Positions 1 to 64,000 of a stretch of DNA of 64,000 nucleotides are shown one piece after another. Source of the DNA: Amaricoccus sp. (GTDB lineage: Bacteria; Pseudomonadota; Alphaproteobacteria; Rhodobacterales; Rhodobacteraceae); NCBI RefSeq assembly GCF_017993425.1, contig NZ_JAGOMQ010000005.1:1-64000 (forward strand), written 5' to 3'. The position numbers and the translations under genes were made by a program. How positions within the stretch are numbered: the first letter of the stretch is position 1; each line of letters opens with the position of its first letter. The notes under the pieces were generated by a model. It was not told the DNA's origin. It made no database searches and was given only the letters and a program-made list of their open reading frames with translations.

Positions 1-169
1 CTCCTCGACCCCGAGATGCCCCGAAACCCGTGCCATGCCTGCCCCCGTTCTTGGTTGCGGATATGATAACTCACGCGATTCCCCGCAGGAATCCCCTCCC
101 GGCGAGTCAATCAGCCGGAGGCCGTATCACCGGCGCCGGGCCGCGGCGGGGGCGGGGGTTGGCGCGGGC
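1..169. other. Left end of window without recognisable gene
   Basis: No reading frame here resembles a protein I know. The short frames are of the kind expected by chance in GC-rich DNA. No tRNA or strong hairpin was recognised. The segment leads into the dispersed repeats that begin at 170, so any gene belonging to that repeat's upstream side lies outside the window. Confidence 0.4.
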
Positions 170-206
170 GTTCACACGTGGAAATTCATAAATGCATTGA
201 TATTGC
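170..206 (+). repeat. Dispersed 3'-flank motif, copy 1 (divergent)
   Basis: This is a diverged copy of a motif found six times in the window. It reads GTTCACACGTG, then an AT-rich spacer, then CATTGATAT, against a consensus of GTGTTCACGCGTGAA plus GCTAAnCCATTGATTTC. As in copies 3 and 5, a hairpin-rich element (298-511) follows in the same orientation. The gene it might terminate is off the left edge. Confidence 0.5.
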
Positions 207-297
207 TTGATATTTTTCATTGCAACTTTCGGGTTTCTTATCCTGCAGGACAGTGGAGAAAAAGCCCGGCCGGAAGCAGATCGCGACGCTGACGCCC

Positions 298-511
298 GAC
301 GGATTTGACCCGCGGCAAATCCGTCCGCGCTCGCCCCGCGGGGGGCGAGCGCGTTGCCGCGCTCGCCGGGGCGCTCACGGACGGATTGCGCGCGACGGGG
401 AAATCTTCACCCCTCACGGCTTCCGCGCGCAACCGCGCTCCAGCCGTCGGCGCGGCGAAAGCCGTGCTTTCGCTTGTCGCGCCGTGGCCTCGCGGGCGAG
501 CCCGCTTCGGT
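298..511 (+). repeat. Hairpin-rich dispersed element, copy A
   Basis: The copy opens with a perfect 10-bp inverted repeat (298-307 GACGGATTTG and 316-325 CAAATCCGTC). It continues with a GC-rich hairpin (GCGCTCGCCCC / GGGGCGAGCGC), the block GAAATCTTCACCCCTCACGG, and a second inverted segment around GCGGCGAAAGCC...TTTCGC, ending near CCCGCTTCGGT. The same blocks in the same order recur at 20671-20892 (+), 39085-39400 (-), 43381-43547 (-, partial) and 43573-43887 (-). No conserved reading frame runs through all copies. Confidence 0.75.
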
Positions 512-523
512 AGGTCATGCGCT

Positions 524-575
524 CGGCGCCGCATTTCGCGGCGCCGTTCGACTCACCTCGCAGCTCCGCCGTCCC
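524..575 (+). repeat. Second dispersed repeat family, copy 1, with hairpin
   Basis: A 9-bp hairpin (524-532 with 538-546, loop ATTTC) overlaps a 43-bp block at 533-575. That block recurs on the minus strand at 36825-36867 with 39 of 43 positions identical by hand alignment. It begins ATTTCGCGGCGCCGTTCGAC. The hairpin also lies downstream of the autotransporter stop and could help end that transcript, but it has no T-run. Confidence 0.6.
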
Positions 576-709
576 TGACCTTGCCGCTCGGGGGGCGGAG
601 ACCGCTCGCCATTTCCCGGCCTCGGCGACGGAACGGGCCGCGGCGGCTGGCGCCGGCGCGGCCCGGGGGGAGGGGGAGCGGGCGTCCCGGACGGGGCGCC
701 GGGGAAGCG

Positions 710-3700
710 TCACCAGGCGATGCGGAAGCCGGCGGTGAAGCTGTTGGCGTAGCTGTCGCCGAAGCTCTCGAGGCTGGTGCTGACGAGGCCCTCGCCGTAG
801 ACGCCGTACTTGCCGTCGTCCCAGGTGTAGGTCCCGCCGACGCCGAGCGAGCCCCAGGCGCGGTCGGCCTCGGTCGAGAGGCCCGTGCCGTCGACCACCA
901 CCTCGGTGTCGCCGATCAGGTCGTAGTAGACGTTGGCGATCCCGTAGAAGTGGGTCCGCCGCGCGTCGCCCTTCGAGCTGAGCCAGGCCCGCTCCTGATC
1001 CGCCGCGAGGCCGAGACGGAGCGGCATGGTCGCGCCGCTGTCGTCGGTCACCCGCACCCCGTAGGGGTCGCGGAAGCTGTCGAACGACACGGACGAGTAG
1101 TAGACCTGCGCCTGCGGGGTCAGCGTCCAGTCCGCCTTCACCGGGATGCGCTTGCCGACCTCGACGCCCAGCGCGTAGCCGAAGCCGTCGTTGCCGTCGA
1201 CGAGCTTGCCGAGGTCGTGCGCGCGCAGGTCGCTGTCGTACCACATCAGCTGGAGCTGGCCGTCGACGTAGAGGTCGTCGTCGCGCAGCCAGGTCAGGCT
1301 GCCGCCGACGCCGTAGCCGGTGGTGTCGATGCCGCCGTCGCCGTCGGGCGAGGAGACGTCGGTGTCGACCGAGCCGGCGGTGAACGTGAGCCCGCCGATC
1401 AGCACGCCGTTCTCGATCTCGCGCACCTCGCGGTCGATGCCGACCTGGAGCCGCCAGATGTCCATGTCGAAGGTCGGCCGGCGGCCGACCTCGACGTCGG
1501 GCTCGAGGTTCGCATGGGTCCCCTCGATCCGCGCCCAGGCGCGGCGCTGCTCGACCACGGCGCCCCCGGCGAGCTGGACGTCGGTCGGCGCGGCCTGCGT
1601 GGCGAGGCCCGCGGGCGCGCCGGCGTCCTTCCAGTAGCGGTTGCCGAGGCGCTCCTGCATCGTCGGGAGCCCGTTGAGCGCGAGGAGCGCGTAGGGATAG
1701 GCCTCGTAGGTCGGCACCGCCGGGTTCACCGTGGGCGGGCCGGGGTTCGGGCCGACCGGCGCGGAGCGGAGATACCAGTCGCCGTCGGTCGGGGTCGCCA
1801 CGCCGCCCTGGTAGAGCGAGTAGGCGTAGACGCCGCCGATCACCGCCGGGCGGCCGTTGACGACGAGCTCGCCCGCGAGGGTGAAGTCGGCGTCGGAGGC
1901 GCCCGCGACGTCGATCAGCTTGATGCCGTTGACGGTCTGCGCGCCCGTGCCCTTGCCGTTCGCCACCTCGACGGTTCCGGTCCCGGAGGTGTCGCCCTCG
2001 ACCACCATCACGTCGGTGGCCGAGTCGTCGCCGCCGAGGTCGGTGGTGAAGTGCAGGACGCCGCCGTCGCCCACGTAGTCGCCGGCGACGACGAGGCGGG
2101 TGCCGGCGACCTGGCCGAGCGAGACCCGCCCGGCGTTGGAGAGCCGCGCCACCTGCTGGTCGAAATCGGCGAGGTAGAGCGTGCCGGCGGCGCCGACCGC
2201 GTGGGCCGAGGCGGCGCTGAAGGCGTTCGCCCTTCCGGCCTGCAGCGTGCCGGCGGTGACGGAGGTCGTCCCCGTGTAGGCGTTGGTCCCGGAGAGCGTG
2301 GTCACGCCCGCGCCCTGCTGGCGCACCGCGCCGGCGCCGGAGACGTCGCCGGCGATGGCGAGCGCGTTCGAGCGGTCGAAGACCAGCGTCCCGTCGTTGA
2401 GGACGTCGCCGGCGAGCGTGCCGGTCGTGCCGCCGTCGCCGACCTGCAGGACGCCGGCGTCGATGGTGGTGCCGCCCGTGTGGGTCGCGGCGCCGGTCAG
2501 CGTCAGCGTGCCGGTCCCGGCCTTGGTCAGCGCGCCGGCGCCGGCGATGTCGCCGGCCTGGGCGAGCGTCACGTCGGCGCCGGTGTCGATCGTGCCGCCC
2601 TTCGCGCCGAGGGTGGTGGCGCGGTCGGTGGCGAAGCTCGCGGTCGCCTGCAGCGTGCCGCCGTCGAGGCCGAGACCGCCGGAGGCGGCGCCGAGCGCGG
2701 TGTCCGCGGCGACGGAGAGGACGCCGCCCTCGACCGCCGTGCCGCCGGCATAGGTGTTGTCGCCCTCGAGCACGAGCGTGCCGAGGTCGGTCTTGGTGAG
2801 CCGGGTATCCCCGGCGAGGACGGCGGAGATCGTCGCGGTCACGTCCGCCCCCGCCGCGGTGCCGTCGCCGACGCGGATGACGCTCTCCGGGTCGCCGACG
2901 AGGGTGATGTCGTCGCCGGCGACGACGTAGCCGTCGGTCAGGAACTGCATCCCCGAGGCCTCGACGGCGCCGAGGCTGTCGTCGACGGTCACGTCGCCGC
3001 GCGCGCCCATGAAGATGGCGAAGCCGCCGCTCGCCCAGGGGGCGTTGATGCGGCCGGTCTCCTCGGTCCAGTTGTCGTTGCCGGCGCTCGCCTGCCACGA
3101 GCCGTCGCCGCCGTTGATGACGCCATTGTCCTTCGGGCCGGCGTCGCCGTCCCAGTAGGTCAGCAGCAGGCCGTCGCGGTTGACGAGGTTGACCTGGTTG
3201 GCGACCGAGGTCTGCACATAGAAGTCGGGCGACGGGATCGTGCCGATGGCGAGCCCGTTGTTGGTCAGCGCGCCGCCGTAGCTGATCACCCGGTAGATGC
3301 CGGGATCGAACGAGCCGCCGGGCGCGGTGGTCACGTTCAGCGTGCCGTCGAGGGTCAGGTCGCCCGCAACCTCGGTCAGGTCGTTGAGCGGGCCGCCGAC
3401 CACGTTGGCCTGGCCGAAGCTGTAGTCGAGGATCGAGCCGCCGACGAGGCCGAGGTCGCCGCCGATGGAGAGCGTTCCCGGGGCCGCGCTGGCGTCGCCC
3501 GGGGCCAGCGTGGCGCCGGAGGCGATGGCGACGTCGCCGCCGATCGTGCCCGTGCCGCCGAGCCGCGTGCCGGAGGCCGCGGTGGTCGCGCCCGTGGCCG
3601 CCGACTGGTCGCCGTTGATGTAGAGCCCGCCGGCGGTCAGCGCCGTCGGGCCGGCATAGGCGTTGGCGCCGGTCAGCGTCAGCGCGGCGGCGCCGGTCTT

Positions 3701-6700
3701 GGTCAGCCCCCCTGCCCCGGCGATCGTGCCGGAATGGGTGAGCGCGGCGGCGGTGTCGAAGGTCCCGCCGCCGGCGCCGAGCGTGGTGGCGCGCGCCGTG
3801 AGCATCGCGCCGGTGTTGCGCAGCGTCGCGCCGTCGATAAGCAGCGTGCCGGTCGCGGCGCCGAGGTTGCCGTCGCCGGCGACCTGGAGCGTGCCGGCGA
3901 GAATCTCGGTCCCGCCGGCGTAGCTGTTGGCGCCGGAGAGGGTGGTGGTCCCGGCGCCCTGCTGGCGGACGAGGCCGGTCCCGGAGATCGCCCCGGCCAT
4001 TGCGAGGTCGTCGGCGCGGTCGAGGGCGAGTACGGCGTCGTCGACGATGTCGCCGGCAAGCGTGCCGTCGGTTCCGCCGTCGCCGACCTGAAGGATGCCG
4101 GCGGAGATGGTCGTGCCGCCGGCGTGGGTGGCGTCGCCGGTCAGGGTCAGCGTGCCGGCGCCGGTCTTGGTGAGCGAGCTCGGGCCGTCGATGTCCCCGG
4201 AGGCGGCGAGGGTGACGCCGGTCGCGGTCTCGATGGTGCCGCCGTTCGCGCTCAGCTCCATCGGGCGGTCGGTGGCGAAGCTGGCGGTGGCGCGCAGCGT
4301 GCCGTTCTCGAGGCGGACGTCCGTGCCGGCGGCGCCGAGCGCGGTGTCGGCCGCGACGGAAAGGACGCCGCCCTCGACCGAGGTGCCGCCGGTGTAGGTG
4401 TTGACGCCGGAGAGGACGAGGGTCCCGAGGTCGGTCTTGAGGAGGCGGCTGTCGCCGGTCAGCTCGGCGGCGATGGTCGCCGTGGCGCCGGCGCCGGCCA
4501 GCGTGCCGTCGCCGACGCGGATGATGCTGTCGGGGGCGCCGACGAGGGTGATGGCGTCGCCGTCGAGGACATAGCCGTCGGTGATGAACTGCATCCCCGT
4601 CGCCGCGACGGCGCCGAGGGAGGTGTCGACGGTGACGTCGCCGCGCGCGCCCATGAAGATGGCGAAGTCGCCGTCGGCCCAGGGGGCGTTGATCGCGCCG
4701 TTCTCGTCGGTCCAGTCGTCGTTGCCGGCGCTCGCCTGCCAGGAGCCGTCGCCGCCGTTGATGACGCCGTCGTTCTTCGGGCCGGCGTCGCCGTCCCAGA
4801 AGGTGAGCGTGAGGCCGGCGGTGTTGATCAGGTTGACCTGGTTGGCCACCGAGGTCTGCACGTAGAAGTCGGGCGACGGGATCGTGCCGATGGTCAGGCC
4901 GTTGTCGGTCATCGCGCCGGCGTAGTTGATGACGCGGTAGATGCCGGGGTCGAAGCTGCCGCCGGTCGTGGTGACGACGTTGAGCGTGCCGTCGAGGGTG
5001 AGGTCGCCCGCGACGTTGATCAGGTCGTTGAACGGGCCGCCGACGACATTGGCCTGGCCGAAGCTGTAGTCGAGGATCGAGCCGCCGACGAGGCCGAGGT
5101 CGCCGCCGATGGAGAGCGCGCCGGGGGCGTCGCCCTCGGCGCCGGGGGCGAGCGTCGCGCCGGCCGCGATGGCGACGTCGCCGCCGATCGTGCCCGTGCC
5201 GCCGAGGCGGGTCCCGGTGGCCGCGGTGGTGGCGCCGGTCGCGGCGGACTGGTCGCCGTTCACGTAGAGCGCGCCCGCGTCGAGGAGGGTCGGGCCGGCG
5301 TAGCTGTTGGCGCCCGTCAGGGTCAGCGTCGCGGCGCCGGTCTTGGTAAGGCCGCCGGGGCCGGAGATCGCGCCGGCGTGGCTGAGCGCGGCCGCGGTGT
5401 CGAGCGTGCCGCCGCCGGCGGCCAGCGTGGTGGCGCGGGCGGTGGTCATCGCGGCGGTGTTGCGGAGCGCGGCGCCGTCGATGAGGAGCGGCCCGGCGGC
5501 GGCGCCGAGGGCGCCGTCGCCGGCGACCTGGAGCGTGCCGCCGAGGATCTCGGTGCCGCCGGCGTAGGTGTTGGCGCCGGAGAGGGTGGTGGTCCCGTCG
5601 CCCTGCTGGCGGACGAGACCGGAGCCGGAGATCGCGCCGGCCATCGCGAGGGCGTCGGCGCGGTCGAAGGCGAGGACGCCCGCGTTCGCCACGTCGCCCG
5701 CGAGCGTGCCGGTCGCGCCGCCGTCGCCGACCTGGAGCGTGCCGGCGGCGATGGTGGTCCCGCCGGCGTGGGCGGCGTCGCCGGCGAGGGTGAGCGTGCC
5801 CGCGCCGGTCTTGGTCAGGGCGCCGTCGCCGGCGATGGCGCCGGATTGCACGACCGTCACCGCGGCGCCGGCGGTCTCGACCGTGCCGCCGCCCGCGCCG
5901 AGGGTCGTCGCGCGGTCCATGGCGAAGCCCGCGGTGGCGCGGAGCGTGCCGTCGTCGAGGCCGAGCGGCCCGGAGGCGGCGCCGAGGCCGGCGTCGGCCG
6001 CCACCTCGACCACGCCCGCGTCGACCTGCACGCCGCCGGCGAAGCTGTTCGCCGCCCCGAGGACCAGCGTCCCCGCGCCGGTCTTGGTCAGACCGCCGGC
6101 GCCGCCGATGGCGCCGGTGAGGTCGAGCGTGCCGGTCGTCGTCTCGATGGTCCCGCCGCCAGCGGCGAGCGTCGTCGTCCGCGGCAGGGTGAAGCTCGCG
6201 GTGGTGCGCAGCGTGCCGGCGTCGAAGGCGAGGTCGCCGGTCCCGAGGCTCGCGTTTTCGGCGATCTCCAGCACGCCGCCGTCGATCGAGGTCACGCCGG
6301 CGTAGCTGTTCGCCCCCTCGAGCACGAGCGTGCCGAGGTCGGTCTTGGTCAGGCCGGAATCCCCGGTCAGCTCGGCCGAGATCGTCGCCGTCGTGGCGGC
6401 GCCCGCCGGCGTGCCGTCGCCGACGCGGATGACGCTCGCCGGCGCGCCGGTCAGCGTGATCGGATCGCCCGCGATCAGGTAGCCGTCGGTGATGAACTGC
6501 ATCCCCGAGGCGGTCACCGCGCCGAGGCTGTCGTCCACCGTCACGTCGCCCGCCGCGCCCATGAAGATGGCGAAGCCGTCCGCGGTCCAGGGCGCGTTGA
6601 TCGTGCCGGCGTCGTTCGTCCAGTCGTCGTTGCCGGCCGGGCTCTGCCAGACGCCGTCGCCGCCGTTCACCACGCCGTCGTTCTTCGGGCCGGCGTCGCC

Positions 6701-9700
6701 GTCCCAGAAGGTCAGCGTCAGGCCTTGCGTGTTGATCAGGTTGACCTGGTTCGCCACCGAGGTCTGCACGTAGAAGTCGGGCGAGGGGATCGTGCCGATG
6801 GTCAGGCCGTTGTCCTCGAGATCGCCCGCATAGTTGAAGACGCGGTAGATGCCGGGGTCGAACGATCCGCCGGGCGAGGTCACCACGTTCAGCGTGCCGT
6901 CGAGCGTCAGGTCGCCGCCCACCTCGGTCAGGTCGTTGAGCGGGCCGCCGACCACGTTGGCCTGGCCGAAGCTGTAGGAGAGGATCGAGCCGCTGCCGAG
7001 CGTCAGGCTGCCGGCGATGCCGAGCGTGCCCGGCGTCGCGCCGACGTCGCCGGGCGCGAGCGTCGCGCCGTCGGCGATGACGACGTCGCCGCCGATCAGC
7101 CCCGTGCCGCCGAGCGTCGCGCCGTCCTCGGCCGTGGTCTCGCCGGTCGCCGCGGACTGGTCGCCGATGACGTAGAGGCCGCCGCTCGCGACCGTCGTCA
7201 CGCCCTCGTAGGCGTTCTCGCCGAGGAGCCGCGTGTCGCCGGTCCCCGCCTGGGTCACCGAGCCCGTGCCGCTGATGATGCCGGGCATATCGAGCGTGTT
7301 CGAGCGGTCGAAGACCAGCGCGCCGTTGTTCGCGACGTTGCCGGCGAGCGAGCCCGTCGTCGCGCCCGCCCCGATCCGGAGCGTCCCTTCGGAGATGGCC
7401 GTGCCGCCGGTATGCGTCGCGTCGCCGATCAGGACCATGGTCCCGCCCTCGGTCTTGGCGAGGCTGCCGTCGCCGGAGATGTCGCCCCCCTGGGCCAGCG
7501 TCGTGCCGTCCGTCGTCTCGAAGACGCCGCCGCCGGCGCCGAGCGTGGTGGCGCGGCTCATCGCCACGTCGGCGGTCGTGCGCAGCGTCGCGCCGTCGAT
7601 GCCGAGCGCGCCGGCCGCGGCGCCGAGGTTGGCGTTCGTGGCGATCTCGACGACGCCCTCGTCGATCTGCGTGCCGCCGGCGTAGGCGTTGGCGCCCGAG
7701 AGCGTCAGCGTGCCGGTCCCGGTCTTGGTGAGCCCGCCGGCGCCGCCGATCACGCCGGTATAGGCGAGCGTGCCGGTCTCGGTCTCGACCGTGCCGCCGC
7801 CGGCGTTCAGCGTCGTGGCGCGCGGCAGCTCGAAGCTCGCGGTGGTGCGCAGCGTGCCGTCGTCGAAGGCGAGATCGCCCGTGCCGAGGCTCGCGTCCCC
7901 GGCGATCTCGACCACGCCGCCGTTGATCGCGGTGTCGCCGACATAGCTCTTCGCGCCGTCGAGGACGAGCGTGCCGAGGTCGGTCTTGGTGAGGCCGGAG
8001 GCCCCGGTCAGGTCGGCGGTGATCGTCGTGGTCATCGCCGCGCCGGCCCCGGTGCCGTCGCCGACCCGGATCACCGAGTCGGGCGCGCCGACGAGGGTGA
8101 TGTCGTCGCCGATGACGACATAGCCGTCGACGGCGTACTGCATCCCCGAGACGGTGACCGCGCCGAGGCTGTCGTCGACGGTGACCGTGCCCGGCGCGCC
8201 GGTGAAGACCGCGAAGGAGCCGTCGGAGAACGGCGCGTTGACGAGGCCGGTCAGGTCCGTCCAGTTGTCGTTGCCGTCCGAGTTCTGCCAGGTCCCGTCG
8301 CCGCCGTTGATGACGCCGTTGTCCTTGGGCCCGGCGTCGCCGTCCCAGAAGTTCAGGGTGAGCCCGGTGGTGTTGACGAGGTTGACCTGGTTCGCCACCG
8401 AGGTCTGCACGTAGAAGTCGGGCGAGGGGATCGTGCCGATCTCGAGCCCGCGGTCCTCCATCGCGCCGGCGTAGTTGAACACCCGGTAGACGCCCGGGTC
8501 GAACGAGCCGCCGGGCGTGGTGACGACGTTGAGCGTGCCGTCGAGCGAGAGCGCGCCGCCGACATTGGTCAGGTCGTTGAGCGCGCCGCCCGGCACGTTG
8601 GCCTGGCCGAAGCTGTAGTTGAGGATCGCGTTCGGCCGCAGCGCGAGGCTGCCGGCGATGGTCAGCGTGCCGGGAACGGTTCCGACGTCGCCCGGCGAGA
8701 GCGTCGCGCCGTCCTCGATCGTCACCGCCCCGCCGATGGCGCCCGACCCGCCCAGGGTCGCGCCGGCGAGCGCGAAGGTGTCGCCCTGCCCCGTCTGCAC
8801 GCCGTTGACGTAGAGGCCGCCGCTCTGGACGGTCGTCGTCCCGGCATAGCTGTTGTCGCCGAGGAGGCGGGTGTCGCCGGTCCCGGCCTGGATGACTTGG
8901 CCCGAGCCGCTGATAACGCCGGGCACGTCGAGCGTGTCGGAGCGGTTGAAGACCAGCGTGCCGTTGTCGACGATATCGCCGGTCAGCGAGCCGCCGGTTC
9001 CGCCGGCGCCGAGCTGCAGGACGCCGGCGGCGATGGTGGTGCCGCCGGTATGGGTGGCGGCCCCGGTCAGGATCATCGTGCCGTCGGCCGTCTTGGTCAG
9101 GGCGCCCGCGCCGGTGAAGTTCCCCGAGTTGCCGAGCGTGGTCCCCGCGGCGGTCTCGAACGTGCCGCCGCCGGCGTTGAGCGTGGCGGCGCGCGCCATC
9201 GTCACGTTGGAGGTGTTGCGCAGCGTGCCGCCGTCGAAGCTGAGCGGCGCCCCGGCCGCGCCGAGGTTGGCGCTCGTCGAGATCTGCACGACGCCGGCGT
9301 TGATGTTGGTGCCGCCGGCGTAGCTGTTGAACTGGTTAAGGACGAGCGTGCCGGCCCCGGTCTTGGTGAGCGCGCCGGCGCCGCCGATGTCGCCGTTGTG
9401 GGTGAGCGTGCCGGTCTGCGTCTGGAACGTGCCGCCGCTCGCGCCGAGCGTGGTCTGGCGCGCGGTGGCGAAGGTGGCGGTGCTGCGCAGCGTGCCGCCG
9501 TTCATGCCGAGCGGGCCGGTCGCCGCGCCGAGGTTCGCGTCCGACGAGACCTGCACCGCGCCGGCGTCGATCTGGGTTCCGCCGGTCCAGGTGTTGTTTC
9601 CGGTCAGCGCGAGCGTGCCCGTCCCGGTCTTGGTCAGGCGGCCGATGCCGGTGACGACGCCGGCCTCGGTCAGCGTCGTGGCGCCCGTCGTCTCGAAGGT

Positions 9701-11008
9701 GCCGCCGTCGTCCTGGATCTCGGTCGGCCGCGCCATGGTGAAGGTGGCGGTGGTGCGCAGCGTGCCGCCGTCGAAGGTGAGCCCGCCGGCCGCGGCGCCG
9801 AGGGCGCTGTTCGCCGAGACGGCGATCGTGCCCTCGCGGATGCGGGTGCCGCCGGCGTAGGTGTTGCCGGCCGGGGTCGAGGGGGCGAGCGTGGTGACGC
9901 CCGCGCCGATCTTCTCGACGGCGCCCGAACCGACGATCTGGCCGAGATAGACGCCGTCGTCGGGCTGGGCGAAGCGCAGCATGCCGTTGTTGCGGATGTT
10001 GTTGACGTTGTTGACCGGGTTCGTCTGCTCGGGAAGGCTCTGCGCCCGCGCCTCCAGCACCCCGAGCGGATTGATGAGGACGCCGGCGCTGTAGTTGGTG
10101 TTGTCGCCGGTCAGGGCCAGCGTGCCGAGGTTCACGGTGGTCGACTGGAAGCCGGTGAGCGGCCCGGTGATCGTCCAGCGCCCGACCCCGTCCTTGGTGA
10201 GCGTCTGGAAGTTGGTCAGCGCGCCGGCGAGCGTGTCGCTGGTCCCGGCGGCGCCCTCGAGCGTCAGCGTGTTGGTCCCGCCGCCGCCGTTGATGTTGCC
10301 GGTGACGACGGAGTTCGCGAAGAAATAGAGGCTGTCGTTGCCGCTCGAGAAGGCGAGGCTCCCCTGCACCCGGGCGTCCGTGTGGTTGTAGAAGTCGATG
10401 CCCGCCCCGCCGCTCGAGCCGATCACCGTGCCGCCGTTGATCTGCTCGATGACGCCGTAGTTGTCGACGACGTTCTTGGGGCCGACGGTGACGAGGTCCT
10501 CGAACCACAGGGCCGCGCTCGGCTGGCCGGAGATCGTGCCGTGGTTCTCGATGCGGTTGCCGACGCCGTGGACGTTGATCGCCTCGGCCTGCCCGCTGGT
10601 GCCCCGGACGATGACCTGGGCGCCCTCCTCGATCAACAGCGTGCCGTTGCTGTTGAACTCGATCGTCTGCGGCCCGGTGCCGTAGTTGCCCGAGCCGGAG
10701 TTCGAGTCGGCGCGGGCGATCGAGCCGGTGCGCAGCGTGATGTTGGCGTTGTCGCCGAGGCTGATCGCGTTGCGGTTGGTGACGCGGATCTGCGAGCCGT
10801 TCAGCATCTCCACGGTGCGGTTGTTGTCGGGCCGCCCGGTGCCGACCGTGCTGGTCCAGGGGTTGGGGTTGGCGGAGGTGCAGGTCGTCGTCGCGCCGGA
10901 GGTCGTGCAGGCCGCGAGGACGGGCGTCGCCGTCCCGAAGCTCCCGAGCGCCAGAATGAGCGGCAGCGCGCTCGACGACGTGAGCGTCCGAAGGCCCCAG
11001 TTCCTCAT
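710..11008 (-). CDS. Giant autotransporter (type Va) with beta-strand repeat passenger
   Basis: The protein has 3432 residues. The ATG at 11008 was chosen because GGGAGGAA lies 5 nt upstream and a Sec signal peptide follows directly (Arg-Asn, hydrophobic core, cut near PVLA). The passenger is a beta-helix made of about 22 autotransporter-associated repeats of the form LTKTGxGTLxLxGxNxYxGGT, with a 215-residue block present four times. The last ~280 residues look like an autotransporter beta-barrel and end in the aromatic FRIAW. By family it would export its own passenger through the outer membrane as an adhesin or biofilm factor. It stands alone. The low-complexity repeats make its exact copy number sensitive to assembly error. 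The ligand is not deducible. Confidence 0.9.
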   Translation of the reverse strand: MRNWGLRTLTSSSALPLILALGSFGTATPVLAACTTSGATTTCTSANPNPWTSTVGTGRPDNNRTVEMLNGSQIRVTNRNAISLGDNANITLRTGSIARADSNSGSGNYGTGPQTIEFNSNGTLLIEEGAQVIVRGTSGQAEAINVHGVGNRIENHGTISGQPSAALWFEDLVTVGPKNVVDNYGVIEQINGGTVIGSSGGAGIDFYNHTDARVQGSLAFSSGNDSLYFFANSVVTGNINGGGGTNTLTLEGAAGTSDTLAGALTNFQTLTKDGVGRWTITGPLTGFQSTTVNLGTLALTGDNTNYSAGVLINPLGVLEARAQSLPEQTNPVNNVNNIRNNGMLRFAQPDDGVYLGQIVGSGAVEKIGAGVTTLAPSTPAGNTYAGGTRIREGTIAVSANSALGAAAGGLTFDGGTLRTTATFTMARPTEIQDDGGTFETTGATTLTEAGVVTGIGRLTKTGTGTLALTGNNTWTGGTQIDAGAVQVSSDANLGAATGPLGMNGGTLRSTATFATARQTTLGASGGTFQTQTGTLTHNGDIGGAGALTKTGAGTLVLNQFNSYAGGTNINAGVVQISTSANLGAAGAPLSFDGGTLRNTSNVTMARAATLNAGGGTFETAAGTTLGNSGNFTGAGALTKTADGTMILTGAATHTGGTTIAAGVLQLGAGGTGGSLTGDIVDNGTLVFNRSDTLDVPGVISGSGQVIQAGTGDTRLLGDNSYAGTTTVQSGGLYVNGVQTGQGDTFALAGATLGGSGAIGGAVTIEDGATLSPGDVGTVPGTLTIAGSLALRPNAILNYSFGQANVPGGALNDLTNVGGALSLDGTLNVVTTPGGSFDPGVYRVFNYAGAMEDRGLEIGTIPSPDFYVQTSVANQVNLVNTTGLTLNFWDGDAGPKDNGVINGGDGTWQNSDGNDNWTDLTGLVNAPFSDGSFAVFTGAPGTVTVDDSLGAVTVSGMQYAVDGYVVIGDDITLVGAPDSVIRVGDGTGAGAAMTTTITADLTGASGLTKTDLGTLVLDGAKSYVGDTAINGGVVEIAGDASLGTGDLAFDDGTLRTTASFELPRATTLNAGGGTVETETGTLAYTGVIGGAGGLTKTGTGTLTLSGANAYAGGTQIDEGVVEIATNANLGAAAGALGIDGATLRTTADVAMSRATTLGAGGGVFETTDGTTLAQGGDISGDGSLAKTEGGTMVLIGDATHTGGTAISEGTLRIGAGATTGSLAGNVANNGALVFDRSNTLDMPGIISGTGSVTQAGTGDTRLLGENAYEGVTTVASGGLYVIGDQSAATGETTAEDGATLGGTGLIGGDVVIADGATLAPGDVGATPGTLGIAGSLTLGSGSILSYSFGQANVVGGPLNDLTEVGGDLTLDGTLNVVTSPGGSFDPGIYRVFNYAGDLEDNGLTIGTIPSPDFYVQTSVANQVNLINTQGLTLTFWDGDAGPKNDGVVNGGDGVWQSPAGNDDWTNDAGTINAPWTADGFAIFMGAAGDVTVDDSLGAVTASGMQFITDGYLIAGDPITLTGAPASVIRVGDGTPAGAATTATISAELTGDSGLTKTDLGTLVLEGANSYAGVTSIDGGVLEIAENASLGTGDLAFDAGTLRTTASFTLPRTTTLAAGGGTIETTTGTLDLTGAIGGAGGLTKTGAGTLVLGAANSFAGGVQVDAGVVEVAADAGLGAASGPLGLDDGTLRATAGFAMDRATTLGAGGGTVETAGAAVTVVQSGAIAGDGALTKTGAGTLTLAGDAAHAGGTTIAAGTLQVGDGGATGTLAGDVANAGVLAFDRADALAMAGAISGSGLVRQQGDGTTTLSGANTYAGGTEILGGTLQVAGDGALGAAAGPLLIDGAALRNTAAMTTARATTLAAGGGTLDTAAALSHAGAISGPGGLTKTGAATLTLTGANSYAGPTLLDAGALYVNGDQSAATGATTAATGTRLGGTGTIGGDVAIAAGATLAPGAEGDAPGALSIGGDLGLVGGSILDYSFGQANVVGGPFNDLINVAGDLTLDGTLNVVTTTGGSFDPGIYRVINYAGAMTDNGLTIGTIPSPDFYVQTSVANQVNLINTAGLTLTFWDGDAGPKNDGVINGGDGSWQASAGNDDWTDENGAINAPWADGDFAIFMGARGDVTVDTSLGAVAATGMQFITDGYVLDGDAITLVGAPDSIIRVGDGTLAGAGATATIAAELTGDSRLLKTDLGTLVLSGVNTYTGGTSVEGGVLSVAADTALGAAGTDVRLENGTLRATASFATDRPMELSANGGTIETATGVTLAASGDIDGPSSLTKTGAGTLTLTGDATHAGGTTISAGILQVGDGGTDGTLAGDIVDDAVLALDRADDLAMAGAISGTGLVRQQGAGTTTLSGANSYAGGTEILAGTLQVAGDGNLGAATGTLLIDGATLRNTGAMLTARATTLGAGGGTFDTAAALTHSGTIAGAGGLTKTGAAALTLTGANAYAGPTALTAGGLYINGDQSAATGATTAASGTRLGGTGTIGGDVAIASGATLAPGDASAAPGTLSIGGDLGLVGGSILDYSFGQANVVGGPLNDLTEVAGDLTLDGTLNVTTAPGGSFDPGIYRVISYGGALTNNGLAIGTIPSPDFYVQTSVANQVNLVNRDGLLLTYWDGDAGPKDNGVINGGDGSWQASAGNDNWTEETGRINAPWASGGFAIFMGARGDVTVDDSLGAVEASGMQFLTDGYVVAGDDITLVGDPESVIRVGDGTAAGADVTATISAVLAGDTRLTKTDLGTLVLEGDNTYAGGTAVEGGVLSVAADTALGAASGGLGLDGGTLQATASFATDRATTLGAKGGTIDTGADVTLAQAGDIAGAGALTKAGTGTLTLTGAATHTGGTTIDAGVLQVGDGGTTGTLAGDVLNDGTLVFDRSNALAIAGDVSGAGAVRQQGAGVTTLSGTNAYTGTTSVTAGTLQAGRANAFSAASAHAVGAAGTLYLADFDQQVARLSNAGRVSLGQVAGTRLVVAGDYVGDGGVLHFTTDLGGDDSATDVMVVEGDTSGTGTVEVANGKGTGAQTVNGIKLIDVAGASDADFTLAGELVVNGRPAVIGGVYAYSLYQGGVATPTDGDWYLRSAPVGPNPGPPTVNPAVPTYEAYPYALLALNGLPTMQERLGNRYWKDAGAPAGLATQAAPTDVQLAGGAVVEQRRAWARIEGTHANLEPDVEVGRRPTFDMDIWRLQVGIDREVREIENGVLIGGLTFTAGSVDTDVSSPDGDGGIDTTGYGVGGSLTWLRDDDLYVDGQLQLMWYDSDLRAHDLGKLVDGNDGFGYALGVEVGKRIPVKADWTLTPQAQVYYSSVSFDSFRDPYGVRVTDDSGATMPLRLGLAADQERAWLSSKGDARRTHFYGIANVYYDLIGDTEVVVDGTGLSTEADRAWGSLGVGGTYTWDDGKYGVYGEGLVSTSLESFGDSYANSFTAGFRIAW
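2781..8618 (-). repeat. Four-copy 645-bp block inside the autotransporter gene
   Basis: A block of about 645 bp recurs at 2781-3425, 4425-5069, 6333-6978 and 7973-8618. Each copy encodes GTIPSPDFYVQTSVANQVNL, followed by FWDGDAGPK, INGGDG, an SVIRVGDGT segment and TKTDLGTLVL. Starts are spaced 1644, 1908 and about 1640 bp apart, so the third interval carries one extra ~88-residue beta-strand repeat. This is segmental duplication of a whole passenger unit rather than of single repeats. Confidence 0.9.
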
Positions 11009-11124
11009 GCATTCCTCCCGAAGGCAGGTAGCCCGGCATCTTGCGGCCGGCGCCCGGACCGCCACCGTAAGAATCCGCGACACGCGCGCAAGCCGAAATG
11101 CACAGATTAGAGGCGCCCGGGGGC

Positions 11125-11658
11125 TCAGTGCGGCTTCGACCGGGCGTAGAGCCAGTCCATCACCGACAGGAGCACGCCGCCCACCACGAAGGTCAGATGG
11201 ATGCCGACGAGCCAGGCCACCTGCTTGTTCTGGAATTCGTCGGCGGAATCGGCGTTGCCGATCCACAGGAACCACTTGAGCAGGTGGATGCCGGAGATCG
11301 CCACCATCGCGCCGATCAGCTTTATCTTCAGCCCGGCGTAGTCGATGGTGCCCATCCACGCCGGCCGGTCGTCCTCCTCGCCGACCTCGAGCCGCGAGAC
11401 GAAGCTCTCGTAGCCGGCGAAGAGCACGATCAGCACGAGGTTCGCCGTCAGCGTGATGTCGATCAGCGACAGGATCGCCACCACCGCGTCCTCGTCGTCG
11501 AGGGTCAGCGCCTGCCCGGCGAAACGGACGATCTCGCGCAGGAACACCACGACGAGCAGCAGGAGCGACAGCGCCAGCCCCGCATAGAGCGGCGCCATGA
11601 GCCAGCGCGAGGCGAAGATGCCGCGCTCGAGGGTGCGTTCGAGGCTCCTGCGGTCCAA
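11125..11658 (-). CDS. YqhA/UPF0114-family inner-membrane protein
   Basis: This is a 177-residue integral membrane protein with about four hydrophobic segments (residues ~20-42, ~62-85, ~108-128 and ~148-168). The N-terminal ERGIFASRWLMAPLY and the TIDYAGLKIKLIGAMVAISGI stretch are the pattern I know from the YqhA (UPF0114) family. The function of that family is unknown. The gene is divergent from the yfgM-like gene across about 150 bp, so both promoters should lie at 11659-11807. It is not obviously in an operon with the autotransporter, which starts 116 bp downstream on the same strand. Confidence 0.8.
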   Translation of the reverse strand: MDRRSLERTLERGIFASRWLMAPLYAGLALSLLLLVVVFLREIVRFAGQALTLDDEDAVVAILSLIDITLTANLVLIVLFAGYESFVSRLEVGEEDDRPAWMGTIDYAGLKIKLIGAMVAISGIHLLKWFLWIGNADSADEFQNKQVAWLVGIHLTFVVGGVLLSVMDWLYARSKPH

Positions 11659-11807
11659 CTGCGTCTCCTTCGCGGCGTGGCGGCGGCGATCCTAGCAGAA
11701 GGCGGAGCCCCGCCGTCATCCGCAATCTTCGCCGGCCGCCGCCGCCATGCCCTTGGCGCCATGGGGGTCGGGCGGTATACGGGCGCTCCGGCACTCGGAG
11801 ACGGCGC

Positions 11808-12491
11808 GTGAGCGACACCGATTCCTTCATCAGCGAGGTGACCGAGGAGGTCCGTCGCGACACGCTCTACCGCACCTTCCGGCGCTATCGCTGGGCCCTG
11901 CTCGCGCTCGTCCTCGCGATCGTCGGCGCCGCGGCCTGGCACGAGATCAGCGAGCTGCGGCTCCGCGCCGGCTCGCAGGCCCGCGGCGACGCGCTCCGGG
12001 CCGCCATCGCCACCCCCGACCCGGCGGCGCGGGCGGCCGCGCTCGACGCGCTCGACGCCGGCCCGGCCACCCCGGTCGGCCGGCTGGCCGCCGCGGGCGC
12101 GACGCTCCAGGCCGGCGACGCCGACGGCGCGGCCGCCGCCCTCGCCGCGCTCGCCGCCGACGGCGCCACGCCGCCGCTCTACCGCTCGCTCGCCTCGCTG
12201 CAGCGGGTGATGGTCCTCGGGCCCCGCCTCGAGGCCAGCGAGCGCCTCGCCACGCTCGACACCCTCGCCGGCCCGGGCGAGCCCTTCCGCCCCCTCGCGC
12301 TGGAGCAGCGCGCGCTCCTGCGCATCGAGCAGGGCGACACCGCGGCGGCGCTCAAGGATCTCCAGTCGATCGCCGACGCGCCGGACAGCCCGCAGGGCCT
12401 GCGCGACCGCGCGCGCCAGCTCACCATCGCGCTCGGGGGCAGCCCTGCCGCCGTGGCCGGGGCCCCTGCCCCCGCCGCGTCCGGGGGCTGA
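11808..12491 (+). CDS. YfgM-like tetratricopeptide membrane-anchored protein
   Basis: The 227-residue protein begins at a GTG. It has a cytoplasmic N-terminus (FISEVTEEVRRDTLYRTFRRY), one membrane segment at ~28-46, and an Ala-rich helical periplasmic part of TPR type. This is the layout of the TPR_21/YfgM family, ancillary subunits of the SecYEG translocon that hand secreted proteins to periplasmic chaperones. It lies 19 bp upstream of bamB and shares its strand with bamB and der, the usual alphaproteobacterial arrangement, so one transcript is likely. Repeat residues are weakly conserved, so the assignment leans on context. Confidence 0.78.
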   Translation: MSDTDSFISEVTEEVRRDTLYRTFRRYRWALLALVLAIVGAAAWHEISELRLRAGSQARGDALRAAIATPDPAARAAALDALDAGPATPVGRLAAAGATLQAGDADGAAAALAALAADGATPPLYRSLASLQRVMVLGPRLEASERLATLDTLAGPGEPFRPLALEQRALLRIEQGDTAAALKDLQSIADAPDSPQGLRDRARQLTIALGGSPAAVAGAPAPAASGG

Positions 12492-12510
12492 GGCCGGGAT
12501 CGCGGGCGCG

Positions 12511-13812
12511 ATGAAACTCCGGATCGCCGCGCGCCGCGCGCTCGTCCTCCTCGCCGCCGCCGGCGCGCTCGCCGCCTGCCAGGGCCGCGAGACGCCGCTG
12601 CCCGGCGAGCGCATCGCCGTGCGCCCCGACACGACGCCCGTCCTCACCGAGGCGGCCCGGCCGCTCCCGCTGCCGCCCCCGGTCGTCAACGCCGACTGGA
12701 GCCACCGCAACGGCGCGGCCCGCGGCCGCTTCGTCCACCTCGCCTTCTCCGCCGATCCCCGGCTGATCTGGAGCGCCGACCTCGGCGAGGGCGACGCCCG
12801 CCGCCGCCGAATCATCACCGCGCCGATCGTCGCGGGCGGCCTCGTCTTCGCCATGGACGCGGCGGCGCAGCTCTCGGCCTTCAGCACCTCGGGCGAGCTC
12901 GTCTGGCGGCGCAGCGTCGCCGCCGAGGGCCAGCGCGCCGATTCCGGGACGGGCGGCGGCATGGCCGTCGACAACGGCGTCCTCTACGTCACCACCGGCT
13001 TCGGGCAGGTCCTCGCGCTCGACCCGCGGACCGGCGGCGAGCGCTGGCGGGTCACCCTCGACGCCCCGGTCCGCGCCGCGCCCGCCGTCGAGGACGGCCG
13101 GGTCTTCGTCGTCGCCCGCAACGACAGCGCCTATGCGCTCTCCGCCGCCGACGGCTCGATCCTCTGGCGGGTGCAGGGCGCGGGCGGCCCCGGCGTCCTC
13201 GGCGGCGCCACCCCGGCGGTCGACGGCCCGCTCGTCGTCATCCCCTTCGCCTCGGGCGAGGTGCTCGGGGTGCTGGCCCGGAGCGGCCTGCAGGTCTGGG
13301 GCACCGCCGTCACCGGCGGCCGGCGCGAGCTGGTGCGCAACCGCATCAGCGACATCACCGGCGATCCGGTCATCGACGGCGACACCGTCTTCGCCTCGAA
13401 CCAGAGCGGCCGGTCGATCTCGCTCGACCGCGTCACCGGCGAGCGCAACTGGACGATCGCCGAGGGCTCCTATGGCCCCGCCTGGCCGGTCGGCGGCTCG
13501 GTGTTCCTGCTCTCCGACGAGGGGGCGCTGGTGCGCATCGACGCGGCGACCGGCGCGACGATCTGGACCACGCAGCTGCCGCTCTACTACAACGAGAAGC
13601 GCAAGGAGGCGATCGTCCATTACGGGCCGGTCCTCGCCGGCGGGCGGCTCTGGGCCGCGGGCTCCGACGGGCTCCTGCGCGCCTTCTCGCCCAATGACGG
13701 GACGCTCCTCGCCACGGTCGAGCTGCCGGGCGGCGCGGCGGCCGGGCCGGCGATCGCGCGCGGGGTGATGTATGTCGTGACCCGCGACGGCCGCCTTCTG
13801 GCTTTCCAATAG
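12511..13812 (+). CDS. bamB: Outer-membrane assembly lipoprotein BamB
   Basis: The 433-residue protein has a lipoprotein signal ending in LAAC with Cys23 as the lipidated residue. PQQ-type beta-propeller repeats follow (for example GELVWRRSV, GGERWRVTL, GSILWRVQG, GATIWTTQLP). BamB docks on BamA in the outer membrane and helps insert beta-barrel proteins, and the giant autotransporter in this window would be a natural client. It sits between the yfgM-like gene and der, a conserved gene order that supports the call. The length is typical for alphaproteobacterial BamB. Confidence 0.92.
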   Translation: MKLRIAARRALVLLAAAGALAACQGRETPLPGERIAVRPDTTPVLTEAARPLPLPPPVVNADWSHRNGAARGRFVHLAFSADPRLIWSADLGEGDARRRRIITAPIVAGGLVFAMDAAAQLSAFSTSGELVWRRSVAAEGQRADSGTGGGMAVDNGVLYVTTGFGQVLALDPRTGGERWRVTLDAPVRAAPAVEDGRVFVVARNDSAYALSAADGSILWRVQGAGGPGVLGGATPAVDGPLVVIPFASGEVLGVLARSGLQVWGTAVTGGRRELVRNRISDITGDPVIDGDTVFASNQSGRSISLDRVTGERNWTIAEGSYGPAWPVGGSVFLLSDEGALVRIDAATGATIWTTQLPLYYNEKRKEAIVHYGPVLAGGRLWAAGSDGLLRAFSPNDGTLLATVELPGGAAAGPAIARGVMYVVTRDGRLLAFQ

Positions 13813-13837
13813 ACCGGCCCTCGGCTAAGGCCGGCCC

Positions 13838-15289
13838 ATGTCCTTCACCCTCGCCATCGTCGGCCGCCCGAACGTCGGCAAGTCGACCCTGTTCAACCGG
13901 CTGGTCGGCCGCCGCCTCGCGCTGGTGGACGACCAGCCGGGGGTGACGCGCGACCTGCGCGAGGGCGCCGGCCGGCTCGGGCCGCTGCGCTTCCAGGTGA
14001 TCGACACCGCCGGGCTCGAGGAGGCGACCGACGAGAGCCTGCCCGGGCGGATGCGGGCGCTGACCGAGCGCGCCGTCGACCGGGCCGACGTCTGCCTCTT
14101 CCTCGTCGACGCCCGCGCCGGGATCACCGCCACCGACCGGGTGCTGGCCGAGCTGCTGCGCCGGCGGGCGGCGCGGGTGATCCTCGTCGCCAACAAGGCC
14201 GAGGGCAAGGCGGGCGACGCCGGCTACTACGACGCCTTCGGGCTCGGCCTCGGGGAGCCGGTGGCGATCTCGGCCGAGCACGGCCAGGGCATGGACGACC
14301 TGATGCGGGCGCTGGAGCCGGTCGCCGAGGCGTTCGAGGACGCCCAAGCCATCGTCGAGGTCGACGTCGACGACGTCGACGACGACGTGGACGAATCCGG
14401 CGAAGCGGCGATCCTGCCCCCCGGCCGCCCGATCCAGATCGCCGTGGTCGGCCGGCCGAACGCCGGCAAGTCCACCCTCGTCAACGCCATCCTCGGCGAG
14501 GACCGGCTGCTGACCGGGCCGGAGGCGGGCATCACCCGCGATTCCATCGCGGTGGCCACCGACTGGGCCGGCACGCCCTTCCGCATCTTCGACACCGCCG
14601 GGATGCGGCGGAAGGCCAAGGTGCAGGAGAAGCTGGAGAAGCTCTCCGTCTCCGACGCGCTCCGCGCCGTGAAGTTCGCCGAGGTCGTCGTCGTGCTCCT
14701 CGACGTGCAGGCCCCCTTCGAGAGCCAGGACCTGCGCATCGCCGACCTCGCCGAGCGCGAGGGCCGCGCCGTCGTCCTCGCCGTCAACAAGTGGGACCTC
14801 GAGGAGGACCGCCAGGAGAAGCTCGCCGAGCTGAAGGAGGCCTTCGGCCGCCTCCTGCCGCAGCTCCGCGGCGCGCCGCTCGTCACCGTCTCGGCGCTGA
14901 CGGGGCGCGGCCTCGACCGCCTGCGCGAGGCGATCGTCAAGGCCCATGCGGTGTGGAACACCCGCATCTCCACCGCCCGGCTCAACCGCTGGCTGTCGCT
15001 CGTCGTCGCCGACCACCCGCCGCCCGCGCCGTCGGGGCGGCGCATCCGGCTGCGCTACATGACCCAGGTGAAGACGCGGCCGCCGACCTTCGTGCTCTTC
15101 GCCTCGGTGCCGGAGGCGCTGCCGGACGACTACCGCCGCTTCCTCGTCAACGGGCTTCGGCGCGACTTCGACATGCCGGGGACGCCGATCCGCCTCCTCG
15201 TGCGGGCCGGCGACAACCCCTATGCGGGGCGGCGCAAGCCCAACATCACCAGCCTCGACAAGCACAAGCCCCGGCGGGTGACCGAGTAG
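13838..15289 (+). CDS. der: Ribosome biogenesis GTPase Der (EngA)
   Basis: The 483-residue protein carries two tandem GTPase domains. The first P-loop is GRPNVGKST (residues 9-17) and the second is GRPNAGKST near residue 206. DTAG switch motifs (DTAGLEE, DTAGMRR) and NKWD in the second domain are visible. The C-terminal third fits the KH-like domain. An acidic linker ([13 protein letters not shown]) joins the GTPase domains. Der acts in 50S subunit maturation and is essential in studied bacteria. It follows bamB by 25 bp. A terminator-like hairpin lies at 15341-15367. Confidence 0.96.
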
Positions 15290-15340
15290 GCCGGCGACCG
15301 GGCCGGGGCGCGTGGCCCATGAATCGGGGTCCGGCGCCTG

Positions 15341-15367
15341 AAGCCGGGCTTCGGCGACGCCCGGCTT
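15341..15367 (+). terminator. Terminator-like hairpin after der
   Basis: A perfect 9-bp stem, AAGCCGGGC at 15341-15349 pairing with GCCCGGCTT at 15359-15367, has a 9-nt loop and lies 52 bp past the der stop. There is no T-tract, so it may be a 3'-end stabilising structure rather than an intrinsic terminator. Confidence 0.5.
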
Positions 15368-15412
15368 CCGGGCCGGGCGGGGGATCGGCGACCGTCGGGA
15401 GGTCGGAGGGAA

Positions 15413-15450
15413 TCGTGCAAGATCCGGCATATTCGTGCAGGATCGTGCAG
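15413..15450 (+). repeat. Short direct repeats TCGTGCA(A/G)GATC
   Basis: TCGTGCAAGATC (15413-15424), TCGTGCAGGATC (15433-15444) and TCGTGCAG (15443-15450) form three closely spaced direct repeats in the convergent gap between der and the serine hydrolase gene. They are too short and too few for a CRISPR array. They could be a protein-binding cluster. Confidence 0.5.
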
Positions 15451-15460
15451 TCCTCCACGT

Positions 15461-15497
15461 AATATCAATGGGTTAGCTCGTGCCCACGCGTGAACAC
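15461..15497 (-). repeat. Dispersed 3'-flank motif, copy 2
   Basis: On the minus strand this reads GTGTTCACGCGTGGGC, then GAGCTAACCCATTGATATT. Its start is 12 nt beyond the stop codon of the serine hydrolase gene (15509) and it shares that gene's orientation. No hairpin-rich element follows this copy. Confidence 0.7.
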
Positions 15498-15508
15498 GGG
15501 GACTTCTC

Positions 15509-17065
15509 CTACTCGTTGCGGTCGAAGCGCAGGGTCTGGCCGTCCTCCTGCAGCACGAAGTCGAAGCCGGCGATCCTGCCGTCGCCGCCGACGCGGAACT
15601 GGGCGAAGCCGACCGGCGTCGGGCCGAGGTTGGCCGCGATGGCGGCGAAGCGGCCCTCGGGGACCAGGCTGACGGTTAAGGCGTCGCCGCTCCACGGCGC
15701 GAGCCTCAGCCGCGCGCCGGTGCCGGCGATCGTCGCCATCAGCCCGTCGCCGTCGACCGCCACCTCCGTCGCGCCGAACGAGACGTTCGTATAGACGCCG
15801 GCCAGCCCGTCGAGCGCCGGGGGCGCGGCGGGGTCCGCCGGGCGGGCGAAGACCGCGGCGACGTCGGCCGCGGCGGCCTTCGCCTGCTCGAGCTTGTGGG
15901 CGACGTGGTCGACCTCGGGATTGCCGAGCAGCCGGTCGAGCGTCCATTCCCCGATGGCGTCCGGCAGCCCGACGTTCTGCAGGTTGGTCAGCACGACCAC
16001 GCCCGTGTTGCGGTCCGGCAGCAGCCCGATGAACGCGCCGTAGCCGGTGGTCCCGCCGTTGTGCCAGGTGATGAGCCCGTGCGGCGTGACCTGCTGCACC
16101 CAGCCCATGGCGTAGGAGAGCGTCGGGGCCATGCCGATGCGCGGGATCCGCGTCACCGCGAGGTTCTCCGCCGAGACGATGCGGGTCTGGTCGTGCATCC
16201 CCCCGGAGAGCTGCAGCCGCACCCAGGGCACGAGGTCGTTCAGGGTCGAGTTGATCGCGCCGGCCCCGGCGAAGTCGTAGGGGAAGATCTGGGTGAACGG
16301 CACCTCGACCGAGCCGTCGGGGTCGTAGCGGTGCCCGACGGTCGCGTTCTCCGCCGCCTCGATCGCCGCGGCGGTGAGCGAGGAGCGCGTCATCCCGAGC
16401 GGCCGGAGGATCTCCTCGGTGACCACCGCGCCCCAGTCCGGCGCCCCCATCGCCTCCGCCACCACCTCGCCCGCGAGCATGTGGGTGACGTTGGTGTAGG
16501 CGAAGGTCGAGCGGAAGCTCGACGCCGGCTCGACGTTGCGCATCGCGTCGATCATCCCCTCGGGCGGCACGCCGAGGAAGCCGAGCGCGTCGTTGGCCGC
16601 CGGCGGCAGGCCCGAGCGCTGGGCGAGGAGGTCGAAGACCCGGAACTCCTGGCTGACCCAGGGGTCCTTCATCTGGAAACCCGGATGGCGGTCGACCACG
16701 CGGTCGTCCCAGGCGAGGCGGCCCTCGTCGACGGCGATGGCGATCGTGGTGGCGAGGAAGGCCTTGGTGGTCGAGCCGATCTGGAAGATCGTGTCGTCGT
16801 CCACCGCCGCCCCGCCCTTGCTGGCGACCCCGAACCCGCTGCTCCACGCCAGCCGGTCGCCGCTGACGATGCCCATCACCACCGCGGGCGCGTCGAAGTC
16901 GTGCATCCCCTTCTCGATATAGGTCTCGAGATCCGGCACGAGCGCCTCGATCGCCGCGTCCATCGCCGCGTCGGCGCGGGCCTGCCCGACGGACGCGAGC
17001 GCCGCCGCCACGAGCGCCGCCACGGCGGCGCGCCGGCGGCCGGGCCGCCAAGTTCCGATCTCCAT
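15509..17065 (-). CDS. Secreted serine hydrolase, beta-lactamase/penicillin-binding-protein-like fold
   Basis: The 518-residue protein has a Sec signal peptide (cleavage near QARA, about residue 30). The catalytic Ser-x-x-Lys appears as GSTTKAF near residue 95, the Tyr-x-Asn as AYTN, and HNGG in the place of the KTG motif. This is the serine beta-lactamase-related (class C-like) family, which includes esterases and D-aminopeptidases, so the substrate cannot be named. A C-terminal ~100-residue beta-rich extension follows the catalytic domain, as in many such hydrolases. The start at 17065 has GGGAGAG just upstream. It is divergent from the small gene at 17204. Confidence 0.85.
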   Translation of the reverse strand: MEIGTWRPGRRRAAVAALVAAALASVGQARADAAMDAAIEALVPDLETYIEKGMHDFDAPAVVMGIVSGDRLAWSSGFGVASKGGAAVDDDTIFQIGSTTKAFLATTIAIAVDEGRLAWDDRVVDRHPGFQMKDPWVSQEFRVFDLLAQRSGLPPAANDALGFLGVPPEGMIDAMRNVEPASSFRSTFAYTNVTHMLAGEVVAEAMGAPDWGAVVTEEILRPLGMTRSSLTAAAIEAAENATVGHRYDPDGSVEVPFTQIFPYDFAGAGAINSTLNDLVPWVRLQLSGGMHDQTRIVSAENLAVTRIPRIGMAPTLSYAMGWVQQVTPHGLITWHNGGTTGYGAFIGLLPDRNTGVVVLTNLQNVGLPDAIGEWTLDRLLGNPEVDHVAHKLEQAKAAAADVAAVFARPADPAAPPALDGLAGVYTNVSFGATEVAVDGDGLMATIAGTGARLRLAPWSGDALTVSLVPEGRFAAIAANLGPTPVGFAQFRVGGDGRIAGFDFVLQEDGQTLRFDRNE

Positions 17066-17203
17066 CACGCTCTCCCTCGTGGTCAGCGGCCGCGATGTTC
17101 CATGGCCGGAGCCCCGCTGGCAACGCCCGCGTGGCCGCGCTTGCCCGGCCGCCCGGTCCGGGCGATGATCGGCGGCTCGCGGCCCTGCGCGGAGGCGTCG
17201 CCC

Positions 17204-17365
17204 ATGGATCCCGTCACCCTCGTCTACTACGCGGCCATCTGCGGCCTGCTCGGCGTCGCCGGCCCCTCGCTCGGCGGCGCGCCCGGCCGCTTCGCGGCGG
17301 GCGTGGCCGTCGGCCTCGCCGCCGCGGCCGCCCTGCCGCCGCTGCGGGGCGCGCTCGGCCTCTGA
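17204..17365 (+). CDS. Small hydrophobic protein upstream of cobS
   Basis: This is a 53-residue protein with GGAGG at 17191-17195, 8 nt before its ATG. It starts MDPVTLVYYAAICGLLG and is hydrophobic through much of its length, with an Ala-rich segment at ~30-42 that could span the membrane. I do not recognise the family. The good ribosome-binding site and position ahead of cobS argue that it is translated. It is about 205 bp from cobS, so it need not share that transcript. Confidence 0.5.
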   Translation: MDPVTLVYYAAICGLLGVAGPSLGGAPGRFAAGVAVGLAAAAALPPLRGALGL

Positions 17366-17570
17366 GCGGCCGCGGGGCCGCCGGTCCTCAGGGAGGCTAT
17401 GAGCCCGGACGCCGGGCGCGCGATGTCCGTGGAGACGCACGGCCGCTCCGGGCGCTTTCGCGGCGTTCCGGCGGCAGGATAGTCGGGCGCCTCGCTTGCA
17501 TCGGAGGGGGATTTGCGACACATAACCGGGCGCGCCGGGCCCGTTCAGGCCCGCGGACGGGAGCGGAACC

Positions 17571-18560
17571 ATGGCGGCGGACGGCGGACTGGACCTGGCG
17601 GCGGAGCCGACGCTCGAGCGCGACGTCCGCGAGACCTTCGGCATCGACGTGGACCTCAAGGTCAAGGGCTTCGCCGAGCCCACCGACCGGGTGCCGGACA
17701 TCGACACGACCTACCGCTTCGACCGCGACACCACGCTCGCCATCCTCGCCGGCTTCGCCCACAACCGCCGGGTGATGATCCAGGGCTACCACGGCACCGG
17801 CAAGTCCACCCATATCGAGCAGGTCGCCGCCCGGCTGAACTGGCCCTGCGTGCGGGTGAACCTCGACAGCCACATCAGCCGCATCGACCTGATCGGCAAG
17901 GACGCCATCCGCATCAAGGACGGCGTGCAGGTGACCGAGTTCCAGGAGGGCATCCTGCCCTGGGCGCTGCGCAACCCCGTCGCCATCTGCTTCGACGAGT
18001 ACGACGCCGGCCGGCCGGACGTGATGTTCGTCATCCAGCGGGTGCTCGAGGTCGACGGCAAGCTGACGCTCCTCGACCAGAACAAGGTGATCCGCCCGCA
18101 CCCCTATTTCCGGCTGTTCTCGACCGCGAACACCGTGGGCCTCGGCGACACGACCGGCCTCTACCACGGCACCCAGCAGATCAACCAGGGCCAGATGGAC
18201 CGCTGGTCGATGGTGGTGACGCTGAACTACCTCGCCCACGATTCCGAGGCGGAGATCGTGCTGGCGAAGTACCCGTCCTACGACACGCCCGAGGGCCGCA
18301 AGACGGTGAGCCGCATGGTCACCGTCGCCGACCTGACGCGGGCGGCGTTCATGAACGGCGACCTCTCGACGGTGATGAGCCCGCGCACCGTGCTCGCCTG
18401 GGCGGAGAACGCGCGGATCTTCGGCGACGTGGGCTTCGGCTTCCGGCTGACCTTCCTCAACAAGTGCGACGAGCTGGAGCGGCAGACGGTGGCGGAGTTC
18501 TACCAGCGCTGCTTCGACAAGGAGCTGCCGGAGAGCGCGGTGAGCGTCAGCCTCGGCTGA
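17571..18560 (+). CDS. cobS: Aerobic cobaltochelatase AAA+ subunit CobS
   Basis: The 329-residue protein has the CobS N-terminal helix region ([11 protein letters not shown]), a Walker [10 protein letters not shown] at ~72-80, and a Walker B as ICFDEYDAG. The conserved segments [17 protein letters not shown] and [19 protein letters not shown] are typical of the family. CobS forms the ATPase ring of the CobNST complex, which inserts cobalt into hydrogenobyrinic acid a,c-diamide in aerobic cobalamin synthesis. Its usual partner cobT is not next to it. A BON-LysM gene follows on the same strand, 84 bp away. Length and motifs are complete. Confidence 0.94.
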
Positions 18561-18644
18561 CCCGCCGCCCCCGGTTGCCTTGCGATCGCCGCGGCCTAGG
18601 TCGCGGCTCGGGGCGCGTCGCCCGTTCGGCTGGAGGGAAAGGCC

Positions 18645-19091
18645 ATGGGACTCTGGGATTTCGTCAAGAGCGCCGGCAAGGCGCTGGGGATCGGCGAGGC
18701 CGAGGCCGCGGAGACGCCGCCTTCGCCGGAGGCCCTGAAGAAGGAGGTCGACGACCTCGGGCTGAAGGCCGAGGGGCTCGACGTCACGGTCGAGGGCGAC
18801 ACGGTCACCGTCTCCGGCAAGGCGGCGAGCGCCGAGGAGCGCGAGAAGGTCATCCTCGCCGTGGGCAACGTCGCCGGCGTCGCCAAGGTGCAGGACGCCC
18901 TCGAGACGCCGGAGCCGGCGCCGGAGCCGGTGTTCCACACGGTGGCGAAGGGCGACACGCTGTGGAAGATCTCGGAGCGGACGCTCGGGAGCGGGGCGCG
19001 CTACAAGGAGATCTTCGAGGCGAACCGGCCGATGCTGTCGGACCCGGACAAGATCTATCCCGGGCAGGTGCTGCGCATTCCGGCGAAGTAG
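18645..19091 (+). CDS. lysM: BON and LysM domain protein (Kbp/YgaU-like)
   Basis: The 148-residue protein has a BON domain (residues ~27-88, with VTVEGDTVTVSGKA) followed by a LysM domain (~96-147, beginning FHTVAKGDTLWKISE and ending YPGQVLRIP). This matches the BON-LysM family that includes E. coli YgaU/Kbp, a K+-binding protein. Other members are simply annotated as peptidoglycan-binding LysM proteins. No signal peptide is visible, in line with Kbp. The ribosome-binding site GGAGGGAAA precedes the ATG. It occupies the position where cobT is often found after cobS. Confidence 0.85.
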   Translation: MGLWDFVKSAGKALGIGEAEAAETPPSPEALKKEVDDLGLKAEGLDVTVEGDTVTVSGKAASAEEREKVILAVGNVAGVAKVQDALETPEPAPEPVFHTVAKGDTLWKISERTLGSGARYKEIFEANRPMLSDPDKIYPGQVLRIPAK

Positions 19092-19108
19092 CGGCTCCCG
19101 GAGGCGTC

Positions 19109-19564
19109 GTGGCGGCGGTCCGGCCGGCGGTCGCGGGGGACATGCCGGCGATCCGCGGCCTGATGGCCGGGGAGCGGGTCAATCCGACCGGGATCGACTG
19201 GCGGAACTTCCTGATCGCGGAGGCGGCCGACGGCGTCGTCGGGATCGTGCAGCTGCGCCCCGCAGGGCCGGGCGCGGTGGAGATCGGCTCGCTGGTGGTG
19301 CGGGCCGGGCTGCGCGGGGGCGGGCTGGGGCGGCGGCTGGTCGACGCGGCGGTGGCGGCGACGGGCGGGCGGCGGGCGTTCGTGGTGACCGCGGCGGCGC
19401 GGGCGCCGTTCTTCGCGGCTTGGGGCTTCCGGCCGGTCCCGGCCCGGTCGGCGCCCTGGTCGGTGCGGCGGAACTGGCTGCTCGGTCAGGCCGGCAGCCT
19501 CGTCGCGCTGGCGCACGGGACGCGGCCGCGGCGGCTCGCGGTGCTGGAGCGGCCGGGGAAGTAG
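19109..19564 (+). CDS. GNAT-family N-acetyltransferase
   Basis: The 151-residue protein begins at a GTG, with GGAGG four nt upstream, 18 nt after the LysM gene stop, so co-transcription is likely. The acetyl-CoA binding region is visible as VVRAGLRGGGLGRRLVDAA, fitting motif A of the GNAT fold (R/Q-x-x-G-x-G/A). The neighbouring ATAARAPFFAAWGFRPV stretch is the usual later motif. The substrate cannot be deduced. It resembles the MarR-adjacent and argA-like stand-alone GNATs equally well. Confidence 0.75.
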   Translation: MAAVRPAVAGDMPAIRGLMAGERVNPTGIDWRNFLIAEAADGVVGIVQLRPAGPGAVEIGSLVVRAGLRGGGLGRRLVDAAVAATGGRRAFVVTAAARAPFFAAWGFRPVPARSAPWSVRRNWLLGQAGSLVALAHGTRPRRLAVLERPGK

Positions 19565-19786
19565 GCGCCTCGGGGGGGCGTCCCGCCACCGGCCCGGCGC
19601 AGCTGGTTGCGGCCTGGCCCGGCGACATCTCGACGGAGCATCGGCGGGATCGCGGCGTGCTCCGGCGTCCGGGCCGGCGACAGAACTGCCCGGGCCGGCG
19701 CCGACGCCGCGCCCGCGGCGGCTGCCGATGCCGCCGCCGCGGCCTGAGGCGGGCGGCGGCTTGCGCGGGCGGGCGGGATCGGTCAG

Positions 19787-20488
19787 ATGGCCGGCATGGT
19801 CGCGCGGGGGATACGTCGCCTGGTCGGGAGGTTCTGGCGGGCGTTGCGGCTCGCCGCGCTCGTCTTCGTGGCGACGGCGGTGGGGATGACGCTGGTCTAT
19901 CGCTTCGTGCCGCCCCCGGTGACCTGGCTGATGATCGGGGAATGGCTGCGGCTGGGCGCGATCGAGCGGGACTGGACGCCGCTCTCCGGCATGGCCGACG
20001 TCGTGCCGCTGAGCGCCGCGGCGGCGGAGGACGCGAATTTCTGCCGGCACTGGGGCTTCGACATCGACGGCATCCGCGCGGCGATGGCGGACCCCGACCG
20101 GCTGCGCGGCGGGTCGTCGATCAGCCAGCAGGTGGCGAAGAACGTGTTCCTGTGGCCGGACCGGACCTGGCTGCGCAAGGGGCTGGAGGCCGGGTTCACC
20201 TTGCTGATCGAGGCGCTGTGGCCGAAGCGGCGGATCATGGAGGTCTACCTCAACGTCGCCGAGTTCGGCGAGGGGGTGTTCGGGGTCGAGGCGGCGGCGC
20301 GGCATTACTGGGGGATCGGGGCGGCGGAGCTCGGGCCGCAGCGGGCGGCCCGGCTGATGGCGGTGCTGCCCGATCCGAAGCGGCGCTCGCCGGTGTCCGG
20401 GACCAGCTTCATCTCGCGCCGCGGCCGCGCCATCCAGGCCGGGGCGGAGACGATCCGCCAGGACGGGCGGGCGGCCTGCTTCCTGTAG
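19787..20488 (+). CDS. mtgA: Monofunctional biosynthetic peptidoglycan transglycosylase MtgA
   Basis: The 233-residue protein has one N-terminal membrane anchor (~22-40) and then a GT51 glycosyltransferase domain. The catalytic motif is EDANFCRHWGFD with Glu81. RGGSSISQQVAKNVFLWP and RRIMEVYLNVAEFGEGVFGVE are both nearly textbook MtgA. The enzyme polymerises lipid II into glycan strands at the inner membrane. There is no transpeptidase domain, which separates it from class A penicillin-binding proteins. A second ATG at 19796 is possible. A composite dispersed repeat starts 55 bp after the stop. Confidence 0.94.
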   Translation: MAGMVARGIRRLVGRFWRALRLAALVFVATAVGMTLVYRFVPPPVTWLMIGEWLRLGAIERDWTPLSGMADVVPLSAAAAEDANFCRHWGFDIDGIRAAMADPDRLRGGSSISQQVAKNVFLWPDRTWLRKGLEAGFTLLIEALWPKRRIMEVYLNVAEFGEGVFGVEAAARHYWGIGAAELGPQRAARLMAVLPDPKRRSPVSGTSFISRRGRAIQAGAETIRQDGRAACFL

Positions 20489-20542
20489 CGCGGGCGTCGC
20501 CGCTCGCGATCCCGGATCCGGCAGGCGGGCGAGCGTCGTGGC

Positions 20543-20579
20543 GTGTTCACGCGTGAATATTCGCCAAGTCATTGATTTC
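20543..20579 (+). repeat. Dispersed 3'-flank motif, copy 3
   Basis: The copy reads GTGTTCACGCGTGAATATTC followed by GCCAAGTCATTGATTTC. It is 55 nt beyond the mtgA stop and in the orientation of mtgA. Hairpin-rich element copy B follows from about 20671, giving one composite repeat of about 350 bp. Confidence 0.75.
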
Positions 20580-20670
20580 CGGGTTAACGAAAGGTTGCCG
20601 GAAGGCGCTGACGCAGCGCGACCGTGGAGACGAAGCCGGGCGGGAAGCGAATCGCGACGGCGAAGCGAGG

Positions 20671-20892
20671 CGGATTCGACCCGTGGCAAATCCGTCCGCG
20701 ATCGCCCCTGCGGGGCGAGCGCGATTCCGCGCTCGCCCCGCAGGGGCGATCGCGGACGGATGGCGCGCTCCCGCAGAAATCTGCGCCCTGACGGCCTCTG
20801 CGCCAACGCGCTCCAGCCGTCGGCGCGGCGAAAGCCGGGCTTTCGCTCGTCGCGCCGTGACCTCGCGGGCAGGGCCCGCTTCGGTCGGTCGG
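20671..20892 (+). repeat. Hairpin-rich dispersed element, copy B, with 34-bp perfect inverted repeat
   Basis: It shares the order of blocks with copy A (CGGATTCGACCCGTGGCAAA, long GC hairpin, AGAAATCTGCGCCCTGACGG, GCGGCGAAAGCCGGGCTTTC, GGGCCCGCTTCGGT). In this copy the central hairpin is a perfect inverted repeat: 20690-20723 pairs with 20728-20761 around the 4-nt loop ATTC. The 574-bp gap between mtgA and the lacI-type gene is otherwise empty of genes. Confidence 0.75.
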
Positions 20893-21035
20893 CGGCCCGT
20901 GGATCCGGCAGCCGGGCAGGCGTCGTCCCGTGCGGCCAGCCGGCAGGCTGCTCGGCAGCGGAAAGGCGGCGGAGCCTGATCCGCCTCGACGGCGTGTTGA
21001 CGGCGTTGCGCGCCCGCGGTGGTTGTGGCTATCGT

Positions 21036-21047
21036 CAAATCGCTTTG
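21036..21047. promoter_or_regulatory. Candidate LacI-family operator
   Basis: CAAATCGCTTTG is a near-perfect palindrome of the CAAA-n-CG-n-TTTG form with a central CG, the hallmark of LacI-family operators. It ends 15 bp before the start codon of the LacI-type regulator, where binding would repress that gene. Autoregulation is inference. Confidence 0.45.
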
Positions 21048-21062
21048 GCCAGACCGCATGTG

Positions 21063-22091
21063 ATGAAACTCAAGGAGCTGTCGAGGCTGCTCAACCTGTC
21101 CGCGACGACGGTGAGCCGCGCCCTGAACGGCTATCCGGAGGTCAAAGAGGAGACCCGCGCCCGCGTGCTGGCCGCGGCGCGCCGGCACGGCTATGCGCCG
21201 AACCAGATGGCGCGGCGGCTCGCCACCGGGCGGGCGATGGCGATCGGCCATGTGGTGCCGCTGGCGCAGCGCCACGTCATCAACCCGATCTTCGCCGAGT
21301 TCGTCCACGGGGCGGGCGAGACCTACGCCGCGCGCGGCTACGACATGCTGGTGCCGATCGTCCCCGAGGATCGCGAGGCCGAGGTCTACGAGGCGCTGGC
21401 GCGGCACCACAAGGTCGACGGGGTGATCGTCCACGGGCCGCTCCCGCACGAGCCGCGGATCGACCTGTTGCAGCGGCTCGGCCTGCCCTTCCTGCTGCAC
21501 GGCCGCGACGACCGGCCGGAGGACGCCTATCCTTGGCTCGACATCAACAACCGCCGCGCCTTCCACGCCGCGACGGAGCTGTTGCTCGACCTCGGGCATC
21601 GGCGGATCGCGCTGCTGAACGGCCCGGGGACGCAGAACTTCGCGCGGCGCCGGCGGCGCGGCTACGAGGAGGCGCTGGCGTCGCGCGGCGTGACGCCGGA
21701 CCCGCGGCTGATCCGCGCCAGCGAGATGACGGAGCTCTATGGCCACGCCGCCGCGCGCGAGCTGCTGGGCGGGCCGGAGCCGCCGACCGCCTTCCTCGTC
21801 TCGGCGACCGCCATCGCCTTCGGCGTGCTGCGCGCGGCGCGCGAGCTGCGGCTGGAGCCGGGGCGCGACGTCTCGATCGTCACCCATGACGACGAGCTCG
21901 CCTATCTCGCCAACAGCGGCGACCCGCCGCTCTTCACCGCCACCACCTCGTCAATCCGCGCCGCCGGGCGCCGCGCCGCGGAGATGCTGCTCGCGCTGAT
22001 CGACGACCCGGCCGGCGCGCCCCGGCAGGAGCTCTGGGAGGTGGAGCTGACCCTGGGCCAGTCCACCGGCCCCGTGCCGCCGGGGCGCTGA
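21063..22091 (+). CDS. LacI-family transcriptional regulator
   Basis: The 342-residue protein has an N-terminal LacI helix-turn-helix and hinge (KLKELSRLLNLSATTVSRAL, then GYPEVKEETRARVLAAARRHGYAPNQMARRLATGRA). A periplasmic-binding-protein-like sugar-sensing domain follows from about residue 60. These regulators usually repress sugar transport and catabolism genes. No sugar transporter or glycosidase is adjacent, so this one is an orphan here. Upstream lies dispersed repeat copy B. The ATG at 21063 places the helix-turn-helix at residue 2. A candidate operator overlaps the leader. Confidence 0.9.
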   Translation: MKLKELSRLLNLSATTVSRALNGYPEVKEETRARVLAAARRHGYAPNQMARRLATGRAMAIGHVVPLAQRHVINPIFAEFVHGAGETYAARGYDMLVPIVPEDREAEVYEALARHHKVDGVIVHGPLPHEPRIDLLQRLGLPFLLHGRDDRPEDAYPWLDINNRRAFHAATELLLDLGHRRIALLNGPGTQNFARRRRRGYEEALASRGVTPDPRLIRASEMTELYGHAAARELLGGPEPPTAFLVSATAIAFGVLRAARELRLEPGRDVSIVTHDDELAYLANSGDPPLFTATTSSIRAAGRRAAEMLLALIDDPAGAPRQELWEVELTLGQSTGPVPPGR

Positions 22092-22467
22092 CGCGGAGGC
22101 GCGGACCGGCGGCGCGCCCGGAATTGCCGGCGGCGTCCGGCGTGCGGGGGACGGGGACGCACGGGGGCGCCGACGCCGTGGCAGGTCGGGGCGTTCCGGC
22201 CGCTGCCGGCGCTCGGGCGTCGCCGCGGCCCGGTCCCGGGGATCCATCCCTGCGGCGCCGGCTCGCGTCCCGGCGGCGTCGCCGCCGCCGCGCCGGGATG
22301 CAACGCCGCGGAGACGATCTGCGCCGACCTCGGCATCGGCTTTCCCGGGCGGCCGATGCGCGCCGGCCGAGGGCCGCCGACCCTCGGCCGCGCCGGCCTT
22401 CGGGTTGATCCCCGGGACCGATGGGGGGATAACGGGGCGTCGAGCAAAAGACGAAAAGGCCGCAAGA
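22092..22467. other. Gene-free gap between the LacI gene and gst
   Basis: No supported reading frame was seen in these 376 bases. The strand is extremely GC-rich and holds one clear hairpin, 22364-22373 with 22381-22390 (CGGCCGAGGG / CCCTCGGCCG). The 3' part (GGGGGGATAACGGGGCG) should contain the gst promoter or leader, but no convincing -35/-10 pair was found. Confidence 0.5.
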
Positions 22468-23133
22468 ATGCGCCGTCTCTACCACCAGACCCTGTCGCCG
22501 TTCTGCCGCAAGATCCGCCTCGTCCTCGCCGAGAAGGGGATCGAGGTCGAGCTGCGCGAGGAGAAGCCCTGGGAGCGGCGGATGGACTTCCTGCGGCTGA
22601 ACCCGGCGGGCCAGGTGCCGGTGCTGCAGATGGACGACCTGACGCTCGCCGATTCGGGGGCGATCTTCGAGTTTCTCGAGGAGACCCAGCCCGACCCGCC
22701 GCTGCTGCCGAAGGACCCGGCGGCGCGGGCCGAGGCGCGGCGGCTGGCGGCGTGGTTCGACGACAAGTTCCAGCGCGAGGTGACGGCGAACCTGCTCTAC
22801 GAGCGGGTGAACAAGAAGCTCGCCAAGTCCGGCTATCCGGAGAGCGAGCGGATCAAGGCGGGGCTGAAGAACATCCGCTACCACCTCGACTACATCGGCT
22901 GGCTGATGGACCATCGCCGCTGGCTGGCCGGCAACCAGATGACCATCGCCGACTTCGCCGCGGCGGCGCATCTGTCCTGCCTCGACTATGTCGGCGACGT
23001 CGACTGGTCGCGGAACGCCGGCGTGCAGGACTGGTACGCGAAGATCAAGTCGCGGCCCGCGTTCCGGTCGATTCTCGCGGACCTGGTGCCGGGCTTCACC
23101 CCGCCGGCGCATTACGCCGACCTCGACTTCTGA
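22468..23133 (+). CDS. Glutathione S-transferase family protein
   Basis: The 221-residue protein has an N-terminal thioredoxin-like domain ([34 protein letters not shown] with the cis-Pro; [13 protein letters not shown], the glutathione-binding Ser region). The C-terminal half is helical and contains [19 protein letters not shown]. The actual substrate is unknown. The gst-queG pairing is common in Rhodobacterales. The start at 22468 places the beta-strand at residue 3; a longer frame upstream adds only charged residues. Confidence 0.88.
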
Positions 23134-23165
23134 TCCCCCGCGCCGGGCCCGGTCCTCGGGGGCGC

Positions 23166-23211
23166 CGAGCCCCCTCGGCCCGACGCGCGGTTCGCGCGTG
23201 AAGGGGGCTCG
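23166..23211 (+). terminator. Terminator-like hairpin after gst
   Basis: CGAGCCCCCT (23166-23175) pairs with AGGGGGCTCG (23202-23211). An inner 7-bp stem (ACGCGCG / CGCGCGT) sits within the loop. It starts 32 bp past the gst stop. There is no T-run. Confidence 0.5.
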
Positions 23212-23236
23212 GGTTCACCAGGGAACGAAGCCCCCC

Positions 23237-23404
23237 GGGCCCGTTCCCCGGAGCCGCCATCGCGCCGACGATGCCTGGGGCGCCCGGGTCCGAGTCGTCA
23301 AGGACGCCGGCGGCGCCGGCGCCCGCGCCGGTAAATCCTTGACGACTCGGACCCGGGCGCCCCTTTCAGGCATCTGCGCGACGGTGGCTCCGGGGAACGG
23401 GCCC
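23237..23404. repeat. Long imperfect inverted repeat between gst and queG
   Basis: The arm 23237-23304 pairs with 23336-23404. The matched blocks in order are GGGCCCGTTCCCCGGAGCC with GGCTCCGGGGAACGGGCCC, GATGCC with GGCATC, and GGGCGCCCGGGTCCGAGTCG-TCAAGGA with TCCTTGA-CGACTCGGACCCGGGCGCCC. About 31 bp of GC-only spacer form the loop. Transcribed, this gives a hairpin of nearly 70 pairs 28 bp before the queG start. No reading frame is conserved across it. Confidence 0.85.
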
Positions 23405-23431
23405 TGCCGGGGGCGCCTGGGGGAGAGGGCG

Positions 23432-24508
23432 GTGGACGGCGGCGATCTCGCCCGGCGGATCAAGGAGCGGGCGCGGGCGGAGGGGTTCGCGGCGGCGGGG
23501 GTCTGCGCGCCGGGGGCGATCCCGGAGGCGGCGGGGCGGCTGACGGCGTTTCTCGAGGCCGGGCTGCACGGGCGCATGGGCTGGCTCGCCGAGCGGGCGG
23601 GCTGGCGGGGCGACCCGGCGGCTTTGTGGCCGGCGGCGCGGTCGGTGGTGATGCTGGCGGAGGTCTACACGCCGGCGGAGGACCCGCTGGCGGCGCTGGA
23701 GCGGCGGGACCGGGGGGCGATCAGCGTCTATGCCCGCGGCGCCGACTACCACGACGTGGCGAAGCGGCGGCTGAAGCGGCTGGGGCGGTGGCTGGTCGCG
23801 GAGACCGGGGCGGAGATCAAGGTCTTCGTCGACACCGCGCCGGTGATGGAGAAGCCGCTGGCGCAGGCGGCGGGGATCGGCTGGCAGGGCAAGCACACCA
23901 ACCTGCTGTCGCGCGAGCTCGGCAACTGGTTCTTCCTCGGGGCGATCTTCACCACGCTGGCGCTGCCGGCGGATCCGCCGGAGCGGGAGCGGTGCGGGTC
24001 GTGCCGGGCCTGTCTCGACGTCTGCCCCACGGGCGCGTTTCCCGCGCCGTTCCGGCTCGATGCGCGGCGCTGCATCTCGTACCTGACGATCGAGCATGAC
24101 GGGCCGGTGGACGAGGCGCTGCGCGGGAAGCTCGGCAACCGCATCTATGGCTGCGACGATTGTCTCGCGGTCTGTCCGTGGAACAAGTTCGCTCAAGTCG
24201 CGTCGGAGATCGGCTACGCGGCGCGGGCGGAGCTGGCCGCGCCGCGGCTCGCCGATCTCGCGGCGCTCGACGACGCGGGGTTCCGGGCGGTGTTCTCCGG
24301 GTCGCCGATCAAGCGGATCGGGCGGAACCGCTTCGTGCGGAACGTGCTCTATGCGATCGGCAATTCGGGAGATCCGGAGTTGTTGCCCGCGGCGGAGCGG
24401 TTGCGGGGGGACGCGGACCCGGTGGTGCGGGACGCGGCGGAGTGGGCGGCGGCGCGGCTATGCAAGGCGCGTGGTCACACGCGTGATATTCAGAGCAAGC
24501 CTCTGTAA
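23432..24508 (+). CDS. queG: tRNA epoxyqueuosine(34) reductase QueG
   Basis: The 358-residue protein starts at a GTG (23432) that places [19 protein letters not shown] at the N-terminus, as in the family. Two iron-sulfur motifs are present: [16 protein letters not shown] and [15 protein letters not shown]. The cobalamin-binding domain precedes them. QueG carries out the last step of queuosine synthesis, reducing epoxyqueuosine in tRNA with a B12 cofactor. That links it to cobS and to the queuosine-precursor transporter at 37008. Its last dozen codons overlap a diverged copy of the dispersed motif, so the C-terminal [12 protein letters not shown] is probably repeat-derived. Confidence 0.93.
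24471..24500 (+). repeat. Dispersed 3'-flank motif, copy 4 (degenerate, inside queG 3' end)
   Basis: GTGGTCACACGCGTGATATTC followed by AGAGCAAGCC resembles the first half of the motif (GTGTTCACGCGTGAATATTC) but has lost the CATTGATTTC half. It lies within the last codons of queG, in the same orientation as that gene. Confidence 0.45.
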
Positions 24509-24524
24509 AAGAACTAGAATTTTG

Positions 24525-24561
24525 GAGGCGTCAACCCTTCCTTCATGAAGGTTGACGCCTC
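24525..24561. terminator. Bidirectional terminator between queG and TPR gene
   Basis: GAGGCGTCAACC (24525-24536) pairs perfectly with GGTTGACGCCTC (24550-24561). It is followed by TTTC on the plus strand and by CAAAATTC on the minus strand, between two convergent stop codons. The sequence is less GC-rich than its surroundings. Confidence 0.7.
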
Positions 24562-24563
24562 TT

Positions 24564-25280
24564 TCAGCCATCCGCGGCGAGGTTGCGGCGGGCGGCGGTG
24601 GCGAGCGGGTGGTCGGGGTGGACCGCGATCAGGCGGAGCCAGAGCGCCTCGGCCGTGTCCGGGTCCCCCGTCGCCGCGGCGGCGGCGGCCGCCTCGAAGA
24701 GCGCCTCGGGCAGGTCGGGGGCGAGGGCCAGCGCCGCGTCGGCCTCGGCGCGGGCGGCCGCCGGGTCGCCGCCGAGCCGCAGCGCCGCGGCGCGCAGCGC
24801 CTTCGCCCCGGCGTCGCCGGGCTCGGCGGCGGCGAGGGTCGCGGCGGCGGCGGCGTGGTCGCCCTCCGCCGCCTGGGCGCGGGCGCGCAGCACCAGCCGC
24901 GACTCGGTGCGCGGCGGCGCGACGCGGTCGAGGTTGTCGAGGATGGCGAGCGCGAGGTCCGGCCGCCCGTCGGCGAGCCAGAGCCGCGCCGCGTGCTCGT
25001 AGATCGACACCCGCCGCTCCGGGGCGAGCAGGCGGCGCTTGTTCTCGGCGAGGTTCGTCAGGATCAGCGCCGCCGAGCCGTCGGCGCCCATCGCCTCCAG
25101 CGCCGCGGCCTCGCAGAGCTCGGCGTCGGCGCCGCCGCCGAGGCGCTTCCACAGCGAGGCCTGCTCGCGGGCCGCCTCGGGGCTCTCGGCGATCGCGGCC
25201 TCGCAGCCGGCGGCGTCGCGGATCTCGGCCGCCGCCGCGGGAGACGCGAGGAGGAGGGCGGCGAGGAAGGCTCTGTGCAT
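24564..25280 (-). CDS. Secreted tetratricopeptide-repeat protein
   Basis: The 238-residue protein has a Sec signal peptide (MHRAFLAALLLASPAAAAE). It continues with paired helices of TPR spacing, for example RRVSIYEHAARLWLADGRPDLALAILDNL and ALALAPDLPEALFEAAAAAAATGDPDTAEALWLRLI. By type it would be a periplasmic scaffold. I cannot name a specific family or partner. It is divergent from the epimerase-like gene with only 53 bp between starts, so their promoters must overlap. Confidence 0.7.
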   Translation of the reverse strand: MHRAFLAALLLASPAAAAEIRDAAGCEAAIAESPEAAREQASLWKRLGGGADAELCEAAALEAMGADGSAALILTNLAENKRRLLAPERRVSIYEHAARLWLADGRPDLALAILDNLDRVAPPRTESRLVLRARAQAAEGDHAAAAATLAAAEPGDAGAKALRAAALRLGGDPAAARAEADAALALAPDLPEALFEAAAAAAATGDPDTAEALWLRLIAVHPDHPLATAARRNLAADG

Positions 25281-25333
25281 CGCGGGCGCGATCCCCTAGA
25301 CGGCCGGCGGAGGCGGCAGAGGAGACCCCCCGC

Positions 25334-26182
25334 GTGACCCGACCCGTGCTGCTGACGCTCGGCCATGGCTACTCGGCGGCGGCCTTGGCCGCAAGCCTCG
25401 GGCCGGGCTGGCGCCGGATCGGGACCGTGCGCACGGCCGAGCGCGCCGCGGCGCTGCGGGCCGGGGGCGTGGAGCCGGTCGACTGGGCCGACGCGGCGGC
25501 GCTGGAGGCGGCGGTCGCCGCGGCGAGCCATGTGCTGGTCTCGACGCCGCCCGGGGACGACGGCGACCCGGCGCTGGCGCGACTCGGACCGGCCCTGCGG
25601 ACGCGGCGGCCGGAATGGGTGGGGTATCTGTCGACGACCGGGGTCTACGGCGACCGGCAGGGCGGCTGGGTCGACGAGGCGAGCCCGCTCGCGCCGGTCG
25701 GGACGCGCGGCCGCCGGCGCGTGGCGGCGGAGCAGGGCTGGGCGGCGACCGGGCTGCCGGTCGAGACCTTCCGGCTCGCCGGCATCTACGGGCCGGGGCG
25801 GAGCGCGCTCGACCGGCTGCGGACCGGGCGGGCGCAGCGGGTGGTCAAGCCCGGGCAGGTGTTCAGCCGCATCCATGTCGAGGACGTGGCGCAGGGGCTC
25901 AAGGCCTCGATGGCGCGGCCGCGGCCGGGCGCGGCCTGGAACCTCGCCGACGACGAGCCGGCCCCGCCGCAGGACGTCATCGCCTTCGCGGCCGGGCTGC
26001 TCGGGATCGAGCCGCCGCCCGAGGTGGCGTTCGAGGACGCCGGGCTCGGGCCGATGGCGCGGAGCTTCTGGGGCGAATCGAAGCGGGTCTGCAACCGCCG
26101 GCTGCGCACGGAGCTCGGGGTCGCGCTGCGCCATCCGGACTATCGCGCGGGCCTCCGGGCGATCCTCGCGGCCGGCGGGTGA
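25334..26182 (+). CDS. NAD(P)-dependent epimerase/dehydratase-family protein (YeeZ-like)
   Basis: The 282-residue protein starts at a GTG behind GAGGAGA. It opens with a nucleotide-binding segment that departs from strict GxxGxxG (LTLGHGYSAAALAASLG). It has VGYLSTTGVYGDRQGGWVDE, with the catalytic-type Ser/Thr...Tyr region, and FRLAGIYGPGRSALDRL. These features fit atypical short-chain dehydrogenases of the YeeZ type, found beside many alphaproteobacterial genes. The expected YxxxK is replaced by a GRRRVAAEQGW stretch, so activity is uncertain. The substrate is unknown. Confidence 0.75.
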   Translation: MTRPVLLTLGHGYSAAALAASLGPGWRRIGTVRTAERAAALRAGGVEPVDWADAAALEAAVAAASHVLVSTPPGDDGDPALARLGPALRTRRPEWVGYLSTTGVYGDRQGGWVDEASPLAPVGTRGRRRVAAEQGWAATGLPVETFRLAGIYGPGRSALDRLRTGRAQRVVKPGQVFSRIHVEDVAQGLKASMARPRPGAAWNLADDEPAPPQDVIAFAAGLLGIEPPPEVAFEDAGLGPMARSFWGESKRVCNRRLRTELGVALRHPDYRAGLRAILAAGG

Positions 26183-26313
26183 CGGGCGCCGACGCAACAG
26201 CCGACGGGAAATCCGCCGTTTCGCCTTTCTGCGCTGGTCATCCCCGGCGCAGGCGCCTAGACATTGGCCAAATCGGAGGAGCCGAAGCGCTCCGGGAACG
26301 TAGGCAGGGGCGC

Positions 26314-28524
26314 ATGGCAGGGCCGCGCGGCGGCGCAGGGGTTCCGACGCTGATGCTCGCGGCGGCGATGGCCGTGGCAGGCGCCGCGGGCGGGCAGGAG
26401 CGCGGGCCGGTGGTCGACCGGCCGAGCGTCAACCTCTACGGCATGACCGGCCTCATCGACATGCCGAGCGCGCAGGACCAGCCGGACGCGCAGGTCACGC
26501 TCAGCTACAGCTATTTCGGCGAGACGCAGCGGCGGAACTTCACCTTCCAGATCCTGCCGCGGATCGCCGGCGCGGTGCGCTATTCGACGATCGACAACTG
26601 GGGTCAGACGAACGAGGGGAACGGCGTCTACAACCCCAACTACGACCTCTTCGACCGCAGCTTCGACGTGCAGTTCACGCTGTGGCGCGAGGGCGACTGG
26701 CGCTGGTGGACGCCCGACGTCGCGCTCGGCTTCCGCGACTTCCTCGGCACCGGCGTCTATTCGAGCGAGTACCTCGTCGCCTCCAAGACGGTGCCGACGG
26801 CGAAGGCGGGCGAGTTCGTGCTGACGCTCGGCCTCGGCTGGGGGCGGCTCAGCCGGGTGAACGGGATCACCAACCCGTTCTGCGAGATGGCCTCGTCGAT
26901 GTGCGACCGCGACAACGACTTCGGCGAGGGCGGCAAGCTCAGCTGGGACACGTTCTTCGCCGGGCAGAACGTGGCGCTCTTCGGCGGCGCGGAGTGGCGG
27001 ACGCCGATCGACGGGCTGACCTTCAAGATCGAGTACTCCTCCGACGACTACAAGCGCGAGCAGAAGAGCCCGGCGAACACCTTCCACCCCGAAAACCAGA
27101 TCAACGTCGGGGCGGAATACACCATCCGCGAGGGCATCACCTTCGGCGCCTACTACATGTATGGCACGACGGTGGGCGTGAACCTGGCGCTGAGCGCCAA
27201 CCCGAAGCGGCCGCTGGTGCCGCCAGACCTCGGGACCGGGCCGCTCCCCGTCAACCCGACGCCGGCCGACGCGCCGGAGGGCACGGGCTGGGCGCGCAAT
27301 CCCGCCTCGATCGACAAGCTCGCCACCGCGCTGGCCGAGATCCTGAAGAACGAGGGGATGCAGCTCGAGGGCTTCTACGCCGATCCCGACGGGCGGGCGA
27401 TCGAGGTCGCCATCGACAACCTGCGCTTCCAGCAGAACCCCAAGGCCGTCGGCCGCACGGCGCGGGTGCTCCAGGCGGGGATGCCCGCCTCGGTGCAGAC
27501 CTTCCGCATTACGCCGATGGAGAACGGGCTCCGGACCACGACGATCACCATCGACCGGCGCGACTTCGAGCGCCAGGTCGACCGGCCGAACGCCGGCGAG
27601 GAGAGCTGGGAGAGCGCCGGGATCGCCGGCGCGACGCCCTCGCTGCCGGCCGGCGCGTGGTATCGCCCGGCCTATCCCGACTTCATCTGGAGCATCGTCC
27701 CGGCGCCGTTCCTGACGCTGCTGACGCCGGGCGATCCGATCCGCCTCGGGCTCAACATCGACTTCGAGACGCAGTTCATCCTGCGGCCGGGCCTGTCGAT
27801 CACCGCGAACATCAGCCAGCCGGCGCTGAACATCCCGGACGACCCCGGCCCGTCCGAGTCGAAGCTGCACCCGGTGCGCAGCGACTCGCCGCGCTACTAT
27901 TCGGATTACGTGCCGAAGCTGCCGCAGCTGAGCCTCGACTACCTCTTCAAGCTCAACGAGAACACCTATGCCCGCGCCTCGGCAGGCCTGCTCGAGCGCA
28001 TGTTCGGCGGCGTCGGCGGCGAGATCCTGTGGAAGCCGGTCGACCAGAGCTGGGGCGTCGGCGCCGACATCAACTGGGTGGCGCAGCGCGACTTCGACGA
28101 TCCGTTCGGCTTCGACTACTATGACTACAACGTGGTGACCGGGCACGCCTCGCTCTACTGGGACACCGGCTATTACGGGCTGGAGGCGCAGGTCGACGCC
28201 GGGCGCTACCTCGCGGGCGACTGGGGCGGCACGCTGACCGTGCAGCGGCGCTTCCCGAACGGCTGGGCGGTCGGCGGCTACTTCACGCTGACCGACGTCA
28301 CCGAGTCGGACTTCGGCGAGGGCAGCTTCGACAAGGGCGTGTTCGTCGAGGTGCCGTTCCGCTGGACGGTGCCGTTCGAGACCCGCTCGAACAACTCGAT
28401 CTCGCTCACCTCCGTGTCGCGCGACGGCGGCGCGCAGCTGCAGATCTCGAACGCGCTCTACCCGATCGTGCGCGACTTCGACCGCAACCGCCTCGGCCGC
28501 GCCTGGGGAGGGTTCTGGCAATGA
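26314..28524 (+). CDS. yjbH: YjbH-family exopolysaccharide outer-membrane protein
   Basis: The 736-residue protein has a signal peptide (~1-27). It shows the YjbH opening SVNLYGMTGLIDMPSA, then many alternating aromatic strands typical of an outer-membrane barrel (for example YSYFGETQRRNFTFQILP and ASLYWDTGYYGLEAQVDAG). YjbH and its relative GfcD belong to loci that make or export exopolysaccharide and group 4 capsule, and the exact step is unknown. The ATG at 26314 starts the signal peptide. The stop overlaps the yjbF start (ATGA), so translation of the pair is coupled. Confidence 0.88.
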   Translation: MAGPRGGAGVPTLMLAAAMAVAGAAGGQERGPVVDRPSVNLYGMTGLIDMPSAQDQPDAQVTLSYSYFGETQRRNFTFQILPRIAGAVRYSTIDNWGQTNEGNGVYNPNYDLFDRSFDVQFTLWREGDWRWWTPDVALGFRDFLGTGVYSSEYLVASKTVPTAKAGEFVLTLGLGWGRLSRVNGITNPFCEMASSMCDRDNDFGEGGKLSWDTFFAGQNVALFGGAEWRTPIDGLTFKIEYSSDDYKREQKSPANTFHPENQINVGAEYTIREGITFGAYYMYGTTVGVNLALSANPKRPLVPPDLGTGPLPVNPTPADAPEGTGWARNPASIDKLATALAEILKNEGMQLEGFYADPDGRAIEVAIDNLRFQQNPKAVGRTARVLQAGMPASVQTFRITPMENGLRTTTITIDRRDFERQVDRPNAGEESWESAGIAGATPSLPAGAWYRPAYPDFIWSIVPAPFLTLLTPGDPIRLGLNIDFETQFILRPGLSITANISQPALNIPDDPGPSESKLHPVRSDSPRYYSDYVPKLPQLSLDYLFKLNENTYARASAGLLERMFGGVGGEILWKPVDQSWGVGADINWVAQRDFDDPFGFDYYDYNVVTGHASLYWDTGYYGLEAQVDAGRYLAGDWGGTLTVQRRFPNGWAVGGYFTLTDVTESDFGEGSFDKGVFVEVPFRWTVPFETRSNNSISLTSVSRDGGAQLQISNALYPIVRDFDRNRLGRAWGGFWQ

Positions 28525-29207
28525 GGCGGCTGCTCGCCCCGGCTTTGCTGGCGCTGGTCGCCGCCTGCTCGAACGGGCAGTTCAATCCGATCGTCGACGC
28601 CGCGGTGGACGAGATCCTGCCCGGCGAGCGCGCGCCGGAGCAGGCGAAGCCGAAGACCCCGGTCACCCGCGCCGCGCTCACCCGCGCCGACGTGGCGGCG
28701 ATCCGGGTCGGCCTCCTGGACCACCCGAGCCGGACGCTGCTGTTCGCGGCGAGCGAGAACGGCGGCTATGTCACCTATTCCTCGGTGCTGCGGCAGAACT
28801 TCACGCTGAACGGCGCCTTCATCACCGGAGTGCGCGGGGTCGGCTGGGACCTGCTCTCGGCGGCGTCGAGCCGGCCCGATCCGCTGGTGAGCCCGATCCC
28901 GCCGGGGCGCTGGCCGGCCTCGGTGAAGCGGACCTACATCTTCCCGAACTTCACCCCGCAGGGGCGGGTCGAGGTCTACGACTGCCGCTTCGAGATGGGC
29001 GCCGTGCAGGAGATGGTCATCGTCGAGCAGCGCCACCGCGGCGTGCTGGTGACCGAGACCTGCACCGGCGACTACGGCAGCTTCGAGAACCTGCACTTCG
29101 CCGACGTGGGCTCCGGCCAGGTCTGGCGCAGCCTGCAATGGGTCGGGCCGCAGCAGGGGATCATCGACCTCGAGATCCTGGTGCCGTTCACCGGCCGCCG
29201 GAGCTGA
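28521..29207 (+). CDS. yjbF: YjbF/GfcB-family lipoprotein
   Basis: The 228-residue protein has a lipobox LVAAC (Cys16) and the YjbF-family core: YVTYSSVLRQNFTLNGAFIT, GVGWDLLSA and GRVEVYDCRF, then an EMGAVQEMVIVEQRHRGVLV strand pair. YjbF accompanies YjbH in exopolysaccharide loci. Its start lies within the yjbH stop. No yjbG (GfcC-like) gene is present, so this is a reduced two-gene version of the four-gene E. coli operon. A small secreted protein encoded convergently at 29456 may be the YjbE counterpart. Confidence 0.88.
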   Translation: MRRLLAPALLALVAACSNGQFNPIVDAAVDEILPGERAPEQAKPKTPVTRAALTRADVAAIRVGLLDHPSRTLLFAASENGGYVTYSSVLRQNFTLNGAFITGVRGVGWDLLSAASSRPDPLVSPIPPGRWPASVKRTYIFPNFTPQGRVEVYDCRFEMGAVQEMVIVEQRHRGVLVTETCTGDYGSFENLHFADVGSGQVWRSLQWVGPQQGIIDLEILVPFTGRRS

Positions 29208-29352
29208 CGGCGCCCGGGCCTGCGGGCCGGGAAGCACAAGCCTGACCTGAGGCGTGCCGCGGAATCACCGCCGGATCCCTGCGCCCTTCTCCCGGGAAGC
29301 GAATCGCCCGCCCCGCGAATCGCGCGATCCGAGCGGGGTCGGCGGAACGAGA

Positions 29353-29377
29353 AAAGGCGGCGCCCGGCGCCGCCTTT
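29353..29377. terminator. Bidirectional terminator
   Basis: AAAGGCGGCGCC (29353-29364) and GGCGCCGCCTTT (29366-29377) form a 12-bp inverted repeat with A-rich and T-rich ends, so it works as an intrinsic terminator on either strand. It lies between the convergent yjbF and small-protein genes. The remaining ~250 bp of this gap holds no supported gene. Confidence 0.75.
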
Positions 29378-29455
29378 CAGATCGCACCCTTGGGGCTTGC
29401 CGGCGCCCGTCACCGCGCGCCGGCATGGCCCGCCCGGGGGCGGGCCGTCCCGAAA

Positions 29456-29656
29456 TCAGGAGTCGTCGTTCGAGATCGCGTAGGCGACCGCGGCGAGGCC
29501 GATCACCGGGATCAGCCAGACAGCGTTGAAGCCGCCGACCGGCTCCGGCTCGGCCACGACGATCTCCTCCTCGGCGGGCGCCTCGAAGACGAGGGCGCCA
29601 GCGAACGCCTGGCCGGCCAGCAGGAGAGCCGCCGCAGTGCTGACGATAAGCTTCAT
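29456..29656 (-). CDS. Small secreted/membrane protein, possibly YjbE-like
   Basis: The 66-residue protein has a clear signal peptide (MKLIVSTAAALLLAGQAFAG) and a short acidic Pro-Glu linker. The C-terminal hydrophobic segment VWLIPVIGLAAVAYAISNDDS looks like a membrane anchor. A near-perfect ribosome-binding site, AGGAGGAAT, precedes the ATG. In enterobacteria the yjb operon begins with yjbE, a small secreted protein. Position beside yjbHF suggests a similar role, but the opposite strand and lack of sequence I can match keep this tentative. Confidence 0.65.
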   Translation of the reverse strand: MKLIVSTAAALLLAGQAFAGALVFEAPAEEEIVVAEPEPVGGFNAVWLIPVIGLAAVAYAISNDDS

Positions 29657-29734
29657 TCTTATTCCTCCTAAAGAGTGCGGGTCTGCGAAACTGCTAGCTC
29701 ACCCGGACCTGCGAGCGGACAAGCTAATGTCCGG

Positions 29735-29764
29735 AGATTAGCCGTCATCCCACCGCGCGATCAA
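29735..29764 (-). promoter_or_regulatory. Candidate promoter for the small secreted protein
   Basis: On the minus strand TTGATC (29764-29759) and TAATCT (29740-29735) are separated by 18 bp. A short hairpin GGACA...TGTCC (29717-29732) would lie in the leader, ahead of the strong ribosome-binding site. The match to the -10 consensus is only partial. Confidence 0.3.
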
Positions 29765-29803
29765 TCTATGAAATCGGGGGGGTGGAGTAAATCCTGAATG
29801 TTG

Positions 29804-30439
29804 TCAAATGAGCAACACCGGCGTCCCCACGTCCACGCGGTCGTACACCTCGAGGATGTGCTCGTTGAAGAGGCCGATGCAGCCGTTCGAGCTCTGCCGC
29901 CCGATCTTGCGGATGTCGTTGGTGCCGTGGATGCGGTAGGCCCCCGGGAAGCCGAGGTTGAGCGCCCGCACGCCGAGCGGATTGTCCGGCCCGGGGCCGA
30001 CGTAGCGCGGCAAATCGGGGTTGCGCGAGATCATCCCCTCGGTCGGCCGCCATTCGGGGTCGTGCCGCTTCAGCACCACCGTGGTGCGGCCGCGGCGGGT
30101 CATGTCGCCGGTCATCGGCACCGAGGTCGGGTAGATGCGATAGAAGCCGTCCGGCGCCCACAGATGCAGGACCCGGTCGTTGGTGTCGGCGAGAATCGCG
30201 CTGTTGTTGATGGAAGAGAAATAATCCTGCCAGTTGCGGCTGACCGAGCCCGACACGCGGCGCTGCAGCTTGGGCTTGTCGGCGCTGTCCGGCACGTACT
30301 GGTGCAGCGGATCGACGACGATCGTGTCGGTGAACACGCCCTCCTGGGCGAGCGCCGGTCCGCCGAAGGCGGCGCCGGCGGCCGCGCCGCCCGCGAGAAG
30401 CACGAAGCCGCGACGGTCCATGCTGAAAGGCTTCGACAT
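29804..30439 (-). CDS. L,D-transpeptidase (YkuD domain), Tat-type signal
   Basis: The 211-residue protein has an N-terminal SMDRRGFVLLAGGAAAGAAFGG that looks like a twin-arginine signal. It has a YkuD catalytic core with HGTND and the nucleophile motif SSNGCIGLFN (Cys near residue 190). Such enzymes form 3-3 cross-links in peptidoglycan or attach proteins to it in the periplasm. The upstream AGGAGTG supports the start at 30439. A second YkuD protein is encoded at 31404 and a CAP lipoprotein lies between them, so the three form a small cell-wall cluster. Confidence 0.88.
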   Translation of the reverse strand: MSKPFSMDRRGFVLLAGGAAAGAAFGGPALAQEGVFTDTIVVDPLHQYVPDSADKPKLQRRVSGSVSRNWQDYFSSINNSAILADTNDRVLHLWAPDGFYRIYPTSVPMTGDMTRRGRTTVVLKRHDPEWRPTEGMISRNPDLPRYVGPGPDNPLGVRALNLGFPGAYRIHGTNDIRKIGRQSSNGCIGLFNEHILEVYDRVDVGTPVLLI

Positions 30440-30551
30440 GCCGCACTCCTCAGAAATGTCCGGATCGGGGGCGAAGACTAGTGAAAGCCGCCCCGCGCCG
30501 CAACTCACGCTTCGGTCAGCGAATCGCCGCCGGCTCTCCCCCCGATTGCGT

Positions 30552-30580
30552 TTGAACGGGCGTCGGAAACCGGCTAGTCC
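30552..30580 (+). promoter_or_regulatory. Candidate promoter for the CAP lipoprotein gene
   Basis: TTGAAC (30552-30557) and TAGTCC (30575-30580) are separated by 17 bp, 33 bp before the ATG, in the divergent gap between the transpeptidase and CAP genes. The -35 is good and the -10 is weak. Confidence 0.3.
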
Positions 30581-30613
30581 TCGCGCTCGTAACAGGTTTT
30601 TTCCCGGATCTCC

Positions 30614-31093
30614 ATGCTCGCACGGATCGCTCTCGTCGCCCTCGCCCTCGCCGCCGCCTGCGCGCCGACTCAGCAGACGGGCGGAGTCCCCAGGCTCACC
30701 GCGGCCGACGCGGCCCCGATCCGCATCCGCCAGCTCGACGCCATCAACGCGGCGCGCGCGCAGGAGGGCCTCGCGCCGCTGCAGATCTCGGCCGAGCTCA
30801 ACGCCGCCGCCGAGACCCATGCCCGCGACATGTCGGTGCAGAAGCGCGCCTGGCATTTCGGCTCGGACCTGACCAGCTGGCGCGAGCGCGGCTTCCGCGC
30901 CGGCTACCAGGGCGAGGTGCTCGGCGAGAACCTCTACGAGGGCGCCGACAGCGACCTGACCGTGCTGAAGTACTGGCTGGACGTGCCCGACACCCGGCGG
31001 GTGATCATGAACCCGGCGGGACGCGGCTTCGGCCTCGGCTGGCACCAGGACCCGGGCGGCAAGCTCTGGTGGGTGATGCTCGTCGGCTCCTGA
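30614..31093 (+). CDS. CAP-domain lipoprotein
   Basis: The 159-residue protein has a lipobox LAAAC (Cys16) followed by a CAP/SCP-like domain. Visible family segments are LDAINAARAQEGLAPLQIS, LNAAAETHARDMSVQKRAWHFGSD, GENLYEGADSDLTVLKYWLD and a GRGFGLGWHQ strand. The conserved His/Glu pair of CAP proteins is present in THARD and GEN. Bacterial CAP proteins are extracytoplasmic and mostly of unknown activity. It sits between two L,D-transpeptidase genes, which suggests a role at the cell wall. Confidence 0.85.
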   Translation: MLARIALVALALAAACAPTQQTGGVPRLTAADAAPIRIRQLDAINAARAQEGLAPLQISAELNAAAETHARDMSVQKRAWHFGSDLTSWRERGFRAGYQGEVLGENLYEGADSDLTVLKYWLDVPDTRRVIMNPAGRGFGLGWHQDPGGKLWWVMLVGS

Positions 31094-31129
31094 TACCGGA
31101 CCCGTTCGCGTCGCCGGCATCGCGGCGCC

Positions 31130-31310
31130 CCTGCAAATTTCCCCGCGCGATTTGGCGAGTGACAAATCGCGCCGCGCCTGCCCGCCCGGGGCAGGCGCGC
31201 CGCGATTGCTGGTTCCGGGGCATCTGGATCCCGCTCGGACTTCGCTTCGGCGAAGTCCGACGGACCGGGCGAACGTCCACTGGACGTTCGCCCGGTCCGG
31301 GGACATAGAC
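31130..31310. repeat. Stack of four hairpins in a convergent gap
   Basis: The gap between the CAP and second transpeptidase genes holds no gene. It contains GCGCGATTTG / CAAATCGCGC, then GCGCCTGCC / GGCAGGCGC, then CGGACTTCGC-TTCG-GCGAAGTCCG, then a 19-bp perfect palindrome arm pair (31261-31279 with 31281-31299). The first hairpin has the same size and loop length as the opening hairpin of element A but a different sequence. The set may be a related but distinct repeat family. Confidence 0.65.
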
Positions 31311-31403
31311 CCGGCGCACGCGGGGCGTGCGCGGGAAATCGGCCGAAGCGACGTCACGGGCGGGCCGAAGGCAAGGCGCGCCGCAACGCCGGCCGGCCAG
31401 GCT

Positions 31404-31952
31404 TCAGGCGAGGATGGTGATCGGCGTCCCGAGCGGCGTCATCGCCCAGATCTCCTCGATCTCCTCGTTGGCGACGGCGATGCAGCCGGCGGTCCAGTCC
31501 TTCTTGCCCTTGGCGGCGCGAATCTCGCGCGGGCGCATCGGCTGGCCGTGGATGAAGATGTCGCCGCCGGGGCTGCGCCCGAGCGCCCGGGCGCGGGCGA
31601 CGTCATCGGCGTTCGGATAGCTGATGCCGATGCTGAGGAAATACTCGCTGCGCGGGTTGCGCCGGTCGATCCAGTAGAGGCCCTCGGGGGTGCGGCCGTC
31701 GCCGGAGGCGGTCTTCTTGCCCTCGGGCGTGAAGCCGAGCGCAATGCGGAACCGCTTCACCACCTCGCCCTTCTCGCGCAGCTCCAGCACCCGCAGCGAC
31801 TTCGAGACCACGATGTGGTCGGTGCGCGGCGCGACCGGCAGCGCGAAGGCCCGCGCGATCGCCGGCGTCGCGAGGCCCATGGCCCCGACTGCCATGCCCA
31901 GCGCCATGCGGCGACTCAGTCGGGCCTTCGTCCCTGTTCCAAGCTCGTTCAT
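31404..31952 (-). CDS. L,D-transpeptidase (YkuD domain), short form
   Basis: The 182-residue protein has a Tat-like or Sec signal (LSRRMALGMAVGAMGLATPAIA) and then a compact YkuD domain. It shows GLYWIDRRNPRSEYFLSIGI, the histidine in FIHGQPM, and the nucleophile in DWTAGCIAV. This is the ErfK/YbiS-type short form. A frame-compatible upstream extension to 32045 exists, but the ATG at 31952 puts the signal peptide at the N-terminus. It is convergent with the CAP gene across a hairpin-rich gap. Confidence 0.87.
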   Translation of the reverse strand: MNELGTGTKARLSRRMALGMAVGAMGLATPAIARAFALPVAPRTDHIVVSKSLRVLELREKGEVVKRFRIALGFTPEGKKTASGDGRTPEGLYWIDRRNPRSEYFLSIGISYPNADDVARARALGRSPGGDIFIHGQPMRPREIRAAKGKKDWTAGCIAVANEEIEEIWAMTPLGTPITILA

Positions 31953-32069
31953 CTGCCTGCCCACGTCTTCTGCCGGGTCCCTGCGGACCTCATCGTTAAA
32001 GCCTGATATCTTTACGGATAGTTCAGACGCAAGCGCTTGCGGCAAGCGGAATCTCGCCGCCCCCCACGC

Positions 32070-33233
32070 TCAGGCGGCGGATCCCGCCCCGGCTGTGGCG
32101 CGACGGACGCGCTCCGAGGCGCTCTTGAGCTGGCCGCAGGCGGCCATGATGTCCTCGCCGCGGGGGGTGCGCACCGGCGAGGCGTAGCCGGCGCGGTTGA
32201 CGATTCGGCCGAAAGCCTCGATGCGGTCGGGGTCCGACCGCTCGTAGGGCGCGCCCGGCCAGGGGTTGAACGGGATCAGGTTGATCTTCGCCGGGATGCC
32301 GGCGATCAGCTTCACCAGCCGCCGCGCGTCGGCGTCCGAATCGTTGACGCCCTTCAGCATGACGTACTCGAAGGTGATCCGCTCGGCGTTCGACAGCCGC
32401 GGATAGGCGCGGCAGGCGTCGAGCAGCGCGGCGATGTTCCACTTCCTGTTGATCGGCACCAGCGTGTCGCGCACCGCGTCGGTGGTGGCGTGGAACGAGA
32501 TGGCCAGCAGGCAGCCGATCTCCTCGCCGACGCGGGCGATCTCCGGCACGACGCCCGAGGTGGAGAGCGTGATGCGCCGGCGCGACAGCGCCAGCCCGGC
32601 GCCGTCCATGGCGATCCGCATCGCGTCGCGCACCGAATCGAAGTTGTAGAGCGGCTCGCCCATGCCCATCAGCACGACGTTGGAGACGAGGCGCTTCTCG
32701 ACCGGCGTGCGGCCCCAGTCGCCGAGATCGTCGCGGGCGACGAGGATCTGCGCGACGATCTCCTCGGCGGTCAGGTTGCGCACCAGCCGCTGGGTGCCGG
32801 TATGGCAGAAGGTGCAGGTCAGCGTGCAGCCGATCTGGCTCGACACGCAGAGCGTGCCGCGATCGGTCTCGGGGATGTAGACGGTCTCGATCTCGCCGCC
32901 GCCGGCGACGCGGATGAGGTACTTGCGGGTGCCGTCCGCCGAGACCTGCCGGGCGACGACCTCCGGGCGGGCGAGGGTGAACCGCTCGGCGAGGCGGGCG
33001 CGCAGGTCGCGGCCGAGGTTCGACATCGCCTCGAAGTCGCGGACGCCGCGCTGGTAGATCCAGGCCCAGACCTGCCCGGCGCGCATCGCCGCCTGCTCCG
33101 GGGCGACGCCCGCCTCGACGAGCGCCGCGGCCAGCGCCGGGCGGGCGAGACCGATCAGCGACCGCGGACCCTCGACCGCCGGCGCGCGGCGCGGCAAGGC
33201 GAGGGCTTCGGGGACGATCGGGGCGGCCTGCAT
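32070..33233 (-). CDS. rlmN: 23S rRNA (adenine2503-C2)-methyltransferase RlmN
   Basis: The 387-residue radical-SAM enzyme has cluster motif C136-x3-C140-x2-C143 ([12 protein letters not shown]). [10 protein letters not shown] and ISFHATTD follow, and a C-terminal methyl-accepting Cys sits in [10 protein letters not shown] near residue 366. It methylates A2503 of 23S rRNA and A37 of some tRNAs. The ATG at 33233 was preferred to an upstream TTG at 33290 because the family usually begins just before the ALPRRAP region. It is downstream of the IalB-family gene on the same strand. Confidence 0.95.
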
Positions 33234-33335
33234 GCGTGCGAATCCGGGCGGCTGCGCCGGTCGCGGCGCGCCTTCCACATAATCCCGCAAGGCCCGCGGC
33301 GCCAGTCCGCGCGCGCCGGGCTCAGCAGCCGTGGC

Positions 33336-33869
33336 CTACTTGCAGCGGCCGTCCGCCTCGTTGATCGCGGCGGTGAAGCCCGCGAGCGAGAACGTGTCGA
33401 CCGTCGTCGTGCCGCGCGAGGAGACCCCGGTGACCACCGCCGTCGAGCCGCGGCGCATCGCGCCGACGAGGCCGCTGTCGTCCTCGGCCGAGGGCCAGGC
33501 CCAGCCGCTGGCGTCGCCCGGGCCCGGGGTCAGGTTGAAGGTCTCGGAGCCGATCTTCACCTGCACCGGCGTGCCGGCGCGGAAGGGATAGCCGCCGGTG
33601 AAGCTCACCTCGTTCTTCACGCCCTCGCCGGGGTTGAAGCGCACGAAGAGGCGGATGTCGCCGCGGTTCACCTCGACGTTCTGCCCGTCGCGCTTGGCGG
33701 AGCTGCCGGTCGGCTGGGAGACGATGTAGCATTCCTTCGGCGCGCCCGTCTGGAACACCGTCCAGTCGTTATGGGCGGCGACGCGTTCGGCGGCCGCCTG
33801 CGCGAGCGCCGGGGAAGCGATGAGCGCGGCGAAAGTGAAGGCGAAGGCTTTCCACGTCACGGGGGGCAT
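33336..33869 (-). CDS. Invasion-associated locus B (IalB) family protein
   Basis: The 177-residue protein has a signal peptide (cut near ALAQA, ~24). The core has AAHNDWTVFQTGAPKECYIVSQP, in which the W and C are conserved, and QVKIGSETFNL, then a C-terminal VDTFSLAGFTAAINEADGRC. This fits the IalB family. IalB of Bartonella affects erythrocyte invasion, but free-living alphaproteobacteria carry homologues whose role is unknown, so no virulence function should be read into it. An AGGAG lies about 10 nt before the ATG. Confidence 0.85.
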   Translation of the reverse strand: MPPVTWKAFAFTFAALIASPALAQAAAERVAAHNDWTVFQTGAPKECYIVSQPTGSSAKRDGQNVEVNRGDIRLFVRFNPGEGVKNEVSFTGGYPFRAGTPVQVKIGSETFNLTPGPGDASGWAWPSAEDDSGLVGAMRRGSTAVVTGVSSRGTTTVDTFSLAGFTAAINEADGRCK

Positions 33870-34097
33870 GGGTCTGAACTCCTGCTCGTTCACTACCAGA
33901 CTCGCCCGCTGGCGACAGGGCATTGCCGACCCCGCCAGGCCTCGGGCTTGTTGTTGTCTTGAGGCCGACCACAATCTAGCGCGTCCCGGCCTCCGGTTTC
34001 CAGTCCCGAATGCAGGGAAGCGCGCAGGTATTTGACATGAACCCCGAGGAGCGGCGAAGTTGCGGGCGCGGCCCGCGCGGCGGAGGAGGCGAGGCTC

Positions 34098-35105
34098 ATG
34101 GCGGATGCGGCTCCCCTCTTCGAGCTCTGGCGCGGCGACCTGCCGGAATCGCGCCACCGCGGCCACGCGGTCGTCGCCACCGCAAGCGGCGAGATCGTCG
34201 CCGCCTGGGGCGATCCCGGCGCGATCGTCTACCCCCGCTCGTCCTGCAAGATGCTCCAGGCCCTGCCCCTCCTCGAGAGCGGCGCCGGGGCGGGCCTCTC
34301 CACCGAGCGACTGGCGCTCGCCTGCGCCTCGCACGAGGGCGCGGCGATCCACGTCACCCGCGTCGCCGCCTGGCTCGGCGAGATGGGCCTCACTGAGGCC
34401 GACCTGCGCTGCGGCCCGCAGGTCCCGAGCGACGCGGACGAGCGCCGGCGGCTGCGCGAGGCGGGCCTCGCGACCGACCAGCTCCACAACAACTGCTCCG
34501 GCAAGCACGCGGGCTTCCTGACGCTGGGCCGCCGCCTCGGCGGGGGCGCGGAATACGTCGAGCTCGACCACCCGGTGCAGCGCGCCGTCCGCGACGCCTT
34601 CGAGGCGATGACCGGCGCGCCCAGCCCCGGCTGGGGGATCGACGGCTGCTCCGCCCCGAACTTCGCCTGCGCCATCGCCGGGCTCGCCGTCGCGATGGCG
34701 CGGATGGGCGACCCCGCCGGCCTCGGCGCGACCCGGGCCGGCGCGGCGCGGGCGCTCGTCGACGCGATGCGCGCCCATCCCGACCTCGTCGCCGGCGAGG
34801 GCCGCGCCTGCACCGAGCTGATGCGCGCCACCGGCGGCCGGGTCGCGGTCAAGACCGGGGCCGAGGGCGTCTTCACCGCGATCCTGCCCGAGCGCGGCCT
34901 CGGCGTGGCGCTCAAGGTCGAGGACGGCGCAACCCGCGCCTCGGAATCCGCCATCGCCGCCATTCTCGTCCGCCTCGGCGCGCTCGACCCCGCCGACCCC
35001 GCCGCGCGGCGCCGCCTCTCCCCGCCAGTCGAGAGCCGCCGCGGCCGCGTCGCCGGCCATGCCCGACCCGCCCCGGCGCTCTGGGAGGACGGCCGCCCGA
35101 TCTGA
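34098..35105 (+). CDS. Rhizobium-type L-asparaginase
   Basis: The 335-residue protein belongs to the asparaginase II (Rhizobium etli AnsA-like) family, unrelated in fold to the E. coli enzymes. Visible family motifs are YPRSSCKMLQALPLLESGA (the Ser-x-x-Lys-like SSCK), ACASHEGAAIHV, LHNNCSGKHAGFL and GWGIDGCSAPNFA. It should hydrolyse asparagine to aspartate and ammonia in the cytoplasm, since there is no signal peptide. A GGAGGAGGCGAGG tract precedes the ATG. It stands alone upstream of leuC. Confidence 0.9.
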   Translation: MADAAPLFELWRGDLPESRHRGHAVVATASGEIVAAWGDPGAIVYPRSSCKMLQALPLLESGAGAGLSTERLALACASHEGAAIHVTRVAAWLGEMGLTEADLRCGPQVPSDADERRRLREAGLATDQLHNNCSGKHAGFLTLGRRLGGGAEYVELDHPVQRAVRDAFEAMTGAPSPGWGIDGCSAPNFACAIAGLAVAMARMGDPAGLGATRAGAARALVDAMRAHPDLVAGEGRACTELMRATGGRVAVKTGAEGVFTAILPERGLGVALKVEDGATRASESAIAAILVRLGALDPADPAARRRLSPPVESRRGRVAGHARPAPALWEDGRPI

Positions 35106-35176
35106 CGGCTGTCCCACCGGAATCCCGCCGTCCCGGCTGCTTGCCGCAGCCCCGATTCGGGCGTATCTAGCCCGCC

Positions 35177-35263
35177 ATGATCCCCGTCTTCGACATGGAC
35201 GACCACGCCCGCCTGCCCTGGCGGTTCTTCGGCCGGGCGGCGGGGCTATGCGCGCTCGGCTGA
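35177..35263 (+). CDS. Possible 28-residue peptide upstream of leuC
   Basis: ATG at 35177 opens a 28-codon frame ([20 protein letters not shown] then AAGLCALG) that stops 55 bp before leuC. It has only three Leu codons, not clustered, so it is a poor candidate for a leucine attenuator leader. No good ribosome-binding site is visible. It may be an unrecognised small protein or chance. Confidence 0.25.
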
Positions 35264-35318
35264 CCGTCCCGCCGCGCCGCCCTTCGCTCCAGTCGCCGCC
35301 ATCCCCCGGGAGAGCTCC

Positions 35319-36734
35319 ATGTCCGCCCCCCACGCCCCCAAGACCCTCTACGACAAGATCTGGGACGCCCATCTCGTCAACGAGGCGCCCGACGGCACCT
35401 GCCTGCTCTACATCGACCGCCACCTCGTCCACGAGGTGACCAGCCCCCAGGCCTTCGAGGGCCTGCGCATGGCCGGCCGCAAGCCCCGCGCGCCGGAGAA
35501 GACCGTGGCCGTCCCCGACCACAACGTCCCCACCTCGCTCGACCGCGCCCGCGGCATCGACGACGAGGAGAGCCGCGTCCAGGTCGAGACCCTGAAGAAG
35601 AACGCGACCGACTTCGGCATCGAGTATTACGGCGTCGAGGATGTCCGCCAGGGCATCGTCCACATCATCGGCCCGGAGCAGGGCTGGACCCAGCCCGGCA
35701 TGACCATCGTCTGCGGCGACAGCCACACCGCGACCCACGGCGCCTTCGGCGCGCTCGCCCACGGCATCGGCACCTCGGAGGTCGAGCACGTGCTCGCCAC
35801 CCAGACGCTGATCCAGCGGAAAGCGCGGAACATGAAGGTCGAGGTCCGGGGCGCCCTCGGCCCCGGCGTGACCGCCAAGGACGTCACCCTCTCGATCATC
35901 GGCGAGACCGGCACGGCGGGCGGCACCGGCCATGTCATCGAGTACATGGGCGAGGCGATCCGGGGGCTCTCGATGGAGGGCCGCATGACCGTCTGCAACA
36001 TGGCGATCGAGGGCGGCGCCCGCGCCGGGCTGATCGCCCCGGACGAGACGACCTTCGCCTACGTCAAGGGCCGGCCCAAGGCGCCGAAGGGCGGAGCCTG
36101 GGAGATGGCCGAGGCCTCGTGGCGGCGGCTCTTCAGCGACGAGGGGGCGCACTACGACAAGGTGGTGATCCTCGACGCCGCCGCGATCGCGCCGGTCGTC
36201 ACCTGGGGCACCTCGCCCGAGGACGTGCTGCCGATCACCGGCGTGGTGCCGGCGCCGGAGGACTTCGAGGGCGGCAAGATCGACGCCGCCCGCCGCTCGC
36301 TCGAGTACATGGGCCTCACCCCGGGCACCCGGCTCCAGGACATCGCCATCGACACCGTCTTCATCGGCTCCTGCACCAATGGCCGGATCGAGGACCTGCG
36401 CGAGGTGGCGAAGGTGATGGAGGGCCGCCGCGTCAAGGACGGCATCCGGGCGATGATCGTCCCGGGCTCCGGCCTCGTGCGCGCCCAGGCCGAGGAGGAG
36501 GGCATCGCGCAGAAGCTGATCGAGGCCGGCTTCGACTGGCGCATGGCCGGCTGCTCGATGTGCCTCGGCATGAACCCCGACCAGCTCGCCCCGGGCGAGC
36601 GCTGCGCCTCGACCTCGAACCGCAACTTCGAGGGGCGGCAGGGGCGCGGCGGCCGCACGCACCTGCTCTCCCCCGCCATGGCCGCGGCGGCGGCGATCAC
36701 CGGCCGGCTGACGGACGTGCGCGAGCTGATGTGA
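35319..36734 (+). CDS. leuC: 3-isopropylmalate dehydratase large subunit
   Basis: The 471-residue aconitase-family protein shows KIWDAHLV, the [19 protein letters not shown] segment, and cluster ligands in FIGSCTNGR and [12 protein letters not shown], together three Cys for the 4Fe-4S centre. It ends [20 protein letters not shown]. With LeuD it isomerises 2- to 3-isopropylmalate in leucine synthesis. leuD is not adjacent: the next gene is on the other strand, past a hairpin. CGGGAGAG precedes the ATG. Confidence 0.96.
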
Positions 36735-36774
36735 GGCCGGGGCCAGCGGCAAGGCCGGTTCCGCGACGACGCTC

Positions 36775-36802
36775 GCCGGGAGACATGCGCAGGTCTCCCG
36801 GC
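36775..36802 (+). terminator. Terminator-like hairpin after leuC
   Basis: GCCGGGAGAC (36775-36784) pairs perfectly with GTCTCCCGGC (36793-36802), loop 8 nt, 40 bp past the leuC stop. There is no T-run. It adjoins the second copy of the 43-bp dispersed block. Confidence 0.55.
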
Positions 36803-36824
36803 TCGACGCGGAGCGGCCGGGGCG

Positions 36825-36867
36825 GGGACGGCGGAACCTCGAAGTGAGTCGAACGGCGCCGCGAAAT
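36825..36867 (-). repeat. Second dispersed repeat family, copy 2
   Basis: The minus strand of 36825-36867 matches 533-575 at 39 of 43 positions. It lies in the 273-bp convergent gap between leuC and the queuosine-precursor transporter and is oriented like the transporter gene, downstream of its 3' end. Nothing else is supported in this gap. Confidence 0.6.
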
Positions 36868-37007
36868 TCTGGCGGATGGCCGTGGCGTCCCTGCCCCCGT
36901 CCTTCGTCTCCGCCGCCCGGGAGCCGTCCATGGCGATCCTCCGTCCCCTCGCCCGTCAAGGGCGAAGGCGGGGATTCGTTCCGCCCGGGACGGGCAGGCG
37001 CAGAGGC

Positions 37008-37625
37008 TCAGGCGCGGCGGCGGGCGGTGACGAGGCGGTAGGGGACGAGCGTCACCGAGGCCATGGCGAGCTTCACGCCGAAATCCGCGGCGGCGAGGCT
37101 GATCCAGAGCGGCAGGACCGGACCCCGCCCGAGGAGGGCGATCGGCTCGTTCGCCCAGCCGACGTCGACGCCGGGGGCGAGCACGACGAGCGCGCCGGAG
37201 AAGGCGATGGTGAAGAAGAGCGCGGTGTCGAGCAGGCTGCCGAGCAGGCTCGCCACGAAGGGCGCCCGCCACCAGTTGCCGCGGCGCAGCCGGTTGAACA
37301 CCGTCACGTCGAAGAGCTGCGCGGCGAGGAAGGCGGTCGCCGAGGCGACGGCGACGCGGATCGTCACCAGCGGGCCGAACGGCCCGTCGATCTGCGTGCC
37401 TATGAAGCTGCAAGCGAGGCCGACGACGAAGCCCGCATAGACGACGCGCCGCGCCGCCGCCGGCCCGTGCAGCCGGTTGGTCACGTCGGTGACGAGGAAG
37501 GCGAGCGGATAGGTGAAGGCCCCCCAGGTCAGCCACTGGCCGAACAGGAACTGCACGAGGATGTTCGAGGCGACGACGATCGCCGCCATGGCGAGGATCG
37601 GGGGCAGGAGGGCGGCATGCTTCAT
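37008..37625 (-). CDS. yhhQ: Queuosine precursor transporter (YhhQ/VUT family)
   Basis: This 205-residue protein has about six membrane segments. Family landmarks are the charged stretch LAFLVTDVTNRLHGPAAARRVVY in the first third, AQLFDVTVFNRLRRGNWWRAPFVASLLGSLLDTALFF, and a C-terminal FGVKLAMASVTLVPYRLV. YhhQ imports preQ0/preQ1 for queuosine synthesis. With queG at 23432 it indicates an active queuosine pathway, including salvage. It is transcribed alone, upstream of a dispersed repeat. Confidence 0.9.
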   Translation of the reverse strand: MKHAALLPPILAMAAIVVASNILVQFLFGQWLTWGAFTYPLAFLVTDVTNRLHGPAAARRVVYAGFVVGLACSFIGTQIDGPFGPLVTIRVAVASATAFLAAQLFDVTVFNRLRRGNWWRAPFVASLLGSLLDTALFFTIAFSGALVVLAPGVDVGWANEPIALLGRGPVLPLWISLAAADFGVKLAMASVTLVPYRLVTARRRA

Positions 37626-37702
37626 CGGACGCTCGCGACGCTGGCGGGACGCGGCCTGATAGGGCGCAGGCCCCGCGCGATCAAGTCGCAACCCGCCAGG
37701 GC

Positions 37703-38317
37703 TCAGGCCACCGGGCGCGTCGCCAGCATCGACGGCCGCGCGAGGAAGCGCGCGGCCCAGGCGTCGAGCGCCGGCCGGCCGCGCCGCCAGGCCCGGTCGT
37801 CGAGCCGCAGGTCGAGATAGCCGAGCGCGCAGCCGACGGCGATCTGGCCGAGGTCGAGCGGCCCGGCGAGATGCGACATCCAGCGCGCCTCGATGGCGTC
37901 GAGCGCCCGGGCGATCTTCGACCACTGGCCCTCGACCCAGAGGTCGCTGCGCGCCTCCTGCGGCCGGACCCGGCCCTCGTAGACCATGGCGAGCGCCGCC
38001 TCGGCGACGCCGTGGCCGGTCGCCTCCAGCGTCAGCGTCTCCCAGAGCCGCGGCGGCGGCGGGTAGAGCCGCCCACCGGCGAGGTCGTCGAGATAGCGGC
38101 AAATCACCCGGCTGTCGTAGAGCGCCGGGCCGTCGGGGCGCTCCAGCGTCGGGATCTTGCCGAGCGGGTTCTGCGCCACCGGGATCGTGCCCGGATCGAG
38201 CGGCGTGCCCTGCGCCGTCACGATCTCGGCCCGGTCGAGAAGCCCGGTCTCGTGCAGCGTCACCATCACCATGCGGGCGAAGGGCGAGGTCGGGCCCTGA
38301 TGCAGCCGCAGCGCCAT
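37703..38317 (-). CDS. Glutathione S-transferase family protein
   Basis: The 204-residue protein has a thioredoxin-like N-terminus (LRLHQGPTSPFARMVMVTLHE; NPLGKIPTLERPDG; LYDSRVICRYLDDL) and a helical C-terminal half with DLGQIAVGCALGYLDLRL. This type with SPFxRxV is close to the bacterial YibF-like group. The substrate is unknown. Its ATG overlaps the stop of the upstream 98-residue gene (ATGA), so the two are translationally coupled. Confidence 0.85.
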   Translation of the reverse strand: MALRLHQGPTSPFARMVMVTLHETGLLDRAEIVTAQGTPLDPGTIPVAQNPLGKIPTLERPDGPALYDSRVICRYLDDLAGGRLYPPPPRLWETLTLEATGHGVAEAALAMVYEGRVRPQEARSDLWVEGQWSKIARALDAIEARWMSHLAGPLDLGQIAVGCALGYLDLRLDDRAWRRGRPALDAWAARFLARPSMLATRPVA

Positions 38318-38613
38318 CACTCCACCCGCCGCATGCGGAAGCGGCCCAAAGCCGCCGCGTCGACCTCGACGCCCGGGCCCCCCGGCCGCAGCCGGAAGGT
38401 GCGGCGGAAGCGGCCGGCCCCGTGGACCGCCCGCTCCGCCTCGGCGCGGTGCGGCTCGGCGATCAGCCCCTCGGGCAGCTCGTCGAGCACCGCCTCGCGA
38501 TGGGCGTGCTTCGGCTGCGACTTGCCCCGGGCCGTGTAGAACGCCACCGCGGCGACGGCCCCGATCCGGATCGCCGTCCAGGCGAGCGGAGCGAGGGGGA
38601 TCGGTGCAGGCAT
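38317..38613 (-). CDS. Hypothetical protein coupled to the GST gene
   Basis: The 98-residue protein has a hydrophobic N-terminal helix (PLAPLAWTAIRIGAVAAVAFY) and then a basic, His- and Glu-rich soluble part (GKSQPKHAHREAVLDELPEG). It ends with a beta-rich tail, FRRTFRLRPGGPGVEVDAAA. GGAGG lies eight nt before its ATG. The four-base overlap with the GST start argues for real translation. I do not recognise a named family. It may be a single-pass membrane protein. Confidence 0.65.
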   Translation of the reverse strand: MPAPIPLAPLAWTAIRIGAVAAVAFYTARGKSQPKHAHREAVLDELPEGLIAEPHRAEAERAVHGAGRFRRTFRLRPGGPGVEVDAAALGRFRMRRVE

Positions 38614-38699
38614 CGGCGGAGCCTCCGTGAGCGCGCCGGCCCTTGAACCGACGCTCGATGATGGCAAGATAGGAAGGGAACACGCCCGGAGCAAATGCG

Positions 38700-38921
38700 A
38701 TGACCGCCGAAGCCGTGCTCCTCGTTCTCGTCCTCGCCGCGACGGCGATCTCCGCCGGCATCGGGGCGCTGATCCTCGCCGCCTTCGGAACCGGGGGCTG
38801 GCTCCTGATCCTCGCCCTCGCGCTGGCCGCCGCCCTCGCCTTCCGCCTCGCCGCCCGCCGCCTCGCCGCCCACGCCGCCTGGTCCCGCGACGACCTCCTC
38901 GACGACTGGCGCGCCGGCTGA
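38700..38921 (+). CDS. Small two-helix membrane protein
   Basis: The 73-residue protein has two hydrophobic segments (~4-28 and ~32-52) and a charged C-terminus (AWSRDDLLDDWRAG). GGAG lies 9 nt upstream of the ATG. It is divergent from the 98-residue gene. I cannot assign a family. Codon usage is like its neighbours. Low-complexity Ala/Leu composition means a spurious frame cannot be excluded. Confidence 0.5.
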   Translation: MTAEAVLLVLVLAATAISAGIGALILAAFGTGGWLLILALALAAALAFRLAARRLAAHAAWSRDDLLDDWRAG

Positions 38922-39084
38922 GCCGGCGAAGCCGCGGCGCCTCGCCTCTCCCCGAAGGTCCGTCCCGCCCCCGCCTGCGGGGAGCCTCGGCGCGCCCGCC
39001 GTCACGGCGAAGGCGCGGCGGGCAGGGCGTGCTGGCGCGCCCGCGGCAACAGGTGCGCCCGCGCGCCCCGAGCGACCGGCTGTC

Positions 39085-39400
39085 CCGCCATAGACCGAAC
39101 GATATGACGCCGATAGCCGGCCGACCGAAGCGGGCCTGCCCGCGAGGCCCGGCGCGACAAGCGAAAGCATGGCTTTCGCCGCGCCGACGGCTGGAGCGCG
39201 GTTGCGCGCGGAAGCCGTGAGGGGTGAAGATTTCCCCGTCGCGCGCAATCCGGCCGTGAGCGCCCCGGCGAGCGCGGAATCGCGCTCGCCCCCCGAGGGG
39301 CGATCGCGGACGGATTTGCCACGGGTCAAATCCGTCTGGCGTCACCGTCGCGACCCATTCCTCCCGGTCCGTGGCTTCACCCGGGATGTGGAAATGCCGC
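39085..39400 (-). repeat. Hairpin-rich dispersed element, copy C
   Basis: Read on the minus strand, this copy runs from GCATTTCCACATCCCGGGTG through GACGGATTTGACCCGTGGCA, the GC hairpin, GAAATCTTCACCCCTCACGG and CCCGCTTCGGTCGG to GGTCTATGGCGG. It is almost identical to copy E (43573-43887) over its whole length. It lacks the upstream 37-bp motif and instead follows the terminator of the VWA gene. The rest of the 38922-39453 gap shows no gene. Confidence 0.8.
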
Positions 39401-39408
39401 AGGTCCCC

Positions 39409-39446
39409 CCCGGGCGGGCGCCGCACCCGGACGGCGCCCGCCCGGG
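39409..39446 (-). terminator. Strong hairpin after the copper/VWA gene
   Basis: CCCGGGCGGGCGCCG (39409-39423) pairs perfectly over 15 bp with 39432-39446, loop 8 nt. It starts 7 bp beyond the gene's stop on the minus strand. No T-run follows. Confidence 0.6.
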
Positions 39447-39453
39447 CCGCGCC

Positions 39454-42400
39454 TCAGCGCCGGATCGGGATGACCAGCGCCTCCTTCGGGCGGCCGAACT
39501 GGGCGATCCGGACCACCGCCGTCTCGCGCAGCTTCAGGCTGAGCGGCGAGACCTCCACGTCGATCCGGTAGGTCCCCGGGTCGCGCGCGTCCGCGATGCC
39601 GATCAGCCGCGCCCCGCCGCTCGTGGTGATCAGGAACCGGTCCGCCAGCCCCGGCCCGACCGGCCCGCCGTTCGCGTCGCGCGGCGTGAAGTAGACCTCC
39701 GCCCGCGTCCGGCTCGGCCGCTCCACCGTCACGTCGCTGCCGCGCGGGTCGGCCTTCACGTCGACCGGCGCCTTGTGCCGCGCCTCGCGCGTCACGCAGA
39801 CCCCGCCGCGGCACAGCTCGAAGATCGCGTGGAACTCGTACTCCCCGTCGACCTTCGCCACGTCCGCCGGCAGCGCCGCCTCCCAGTAATGGTCGCCCGC
39901 CACCCCGTCGCCATGCGTGCCGTCGTCGAAGAGCTCGAACTCCAGCGTCTCCGCCCCGATCACCTCGCCCGTCTGCTTCGGATCGACCGCCAGCAGCGCC
40001 GCCTCCCGCGGCCCCACCACGTCGCCCTCGATCACCTTGCGCTCCGCCTGCCCGGCCCCCTTCACCGCCAAGGCGCCGAGCCCGTTCAGCGGCCGGGTCA
40101 CCAGCACCTTCGCCTTGATCGAATCGAACCCCTGCGGCGGCCACGATGTCTCCGGGATCTGGAACGTCGGATGCAGCTCCTCGCCGGTGTAGTAGGTGCT
40201 CCGCCACGGATGCGGCAGCACCCGCGCCGGCGCCTCGGTCAGGATGTTGATGAAGAGCTCCTGCCGCGGCGGCGTCGCCGTCGCCGCCTGCACGATCGCC
40301 GACGACCCGGCCGAGTTCTTCGCCGCCTCGCTCGCCCGCGGCTCCGCCGGCGCCAGCCCGAAGCTGAAATGCCCGTGCTTCATGTAGGGCGCGAGCTTCT
40401 GGTCCTGCTCCAGCAGAACCCCGTCGGCGGCGATCAGGTCCCAGTCGTACTCCCCCGTCGGCTTCGCGCCGACGCAGCCCCAGATCTTCGCCGCCGTCTC
40501 GGTGGCGCGGCTGTCGCTGACGATCGCCGGCGGCCCGGCGGGGTCGCACAGGATCCGCGCCAGCGGCTCGTCATAGGGCTGGACCTCCTGCGCCACCTTA
40601 GAGGCGTAGACGATCAGGTCGAACCCGCCCCGCTTCAGGAGCGCCGTGAACTCGTGCGCGTCGCGGATGCGGCTCACGTTGGTCACCGTCCCGACCGGCA
40701 CCTCGTAGAACAGCGCCTGCGCATAGATCGAGTTGTGGTCCTGGAAGCTCATCGCCGTCGTCATCGGCATCTCGTCCTCGTAGTAGAGGACGTTGGCGCA
40801 GCCGGCCGGGCAGAGCGTGCGGATCTGCCGGCGGATCAGCTCGATCCCGGCGTCCTCGTCGACGAAGCTGTCGCCGGTGAAGCCGTTGGCGAAGGAGCGC
40901 GGCCCCCGCACCGCCTGCGCCTTCCACACCCCGTCGCCCTCGCCCGCGAGCGGCAGCGGGAAGCGCACCACGTGCCAGAGCGGGTTCATCGCGCTCTCGA
41001 CCGTCGGGTCGCTCAGATCCACCACCTTGCCCGAGGGCGCGGTGACCTGAAGCCGCAGCTCCCCCGGCGGGACCGCCTGGCTCCACGAGCCGACGAAGAC
41101 CAGCTCGCGGTCGCCGAGCACGGACTGGCTGACCGGGGCCGAGGCCGCGTCGGCCGGCTCCATCGCCACGATCGGATCCATGCCGACGAACGTGTCGAAG
41201 ATGTCGGCGAAGCAGTCGACGAAGAACTTGCGCAGCTCCAGGTCGCCCGGGCCGCTGACATAGATGCCGCCCTGCAGCTCGGCGAGGTCGCGGAGCTTCG
41301 GCCCGTCGAGGCTGCCGGCCGTGCCGAGGCCGACCGCGCAGACATGGGCGTCGTCGAGCGAGCCCTGCACGGCGGCGATGGTCGGCGCGGTGTTCTCGAT
41401 CCCGTCGGTGAGCAGCAGGATCGCCGGCCGCGCGCTGGCGGCGAGCGTGGTCATCGCCGCCTGCAGGCCGGCCCCGATGCTGGTCGTGCCGGAGGCGACG
41501 ATCGGCGTCAGCGCCGCCGCCATCGCCGCCGGCGCCGCGCCCGGCCCCGTCAGCCCGAGCTCGACCGGGCTCGCCGCCGCCGAGGAGAACGACACCAGCC
41601 CGACCCGGCTGCCGCCGCCGTTCTCGAGCAGGTCGGCGAACAGGTTCGCCGCGTTCTTGGCCGCGACGAGCCGCGTGCCGCCGCCGGCCGTCGGCAGGGT
41701 CATGCTGCCGGAGCGGTCGAAGACGATCATCACGTCCGCCGGCTGCAACCGCCGCCAGTTGTCCTGCACGTCGTTGTAGAGGTTGTGATAGCGGTAGAAG
41801 ATCGGATCGCGCGGCGCGAAGGCGTTGCAGCGGATGTCCGGCAGGCCGGTCGTGCCGTCGCCCGACACGCACTCGCCGAAGCCCCCCGCCGCGGTGCTGG
41901 CGTAGCCGATCCGGGTGTGCTGGTTGTTGTGATAGCCCACCACCGCGTCGCCGATCGCCGCCTCCGAGGCGAAGGTGTCGAGCGTGCCGCCGGCCGCCGG
42001 CTCGCGGAAGGCGTTCGGCAGCGTCTGGCAGTTCGCCGTGCCGCCCCCCGGGTTCACCCCGTTGCAGGGCGTGTTGGCCGGCCGGCCGTTATGCGTCGGC
42101 CCGATGATCGCCCCCGGGCCGGGATTGAAGGTCTGGATGTTCGGATAGCCCATGGCGGCCGAGAACCGCTCGTAGCCGCGCAGGAACTGGCGATGGAAGC
42201 CGAGGAAGCGCGCGCCCCAGTTCGGCCCGGTGTTGTCGGGGTTGGTGCAATGCCAGTTCAGGTGGAAATGCAGCACGTTCTGCGGCACGGGCGCCACGCC
42301 CGTGCAGGCCCAGGGCGTCGGGAAGAACCCGTCGATACTGGCGATCGGCTGGTTCATCCAGCTGATGTCGGGCTCGTTCTCCGGGTCGAACTGCGCCGAG

Positions 42401-42498
42401 GCCGGCGTGGCGGAGAGGAGCGCCGCGAGCGCCGCGGCGGCTACCCCGAGCCGCGCGAGGACGTGGCGGTTCCGTGGCGGCATGGTCCGTTGCGGCAT
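39454..42498 (-). CDS. Secreted tyrosinase-like copper domain fused to VWA domain
   Basis: The 1014-residue protein has a signal peptide (cut near ATPASA|QF). Residues ~70-250 look like a type-3 copper (tyrosinase) domain: H77/H79 and H83 in VLHFHLNWHC, H102 in FLGFHRQFLRGYE, H190 and H194 in GYHNNQHTRIGY, and H238 in APRDPIFYRYHNLYND. The last recalls the tyrosinase DPxFxxHH...D signature. A von Willebrand A domain follows directly, with MIDAS DRSGS at 261-265 and LLLTDGIEN. The remaining ~500 residues are beta-rich with several Cys pairs and resemble no family I know. GAGGGGG supports the start at 42498. The VWA call is firm; the copper domain is inferred from motif spacing. Confidence 0.8.
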   Translation of the reverse strand: MPQRTMPPRNRHVLARLGVAAAALAALLSATPASAQFDPENEPDISWMNQPIASIDGFFPTPWACTGVAPVPQNVLHFHLNWHCTNPDNTGPNWGARFLGFHRQFLRGYERFSAAMGYPNIQTFNPGPGAIIGPTHNGRPANTPCNGVNPGGGTANCQTLPNAFREPAAGGTLDTFASEAAIGDAVVGYHNNQHTRIGYASTAAGGFGECVSGDGTTGLPDIRCNAFAPRDPIFYRYHNLYNDVQDNWRRLQPADVMIVFDRSGSMTLPTAGGGTRLVAAKNAANLFADLLENGGGSRVGLVSFSSAAASPVELGLTGPGAAPAAMAAALTPIVASGTTSIGAGLQAAMTTLAASARPAILLLTDGIENTAPTIAAVQGSLDDAHVCAVGLGTAGSLDGPKLRDLAELQGGIYVSGPGDLELRKFFVDCFADIFDTFVGMDPIVAMEPADAASAPVSQSVLGDRELVFVGSWSQAVPPGELRLQVTAPSGKVVDLSDPTVESAMNPLWHVVRFPLPLAGEGDGVWKAQAVRGPRSFANGFTGDSFVDEDAGIELIRRQIRTLCPAGCANVLYYEDEMPMTTAMSFQDHNSIYAQALFYEVPVGTVTNVSRIRDAHEFTALLKRGGFDLIVYASKVAQEVQPYDEPLARILCDPAGPPAIVSDSRATETAAKIWGCVGAKPTGEYDWDLIAADGVLLEQDQKLAPYMKHGHFSFGLAPAEPRASEAAKNSAGSSAIVQAATATPPRQELFINILTEAPARVLPHPWRSTYYTGEELHPTFQIPETSWPPQGFDSIKAKVLVTRPLNGLGALAVKGAGQAERKVIEGDVVGPREAALLAVDPKQTGEVIGAETLEFELFDDGTHGDGVAGDHYWEAALPADVAKVDGEYEFHAIFELCRGGVCVTREARHKAPVDVKADPRGSDVTVERPSRTRAEVYFTPRDANGGPVGPGLADRFLITTSGGARLIGIADARDPGTYRIDVEVSPLSLKLRETAVVRIAQFGRPKEALVIPIRR

Positions 42499-42574
42499 GG
42501 CGACCCCCTCTTGCGATTTGCGCTTGCGGCCGGACCCCCCGCGGAAAATGCCGCGCATCCGGCCGTCGGCGGCA

Positions 42575-42603
42575 AGGTTACCACGGAAACGTGTGCCGCT
42601 CAA
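42575..42603 (-). promoter_or_regulatory. Candidate promoter for the copper/VWA gene
   Basis: On the minus strand TTGAGC (42603-42598) and TAACCT (42580-42575) are separated by 17 bp. The implied start would leave a leader of about 70 nt before the ATG at 42498. This part of the gap is less GC-rich than its surroundings. Confidence 0.4.
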
Positions 42604-42753
42604 TTATGGCGTGTTTCCGCCATCTTGGGCGGCGCTTGGCGGCTGCCCGCCGGATATGCTAGGTTTCGCCCCTGAGAAGCCGGCGCCGAGACCGGCTCAC
42701 GCCGGCGGATCGTCCGCGCCGGCCGAGGCGGCGAGCAGAGAAGGAGTCCGTCC

Positions 42754-43317
42754 ATGCCCTCCCTGACCCGACGCGGCGTGCTGTCCGCCGCCGCGGCCGG
42801 CGGCCTCGCCGCCTGCACGACGCGCCCCGCGAGCCTCCAGGGCAGCGCCGGGGCGCGCATCGACGCGGCGGTCGACGCCGCCACCGCGGAGCTCTTCTCC
42901 ACGGTCGCGGGCTCGGAGCAGCTCGCCGCCCGGGCGCAGGGGCTGCTCGTCATCCCGAACATCACCGAGCTCGGCTTCTTCGCCGGCGGCGCCTATGGCG
43001 AGGGCGCGCTGCGGATCAACGGCGTGACGGTCGACTACTACTCGCTCAGCGCCGTCTCTGTCGGCTTCACCCTCGGGGCGCAGACCTACAACCAGGCCCT
43101 CTACTTCCTGACGCCGGAGGCGTTGCAGGAGTTCCGCCTCGCCGACGGCTGGACCCTCGGCGTCGACGCCGCGGTGGTGGTCAACACCGACGGCGCCGCC
43201 GGCAGCCTCAACACCGCGAGCTTCAACCGCCCGATCGTCGAGGTCGTCTACGCCCAGCGCGGCCTCCTCGCCGACGCCAGCCTCGCCGGCGCGAAGTACA
43301 GCCGCATCTATCGCTGA
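42754..43317 (+). CDS. SYLF-domain (YSC84-like) lipoprotein
   Basis: The 187-residue protein has a lipobox LAAC with Cys21. The SYLF/YSC84 core follows: ARAQGLLVIPNITELGFFAGGAYGEGAL, DYYSLSAVSVGFTLGAQTYN, and a VDAAVVVNTDGAAGSLNTASFN strand pair. Bacterial SYLF proteins are lipid-binding envelope proteins of unsettled role. AGAAGGAG precedes the ATG. It is divergent from the copper/VWA gene. Downstream is the largest cluster of dispersed repeats in the window. Confidence 0.85.
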   Translation: MPSLTRRGVLSAAAAGGLAACTTRPASLQGSAGARIDAAVDAATAELFSTVAGSEQLAARAQGLLVIPNITELGFFAGGAYGEGALRINGVTVDYYSLSAVSVGFTLGAQTYNQALYFLTPEALQEFRLADGWTLGVDAAVVVNTDGAAGSLNTASFNRPIVEVVYAQRGLLADASLAGAKYSRIYR

Positions 43318-43380
43318 TCCGGTCCACCCGCCAACGGCGCACGACGCCCCCTGGCCCGACCCGGGCGCCCCTCGAGCGAG

Positions 43381-43547
43381 CGGGCCCTGCCCGCGCGCCC
43401 GCGGCGCGACAAGCGGCAGCACCGCTTTCGCCGCGCCGACGGCCGGAGCGCGGCGGCGCGCAGGCCGTCAGGGGTGAAGATTTCTCCGGGAGCGCGCCAT
43501 CCGTGAGCGCCCCGGCGAGCGCGGCGACGCGCCCGCCCCCGCAGGGC
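43381..43547 (-). repeat. Hairpin-rich dispersed element, copy D (partial)
   Basis: A diverged partial copy, in the same orientation as copy E, lies immediately beside it. Shared blocks are GCGGCGAAAGC...GCTTGTCGCGC, AGGGGTGAAGATTT (plus-strand reading) and GAGCGCCCCGGCGAGCGCGG. It lacks the opening GACGGATTTG hairpin, which may have been cut off at the junction with copy E near 43548-43572. Confidence 0.65.
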
Positions 43548-43572
43548 TAGCGAATTCACACTTCTCCTCCAG

Positions 43573-43887
43573 CCGCCATGGACCGAACGATATGAAGCCG
43601 ATAGCCGGCCGACCGAAGCGGGCTCCGCCCGCGAGGCCACGGCGCGACAAGCGAAAGCATGGCTTTCGCCGCGCCGACGGCTGGAGCGCGTTGGCGCGGA
43701 GGCCGTGAGGGGTGAAGATTTCCCCGTCGCGCGCAATCCGTCCGTGAGCGCCCCGGCGAGCGCGGAATCGCGCTCGCCCCCCGAGGGGCGATCGCGGACG
43801 GATTTGCCACGGGTCAAATCCGTCTGGCGTCACCGTCGCGGCCCATTCCTCCCGATCCGTGGCTTCAGCCGGGATGTGTGAATGCCG
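43573..43887 (-). repeat. Hairpin-rich dispersed element, copy E
   Basis: It is nearly identical to copy C along its full length. It has the GACGGATTTG / CAAATCCGTC-type hairpin, the central GC stem, GAAATCTTCACCCCTCACGG and the GGTCCATGGCGG end. On the minus strand it follows a short variant (43900-43950 again carries GGATTTGACCCGCGGCAAAT) and the 37-bp motif at 43969-44006, so the order motif-then-element is the same as at 20543-20892. The 695-bp gap contains only repeats. Confidence 0.8.
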
Positions 43888-43968
43888 TAGCCCGCAGGGG
43901 CGATCATGGGCGGATTTGCCGCGGGTCAAATCCGTCCGATATCGTTAGGCTCACATTAACCCTCACGC

Positions 43969-44006
43969 GAAATCAATGGCTTAGCTAATTTTCACGCGTG
44001 AACACC
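43969..44006 (-). repeat. Dispersed 3'-flank motif, copy 5
   Basis: On the minus strand it reads GTGTTCACGCGTGAAAATTA followed by GCTAAGCCATTGATTTC. It starts 7 nt past the rpe stop codon and is oriented like rpe. Hairpin-rich element copies E and D follow. Confidence 0.78.
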
Positions 44007-44012
44007 CCCGGC

Positions 44013-44735
44013 TCACGCCGGCCGCAGCGCCGCGATGTTGGCGGCATAGGCCGCCGGCCCCCCGGCGAAGACCGCCGACCCGGCGACCAGCACGTCCGCC
44101 CCCGCCGCGACGCAGACCGGCGCGGTCGCCGGCGCGACGCCCCCGTCCACCTGCAGCCGGATCGGCCGGTCCCCGATCCAGCCCCGCAGCTTCCGCAGCT
44201 TCGGCAGCTGCGAGCGCAGGAACGACTGCCCCCCGAACCCGGGATTGACCGTCATCACCAGCACCAGATCCACCCGGTCGAGCACGTACTCCACCGCCTC
44301 CGGCGGCGTCGACGGCGTGATCGACACGCCCGCCAGGCAGCCGAGGTCGCGGATCGCCGCCAGCGAGCGGTCGAGATGCGGCGAGGCCTCGGCATGGACG
44401 GTGATCAGGTCCGCCCCCGCCTCGGCGAAGGCCGCGAGATAGGGATCCGCCGGCGCGATCATCAGATGCACGTCCATCAGCGTCCGGACGAACGGCCGGA
44501 TCGCCTTCACCACCAGCGGCCCGATGGTCAGGTTCGGCACGAAATGCCCGTCCATCACGTCGACATGCACCCAGTCGGCCCCGGCGTCCTCCACCGCCCG
44601 CACCTCCTCGCCGAGCCGGGCGAAGTCGGCCGACAGGATCGAAGGGGCGATCTTCACCCCCGCCGCCAGCGCCTCCGGCCCGATCGCGGCACGCGCCTCC
44701 GGCCCGGTCGCAGCACGCGCCTCCGGCGCGCTCAT
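44013..44735 (-). CDS. rpe: Ribulose-phosphate 3-epimerase
   Basis: The 240-residue protein is a TIM barrel. It has [17 protein letters not shown], the metal-binding [20 protein letters not shown], the HAEA turn, [13 protein letters not shown], and a second catalytic Asp in LQVDGGV. It interconverts ribulose-5-P and xylulose-5-P in the pentose phosphate and Calvin pathways. The N-terminus is about 25 residues longer than usual and consists of an 8-residue repeat (PEARAAxG). If that is not translated, the true start would be nearer residue 25. Its ATG overlaps the upstream dehydrogenase stop (ATGA). Confidence 0.93.
44671..44735 (-). repeat. Tandem 24-bp repeat in the 5' end of rpe
   Basis: Units at 44671-44694 and 44695-44718 differ at two positions, and a third partial unit runs to the start codon. 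Each encodes eight residues of the PEARAAxG type. The period is a multiple of three, so expansion or contraction keeps the frame. Confidence 0.75.
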
Positions 44736-45595
44736 GCCAGCCGCCGGATCAGGCTCGACGTGTCCCACCGGCCGCCGCCGAGGCCCTGCACGTCCTTGTA
44801 GAACTGGTCGATCAGCGCCGTCGCCGGCAGGCTCGCCCCGTTGGCGTCCGCCTCGGCGAGGCAGATCCCGAGGTCCTTGCGCATCCAGTCGACCGCGAAG
44901 CCGAAGTCGAACTTGCCCGCCAGCATGGTCCTGCCGCGGTTCTCCATCTGCCACGACCCCGCCGCGCCCTTCGAGATCACGTCGAGCACCGCCTCGCCGT
45001 CGAGCCCCGCCTTCCGCGCGAAGGCGAGCCCCTCGCTCAGGCCCTGCACCAGCCCGGCGATGCAGATCTGGTTGACCATCTTGGTGAGCTGCCCCGCGCC
45101 GACGCCGCCCATCAGCCGGCAGGCCCGCGCATAGGCCATGATCGCCGGCTCCGCGCGGCCATAGGCCTCCGCCGCGCCGCCGCACATCACCGTCAGCGCG
45201 CCGTTCTCCGCCCCGGCCTGCCCGCCCGACACCGGCGCGTCGACGAACGAGGCCCCCGCAGCCTCCGCCGCGACGGCGAGCTCCCGCGCCACCTGCGCCG
45301 AGGCCGTGGTGTGGTCGATGAACACCGCCCCCTTCTCCAGCCCCGCGAACGCCCCGTCGTCCCCCACCGTGACGCTCCGCAGGTCGTCGTCGTTGCCGAC
45401 GCAGCAGAACACCAGCTCCGCCCCCTCGGCCGCCTCCGCCGGCGTCGGCGCCGAGCGGCCGCCGTGCTGCTCCACCCAGGCGGCGGCCCGCGCCGGCGAG
45501 CGGTTGAAGACCGTCACCTCGTGCCCCTTGGCCGCCAGATGGCCCGCCATGGGAAAGCCCATGACCCCGAGCCCGATGAATGCGACGCGCGCCAT
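44732..45595 (-). CDS. NAD(P)-dependent beta-hydroxyacid dehydrogenase (GarR/MmsB-type)
   Basis: The 287-residue protein begins with a Rossmann motif ([21 protein letters not shown]). It has VFIDHTTAS, the substrate-binding [18 protein letters not shown] and the catalytic Lys in [11 protein letters not shown], with [17 protein letters not shown] near the end. The family includes tartronate semialdehyde reductase and 3-hydroxyisobutyrate dehydrogenase, and the substrate cannot be chosen from sequence. It overlaps rpe by four bases. Confidence 0.87.
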
Positions 45596-45694
45596 GCGAC
45601 CCTCCGTGCGTGCCTTCCTGCGTTGTCAGCCCCCTGATGGCCTGCTATCCGGAACCGGTCAAGCGGACGGACGGCCGGGAGGCGGCGCGCGCGA

Positions 45695-48244
45695 ATGGCG
45701 TTTCTGTTCCGGTGGCTGATGCGCGCCGTCGTCGCGATGGCCGTGCTCGCAGGCCTCGCGCTCGGCCTCGGCTACTACCTCGCGAGCCGCTCGCTGCCGG
45801 ACTACGACCGGACGCTGACCCTCGCCGGACTGCGCCAGAAGACCGAGATCGTGCGCGACCGCAACGCCGTCCCGCACATCCTCGCGACCGACGACCACGA
45901 CGCCTTCTTCGCCCTCGGCCTCGTCCACGCCCAGGACCGGCTCTGGCAGATGACGCTGATGCGCCGCACCGCGCAGGGCCGGCTCTCCGAGCTCTTCGGG
46001 GTCGAGACGCTGGAGATCGACCGCCTGATGCGGGCGCTCGACCTCTACCCGCTCGCGCAAGCCGCCGTCGCCGTGCAGGATCCGCAGGCCAGGGCCGCCC
46101 TCGAGGCCTATGCCGAGGGCGTCAACGCCTGGCTCGGCGTGGTGCAGTCCGAGGCGCTCGGGCGCGGCGCGCCGGAGTTCTTCCTCTTCGACGCCCAGAT
46201 CGCCCCGTGGACGCCGGCCGACAGCCTCGCGATCCTGAAGCTGATGGCCTTGCAGCTGACCGACAAGGCGGCGCGCGAGACGCTGCGGGCGCAGCTTCTC
46301 GTCACCGTGCCGCCGGAGCGGGTGCGCGACGTGATGCCCGACAGCCCGAACGCGCCGCTCCTCGGCCTGCCCGACTTCGGCGCCGCGCTCGCCCCCGGCG
46401 CGCCCGTGCGCCACGCCGCCCTGCGCCACTCCCTCGACCCGACCACGCCCGCCGGCACGGCAGGGTCCGGCGCAACGCCCGCCCCCGGCGCGCCCGTGCG
46501 CCGCGCCGCCCTGCGCCATCCGCTCGACCCGACCGCGCCCGTCGGCGCGGCGGGGGCCTCGAACGCCTTCGCCGCGGCGCCCCGGCGCACGGCGGGGGGC
46601 GCGCCGCTTCTCGCCACCGACCCGCATCTGGCGCTGACCGCGCCGTCGATCTGGATGCTGGCGCGGATCGACCTCGCCTCCGGGCCGGTGATCGGCGGCA
46701 CCATCCCGGGGATGCCGCTGGTGCTGATCGGCCGCAACCCCGACCTCGGCTGGGGCCTGACCTCGAGCTACCTCGACGACCAGGACGTGTTCATCGAGCG
46801 CATCGACCCCGACGACCCCGCCCGCTACCTGACCCCGGAGGGCTGGGCCCCCTTCGTCGAGCGGCAGGTGCAGATCGGGGTCAAGGACGCAGGCCCGGTC
46901 GCCGAGACGCTGCGCTGGACCCGGCACGGGCCGGTGCTGCCGCCCGACGCCTTCGGGGTCGCCGCGGTGACGCCGCCGGGACACGTCGCGAGCCTCGGCT
47001 GGACCGCGCTGACGGAGGACGACCGCTCGATGAGCGCGGGCCTCGCGCTGATGCGGGCCACCTCGGTGCGCGCCGCCCGAGCCGCGGTGCGCGACTTCGT
47101 CGCCCCCTCGCTGATGCTGACGCTGGCCGACCGCAGCGAGATCGCGTTGCAGATGGGCGGCCGCGCCCCGGCGCGCGACCCGGCGAGCGCCAGCCAGGGG
47201 GCGATCCCCGCCGCGGGCTGGCTCGCCGCCAACGACTGGAAGGGATTCCGCCCCTACGAGAGCAACCCCTGGGTGCTCGACCCGCCGGGCGGCGTCGTCG
47301 TCAACACCAACAACCGGCTGACCGACGCGGCCTTCCCCGACAACCTGAGCTTCGACTGGGGCGACAGCCACCGCATCATCCGGGCCGAGCGGCTGCTGAA
47401 CGCGCGGGCCTATCACACGCTCGACAGCTTCATCGAGATCCAGACCGACACCGTCTCCGAGGCCGCCCGCACGCTGCTGCCGCTGATCGCCCGCGACCTC
47501 TGGTACAGCGGCGAGCCGGCGGCGGCCGGGACGGTCGAGCGGCGGCGGCAGGCGGCGCTGGAGCGGCTGGCGAACTGGACGGGCGAGATGTCCGAGCACA
47601 CGCCCGAGCCGCTGATCTACGCCGCCTGGATCCGGGCCTTGCAGCGGCGGCTGATCGTCGACGAGCTCGGGCCGCTCGCCGAGAGCCTGCCGGCGCCCGA
47701 CCCGGTGTTCCTCGAGCGGGTGTTCCGCAACGTCGAGGGGGCCTCGGTCTGGTGCGACGTGGTGCAGACCACCGCGGTGGAGACCTGCGTCGACACGGCG
47801 CGGATGGCGCTCGACGAGGCGCTGATCGAGATCGAGGCGCGGTTCGGGACGCGGATGGAGAGCTGGCGCTGGGGCGACGCCCATCAGGCGGTCCACCGGC
47901 ACCAGACCCTCGGCGGGCTGCCGGTGCTGCGCTACCTCGTCAACATCCGCCAGTCGACGCCGGGGGGCGACCACACGCTGCTGCGCGGCCTCGCGCCCGG
48001 CTTCGGGCCGGAGCCCTACCTGAACCTGCACGCCGCCGGGCTGCGCGCCGTCTACGATTTCTCCGACCCCGACGCGAGCGTCTTCGTCATCGCCACGGGC
48101 GAGAGCGGGCACCTGCTGTCGCGGCACTACGACGACCTCGCGGCGCTGTGGCGGCGGAGCGAGTACGTCCCGATGTCGCTCGACCCCGCCCTCGCCCGCG
48201 CCGGCGCCGTGGGGGTGACCACCCTCCTCCCCGCCGGCGGATGA
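45695..48244 (+). CDS. Penicillin acylase-family Ntn hydrolase
   Basis: The 849-residue precursor has an N-terminal hydrophobic segment (~9-30, signal or anchor). The alpha chain carries DRNAVPHILATDDHDAFFALG and HAQDRLWQM. The autocatalytic site is GASNAFAAA, with Ser289 the expected N-terminal nucleophile of the beta chain, followed by LLATDPHLALTAPSIWM and VVVNTNNRLTD. Members hydrolyse amide side chains such as penicillins and acyl-homoserine lactones, and the natural substrate is unknown. The spacer before Ser289 contains a duplicated segment of about 23 residues with a 30-residue period. A dispersed motif follows 17 nt after the stop. Confidence 0.92.
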   Translation: MAFLFRWLMRAVVAMAVLAGLALGLGYYLASRSLPDYDRTLTLAGLRQKTEIVRDRNAVPHILATDDHDAFFALGLVHAQDRLWQMTLMRRTAQGRLSELFGVETLEIDRLMRALDLYPLAQAAVAVQDPQARAALEAYAEGVNAWLGVVQSEALGRGAPEFFLFDAQIAPWTPADSLAILKLMALQLTDKAARETLRAQLLVTVPPERVRDVMPDSPNAPLLGLPDFGAALAPGAPVRHAALRHSLDPTTPAGTAGSGATPAPGAPVRRAALRHPLDPTAPVGAAGASNAFAAAPRRTAGGAPLLATDPHLALTAPSIWMLARIDLASGPVIGGTIPGMPLVLIGRNPDLGWGLTSSYLDDQDVFIERIDPDDPARYLTPEGWAPFVERQVQIGVKDAGPVAETLRWTRHGPVLPPDAFGVAAVTPPGHVASLGWTALTEDDRSMSAGLALMRATSVRAARAAVRDFVAPSLMLTLADRSEIALQMGGRAPARDPASASQGAIPAAGWLAANDWKGFRPYESNPWVLDPPGGVVVNTNNRLTDAAFPDNLSFDWGDSHRIIRAERLLNARAYHTLDSFIEIQTDTVSEAARTLLPLIARDLWYSGEPAAAGTVERRRQAALERLANWTGEMSEHTPEPLIYAAWIRALQRRLIVDELGPLAESLPAPDPVFLERVFRNVEGASVWCDVVQTTAVETCVDTARMALDEALIEIEARFGTRMESWRWGDAHQAVHRHQTLGGLPVLRYLVNIRQSTPGGDHTLLRGLAPGFGPEPYLNLHAAGLRAVYDFSDPDASVFVIATGESGHLLSRHYDDLAALWRRSEYVPMSLDPALARAGAVGVTTLLPAGG
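46391..46548 (+). repeat. In-frame duplication in the acylase spacer peptide
   Basis: 46391-46458 and 46481-46548 are near-identical, 90 bp apart (30 codons). Each encodes APGAPVR(H/R)AALRH(S/P)LDPT. The duplication lies in the linker expected to be removed on maturation, just ahead of the nucleophile Ser289. Confidence 0.8.
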
Positions 48245-48260
48245 GCCGCGCGGACGAGGG

Positions 48261-48297
48261 GTGTTCACGCGTGAATATTCGCTAAACCATTGATTTC
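48261..48297 (+). repeat. Dispersed 3'-flank motif, copy 6
   Basis: The copy reads GTGTTCACGCGTGAATATTC followed by GCTAAACCATTGATTTC. It starts 17 nt after the acylase stop codon, in that gene's orientation. No hairpin-rich element follows. The rest of the gap to the PIN gene (48298-48421) shows nothing recognisable. Confidence 0.78.
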
Positions 48298-48421
48298 ACG
48301 TGATCGGGTAGTGTGAGCTGAGGATGCTCCACGCTACGGGACTCTTGCCGCTCCCACACGAGACGACCCAGGCCCGTGCGCCTCATGGCGGTTCCAACCG
48401 CTGTTCCACGGCGCCGACGGG

Positions 48422-48835
48422 TCAAAGGGCCGCGAGAAAATCAGCAGGGTTCAAGACAGGAATGTCCTGAAAGGGTGACATCACGCGCAGGTCCCGATCG
48501 CCGGTGACGAGGCAATTCGCCTCGCCCATCATCGCAGTTTCCAGAAGCTTATCGTCATCGGGATCTCGGCATCCCATCCTGGCGCCGGTGATCGCGATCC
48601 ATTCGGACACTGCGTCGAGCTGCACCAGGAAAAGCGCCCTGCCCTCCCGGCTGACATACTTGTCGAACTTCGGGCGCTCGAGGCGCGTGCGCAGCTCGTC
48701 GAAGGTCGGTTCCGAGAATAGAAGAACCCCGCCAGCGGCACGAACGGCGTCCACCGCCGCGCGCGGCGGTCCCTTCGGTTGCAGGAGGGCGCTGATCAGG
48801 ACGTTGGTGTCGAGAACGACGCGATCAGCCCTCAT
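48422..48835 (-). CDS. PIN-domain toxin of a type II toxin-antitoxin pair
   Basis: The 137-residue PIN protein has acidic active-site residues in VVLDTNVLISAL (Asp9), FDELRTRL (Glu), CRDPDDDKLLE and VTGDRDL. This matches the PIN-family putative toxin group, usually RNases that act on tRNA or mRNA. It overlaps the antitoxin gene by 11 bp, with the antitoxin first, the normal order. The catalytic set looks intact, so the toxin is probably functional. Confidence 0.88.
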   Translation of the reverse strand: MRADRVVLDTNVLISALLQPKGPPRAAVDAVRAAGGVLLFSEPTFDELRTRLERPKFDKYVSREGRALFLVQLDAVSEWIAITGARMGCRDPDDDKLLETAMMGEANCLVTGDRDLRVMSPFQDIPVLNPADFLAAL

Positions 48836-49076
48836 CGGCCAAGAGCGCGTCCAGCTCCGCGTCCGTCAGGCCATTGTCGGTCGCCTGTGCCCCCATGGCG
48901 TCCATGGTCGCGCTCAGGCGCTCCCATGCAGCGCCCCGCAGGCGCTCGTATTGCTGCATCGACATCATCACGCCGACCGGCCTGCCCTTCTTTGTCACGC
49001 GCACCGGCGCGCTCTGCGCCGAGTCGAGCAGCTGGCCGAAGCGGTTCTTCGCGTCTTTGGCGGCAATCTCTCTCAT
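48825..49076 (-). CDS. Phd/YefM-family antitoxin
   Basis: The 83-residue protein has a Phd/YefM N-terminal DNA-binding half (KDAKNRFGQLLDSAQSAPVRVTKKGRPVGVMMSMQQYERL) and an acidic, probably unstructured C-terminus (DNGLTDAELDALLADEG) that would wrap the toxin. Such antitoxins repress their own operon. A good promoter ends so close to the ATG that the transcript may be leaderless. No ribosome-binding site is visible. Confidence 0.9.
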   Translation of the reverse strand: MREIAAKDAKNRFGQLLDSAQSAPVRVTKKGRPVGVMMSMQQYERLRGAAWERLSATMDAMGAQATDNGLTDAELDALLADEG

Positions 49077-49082
49077 GTAGCT

Positions 49083-49110
49083 ATTATGGCTATGATGGCC
49101 GGATCGTCAA
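49083..49110 (-). promoter_or_regulatory. Promoter of the toxin-antitoxin operon
   Basis: On the minus strand TTGACG (49110-49105) and CATAAT (49088-49083) are separated by 16 bp. Transcription would begin at about 49076, the A of the antitoxin start codon. An interrupted inverted repeat, TAGC...GCTA, overlaps the -10 and could be the antitoxin operator. Confidence 0.55.
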
Positions 49111-49127
49111 CCTGTCGGCTCGGCCCC

Positions 49128-50156
49128 TCACCCGGCCAGCGTCACCGGCCGTCCCTCCCGCCCCGTCGCGATCAGGGCGTCGATAAGGCGGTGGACGCGC
49201 AGGGCCTCCTCGCCCGTCACCTTCGGGTCGCGGCCCTCGCGGAGCGCGGCGACGAAGTCCGCCATGACCGCCCGGTGGTAGTCGTGGGGAAACGCCATCG
49301 GATCGGCGCCCGTGCCGCCGGCGCTGCCGTCCGGCTCGATCGCCTCGCGGCGGCCGTCGCTGAACTGCACCGAGAGCTCCGCCCCGCGCAAGAGCGCCGT
49401 GCCCCGCTCGCAGGCGAGCGCGATCTCCTCGGCGAAGCCGGGATAGGCCGCCGTCGTCGCCTCGATCGTGCCGATCGCCCCGCTCGCGAACCGCGCCGCG
49501 GCGGCGACCATGTCCTCCGCCTCCATCCGGTGCAGCGGCGTCGTCGCGACGAAGCCGGTCACCGCCTCGATCGGCCCGGCGAGGCTCAGCATCAGGTCGA
49601 GCGTGTGGATGCCCTGCGTCATCAGCACCCCGCCGCCGTCCCGCGCCAGCGTGCCCCGGCCGGGCTCGTCGTAGTAGGACTGCGGCCGCCACAGCCGGAT
49701 CGTCGTCGAGCAGCCGACCACCCGCCCGAGCGCCCCGGAGGCGAGCAGCTCGGCGAGCCGCATCCCCGCCGGCCGGAACCGGTGCTGGAGCACCACCCCG
49801 AGCCGCACCCCCGCCTCGCGGCAGGAGCGCACCAGCGCCTCGGCCCGCGCCGTGCTGACCTCGAGCGGCTTCTCCATCAGCACGTGCTTGCCGGCCGCCG
49901 CGCAGGCGAGGCCAATCTCGGCATGGGTGTTCGGCGGGGTGAACACCGCCACCGCCTCGATGCCCGGGTCGCCGAGGATCGCGTCGAGGCTGTCGCAGGT
50001 CGGGAACGGAAACCGCGCGGCGAACGCCTCCCGCCGCGCCGCGCTCGGGCTGAAGGCCGCCGCCACCTCGACCTCGCCGGCAAGGTCCAGGAGCCCCTTC
50101 GCGTGGGGCGTCACCGCCATGCCCAGCCCGACGATGGCGATGCGGGTCCGCGCCAC
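49128..50156 (-). CDS. Gfo/Idh/MocA-family oxidoreductase
   Basis: The 342-residue protein has a Rossmann start (RIAIVGLGMAVTPHAKGLL), the TPPNTHAEIGLACAAAGKHVLMEKPLEV segment with the conserved EKP, a GGGVLMTQGIHTLDLMLSLAG core, and a C-terminal beta-sheet domain. It is likely an NAD(P)-dependent sugar or inositol-type dehydrogenase, substrate unknown. The GTG at 50156 has GGAGG seven nt upstream and lies two bases after the rnj stop. A GTG at 50162 is also possible. Tight spacing argues for co-transcription with rnj. Confidence 0.88.
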   Translation of the reverse strand: MARTRIAIVGLGMAVTPHAKGLLDLAGEVEVAAAFSPSAARREAFAARFPFPTCDSLDAILGDPGIEAVAVFTPPNTHAEIGLACAAAGKHVLMEKPLEVSTARAEALVRSCREAGVRLGVVLQHRFRPAGMRLAELLASGALGRVVGCSTTIRLWRPQSYYDEPGRGTLARDGGGVLMTQGIHTLDLMLSLAGPIEAVTGFVATTPLHRMEAEDMVAAAARFASGAIGTIEATTAAYPGFAEEIALACERGTALLRGAELSVQFSDGRREAIEPDGSAGGTGADPMAFPHDYHRAVMADFVAALREGRDPKVTGEEALRVHRLIDALIATGREGRPVTLAG

Positions 50157-50158
50157 GC

Positions 50159-51829
50159 TCACGCCTCCAGCCGGCTGATCATCACCGTGCAGAACGGCTT
50201 CTTGCCGATCGTGTCGTTGCAGATCCGCGCCACGGTCCGGGTGGCGAGCTGCTCCACCGCGTCGTCGTCGCCGAGGTCGCGCGGCTTCATCCGGGCGAGG
50301 TTGCGGTCGATGTCGGCCTCGATCGTGCCGGCGAGGCCGTCGCGCAGGCGGGGCGCCTCGGGCAGGCCCACGGTCTCGACCCAGGTCCCGCCGAGCGGCT
50401 TGCCCGCCTCGTCGATCAGGATCGACACGGTGACATGCCCGCGGATCGCCATGCGCAGCCGGTCGCGGATGATGCCGTCCATCGCGCCGATCAGCTGCGT
50501 GCCGTCGAGATAGACCCGGCCGGTCTCGATCCGCTCGACGATCCGCGGCGCGCCGGGGGCGAGCTCGACCATCGCCCCGTTCGGCGCGACGATCGCAGGC
50601 CGGCCGAGCTCGCGGGCAAGCTCCGCGTGGGTGGAGAGGTGCCGGTGCTCGCCGTGCATCGGGACGACCACGCCGGGCCGGACGAGGTCGTGCATCAGCG
50701 TCAGGTCGGGGCGGTTGGGGTGGCCGGAGACGTGGTAGCGGCCGTCGTCCTCGATCGCCCGCACCCCGCGCTCGGAGAGCGCGTTGAGGATGCGCGCGAC
50801 GCCCACCTCGTTGCCGGGGATGGTCTTGGACGAGAACAGGTACGTGTCGCCCGGCCGCAGCTCCAGCCCCATGAAGCGCCCCTGGGCGAGCTGCGCCGTG
50901 GCGGCGCGGCGCTCGCCCTGGCTGCCGGTGGCGAGGACGAGCAGCTTGTCGCGGGGGACGGTGTCGGCGTCGAGGGGGTCGATGGTCTCGGGGAAGCTGT
51001 CGAGCACCTCCGAGGTGCGGGCGGTCTTGAGCATCGTGTTCATGGCGCGGCCGAGCACGATGATCTTGCGGCCGGCGTCGCGGCCGGCCTCGGCCAGCGT
51101 CTTGAGGCGGGCGACGTTGGAGGCGAAGGTGGTGGCGACCACCATCCCCTCCGCCTCGGCCATCAGCGCCCGGATCGGCTCGGCCAGCGTCGCCTCGGAC
51201 CGGCCGGGATTGGGCTGGAACACGTTGGTGGAATCGCAGGTCATCGCCAGCACGCCCGCGTCGCCGATGGCGCGGAAGGCGTCGTCGGCGAAGGGCTCGC
51301 CGACCACCGGGGTGCGGTCGACCTTGAAGTCCGCCGTGTGCAGGATGCGGCCGAGCGGCGTCTCGATCAGCAGCGACGAGCATTCCGGGATGGAATGCGC
51401 GATCGGCACGAAGCCGACCTGGAACGGGCCGGCATGGACCATGTGCGGCCAGGCTTGCGTCTGGTGGACCATGGCGGTGTCCTGGCCGGCGCGCTCCATC
51501 TTGTTCTGGGCGATCGCCGCGGTGAAGCGGCGGGCGTAGACGGGCACGCGCAGGCGGTGGAACAGGATGCCGAGGGCGCCGATATGGTCCTCGTGGGCAT
51601 GGGTGATGAAGATCGCCTCGAGCCGGTCGGCGCGCGCCTGCACCCAGGCGGGGTCGGCCATGATCAGCTCGACGCCGGGGGCGTTCTCCATGGTCGGGAA
51701 TGTCACGCCGACGTCGACGAGGATCAGCCGCTCGGCCCCCTCGGGGCCGTAGCCGTAGACGTACATGTTCATGCCGATCTCGCCCGCCCCGCCGAGGGGC
51801 AGGTAGATCAGCCGGTCGGGTTTCGCCAT
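50159..51829 (-). CDS. rnj: Ribonuclease J
   Basis: The 556-residue metallo-beta-lactamase/beta-CASP nuclease has the zinc motif HAHEDHIG (H77-x-H79-x-D81-H82) and HSIPECSS. HTADFK, MTCDSTNVFQP, TGSQGE and GHPNRPDL follow in order, with MHGEHRHL as a later His motif. It processes and degrades RNA as a 5'-3' exonuclease and endonuclease in the cytoplasm. Position directly after birA and coaX is the conserved Rhodobacterales order, so it is expressed with the tail of the nuo operon or from an internal promoter. Confidence 0.95.
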   Translation of the reverse strand: MAKPDRLIYLPLGGAGEIGMNMYVYGYGPEGAERLILVDVGVTFPTMENAPGVELIMADPAWVQARADRLEAIFITHAHEDHIGALGILFHRLRVPVYARRFTAAIAQNKMERAGQDTAMVHQTQAWPHMVHAGPFQVGFVPIAHSIPECSSLLIETPLGRILHTADFKVDRTPVVGEPFADDAFRAIGDAGVLAMTCDSTNVFQPNPGRSEATLAEPIRALMAEAEGMVVATTFASNVARLKTLAEAGRDAGRKIIVLGRAMNTMLKTARTSEVLDSFPETIDPLDADTVPRDKLLVLATGSQGERRAATAQLAQGRFMGLELRPGDTYLFSSKTIPGNEVGVARILNALSERGVRAIEDDGRYHVSGHPNRPDLTLMHDLVRPGVVVPMHGEHRHLSTHAELARELGRPAIVAPNGAMVELAPGAPRIVERIETGRVYLDGTQLIGAMDGIIRDRLRMAIRGHVTVSILIDEAGKPLGGTWVETVGLPEAPRLRDGLAGTIEADIDRNLARMKPRDLGDDDAVEQLATRTVARICNDTIGKKPFCTVMISRLEA

Positions 51830-51839
51830 GGCGGCTCCC

Positions 51840-52607
51840 CTACTCCTTGTTGAGGGCGTCGATCAGCACGAGGCCGTGGATGGTGAGGTCGGGGTCGATG
51901 ATCTGCAGGACGTCGGTCGCCTGGGCGAAGAGGGTGGAGAGGCCGCCGGTGCCTATCACCTTCATCGGCACGCCGCGCTCCTCGCGGATGCGGGCGCAGA
52001 GGCCCTCGATCAGGCCGATATAGCCCCAGAACACCCCGGACTGCATGCAGGCGACGGTGTTGGTGCCGACGACCTTGTCCGGCTTGGTGACGTCGATGAA
52101 GGGGAGCGCCGCGGCCGCGTCGTGGAGCGCCTTGAGCGAGAGGTTGACGCCGGGGGCGATCACCCCGCCGACATAGGCGCCGTCGTGGTCGACGACGTCG
52201 AGGGTGGTGGCGGTGCCGAAGTCGACGACGATCAGGTCGCCGCCGTAGCGGTCGAAGGCGCCGACGGTGTTGACGAGGCGGTCGGCGCCGACATGGGCGG
52301 TCGGGTCGACGCGGACGGGGACGCCGAGCTTCACCTCCGGCTTGCCGACGACCTTGGGCCGCGTGTGGAAGTAGCGGTCGGAGAGGATGCGGAGGTTGAG
52401 CACCACCTGCGGCACCACGGAGGAGATGACGACGGAGCTGACCTCGAGCTTGTGGCCGGCGTTCTCCATCAGCTGCGAGAGCCAGACGAAATACTCGTCC
52501 GCCGTGCGCTGGCGCTCGGTGCGGCAGCGCCACTCGGCGACGGTCGAGCGCCCGTCGTGGAGGGCGAACACCGTGTTGGTGTTGCCGACGTCAATCGCGA
52601 GCAGCAT
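51840..52607 (-). CDS. coaX: Type III pantothenate kinase
   Basis: The 255-residue ASKHA-fold kinase begins MLLAIDVGNTNTVFALHDG, with the phosphate-binding DVGNTN. It has VGADRLVNTVGAF, VDFGTATTLDVVD and GGVIAPGVNLSLKAL, the standard type III motifs. It phosphorylates pantothenate as the first step of coenzyme A synthesis. Its start overlaps the birA end by 17 bp. Confidence 0.95.
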   Translation of the reverse strand: MLLAIDVGNTNTVFALHDGRSTVAEWRCRTERQRTADEYFVWLSQLMENAGHKLEVSSVVISSVVPQVVLNLRILSDRYFHTRPKVVGKPEVKLGVPVRVDPTAHVGADRLVNTVGAFDRYGGDLIVVDFGTATTLDVVDHDGAYVGGVIAPGVNLSLKALHDAAAALPFIDVTKPDKVVGTNTVACMQSGVFWGYIGLIEGLCARIREERGVPMKVIGTGGLSTLFAQATDVLQIIDPDLTIHGLVLIDALNKE

Positions 52608-53367
52608 GGGCGGGCTCTCCGGGGAAATGCACCTCGGCCGCGGGCAGGACCTCCTGCCCCGTGGCGGTCGCGAGGACGAGGGCGCCGCTCAGGTCCACGG
52701 TCTCGAACCGGCCCGCGACGCTGCGGGTGGGCAGGCGGGCGACGATCGGCTCGCCGAGCCGGGCGGCGCGGGCGAGCCAGGCGGCGCGCACCGGCGCGAA
52801 GCCCTCGGCGCGGAAGCGGGCCTCCCAGCGGGCGAAGGCCGCGGCGAGGAGGTCGAGGAAGGCCTCCGGGTCGGGCGGAGCGCCGAGCTCGGCGAGCGCG
52901 GCGGGCGGCACGGCGCCGGGCTCCAGCGTGGTCGCCTCCGGCATGGCGGCGAGGTTGACGCCGAAGCCGATGACGAGGGCGAGCGGACCTTCGGGGCGGC
53001 CGCCGGTCTCGAGCAGGATGCCGGCGAGCTTGCGGCCGTCGAGCAGCACGTCGTTCGGCCATTTCAGCGTGAAGCGGGCCGGACGGCCGGTGGCGGCGGC
53101 GCAGGCGTCGTGGAGCGCCAGCGCGGCGACGAAGGAGCGCAGCGCCGCCTCGGCGGGCCCGGCGCCGGGGGTGGTCAGCAGGCTCGCGGCGAGGTTCCCC
53201 TCCGGCATCGACCAGGCGCGGCCGCGGCGGCCGCGGGCCGCGCTCTGGGCGCGGGCGAGGATCCAGGTCGGGCCGCGCTCGCCGGCGGCGGCGAGGCGCA
53301 GGGCCTCGGCGTTGGTGCTGTCGAGCCGGTCGTGGACCGCCCGTCCATACCCGTCGGGCCAGGCCAC
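52591..53367 (-). CDS. birA: Biotin--[acetyl-CoA-carboxylase] ligase (no DNA-binding domain)
   Basis: The 258-residue protein begins directly with the catalytic domain. It has RLDSTNAEALRLA, the biotinyl-AMP loop ARGRRGRAW, KWPNDVLLDGRKLAGIL and the VIGFGVNLA strand. It lacks the N-terminal helix-turn-helix of E. coli BirA, so it attaches biotin to carboxyl carrier protein but would not act as a repressor. The GTG start lies one base after the nuoN stop. Confidence 0.93.
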   Translation of the reverse strand: MAWPDGYGRAVHDRLDSTNAEALRLAAAGERGPTWILARAQSAARGRRGRAWSMPEGNLAASLLTTPGAGPAEAALRSFVAALALHDACAAATGRPARFTLKWPNDVLLDGRKLAGILLETGGRPEGPLALVIGFGVNLAAMPEATTLEPGAVPPAALAELGAPPDPEAFLDLLAAAFARWEARFRAEGFAPVRAAWLARAARLGEPIVARLPTRSVAGRFETVDLSGALVLATATGQEVLPAAEVHFPGEPAHAARD

Positions 53368-53368
53368 G

Positions 53369-54805
53369 CTACTGGAAGAGCGTCGCGGCGGCGGCGCCGG
53401 CGATGGTCTCGACCCCGAAGAGATTGACGATGCCGAGCAGCATGGCGAGCGCCGAGGCGCCGAGGAAGGCCCAGTGCAGCCCCGGCATCCGCCCGTCGAG
53501 CCCGTCGACCGCCTCGCCGAAATACATCAGGAAGACGATGCGGAGATAGTAGTAGGCGGCGATCACGCTCGCCACCACGCCGGCGACGGCGAGCCAGACG
53601 AGGCCGGCGTCGACCGCGGCGGCGAGCACGTAGAACTTCCCGAAGAACCCGACCAGCGGCGGCACGCCGGCCATCGAGAACATCAGCACCGCGAAAGCCG
53701 CCGCCCGCGCCGGGGCGACGCGGGAGTAGAGCCCGAGCGAGGCGAGGTCGGTGACCGGCTTGCCGTCCTTCTCCATGTTGAGGATGAAGGCGAACGCGCC
53801 CACGTTCATCGTCACGTAGATCGCGAGGTAGATCAGCAGCGCCTGCGCACCCTGCTCGGTGCCCGCGGCCATCCCCATCAGCACGAAGCCCATGTGGTTG
53901 ATCGAGGAATAGGCCATCAGCCGCTTGATGTTGCGCTGCCCGATCGCGGCGACGGCGCCGAGGAACATCGAGGCGATGGAGAGGAAGACGAGGATCTGCT
54001 GCCAGTCGGTGGTCGCGCCGCCGAAGGCGTCGTAGAGCACCCGGGCGAACATCACCGCCGCCGCCACCTTGGGCGCGGTGGCGAAGAACAGCGTCACCGG
54101 GGTGGGCGAGCCCTCGTAGACGTCGGGCGTCCACATGTGGAACGGCGCGGCGGAGACCTTGAAGGCCATGCCGGCCGACAGGAACACCAGCCCGAACAGC
54201 AGCCCGAGCGGCACGTGCCCGTCCTGGAGCGAGGCCCCGATCCCGGCGAAGGCGGTCGTGCCGGAATAGCCGTAGGTGAGCGAGGCGCCGTAGAGCAGGA
54301 GGCCCGAGGAGAGGGCGCCGAGGACGAAGTACTTCAGCCCCGCCTCGGTCGAGCGCAAGCTGTCGCGCCGGAAGGCCGCGACGACGTAGAGCGCCAGCGA
54401 TTGCAGCTCCAGCCCGAGATAGAGCACGATCAGGTCGCGCGCCGAGACCATGGTCATCATGCCGATGGTCGCGAGGATGCCGAGGACCGGATACTCGTAT
54501 TTCAGCAGGTCGTTGCGCTTCAGGTAGTCGTGGCTCAGCGCCAGCGTCGCGCTCGCGCCGAACAGGATCAGCACCTTGGCGAAGCGGGCGAACCCGTCCG
54601 AGACGAAGGAGCCGCCGAAGGCCTCGCGGGCGCCCTCCGGCTGGAAGCCGATCCAGAGCCCGACCAGCGCGAGGACGATGGCGGTCGCCCAGAGGATCGG
54701 CCCGTCCATCGCCCGGGAGCTGAACGAGCCGAGCATGAGGAAGGCCATCGCGAGAACCGCGAGCAGGAGCTCCGGCGCGACGACGGCGAGGTTCTGGGAG
54801 AGCAT
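53369..54805 (-). CDS. nuoN: NADH-quinone oxidoreductase subunit N
   Basis: This 478-residue antiporter-like membrane subunit has about 14 hydrophobic helices. It has the proton-channel Lys and His region VSAAPFHMWTPDVYEGSPTPVT and the broken-helix MAYSSINHMGF. NuoN is one of three proton-pumping modules of complex I. It lies 13 bp after nuoM and is the last nuo gene, followed at once by birA. Confidence 0.96.
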   Translation of the reverse strand: MLSQNLAVVAPELLLAVLAMAFLMLGSFSSRAMDGPILWATAIVLALVGLWIGFQPEGAREAFGGSFVSDGFARFAKVLILFGASATLALSHDYLKRNDLLKYEYPVLGILATIGMMTMVSARDLIVLYLGLELQSLALYVVAAFRRDSLRSTEAGLKYFVLGALSSGLLLYGASLTYGYSGTTAFAGIGASLQDGHVPLGLLFGLVFLSAGMAFKVSAAPFHMWTPDVYEGSPTPVTLFFATAPKVAAAVMFARVLYDAFGGATTDWQQILVFLSIASMFLGAVAAIGQRNIKRLMAYSSINHMGFVLMGMAAGTEQGAQALLIYLAIYVTMNVGAFAFILNMEKDGKPVTDLASLGLYSRVAPARAAAFAVLMFSMAGVPPLVGFFGKFYVLAAAVDAGLVWLAVAGVVASVIAAYYYLRIVFLMYFGEAVDGLDGRMPGLHWAFLGASALAMLLGIVNLFGVETIAGAAAATLFQ

Positions 54806-54818
54806 CGCGTCTCTTTCC

Positions 54819-56363
54819 TCAGTTGGCGGCGAGCTGCACGGCCGCGTCGGCGGCCGCGGCGGCGGCGGTCTCCTGCGCGTGGATCAGCGCCGAGACGGAG
54901 GGGCCGATGACGTCGAGCACCGCCGCCGGATAGACGCCGAGGAAGATCGTGCCGGCGACCAGCGGCGCGAACAGCAGCTTCTCGCGGCGGCTCATGTCCT
55001 GGATGGTCTTGAGGCTGCCCTTGATCAGGTCGCCGAACACCACGCGCCGGTAAAGATAGAGCGCATAGGCCGCCGACAGGATCACCCCCGTGGCGGCGAA
55101 GAACGCCACCCAGGTCGAGACCTGGTAGACCCCGGCGAGCGTCAGGAACTCGCCGACGAAGCCCGAGGTGCCGGGCAGGCCGACATTGCCCATGGTGAAC
55201 AGCATGAAGATCAGCGCATAGGCCGGCATCCGCACCACGAGCCCGCCATAGGCGGAGATCTCGCGGGTGTGCATCCGGTCGTAGATCACGCCGACGATGA
55301 GGAAGAGCGCGCCGGAGATGAAGCCGTGGGAGATCATCTGGAAGAGCGCGCCGTCGATCCCCTGCTGGTTGAAGGCGAAGATGCCCATCGTCACGAAGCC
55401 CATGTGGGCGACGGAGGAATAGGCGATCAGCTTCTTCATGTCCTCCTGCACCAGCGCGACGAGGCTCGTGTAGATGATCGCCGTCGCGGAGAGGAAGAAC
55501 ACGAAGCCCTGCATCACCTCCGACCCGACCGGGAACATCGGCAGGCTGAAGCGCAGGAAGCCGTAGCCGCCCATCTTCAGGAGGATCGCCGCCAGCACCA
55601 CCGAGCCCGCCGTCGGCGCCTGCACGTGGGCGTCCGGCAGCCAGGTATGCACCGGCCACATCGGCATCTTCACCGCGAAGGAGGCGAAGAAGGCGAGGAA
55701 GAGCAGCGTCTGCACCCCGCCGACCACGGTGATCCCGAGGACGGAGATCGGGTCCGAGCTGAACTGGTGGGTCATCAGCGTCGGGATGTCGGTGGTGCCC
55801 GCCTGCATCCACATCGCGATCATCGCGACGAGCATCAGCACCGAGCCGAGGAAGGTGTAGAGGAAGAACTTGAAGCTCGCGTAGATGCGGTCCTTGCCGC
55901 CCCAGATGCCGATGATCAGGAACATCGGGATCAGGCCGGCCTCGAAGAAGATGTAGAAGAGCACGAGATCGAGCGCGACGAAGACCCCGATCATGAAGGT
56001 CTCGAGCACCAGGAAGGCGACCATGTATTCCTTGACCCGCGTCTCGACGTGCCAGGAGGCGCCGATGACGATGGGCATCAGGAAGGTCGTCAGCATCACG
56101 AAGAGCACCGACAGCCCGTCGACGCCGAGCTTGTAGGTGAGCCCGCCGAGCCAGGGGCTCTCCTCGACGAACTGGAAGCCGGTGTTCGCGGGGTCGAACC
56201 CGGTCATGATGAAGAGCGACAGCACGAAGGTCGCCGTCGTGGTGAAGAGCGCCAGCATCTTGGCGTTCTTCTGCGCCTGCTCGTCCTCGCCGCGCAGGAA
56301 CACGAGCAGGACGACGGCGCCGATCAGCGGCAGGAAGGTGACGAGCGAGAGCAGGTTGTCCAT
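54819..56363 (-). CDS. nuoM: NADH-quinone oxidoreductase subunit M
   Basis: This 514-residue proton-channel subunit of complex I has about 14 hydrophobic helices. Landmarks are [19 protein letters not shown], the channel segment [45 protein letters not shown], and [17 protein letters not shown] near residue 140. It overlaps no neighbour and follows nuoL by one base. Confidence 0.96.
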
Positions 56364-56364
56364 G

Positions 56365-58569
56365 TCAGTGCGCTCCCCGCACCATCATCCAGAGCGTGAT
56401 CGCGACGAGCCCCAGCACCATGGCGAAGGCGTAGTGGAAGACGTAGCCCGACTGCGCCCGCCCCGCGAGCCGCGTGACCCAGGGCACGAAGCCCATGGCG
56501 ACGCCGTTGATCAGGCCGTCGATCGTGCCCCCGTCGCCCCTCCTCCACAGGAAGCGGCCGAGCCAGAACGTCGGCCGGACGAGCAGGAAGTCGTAGATCT
56601 CGTCGAAGTACCACTTGTTGTAGAGGAAGTTGTAGAGCGCCCATTGCTGCTTCGCGAGCCGCCCCGGCAGGGACGGGTTGCGGATGTAGAACTGGTACGC
56701 GAGCCCCAGCCCGAGCAGCATGGCGATGAACGGCGAGGCCTTGACCCAGGCCGGCGAGTGGTGCGCGTCGTCCATGACGTGGTTGTCGGCCGCCGCGAAG
56801 AGCGCGCCCTGCTCCCAGCCATGCGCGAGCTCGCCCGCATGCTCCTCCGCCGCCGCGCCCTGCGCCTCGGCGGTCTCGGCCGCGACCACGTGGCCCTCGG
56901 CCGGGGCGGCTTCGGCGGCGTGGCCCTCGGCGGCCGCGTGGTCCTCGGCCGGCGCGGTCGAGGCGGCCGTGCCCTCGGCCGGCGCCTCGCCGTGGCCGGC
57001 GCCCGGCTCGCCCTCGGCGGCCTCGACGTGGTGCGCCGGCATCCCGAAGAAGCTCAGGAAGCTGTCGTGGTTTCCGAAGAACGGCTTGTACCAGATCATG
57101 CCGGCCAGCACCGCGCCGACCGCGAGCACGCCGAGCGGGATCAGCATCACCCGCGGGCTCTCGTGCGCGTGGTCGTGCGCGTGGTGGTCGCCCCGCGGCG
57201 TCCCGTAGAAGGTCAGGAAGATCAGCCGCCACGAATAGAACGAGGTCATCGCGGCGGAGAGGAGCAGCAGCACGAAGGCGTAGCCCGCCGGGCCGGTGCC
57301 GCCGGCCCAGGCGCTCTCGACGATCGCGTCCTTGGAGAGGAAGCCCGCGAAGCCGATCGAGGTCAGCGGGATGCCGACGCCGGTGATGGCGAGCGTGCCG
57401 ATCATCATCATCCAGAAGGTGACGGGGATCTTGTCCTTGAGCCCGCCGTAGTTCCGCATGTCCTGCTCGTGGTGCATCGCGTGGATGACCGAGCCGGCGC
57501 AGAGGAAGAGGAGGGCCTTGAAGAAGGCGTGGGTGAAGAGGTGGAACATCGCCGCCGAGTAGACGCCGACGCCGGCCGCGACGAACATGTAGCCGAGCTG
57601 CGAGCAGGTCGAGTAGGCGATCACCCGCTTGATGTCGTTCTGCACGAGGCCGACGGTCGCGGCGAAGAACGCCGTCGTGGCGCCGATGATGACGATGAAG
57701 TCCTTGGCGTAGGGCGCGAACTCGATCACCGGCGACATGCGGCAGACGAGGAACACGCCCGCGGTGACCATGGTCGCGGCGTGGATGAGGGCGGAGACCG
57801 GGGTCGGGCCCTCCATGGCGTCCGGCAACCAGGTGTGCAGGAAGAGCTGCGCCGACTTGCCCATGGCGCCGACGAAGAGCAGCACCGAGATCACCTCGGC
57901 GGCGTTCCAGTCGCGCCAGAGGAAGTGGAACTGCGAGGCCGCGAGCGTCGGGCCGGCGGCGAAGACGTCGTCGAACCAGATCGAGTCGACCATCACGTAG
58001 ACGCCGAGGATGCCGAGCACGAAGCCGAAGTCGCCGACGCGGTTGACGACGAAGGCCTTGATGGCGGCGGCGTTGGCGGACGACTTGCGGTAGTAGAAGC
58101 CGATCAGCAGGTAAGAGGCGACGCCGACGCCCTCCCAGCCGAAGAACATCTGGAGGAGGTTGTCGGCGGTCACCAGCGCCAGCATGGCGAAGGTGAAGAA
58201 CGACAGATAGGCGAAGAACCGCGGCTTGTAGCTCTCGCCGTGCTTCCAGTTGTCGTCATGGGCCATGTAGCCCAGCGAGTACATGTGGACGAGCGCCGAT
58301 ACCGTGGTGACGACGATCAGCATGATCGCGGTCAGCCGGTCGAGCCGGACGCCCCAGTCGACGGCCAGCGTGCCGGACTGGATCCACGGGAAGAGCTGCA
58401 CGTGCCGCGCCACGCCGTCGAAGCCGAGGAACACGATCCACGACAGCAGGCAGCACAGGAACAGCACGCCGGTGGCGAGATACGTCGCCGCCTGCTCGCC
58501 CATGAACTTCCAGCCGAAGCCGCAGAGGAGGGCGGCGAACAGCGGCGCGAGGAGGATGATGGTGACCAT
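56365..58569 (-). CDS. nuoL: NADH-quinone oxidoreductase subunit L with acidic His-rich insertion
   Basis: This 734-residue subunit of complex I is over 100 residues longer than the E. coli protein. Core motifs are [50 protein letters not shown] and [12 protein letters not shown]. An 80-residue stretch at ~512-595 rich in Ala, Glu, His and Gly (for example [17 protein letters not shown]) sits between late membrane helices. The C-terminal part resumes with the long lateral helix region. The insertion is in frame and has normal local GC. Confidence 0.95.
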
Positions 58570-58575
58570 CGCGGC

Positions 58576-58881
58576 TCAGCCCTTCATCACGTTGATGTCC
58601 TCGACGGCGATCGTTCCGGTGTTGCGGAAGAAGCAGACGAGGATGGCCAGCCCGATCGCCGCCTCGGCGGCGGCCACGGTCAGCACGAACAGGGTGAAGA
58701 TCTGGCCGACGAGGTCGCCGAGATGCGCCGAGAAGGCCACGAGGTTGATGTTGACCGCGAGCAGCATCAGCTCGATCGACATCAGGATGATGATGACGTT
58801 CTTGCGGTTGATGAAGATGCCGAAGATGCCGGTGACGAACAGGATCGCCGCGACGGTGAGATAGTGCCCGAGCCCGATCAT
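58576..58881 (-). CDS. nuoK: NADH-quinone oxidoreductase subunit K
   Basis: The 101-residue protein has three membrane helices. It has the family's [33 protein letters not shown], with Glu in helix 2 for proton transfer, and [22 protein letters not shown], with the second membrane Glu. It lies six bases before nuoL. Confidence 0.96.
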
Positions 58882-58921
58882 CCCCTGCTCCCTCCGTTCG
58901 CCGGCGGCGCCCCGACGCGGC

Positions 58922-59530
58922 TCATATCCCCTGCCCCGGCTTGATGTCCTTCAGGTCCACCGCCTTGGCGGGGTCGCGGTACATCTGCGTCAGCACGTCC
59001 TGCCGCTTCACGCCGACGCGCTTGCGATGGGTCAGCACGATCGCCCCGATCATCGCGACGAGCAGCACCAGCCCGGCCGCCTGGAACAGGAAGATGTACT
59101 TGGTGTAGATCAGCGCCCCGAGCGCGGCGGTGTTCTCCATCTCCGCCGGCGGCGGCGTCACCGCGGCGCGCTGCGCCAGCGCGATGTCCGTCGTCTCCCA
59201 GGCCCCGAAGACGAAGCCGAGCTGCACCAGCAGGATCACCCCGATCAAGAGCCCGACCGGCAGATAGGCCGCCATCCCCTCGCGGAGCGCCGCGAAGTCG
59301 ACGTCGAGCATCATCACCACGAAGAGGAACAGCACCGCGACGGCGCCGACATAGACGATCAGCATCAGCATCGCCACGAACTCAGCCCCGAGGAGCACGA
59401 AGAGCCCCGCGGCGGAGAAGAAGGCGAGGATCAGCCAGAGCACCGAATGCACCGGGCTCCGCGCGAACACCACGAGGAAGCCGGAGAGCACGGCCACGAG
59501 GGAGAACAGGTAGAAGGAGAAGGTGGCCAT
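58922..59530 (-). CDS. nuoJ: NADH-quinone oxidoreductase subunit J
   Basis: The 202-residue protein has five hydrophobic helices. It has [56 protein letters not shown], the conserved helix-3 region (pi-bulge and GAxxVLFLF) of NuoJ. It ends in a basic tail ([14 protein letters not shown]), typical of the alphaproteobacterial form. Confidence 0.95.
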
Positions 59531-59540
59531 GGGCTGCCTC

Positions 59541-60032
59541 TCAGCGATAGGGCGCGTCGAGCTCGAGGTTCCGGGAGATCTCCGCCTCCCAGCGATCCCC
59601 GTTCGCGAGCAGCTTTTCCTTGGTGTAGAAGAGCTCCTCGCGCGTCTCGGTCGAGAACTCGAAGTTCGGCCCCTCGACGATGGCGTCGACCGGGCAGGCC
59701 TCCTGACAGAAGCCGCAATAGATGCACTTCGTCATGTCGATGTCGTAGCGCGTCGTCCGCCGCGACCCGTCGTCGCGGGGCTCGGCGTCGATGGTGATCG
59801 CCTGCGCCGGACAGATCGCCTCGCAGAGCTTGCAGGCGATGCAGCGCTCCTCGCCGTTCGCATACCGCCGGAGCGCATGCTCGCCACGGAACCGGGGCGA
59901 CAGCGGGCCCTTCTCGTGGGGATAGTTGATCGTCGCCTTCGGCTTGAAGAAGTACTTCATCCCCAGCCGAAACCCGCCGATGAAGTCGGCGAGCAGGAAG
60001 TAGCGGGCGGCCTTGTCGAACGGGATCCCCAT
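59541..60032 (-). CDS. nuoI: NADH-quinone oxidoreductase subunit I
   Basis: The 163-residue protein has two 4Fe-4S motifs, [12 protein letters not shown] and [12 protein letters not shown], in the TYKY-type arrangement. The N-terminal amphipathic helix region carries FGLR-type sequence ([14 protein letters not shown]). Two adjacent ATGs follow the small ORF's GGAGGC-TGA. The second (60032) leaves a better spacing and matches the usual MG(I/V)xxD start. It is translationally coupled to the inserted ORF, whose stop overlaps the first ATG. Confidence 0.95.
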
Positions 60033-60351
60033 CATCAGCCTCCAACAGCCACGAACGTGGGGTGTTCGTCGATCTCGATAGGGATGATCTCCGTCATCTT
60101 CCATCCGACCAGATCACGCGGAAACTCATACTCCCGCGTCCGGATAAGATAGGGACGCTTACCGTCTATGATGGTCGCTATGTGGCCACGACGGAAATCA
60201 TCCGCCGCGCTCTCGGCATTCGGATAGAAGCCTCTGAGCTGCTCGTTGATACTCACAACGTAGCCGCCAACGGAGATCGGCAAAATGGCAAAGCGGTGAC
60301 CGCCTGCAAGCCAAGAGTACTTCTTGCTCGTGGCAATCATCATCAGCCTCC
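60031..60351. repeat. 13-bp direct repeats bounding a low-GC insert in the nuo operon
   Basis: ATCATCAGCCTCC occurs at 60031-60043 and 60339-60351, 308 bp apart. Each copy covers a ribosome-binding GGAGG, a stop and a start codon on the minus strand. Removing one copy plus the insert would join nuoH directly to nuoI with the same TGATG junction. Confidence 0.8.
60035..60343 (-). CDS. Unknown 102-residue protein inserted between nuoH and nuoI
   Basis: I do not recognise this protein. It is predicted soluble, mixed alpha/beta, with an N-terminal [20 protein letters not shown] hairpin and [19 protein letters not shown] near the end. Its DNA is about 55% G+C by hand count over 60051-60340, well below the neighbours. 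A 13-bp direct repeat (ATCATCAGCCTCC) at 60031-60043 and 60339-60351 flanks it. The start ATG overlaps the nuoH stop (TGATG), and its own stop overlaps the nuoI ATG in the same way. It looks like a foreign gene inserted without breaking coupling. The function is unknown. Confidence 0.75.
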
Positions 60352-61380
60352 GATAGCCCAGCGCTGATAGGCGCCCCAGAACCAGCCGTACTGCGCGAAG
60401 AGCCCCACCAGGGCGACCCAGCCCAGCGACAAGGGCAGGAACACCTTCCAGCCGATCCGCATGAGCTGGTCATAGCGGTAGCGGGGGACGATCGCCTTCA
60501 CCATCGCGAAGATGAAGAAGAAGAACACCATCTTGGCGAACATCCAGAACGCCCCGTCGGGGAGCCCCGGGATCGGCGACAGCCAGCCGCCGAAGAACAG
60601 CACCGAGATCAGCGCGCACATGAAGAACACGCTGGTCAGCTCGCCGATCATGAAGAGCAGGAACGGCGTCGAGGAATACTCGACCTGATACCCCGCCACC
60701 AGCTCCGACTCCGCCTCCGGCAGGTCGAAGGGCGGCCGGTTGGTCTCGGCGAGGCACGAGACGAAGAACAGCACCACCATCGGGAGCTGCGGCAGCCAGA
60801 ACCAGTGGAAGAGCCCCCAGCTCCCGGCCTGCGCCTCGACGATGCGGCTGAGGTTCAGCGTCCCGGCCGAGATCAGCACCCCGACGATGATCAGGCCCAT
60901 CGAGACCTCGTAGGAGATCATCTGCGCCGCCGAGCGCAGCGCGCCCATGAACGGATATTTCGAGTTCGAGGCCCAGCCGCCGATGATGATCGCATAGACG
61001 TGCAGCGACGAGATCGCGAAGATGAACAGGATCCCGACGTTCATGTCGGAGATCACCCAGCCGGGCGCCCAGGGGATCACCGCCCAGACGATCACCGGCA
61101 GCACGAAGGAGATCATCGGCGCCAGCAGGAACAGGGGCTTGTTGGCCCCGGCCGGGATGACGATCTCCTTGACGATGTATTTCAGGAAGTCCGCGAAGGA
61201 CTGCATCAGCCCCCACGGCCCGACGACGTTCGGACCCCGGCGCAGCTGCACCGCCGCCCAGATCTTGCGGTCGGCGTACATCAGGAAGGCGAGGCAGACG
61301 AGGACGAAGACCGTCACCACCAGGCACTGGAGGAGGACGATCAGGAAGATCCCGAAGCCGGTGTCGAGGAACCCGTCCAT
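60343..61380 (-). CDS. nuoH: NADH-quinone oxidoreductase subunit H
   Basis: The 345-residue protein has about eight membrane helices. It has the quinone-chamber loops: [59 protein letters not shown] and [25 protein letters not shown]. It anchors the peripheral arm and lines the quinone site. It starts three bases after the nuoG stop region. Its C-terminal GG-stop is duplicated at the end of the inserted ORF. Confidence 0.96.
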
Positions 61381-61383
61381 CGC

Positions 61384-63402
61384 CTACTCCGCCGCCATTG
61401 CGTGATGCCGCCCGGCGGCGAGCCGCGACAGCTCGGCCATGACCGTGCTGGCCCGCAGGATCGGGTTGCCAAGATAATGATCCTGCACGGGTCCCCCGAA
61501 ATCCTGCCCGGTCATATCGCCGCGGGGCAGGGGCGTCCACGGATTTTCCGGGACCTCCTCGATATGCCCCAGATGCGGGAATGCCGCGAAGAGCTGCCGA
61601 CGCAGCTCGCCCAACGCGTTGAACGGCAGGGTCGCGCCCAGCTCCGCCGACAGCGCCCGCAGCACCGCCCAGTTCTCCCGCGCCTGCCCCGGCGGGAAGC
61701 CGGCGCGCAGCGCCATCTGCGGCCGCCCCTCGGTGTTGACGAAGACGCCCGCCTCCTCGGTCCAGGCCGCCGCCGGCAGGATCACGTCCGCCCGATGCGC
61801 GCCGCGGTCGCCGTGCGAGCCCTGGTAGACCACGAACGGCCCGGCCGGGATGTCGATCTCGTCGACGCCGAGCGCATAGACCGCGCCCGCGCCGTCCAGC
61901 GCCGCGGCGAGCCCGCCCTCGGTGGTGAACCCGAGGTCCATGGCGCCCACCCGGCTCGCCGCCGTGTGCAGGATCAGGAGCTTCGAGCCGGTCAGGTCGC
62001 ACAGCGCCATCACCTCGCCGAGCACCGCCGCGCCGTCGCCGGCGGTCAGCGCGTCGGCGCCGAGCACGATCACGCTCGGGGTCGCCTTCTCCTCGTCGGT
62101 CAGCGTCTCGCGGTTCAGGGCCGCCAGCGCCTGCCGCCCCGCGCCAATATGCTCGACCGGATAGGTCAGGTCCGCGGGCGCGCCCACCGAGGCGATCCGC
62201 GCGCCGTTCAACCAGGCCTTGCGCAGCCGGGCGTTCAGCACCGGCGCGTCGTGCCGCGGGTTCACGCCCACGAGCAGGATGCGCTTCGCCGCGTCGATGT
62301 CCCCGATCCGCGCCGAGCCGGCATAGCCCGAGCGGTTCCCCGCCGGCAGCGCCGCCCCGTCGAGCCGGCACTCGGTCACGCCGCCGAGCCTCTCCGACAA
62401 GAGCTTCAGCGCGAAGATCGCCTCGACCGAGGCGAGATCGCCCGCCAGCGCGGCGACCTTCTTGCCCTTGAGCCCCGCCTTCACCGCGGCGAAGGCCTCG
62501 GCCCAGGTCGCCGGCCGGAGCTTGCCGCCCTCGCGGATATAGGGCCTGTCCAGCCGCTGCCGCCGGAGGCCGTCCCAGACGAAGCGCGAGCGGTCGGCCA
62601 GCCATTCCTCGTTCACGCCGTCGTTGTTGCGCGGCAGGATGCGCATCACCTCGCGCCCCTTGGCGTCGACGCGGATCGCCGAGCCGAGCGCGTCCATGAC
62701 GTCGATCGATTCCGTCTTGGAGAGCTCCCAGGGCCGCGCCGTGAACGCATAGGGCTTGGAGGTCAGCGCCCCGACCGGGCACAGGTCGATGACGTTGCCC
62801 TGCATCTCGGAGGTCAGCATCCGCCCGAGATAGGAGGTGATCTCGCTGTCCTCGCCGCGCCCGGTCTGGCCCATCTCCGGCACGCCCGCGACCTCGGTGA
62901 TGAAGCGCACGCAGCGGGTGCAGGAGATGCAGCGGGTCATCTCGGTCTTGACGAGCGGCCCGAGGTCCATGTCGATCGCCGCCCGCTTCGGCTCGCGGTA
63001 GCGGCTGAAGTCGACGCCGTAGGCCATGGCCTGGTCCTGCAGGTCGCACTCGCCGCCCTGGTCGCAGATCGGGCAGTCGAGGGGGTGGTTGATGAGCAGG
63101 AACTCCATCACCCCTTCGCGGGCCTTCTTGACCATCGGGCTCTTGGTCTTGACCTGCGGCGGCTGCCCCTCGGGCCCGGGGCGCAGGTCCTTGACCTGCA
63201 TCGCGCAGGACGCGGCCGGCTTCGGCGGGCCGCCGACCACCTCGACGAGGCACATCCGGCAGTTGCCGGCGATGCTGAGCCGCTCATGGTAGCAGAAGCG
63301 CGGGATCTCCACGCCCGCGACCTCGCAGGCCTGCAGGAGCGTCATCTGCGGCGGAACCGCCACCTCGACGCCATCGACGATCAGCTTGCGCAGGTCGCTC
63401 AT
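61384..63402 (-). CDS. nuoG: NADH-quinone oxidoreductase subunit G
   Basis: The 672-residue protein has an N-terminal 2Fe-2S domain ([19 protein letters not shown]), then the His-Cys3 cluster ([19 protein letters not shown]) and a 4Fe-4S ligand set ([10 protein letters not shown]...[12 protein letters not shown]). The C-terminal molybdopterin-oxidoreductase-like domain has lost cofactor function, as usual. It sits in the peripheral arm, passing electrons from NuoF to NuoI. Its start overlaps the stop of the upstream 53-residue ORF. Confidence 0.96.
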
Positions 63403-63560
63403 TTCTTCCCCTCACGGGCCTTCCCGGCGTCCTCCGGCCGCTTCGGAGCGGCGGGGGGAACGCGCGTCATGTCCACGGTCGCGGCCTCGCCGCGGCGGTC
63501 GAAGATGGCTTCGGCGAGGTCCGACAAGGCCCGCCCGAGATCGTCCGGCGCGAAGGTCAT
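63399..63560 (-). CDS. Small basic ORF upstream of nuoG
   Basis: This 53-residue protein has an amphipathic helix region ([21 protein letters not shown]) and a Lys/Pro-rich tail. Stop and start overlaps (ATGA) tie it to nuoG downstream and to the 74-residue ORF upstream, so it is translated as part of the operon. I do not recognise a family. Extra small ORFs in nuo operons are known in Rhodobacter. Confidence 0.65.
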
Positions 63561-63781
63561 CGCCGCCCCCCGTCGCGCAGCGCCGGCCAGTCCTTGAACG
63601 CCAGCACCCAGAGCGAGATCAGGTTCGCCACCGGGATGATCATCAGGAGCGACCACGCCCCCGAATGCCCGGTGCGCCGCCAGATCTTCCAGTAGGGGAT
63701 CACCGCCAGGGCGAGGATGACCAGCACCGGCACGAGGCCGATCGCGCCGTAGTCCGTCGTGACCGTCGTGGTCGCTTCCAT
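63557..63781 (-). CDS. Small two-helix membrane protein in the nuo operon
   Basis: The 74-residue protein has two hydrophobic segments (IGLVPVLVILALAVIPYW and WSLLMIIPVANLISLWVLAF). The motif between them, WKIWRRTGHSGAWSLLMIIPV, is common in small bacterial membrane proteins of unknown role. It ends with an ATGA overlap into the next ORF. The ATG at 63781 was preferred to an upstream GC-rich extension. Confidence 0.7.
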   Translation of the reverse strand: MEATTTVTTDYGAIGLVPVLVILALAVIPYWKIWRRTGHSGAWSLLMIIPVANLISLWVLAFKDWPALRDGGRR

Positions 63782-63785
63782 CGCC

Positions 63786-64000
63786 CTACTCCGCCGCCAC
63801 CGCGCAGGCGCGCGTCCGCCACAGCCGCGCCTCGCGCGCGAATTCCCAGCCGAAGGCATGGTCGCTGTCGCCGTGCGCCCGCAGATGCGCCAGCCGCTCC
63901 AGCCCCTCGTCGAGGGTCGGCCGATGGCCCGCCGGCACGCGCCACATCACGAAATGCCGCTCCGGCATCAGCTCGAACCACTCGGCCCGGCGGGCGTAGA
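63786..64000 (-). CDS. DUF3291-like protein, C-terminal part (runs off window)
   Basis: The frame is open to the right edge (reading ...RRAEWFELMPERHFVMWRVP) and stops at 63786. The stretch WFELMPERHFVMWRVPAGHRPTLDEGLERLAHLRAHG resembles the C-terminus of DUF3291 proteins, a small alpha/beta monooxygenase-like family of unknown function. It lies five bases upstream of the 74-residue ORF, presumably between nuoF and nuoG. The N-terminal part is outside the window. Confidence 0.65.
   Translation of the reverse strand, partial: YARRAEWFELMPERHFVMWRVPAGHRPTLDEGLERLAHLRAHGDSDHAFGWEFAREARLWRTRACAVAAE

Follow-up and report, generated by a model that had tools for sequence, protein, structure and literature searches.

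Tyrosinases oxidise surfaces and proteins, as in melanin, insect cuticle and mussel glue; VWA domains, for their part, hold on to proteins. The animal protein CLCA1 is laid out as metalloprotease, Cys, VWA, beta-rich and FnIII domains and cleaves MUC2, as given in passages of PMC6851300. For the type-3 copper proteins, passages of the review PMC11608171 describe the six copper histidines as perfectly conserved, define the CuB motif as H-X3-H-Xn-H and place a second CuB-type H-x3-H site in insect phenoloxidases and the bacterial PvdP.

The window (the whole stretch of DNA analysed, 64,000 nucleotides from Amaricoccus sp.) carries on its minus strand, from an ATG at 42498 to a stop codon ending at 39454, an intact reading frame for a protein of 1014 aa, designated P0001; AGAGGGGG was located a short way 5′ of the ATG. 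The minus-strand frame was taken as the coding one because its GC content by codon position (0.68/0.51/0.97) resembles that of four identified neighbours, as opposed to 0.94/0.53/0.69 for the long antisense frame. Six of the ten neighbour frames scanned were matched (Ysc84, ribulose-phosphate epimerase, a 3-hydroxyisobutyrate-dehydrogenase type, penicillin amidase, GST and aconitase) and four were not; neither an anchor nor a copper chaperone was identified among the ten, and the gene was not placed in an operon. The following features were assigned:

39454 to 42498, minus strand: coding sequence of the tyrosinase-VWA protein, 1014 aa, intact frame, GC3 0.97
42394 to 42498, minus strand: signal-peptide-like N-terminus, residues 1-35 (basic start, hydrophobic run, ASA end), read from the sequence
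41749 to 42393, minus strand: tyrosinase-like domain, residues 36-250, from Pfam PF00264 and our own profile
42163 to 42270, minus strand: CuA region, residues 77-112, with H77, H79, H83, C84, N93 and H102, from alignments and a survey
41785 to 41937, minus strand: CuB region, residues 188-238, with H190-x3-H194, H238 in DPIFYRYH, and Y237, from alignments and histidine positions
41164 to 41736, minus strand: VWA domain, residues 255-445, MIDAS D261/S263/S265, T339, D365, Pfam VWA_2 and VWA above cut-offs
39457 to 41163, minus strand: tail, residues 446-1014, no Pfam match
39892 to 39936, minus strand: choice-of-anchor-X-like motif, residues 855-869, 24.3 bits, slightly below the cut-off of 25

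The earlier note had described a tyrosinase-like dicopper domain fused to a VWA domain in one secreted protein. This domain order was upheld, as a signal-peptide-like N-terminus precedes a tyrosinase-family domain that is followed directly by a VWA domain with a complete MIDAS, and P0001 is probably an exported protein using the Sec route. The profile searches that the note had proposed also supported its reading of the N-domain. When residues 36-258 were scored by themselves, the Pfam Tyrosinase model (PF00264, cut-off 22.6 bits) gave 26.3 bits over two stretches (E 1.2e-5); the whole of P0001 scored 20.1 bits, under the cut-off, and the genome search, with neighbours in the frame included, gave 26.9 bits. 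Our own profile, built from 26 tyrosinase domains, scored 23.4 bits (E 8.2e-6), and 2000 shuffles peaked at 6.5. When 476 stop-to-stop frames of at least 60 aa were searched for a CuA-type run (F-L-x-F-H-R-x2-L-x3-E), a CuB-type run (D-P-x-F-Y-x2-H) or both, the P0001 frame was the sole match and carried both. Among 12 tyrosinase-like proteins aligned pairwise with the N-domain, two scored above every one of 300 shuffles: a tyrosinase from a viral contig reached 62 (best shuffle 55), and the Microvirga tyrosinase-VWA protein, through its head, reached 68 (best shuffle 66). The other ten did not. Two scans of the genomes of 84,980 species, run with the single N-domain sequence and then with the three-row profile A3, returned 8 and 177 pattern stretches, respectively, none of which was confirmed as an N-domain relative. 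The N-domain matched one of 398 phylum genomes, namely its own source, and the viral contigs contained no pattern match to P0001. On the profile comparisons, the N-domain is a divergent tyrosinase domain, with homology beyond chance.

The VWA domain was recognised by Pfam VWA_2 (53.3 bits, residues 256-366) and VWA (39.7 bits), both above their cut-offs. Its MIDAS is complete (DRSGS from residue 261, i.e., D261-x-S-x-S, with T339 and D365), these residues being assigned by the MIDAS pattern. The earlier note knew of no described family with this architecture, which proved not to stand alone: it is rare, but not unique to the window protein, since tyrosinase-VWA proteins are also encoded on Microvirga and Haloarcula plasmids, where they are annotated 'tyrosinase family protein' and 'VWA domain-containing protein', respectively. 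No published description of the tyrosinase-VWA architecture was found among the literature matches listed, the coverage of which is incomplete. The Microvirga ossetica protein (WP_099514959.1, 870 aa, plasmid NZ_CP016619.1) has, like P0001, a tyrosinase head followed by a VWA domain, and the two are 28.6% identical over a 294-column alignment of the VWA domain and the region after it, a stretch that includes the initial approximately 80 residues of the P0001 tail. Unlike P0001, it carries a His at the HisA2 position, has additional sequence separating the head from the VWA domain, and ends in another tail. The protein of Haloarcula sp. JP-L23 (QIO24726.1, 958 aa, plasmid CP050015.1) likewise has a tyrosinase head (Pfam, 147.5 bits) and then a VWA domain; it differs in being archaeal, with a His at the HisA2 place, an intervening stretch and another tail. 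The same head-VWA plan was found with other heads, i.e., a subtilase, an M14 carboxypeptidase (Caballeronia) and a CXXCH-bearing head that has no Pfam match. The subtilase-VWA-choice-of-anchor-X protein (P0008, genome G774) comes from the window's own family; its VWA domain is 30.5% identical to that of P0001 (236-column alignment) and its choice-of-anchor-X motif scores 51.3 bits, compared with 24.3 in P0001, but its head is an S8 protease.

In a VWA tree of 12 rows with long branches (12 of the 15 intended sequences, three loci having given no usable segment), the Microvirga, Haloarcula, Caballeronia, CXXCH-head and Ig-head rows formed a group (support 95/96), which was named after the tree had been seen. 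The Microvirga VWA domain groups with those of Haloarcula and Caballeronia, unlike that of P0001, which, together with the subtilase protein, lies outside. The AU test rejected P0001 and the Microvirga and Haloarcula fusions (P0002 and P0003) as one clade (p 0.00024), and common descent of the P0001 VWA module with those fusions was not borne out by this tree. The sets of genomes searched were partly overlapping. P0001 matched four of 61 genomes and 22 of 394 genomes of the family; both counts include its own genome, and the others matched through the VWA region only. P0002, one of the two plasmid fusions, matched eight of 337 class genomes, namely that of the window and seven more, of which six matched by tyrosinase and one by VWA, and P0003, the other, matched seven of 398 phylum genomes, all by tyrosinase. 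Against plasmids, P0001 had two matches, the Microvirga and Caballeronia proteins, and in each the matched part began at the VWA domain or close to it; P0002 had no match among phages. No further tyrosinase-VWA fusion was seen in the listed match ranges, not every match of which was read through.

Residues 36-260 contain histidines at positions 77, 79, 83, 102, 136, 190, 194 and 238. The earlier note had assigned H77/79, H83 and H102 to CuA and H190, H194 and H238 to CuB, and the assignment stood in part. Of the six histidines that usually bind copper, four stand in motif context (H102, H190, H194 and H238), and the CuB motif is satisfied by H190-x3-H194-x43-H238. HisA3 corresponds to H102 in F-L-x-F-H-R, with the R and E after it kept. 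The CuA part of the claim did not hold as canonical spacing: the motif H-Xn-H-X8-H is unsatisfied, as N93 stands nine residues before H102, where most relatives have HisA2, and H83 is 19 residues before it. The candidates H77, H79 and H83 lie nearby, and H79-x3-H83 forms a helix-type pair. CuA, as read from these positions, would be either remodelled or crippled.

We tentatively favour, at slightly under an even chance, the reading of P0001 as an exported, VWA-tethered type-3 copper oxidase of phenols or proteins, the oxidative counterpart of CLCA1. The N-domain, its CuA presumably completed by H79 and H83 for want of the loop histidine, would turn phenols or protein tyrosine side chains into quinones, the VWA domain, through metal-dependent binding, and the tail would hold the enzyme on a partner protein or surface, and oxidation and cross-linking would take place where the protein is bound. 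The homology beyond chance, the complete CuB ligands, the HisA3 motif, the recurrence of the head-VWA plan and the CLCA1 layout argue for this oxidase; N93, Y237, the absence of a confirmed N-domain relative, the weak structure models without a PDB match and the lack of an identified anchor or chaperone argue against it.

A copper-poor pseudo-tyrosinase, in which HisA2 is lost, only CuB (or neither site) holds copper and the head serves a VWA adhesin in a structural or metal-binding role, is quite possible, if short of likely. It draws on N93, as a His occupies the HisA2 place in 31 of 45 distinct CuA stretches, a survey of related, redundant sources limited to stretches fitting a two-motif filter. 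In passages of PMC4364613, aurone synthase with HisA2 changed to Ala had one copper and was inactive, single changes of its CuA histidines left one copper and activity of at most 0.6%, and fungal tyrosinase with Asn for ligands or the seventh His was reported inactive with one copper. P0001 also lacks this seventh, non-ligand His beside HisB3, which is almost invariant in alignments A8 and A12, and has Y237 instead, a replacement that the earlier note did not mention; at least one other tyrosinase-like protein (locus L040) lacks it too. C84 lines up with the cysteine found in the HCT class from viral contigs, but has no adjoining HisA2 as partner for the putative Cys-His bond, and only a short stretch, with no LPYWDW element, separates the copper motifs. 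On the other side, the protein retains H102 with its following R and E as well as the full set of three CuB ligands; H83, four positions beyond H79, could serve as a ligand; and human tyrosinase CuA mutants are reported in PMC7144311 to have about half of the tyrosine hydroxylation, with dopa oxidation unchanged. Asn93 alone was dropped as proof of a dead CuA, the survey having shown other tyrosinase-like proteins with no His there (13 of the 44 stretches besides P0001), and H83 was kept as a possible ligand for the same reason.

The favoured oxidase could use H83 in the form of a rebuilt CuA, in which HisA2 was lost (N93) and the helix-borne H83 substitutes for it, H79 and H83 giving a second CuB-type H-x3-H within an ordinary tyrosinase family, with a VWA domain from a branch separate from that of the Microvirga and Haloarcula fusions; we consider this specific version rather unlikely. 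An ordinary site with a longer loop between HisA2 and HisA3, where H83 would be HisA2 and H77 or H79 HisA1, making six ligands, appears improbable. It would fit the 13 stretches mentioned above, some of which have an upstream candidate His (the CTH class, the CPH stretch and two CWHH proteins, the last with histidines 17 and 18 residues before HisA3, compared with 19 for H83). However, pairwise scores of the two CWHH proteins with P0001 do not stand out from those of shuffles (z 1.1 and 2.0), which also left placement of P0001 in the CWHH class unsupported; N93 aligns with HisA2 of the two nearest relatives; and residues 75-83, around H77-H83, are helical rather than a loop in the second of two weak structure models.

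Those AlphaFold models, made to check for the four-helix type-3 copper bundle as the earlier note had proposed, were of low confidence (mean pLDDT 45.4 and 44.3) and too weak to decide between a remodelled and a crippled CuA. In the second run, for which the alignment was cleaner, pTM rose from 0.36 to 0.44, with no gain in confidence. Helices cover the regions of H102 and H238 in both, H190/H194 in the first only and H77-H83 in the second only. Neither model matched any entry of a PDB library, tyrosinases included, phmmer found no sequence match in the PDB, and hhalign from the single sequence gave probabilities of 10% and 17%. That the tyrosinase resemblance amounts to two short, chance-like motifs on an unrelated fold, as these low-confidence models and missing matches might suggest, is highly improbable given the two stretches in correct order over the Pfam cut-off and a profile score well above 2000 shuffles.

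P0001 resembles the type-3 copper proteins (PF00264) in its HisA3 and CuB motifs and in an isolated domain above the Pfam cut-off, and is unlike them in having Asn at HisA2, Tyr at the seventh His and H-x3-H before HisA3, and in having no LPYWDW. The CuA anomaly offers a direct test of whether H-x3-H can complete a type-3 site in a tyrosinase-family domain. Combined naturally in one chain, a tyrosinase and a VWA domain would make an enzyme for targeted cross-linking or surface modification, and would offer a ready scaffold for directed protein oxidation. With CLCA1, P0001 shares an enzyme head, then a MIDAS-bearing VWA domain, then more domains, and secretion, which is predicted for P0001. The heads differ, that of CLCA1 being a zinc metalloprotease, whereas that of P0001 matched Tyrosinase only (Pfam, E up to 5). 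The NCBIfam CLCA model (hCaCC) scored 41.6 bits against P0001 (cut-off 900.85), in the VWA part only, and matched the VWA region weakly, far below the cut-off, in P0001 and the four fusions scanned. The occurrence of related VWA modules with tyrosinase, subtilase, carboxypeptidase and CXXCH heads suggests a prokaryotic enzyme-VWA set parallel to the animal CLCA proteins. Should the rebuilt CuA be real, P0001 would stand beside the CLCA and ADAM proteins as their oxidative, surface-modifying counterpart.

The coordinates in the earlier note (41740-42498) cover the 5' part of a longer gene, which encodes the protein P0001:
42498-39454, minus strand: P0001 gene, 1014 aa, intact frame
The frame can be extended upstream to 42603 with a TTG start. 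A AGAGGGGG run precedes the ATG at 42498, and this ATG opens a signal-peptide-like stretch that, judged from the sequence, ends in ASA at residue 35. The codon-position GC of the P0001 frame (0.68/0.51/0.97) followed the same pattern as in four identified neighbours, and that of the long antisense frame opposite it was shifted. The P0001 frame is real and intact. Dispersed-repeat blocks (window 39085-39402 and 43379-43936) flank the gene together with the adjoining Ysc84-type gene. A 197-nt part of the repeat, 96% identical between the two flanking copies, recurs in the window's genome with at least 47 matches (40 scored of 358 first-look candidates); 40 of these matches span at least 147 nt at 86% identity or higher.

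The tyrosinase-like domain proposed in the earlier note was borne out by the profile searches suggested there. The Pfam Tyrosinase model (cut-off 22.6 bits) gave 20.1 bits against whole P0001, under the cut-off, and 26.3 bits (E 1.2e-5, in two stretches) against residues 36-258 alone, above it. Our profile of 26 tyrosinase domains, built without P0001, scored P0001 at 23.4 bits (E 8.2e-6), the best of 2000 shuffles reaching 6.5; with a narrower set of 15 domains the profile score was 17.0, versus 5.6 for shuffles. A phmmer search of the PDB returned no match for P0001, and hhalign from the single P0001 sequence reached probabilities of 10% and 17% only. The N-terminal domain was modelled twice with AlphaFold, using 23 viral-contig tyrosinase rows in the first run and 12 in the second (mean pLDDT 45.4 and 44.3; pTM 0.36 and 0.44). 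The first low-confidence model contained helices around H102 and H238, plus one at 189-200 over H190/H194; the second, also of low confidence, contained helices at 75-83, 94-115 and 232-251, over the H77-H83, H102 and H238 stretches. Foldseek against the PDB found no match for either model. As judged by the profile scores, we regard the tyrosinase homology of the N-terminal domain as established, though remote.

This domain was the sole Tyrosinase-family match in the window's genome (E up to 1). Matches at E ≤ 0.01 were found in 10 of the 81 genomes searched, the window's included, and three of the ten are other members of its genus. One genome of the window's family carries a 162-aa tyrosinase-like frame (L017:1339-1827), in which HFLVWHHD replaces the usual WHR. 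Tyrosinase-family genes were also present on IMG/VR contigs (L053-L069, L070-L104 and L105-L120; three scans gave 17, 35 and 16 loci, with shared contigs in many cases), several of them starting with twin-arginine-like SRRxFL or TRRxFL.

The unusual copper site is the most interesting part of P0001. According to sections of a 2024 review (PMC11608171), the CuA motif is H-Xn-H-X8-H and the CuB motif H-X3-H-Xn-H, the six copper His residues are perfectly conserved, HisA2 lies on a loop with the remaining ligands on helices, and two CuB-type sites occur in insect phenoloxidases and bacterial PvdP. The His set assigned to CuA and CuB in the earlier note stands in part: HisA3 (H102 within FLGFHRQFLRGYE) and CuB (H190-x3-H194, plus H238 within DPIFYRYH) lie in clear motifs, but the HisA2 position, nine before HisA3, holds N93. 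The comparison covered 45 distinct CuA stretches, namely those of retrieved loci passing a two-motif filter, many of them of related origin. His occupies this position in 31 of the 45 and is missing from it in 14, P0001 among them; several of the 14 have a candidate His farther upstream. Upstream of N93, P0001 has H77, H79 and H83, the last two spaced as in a CuB-type site (H79-x3-H83). In two alignments with the HxxHCT class of viral contigs, H79 stands opposite the leading His of this motif, taken to be HisA1; other row sets align the H77-H83 stretch differently. This leaves two options: CuA is completed by H83, or it is incomplete. P0001 also departs from the usual pattern at Y237, which takes the place of the seventh, non-ligand His beside HisB3; that His is nearly invariant in our alignments. 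The main rival explanation, that the head is a copper-poor pseudo-tyrosinase, is in our estimate somewhat less likely than the reading preferred below. In mutagenesis reports, replacing any CuA His of aurone synthase with Ala left a single copper and no more than 0.6% activity, a fungal enzyme with ligands or the seventh His changed to Asn is reported as inactive (PMC4364613), and milder effects were described for CuA mutants of human tyrosinase (PMC7144311).

The complete-MIDAS VWA domain placed after the copper domain by the earlier note was recovered as well. Both Pfam VWA_2 and VWA scored over cut-off, and the MIDAS residues D261/S263/S265, T339 and D365 are all present. The tail (446-1014) had no Pfam match; a choice-of-anchor-X motif in it scored just below cut-off, and inspection of the C-terminus by eye showed no membrane anchor.

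A search of 72,556 plasmid records with P0001 gave two matches, both in the VWA part; one is to a Microvirga protein that has a tyrosinase as its head (WP_099514959.1). This protein as query retrieved a Haloarcula tyrosinase-VWA protein (QIO24726.1) and a Caballeronia protein, whose head is an M14 carboxypeptidase and whose middle stretch, VWA and tail resemble the Microvirga protein (30.2% identity over 69% of the query). P0001 was matched in 22 of 394 genomes of its family, by the gene itself and, in 21, by the VWA region; one of four examined among the 21 combines a subtilase head with a choice-of-anchor-X motif. In a VWA protein from a genome of the class, the head carries CXXCH motifs and matched nothing in Pfam. 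The VWA modules with other heads are:
L046:2251-5958: subtilase head
L007:3567-6458: M14 carboxypeptidase head
L002:304-3627: CXXCH-bearing head
In a 12-row VWA tree, with few rows and long branches, P0001 and the subtilase protein fell outside a group in which the proteins of Microvirga, Haloarcula and Caballeronia stood with two others (support 95/96), and placing the three tyrosinase-VWA proteins together was rejected (p 0.00024; the tested group was named after the tree was inspected). For the head alone, the Microvirga domain was the best pairwise match to P0001 of twelve compared. This points to either repeated fusion of tyrosinase with VWA modules or an exchange of heads.

The earlier note knew of no described family with this architecture. 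None was found in print: the literature titles and abstract openings listed, of incomplete coverage, contained no description of a prokaryotic tyrosinase-VWA fusion, and 'von Willebrand' is absent from the main text, as available, of a survey of type-3 copper proteins (PMC3658974). The same combination is, however, already in public records, unremarked, as the Microvirga and Haloarcula proteins. Three plasmid tyrosinase genes are each immediately preceded by a small frame:
L006:6694-6948: Microvirga, 84 aa
L024:3041-3241: Haloarcula, 66 aa
L052:2218-2499: Methylobacter, 93 aa
The three small frames align with ten invariant columns, had no Pfam match over cut-off, and are possibly a caddie-like helper. 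The Methylobacter tyrosinase (L052:2501-4312) bears, at its C-terminus, an array of nearly identical repeats with matches to Fungal_lectin, and is a further case of a tyrosinase with a binding module.

Our preferred reading, held tentatively and at a little under an even chance, is that P0001 is an exported, phenol- or protein-oxidising enzyme that its VWA domain keeps on the substrate. Export is probable, the N-terminal domain would oxidise phenols or proteins, and the VWA domain would hold P0001 on the substrate. A comparable layout is known from CLCA1, which combines a metalloprotease, a VWA and a beta-rich part and, in the available text of one report, cleaves the mucin MUC2 (PMC6851300). 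The CLCA model matches the VWA region of P0001 and of the four fusion proteins scanned weakly. By analogy, CLCA1 is the nearest working counterpart of P0001, the resemblance being one of plan and not of family membership.
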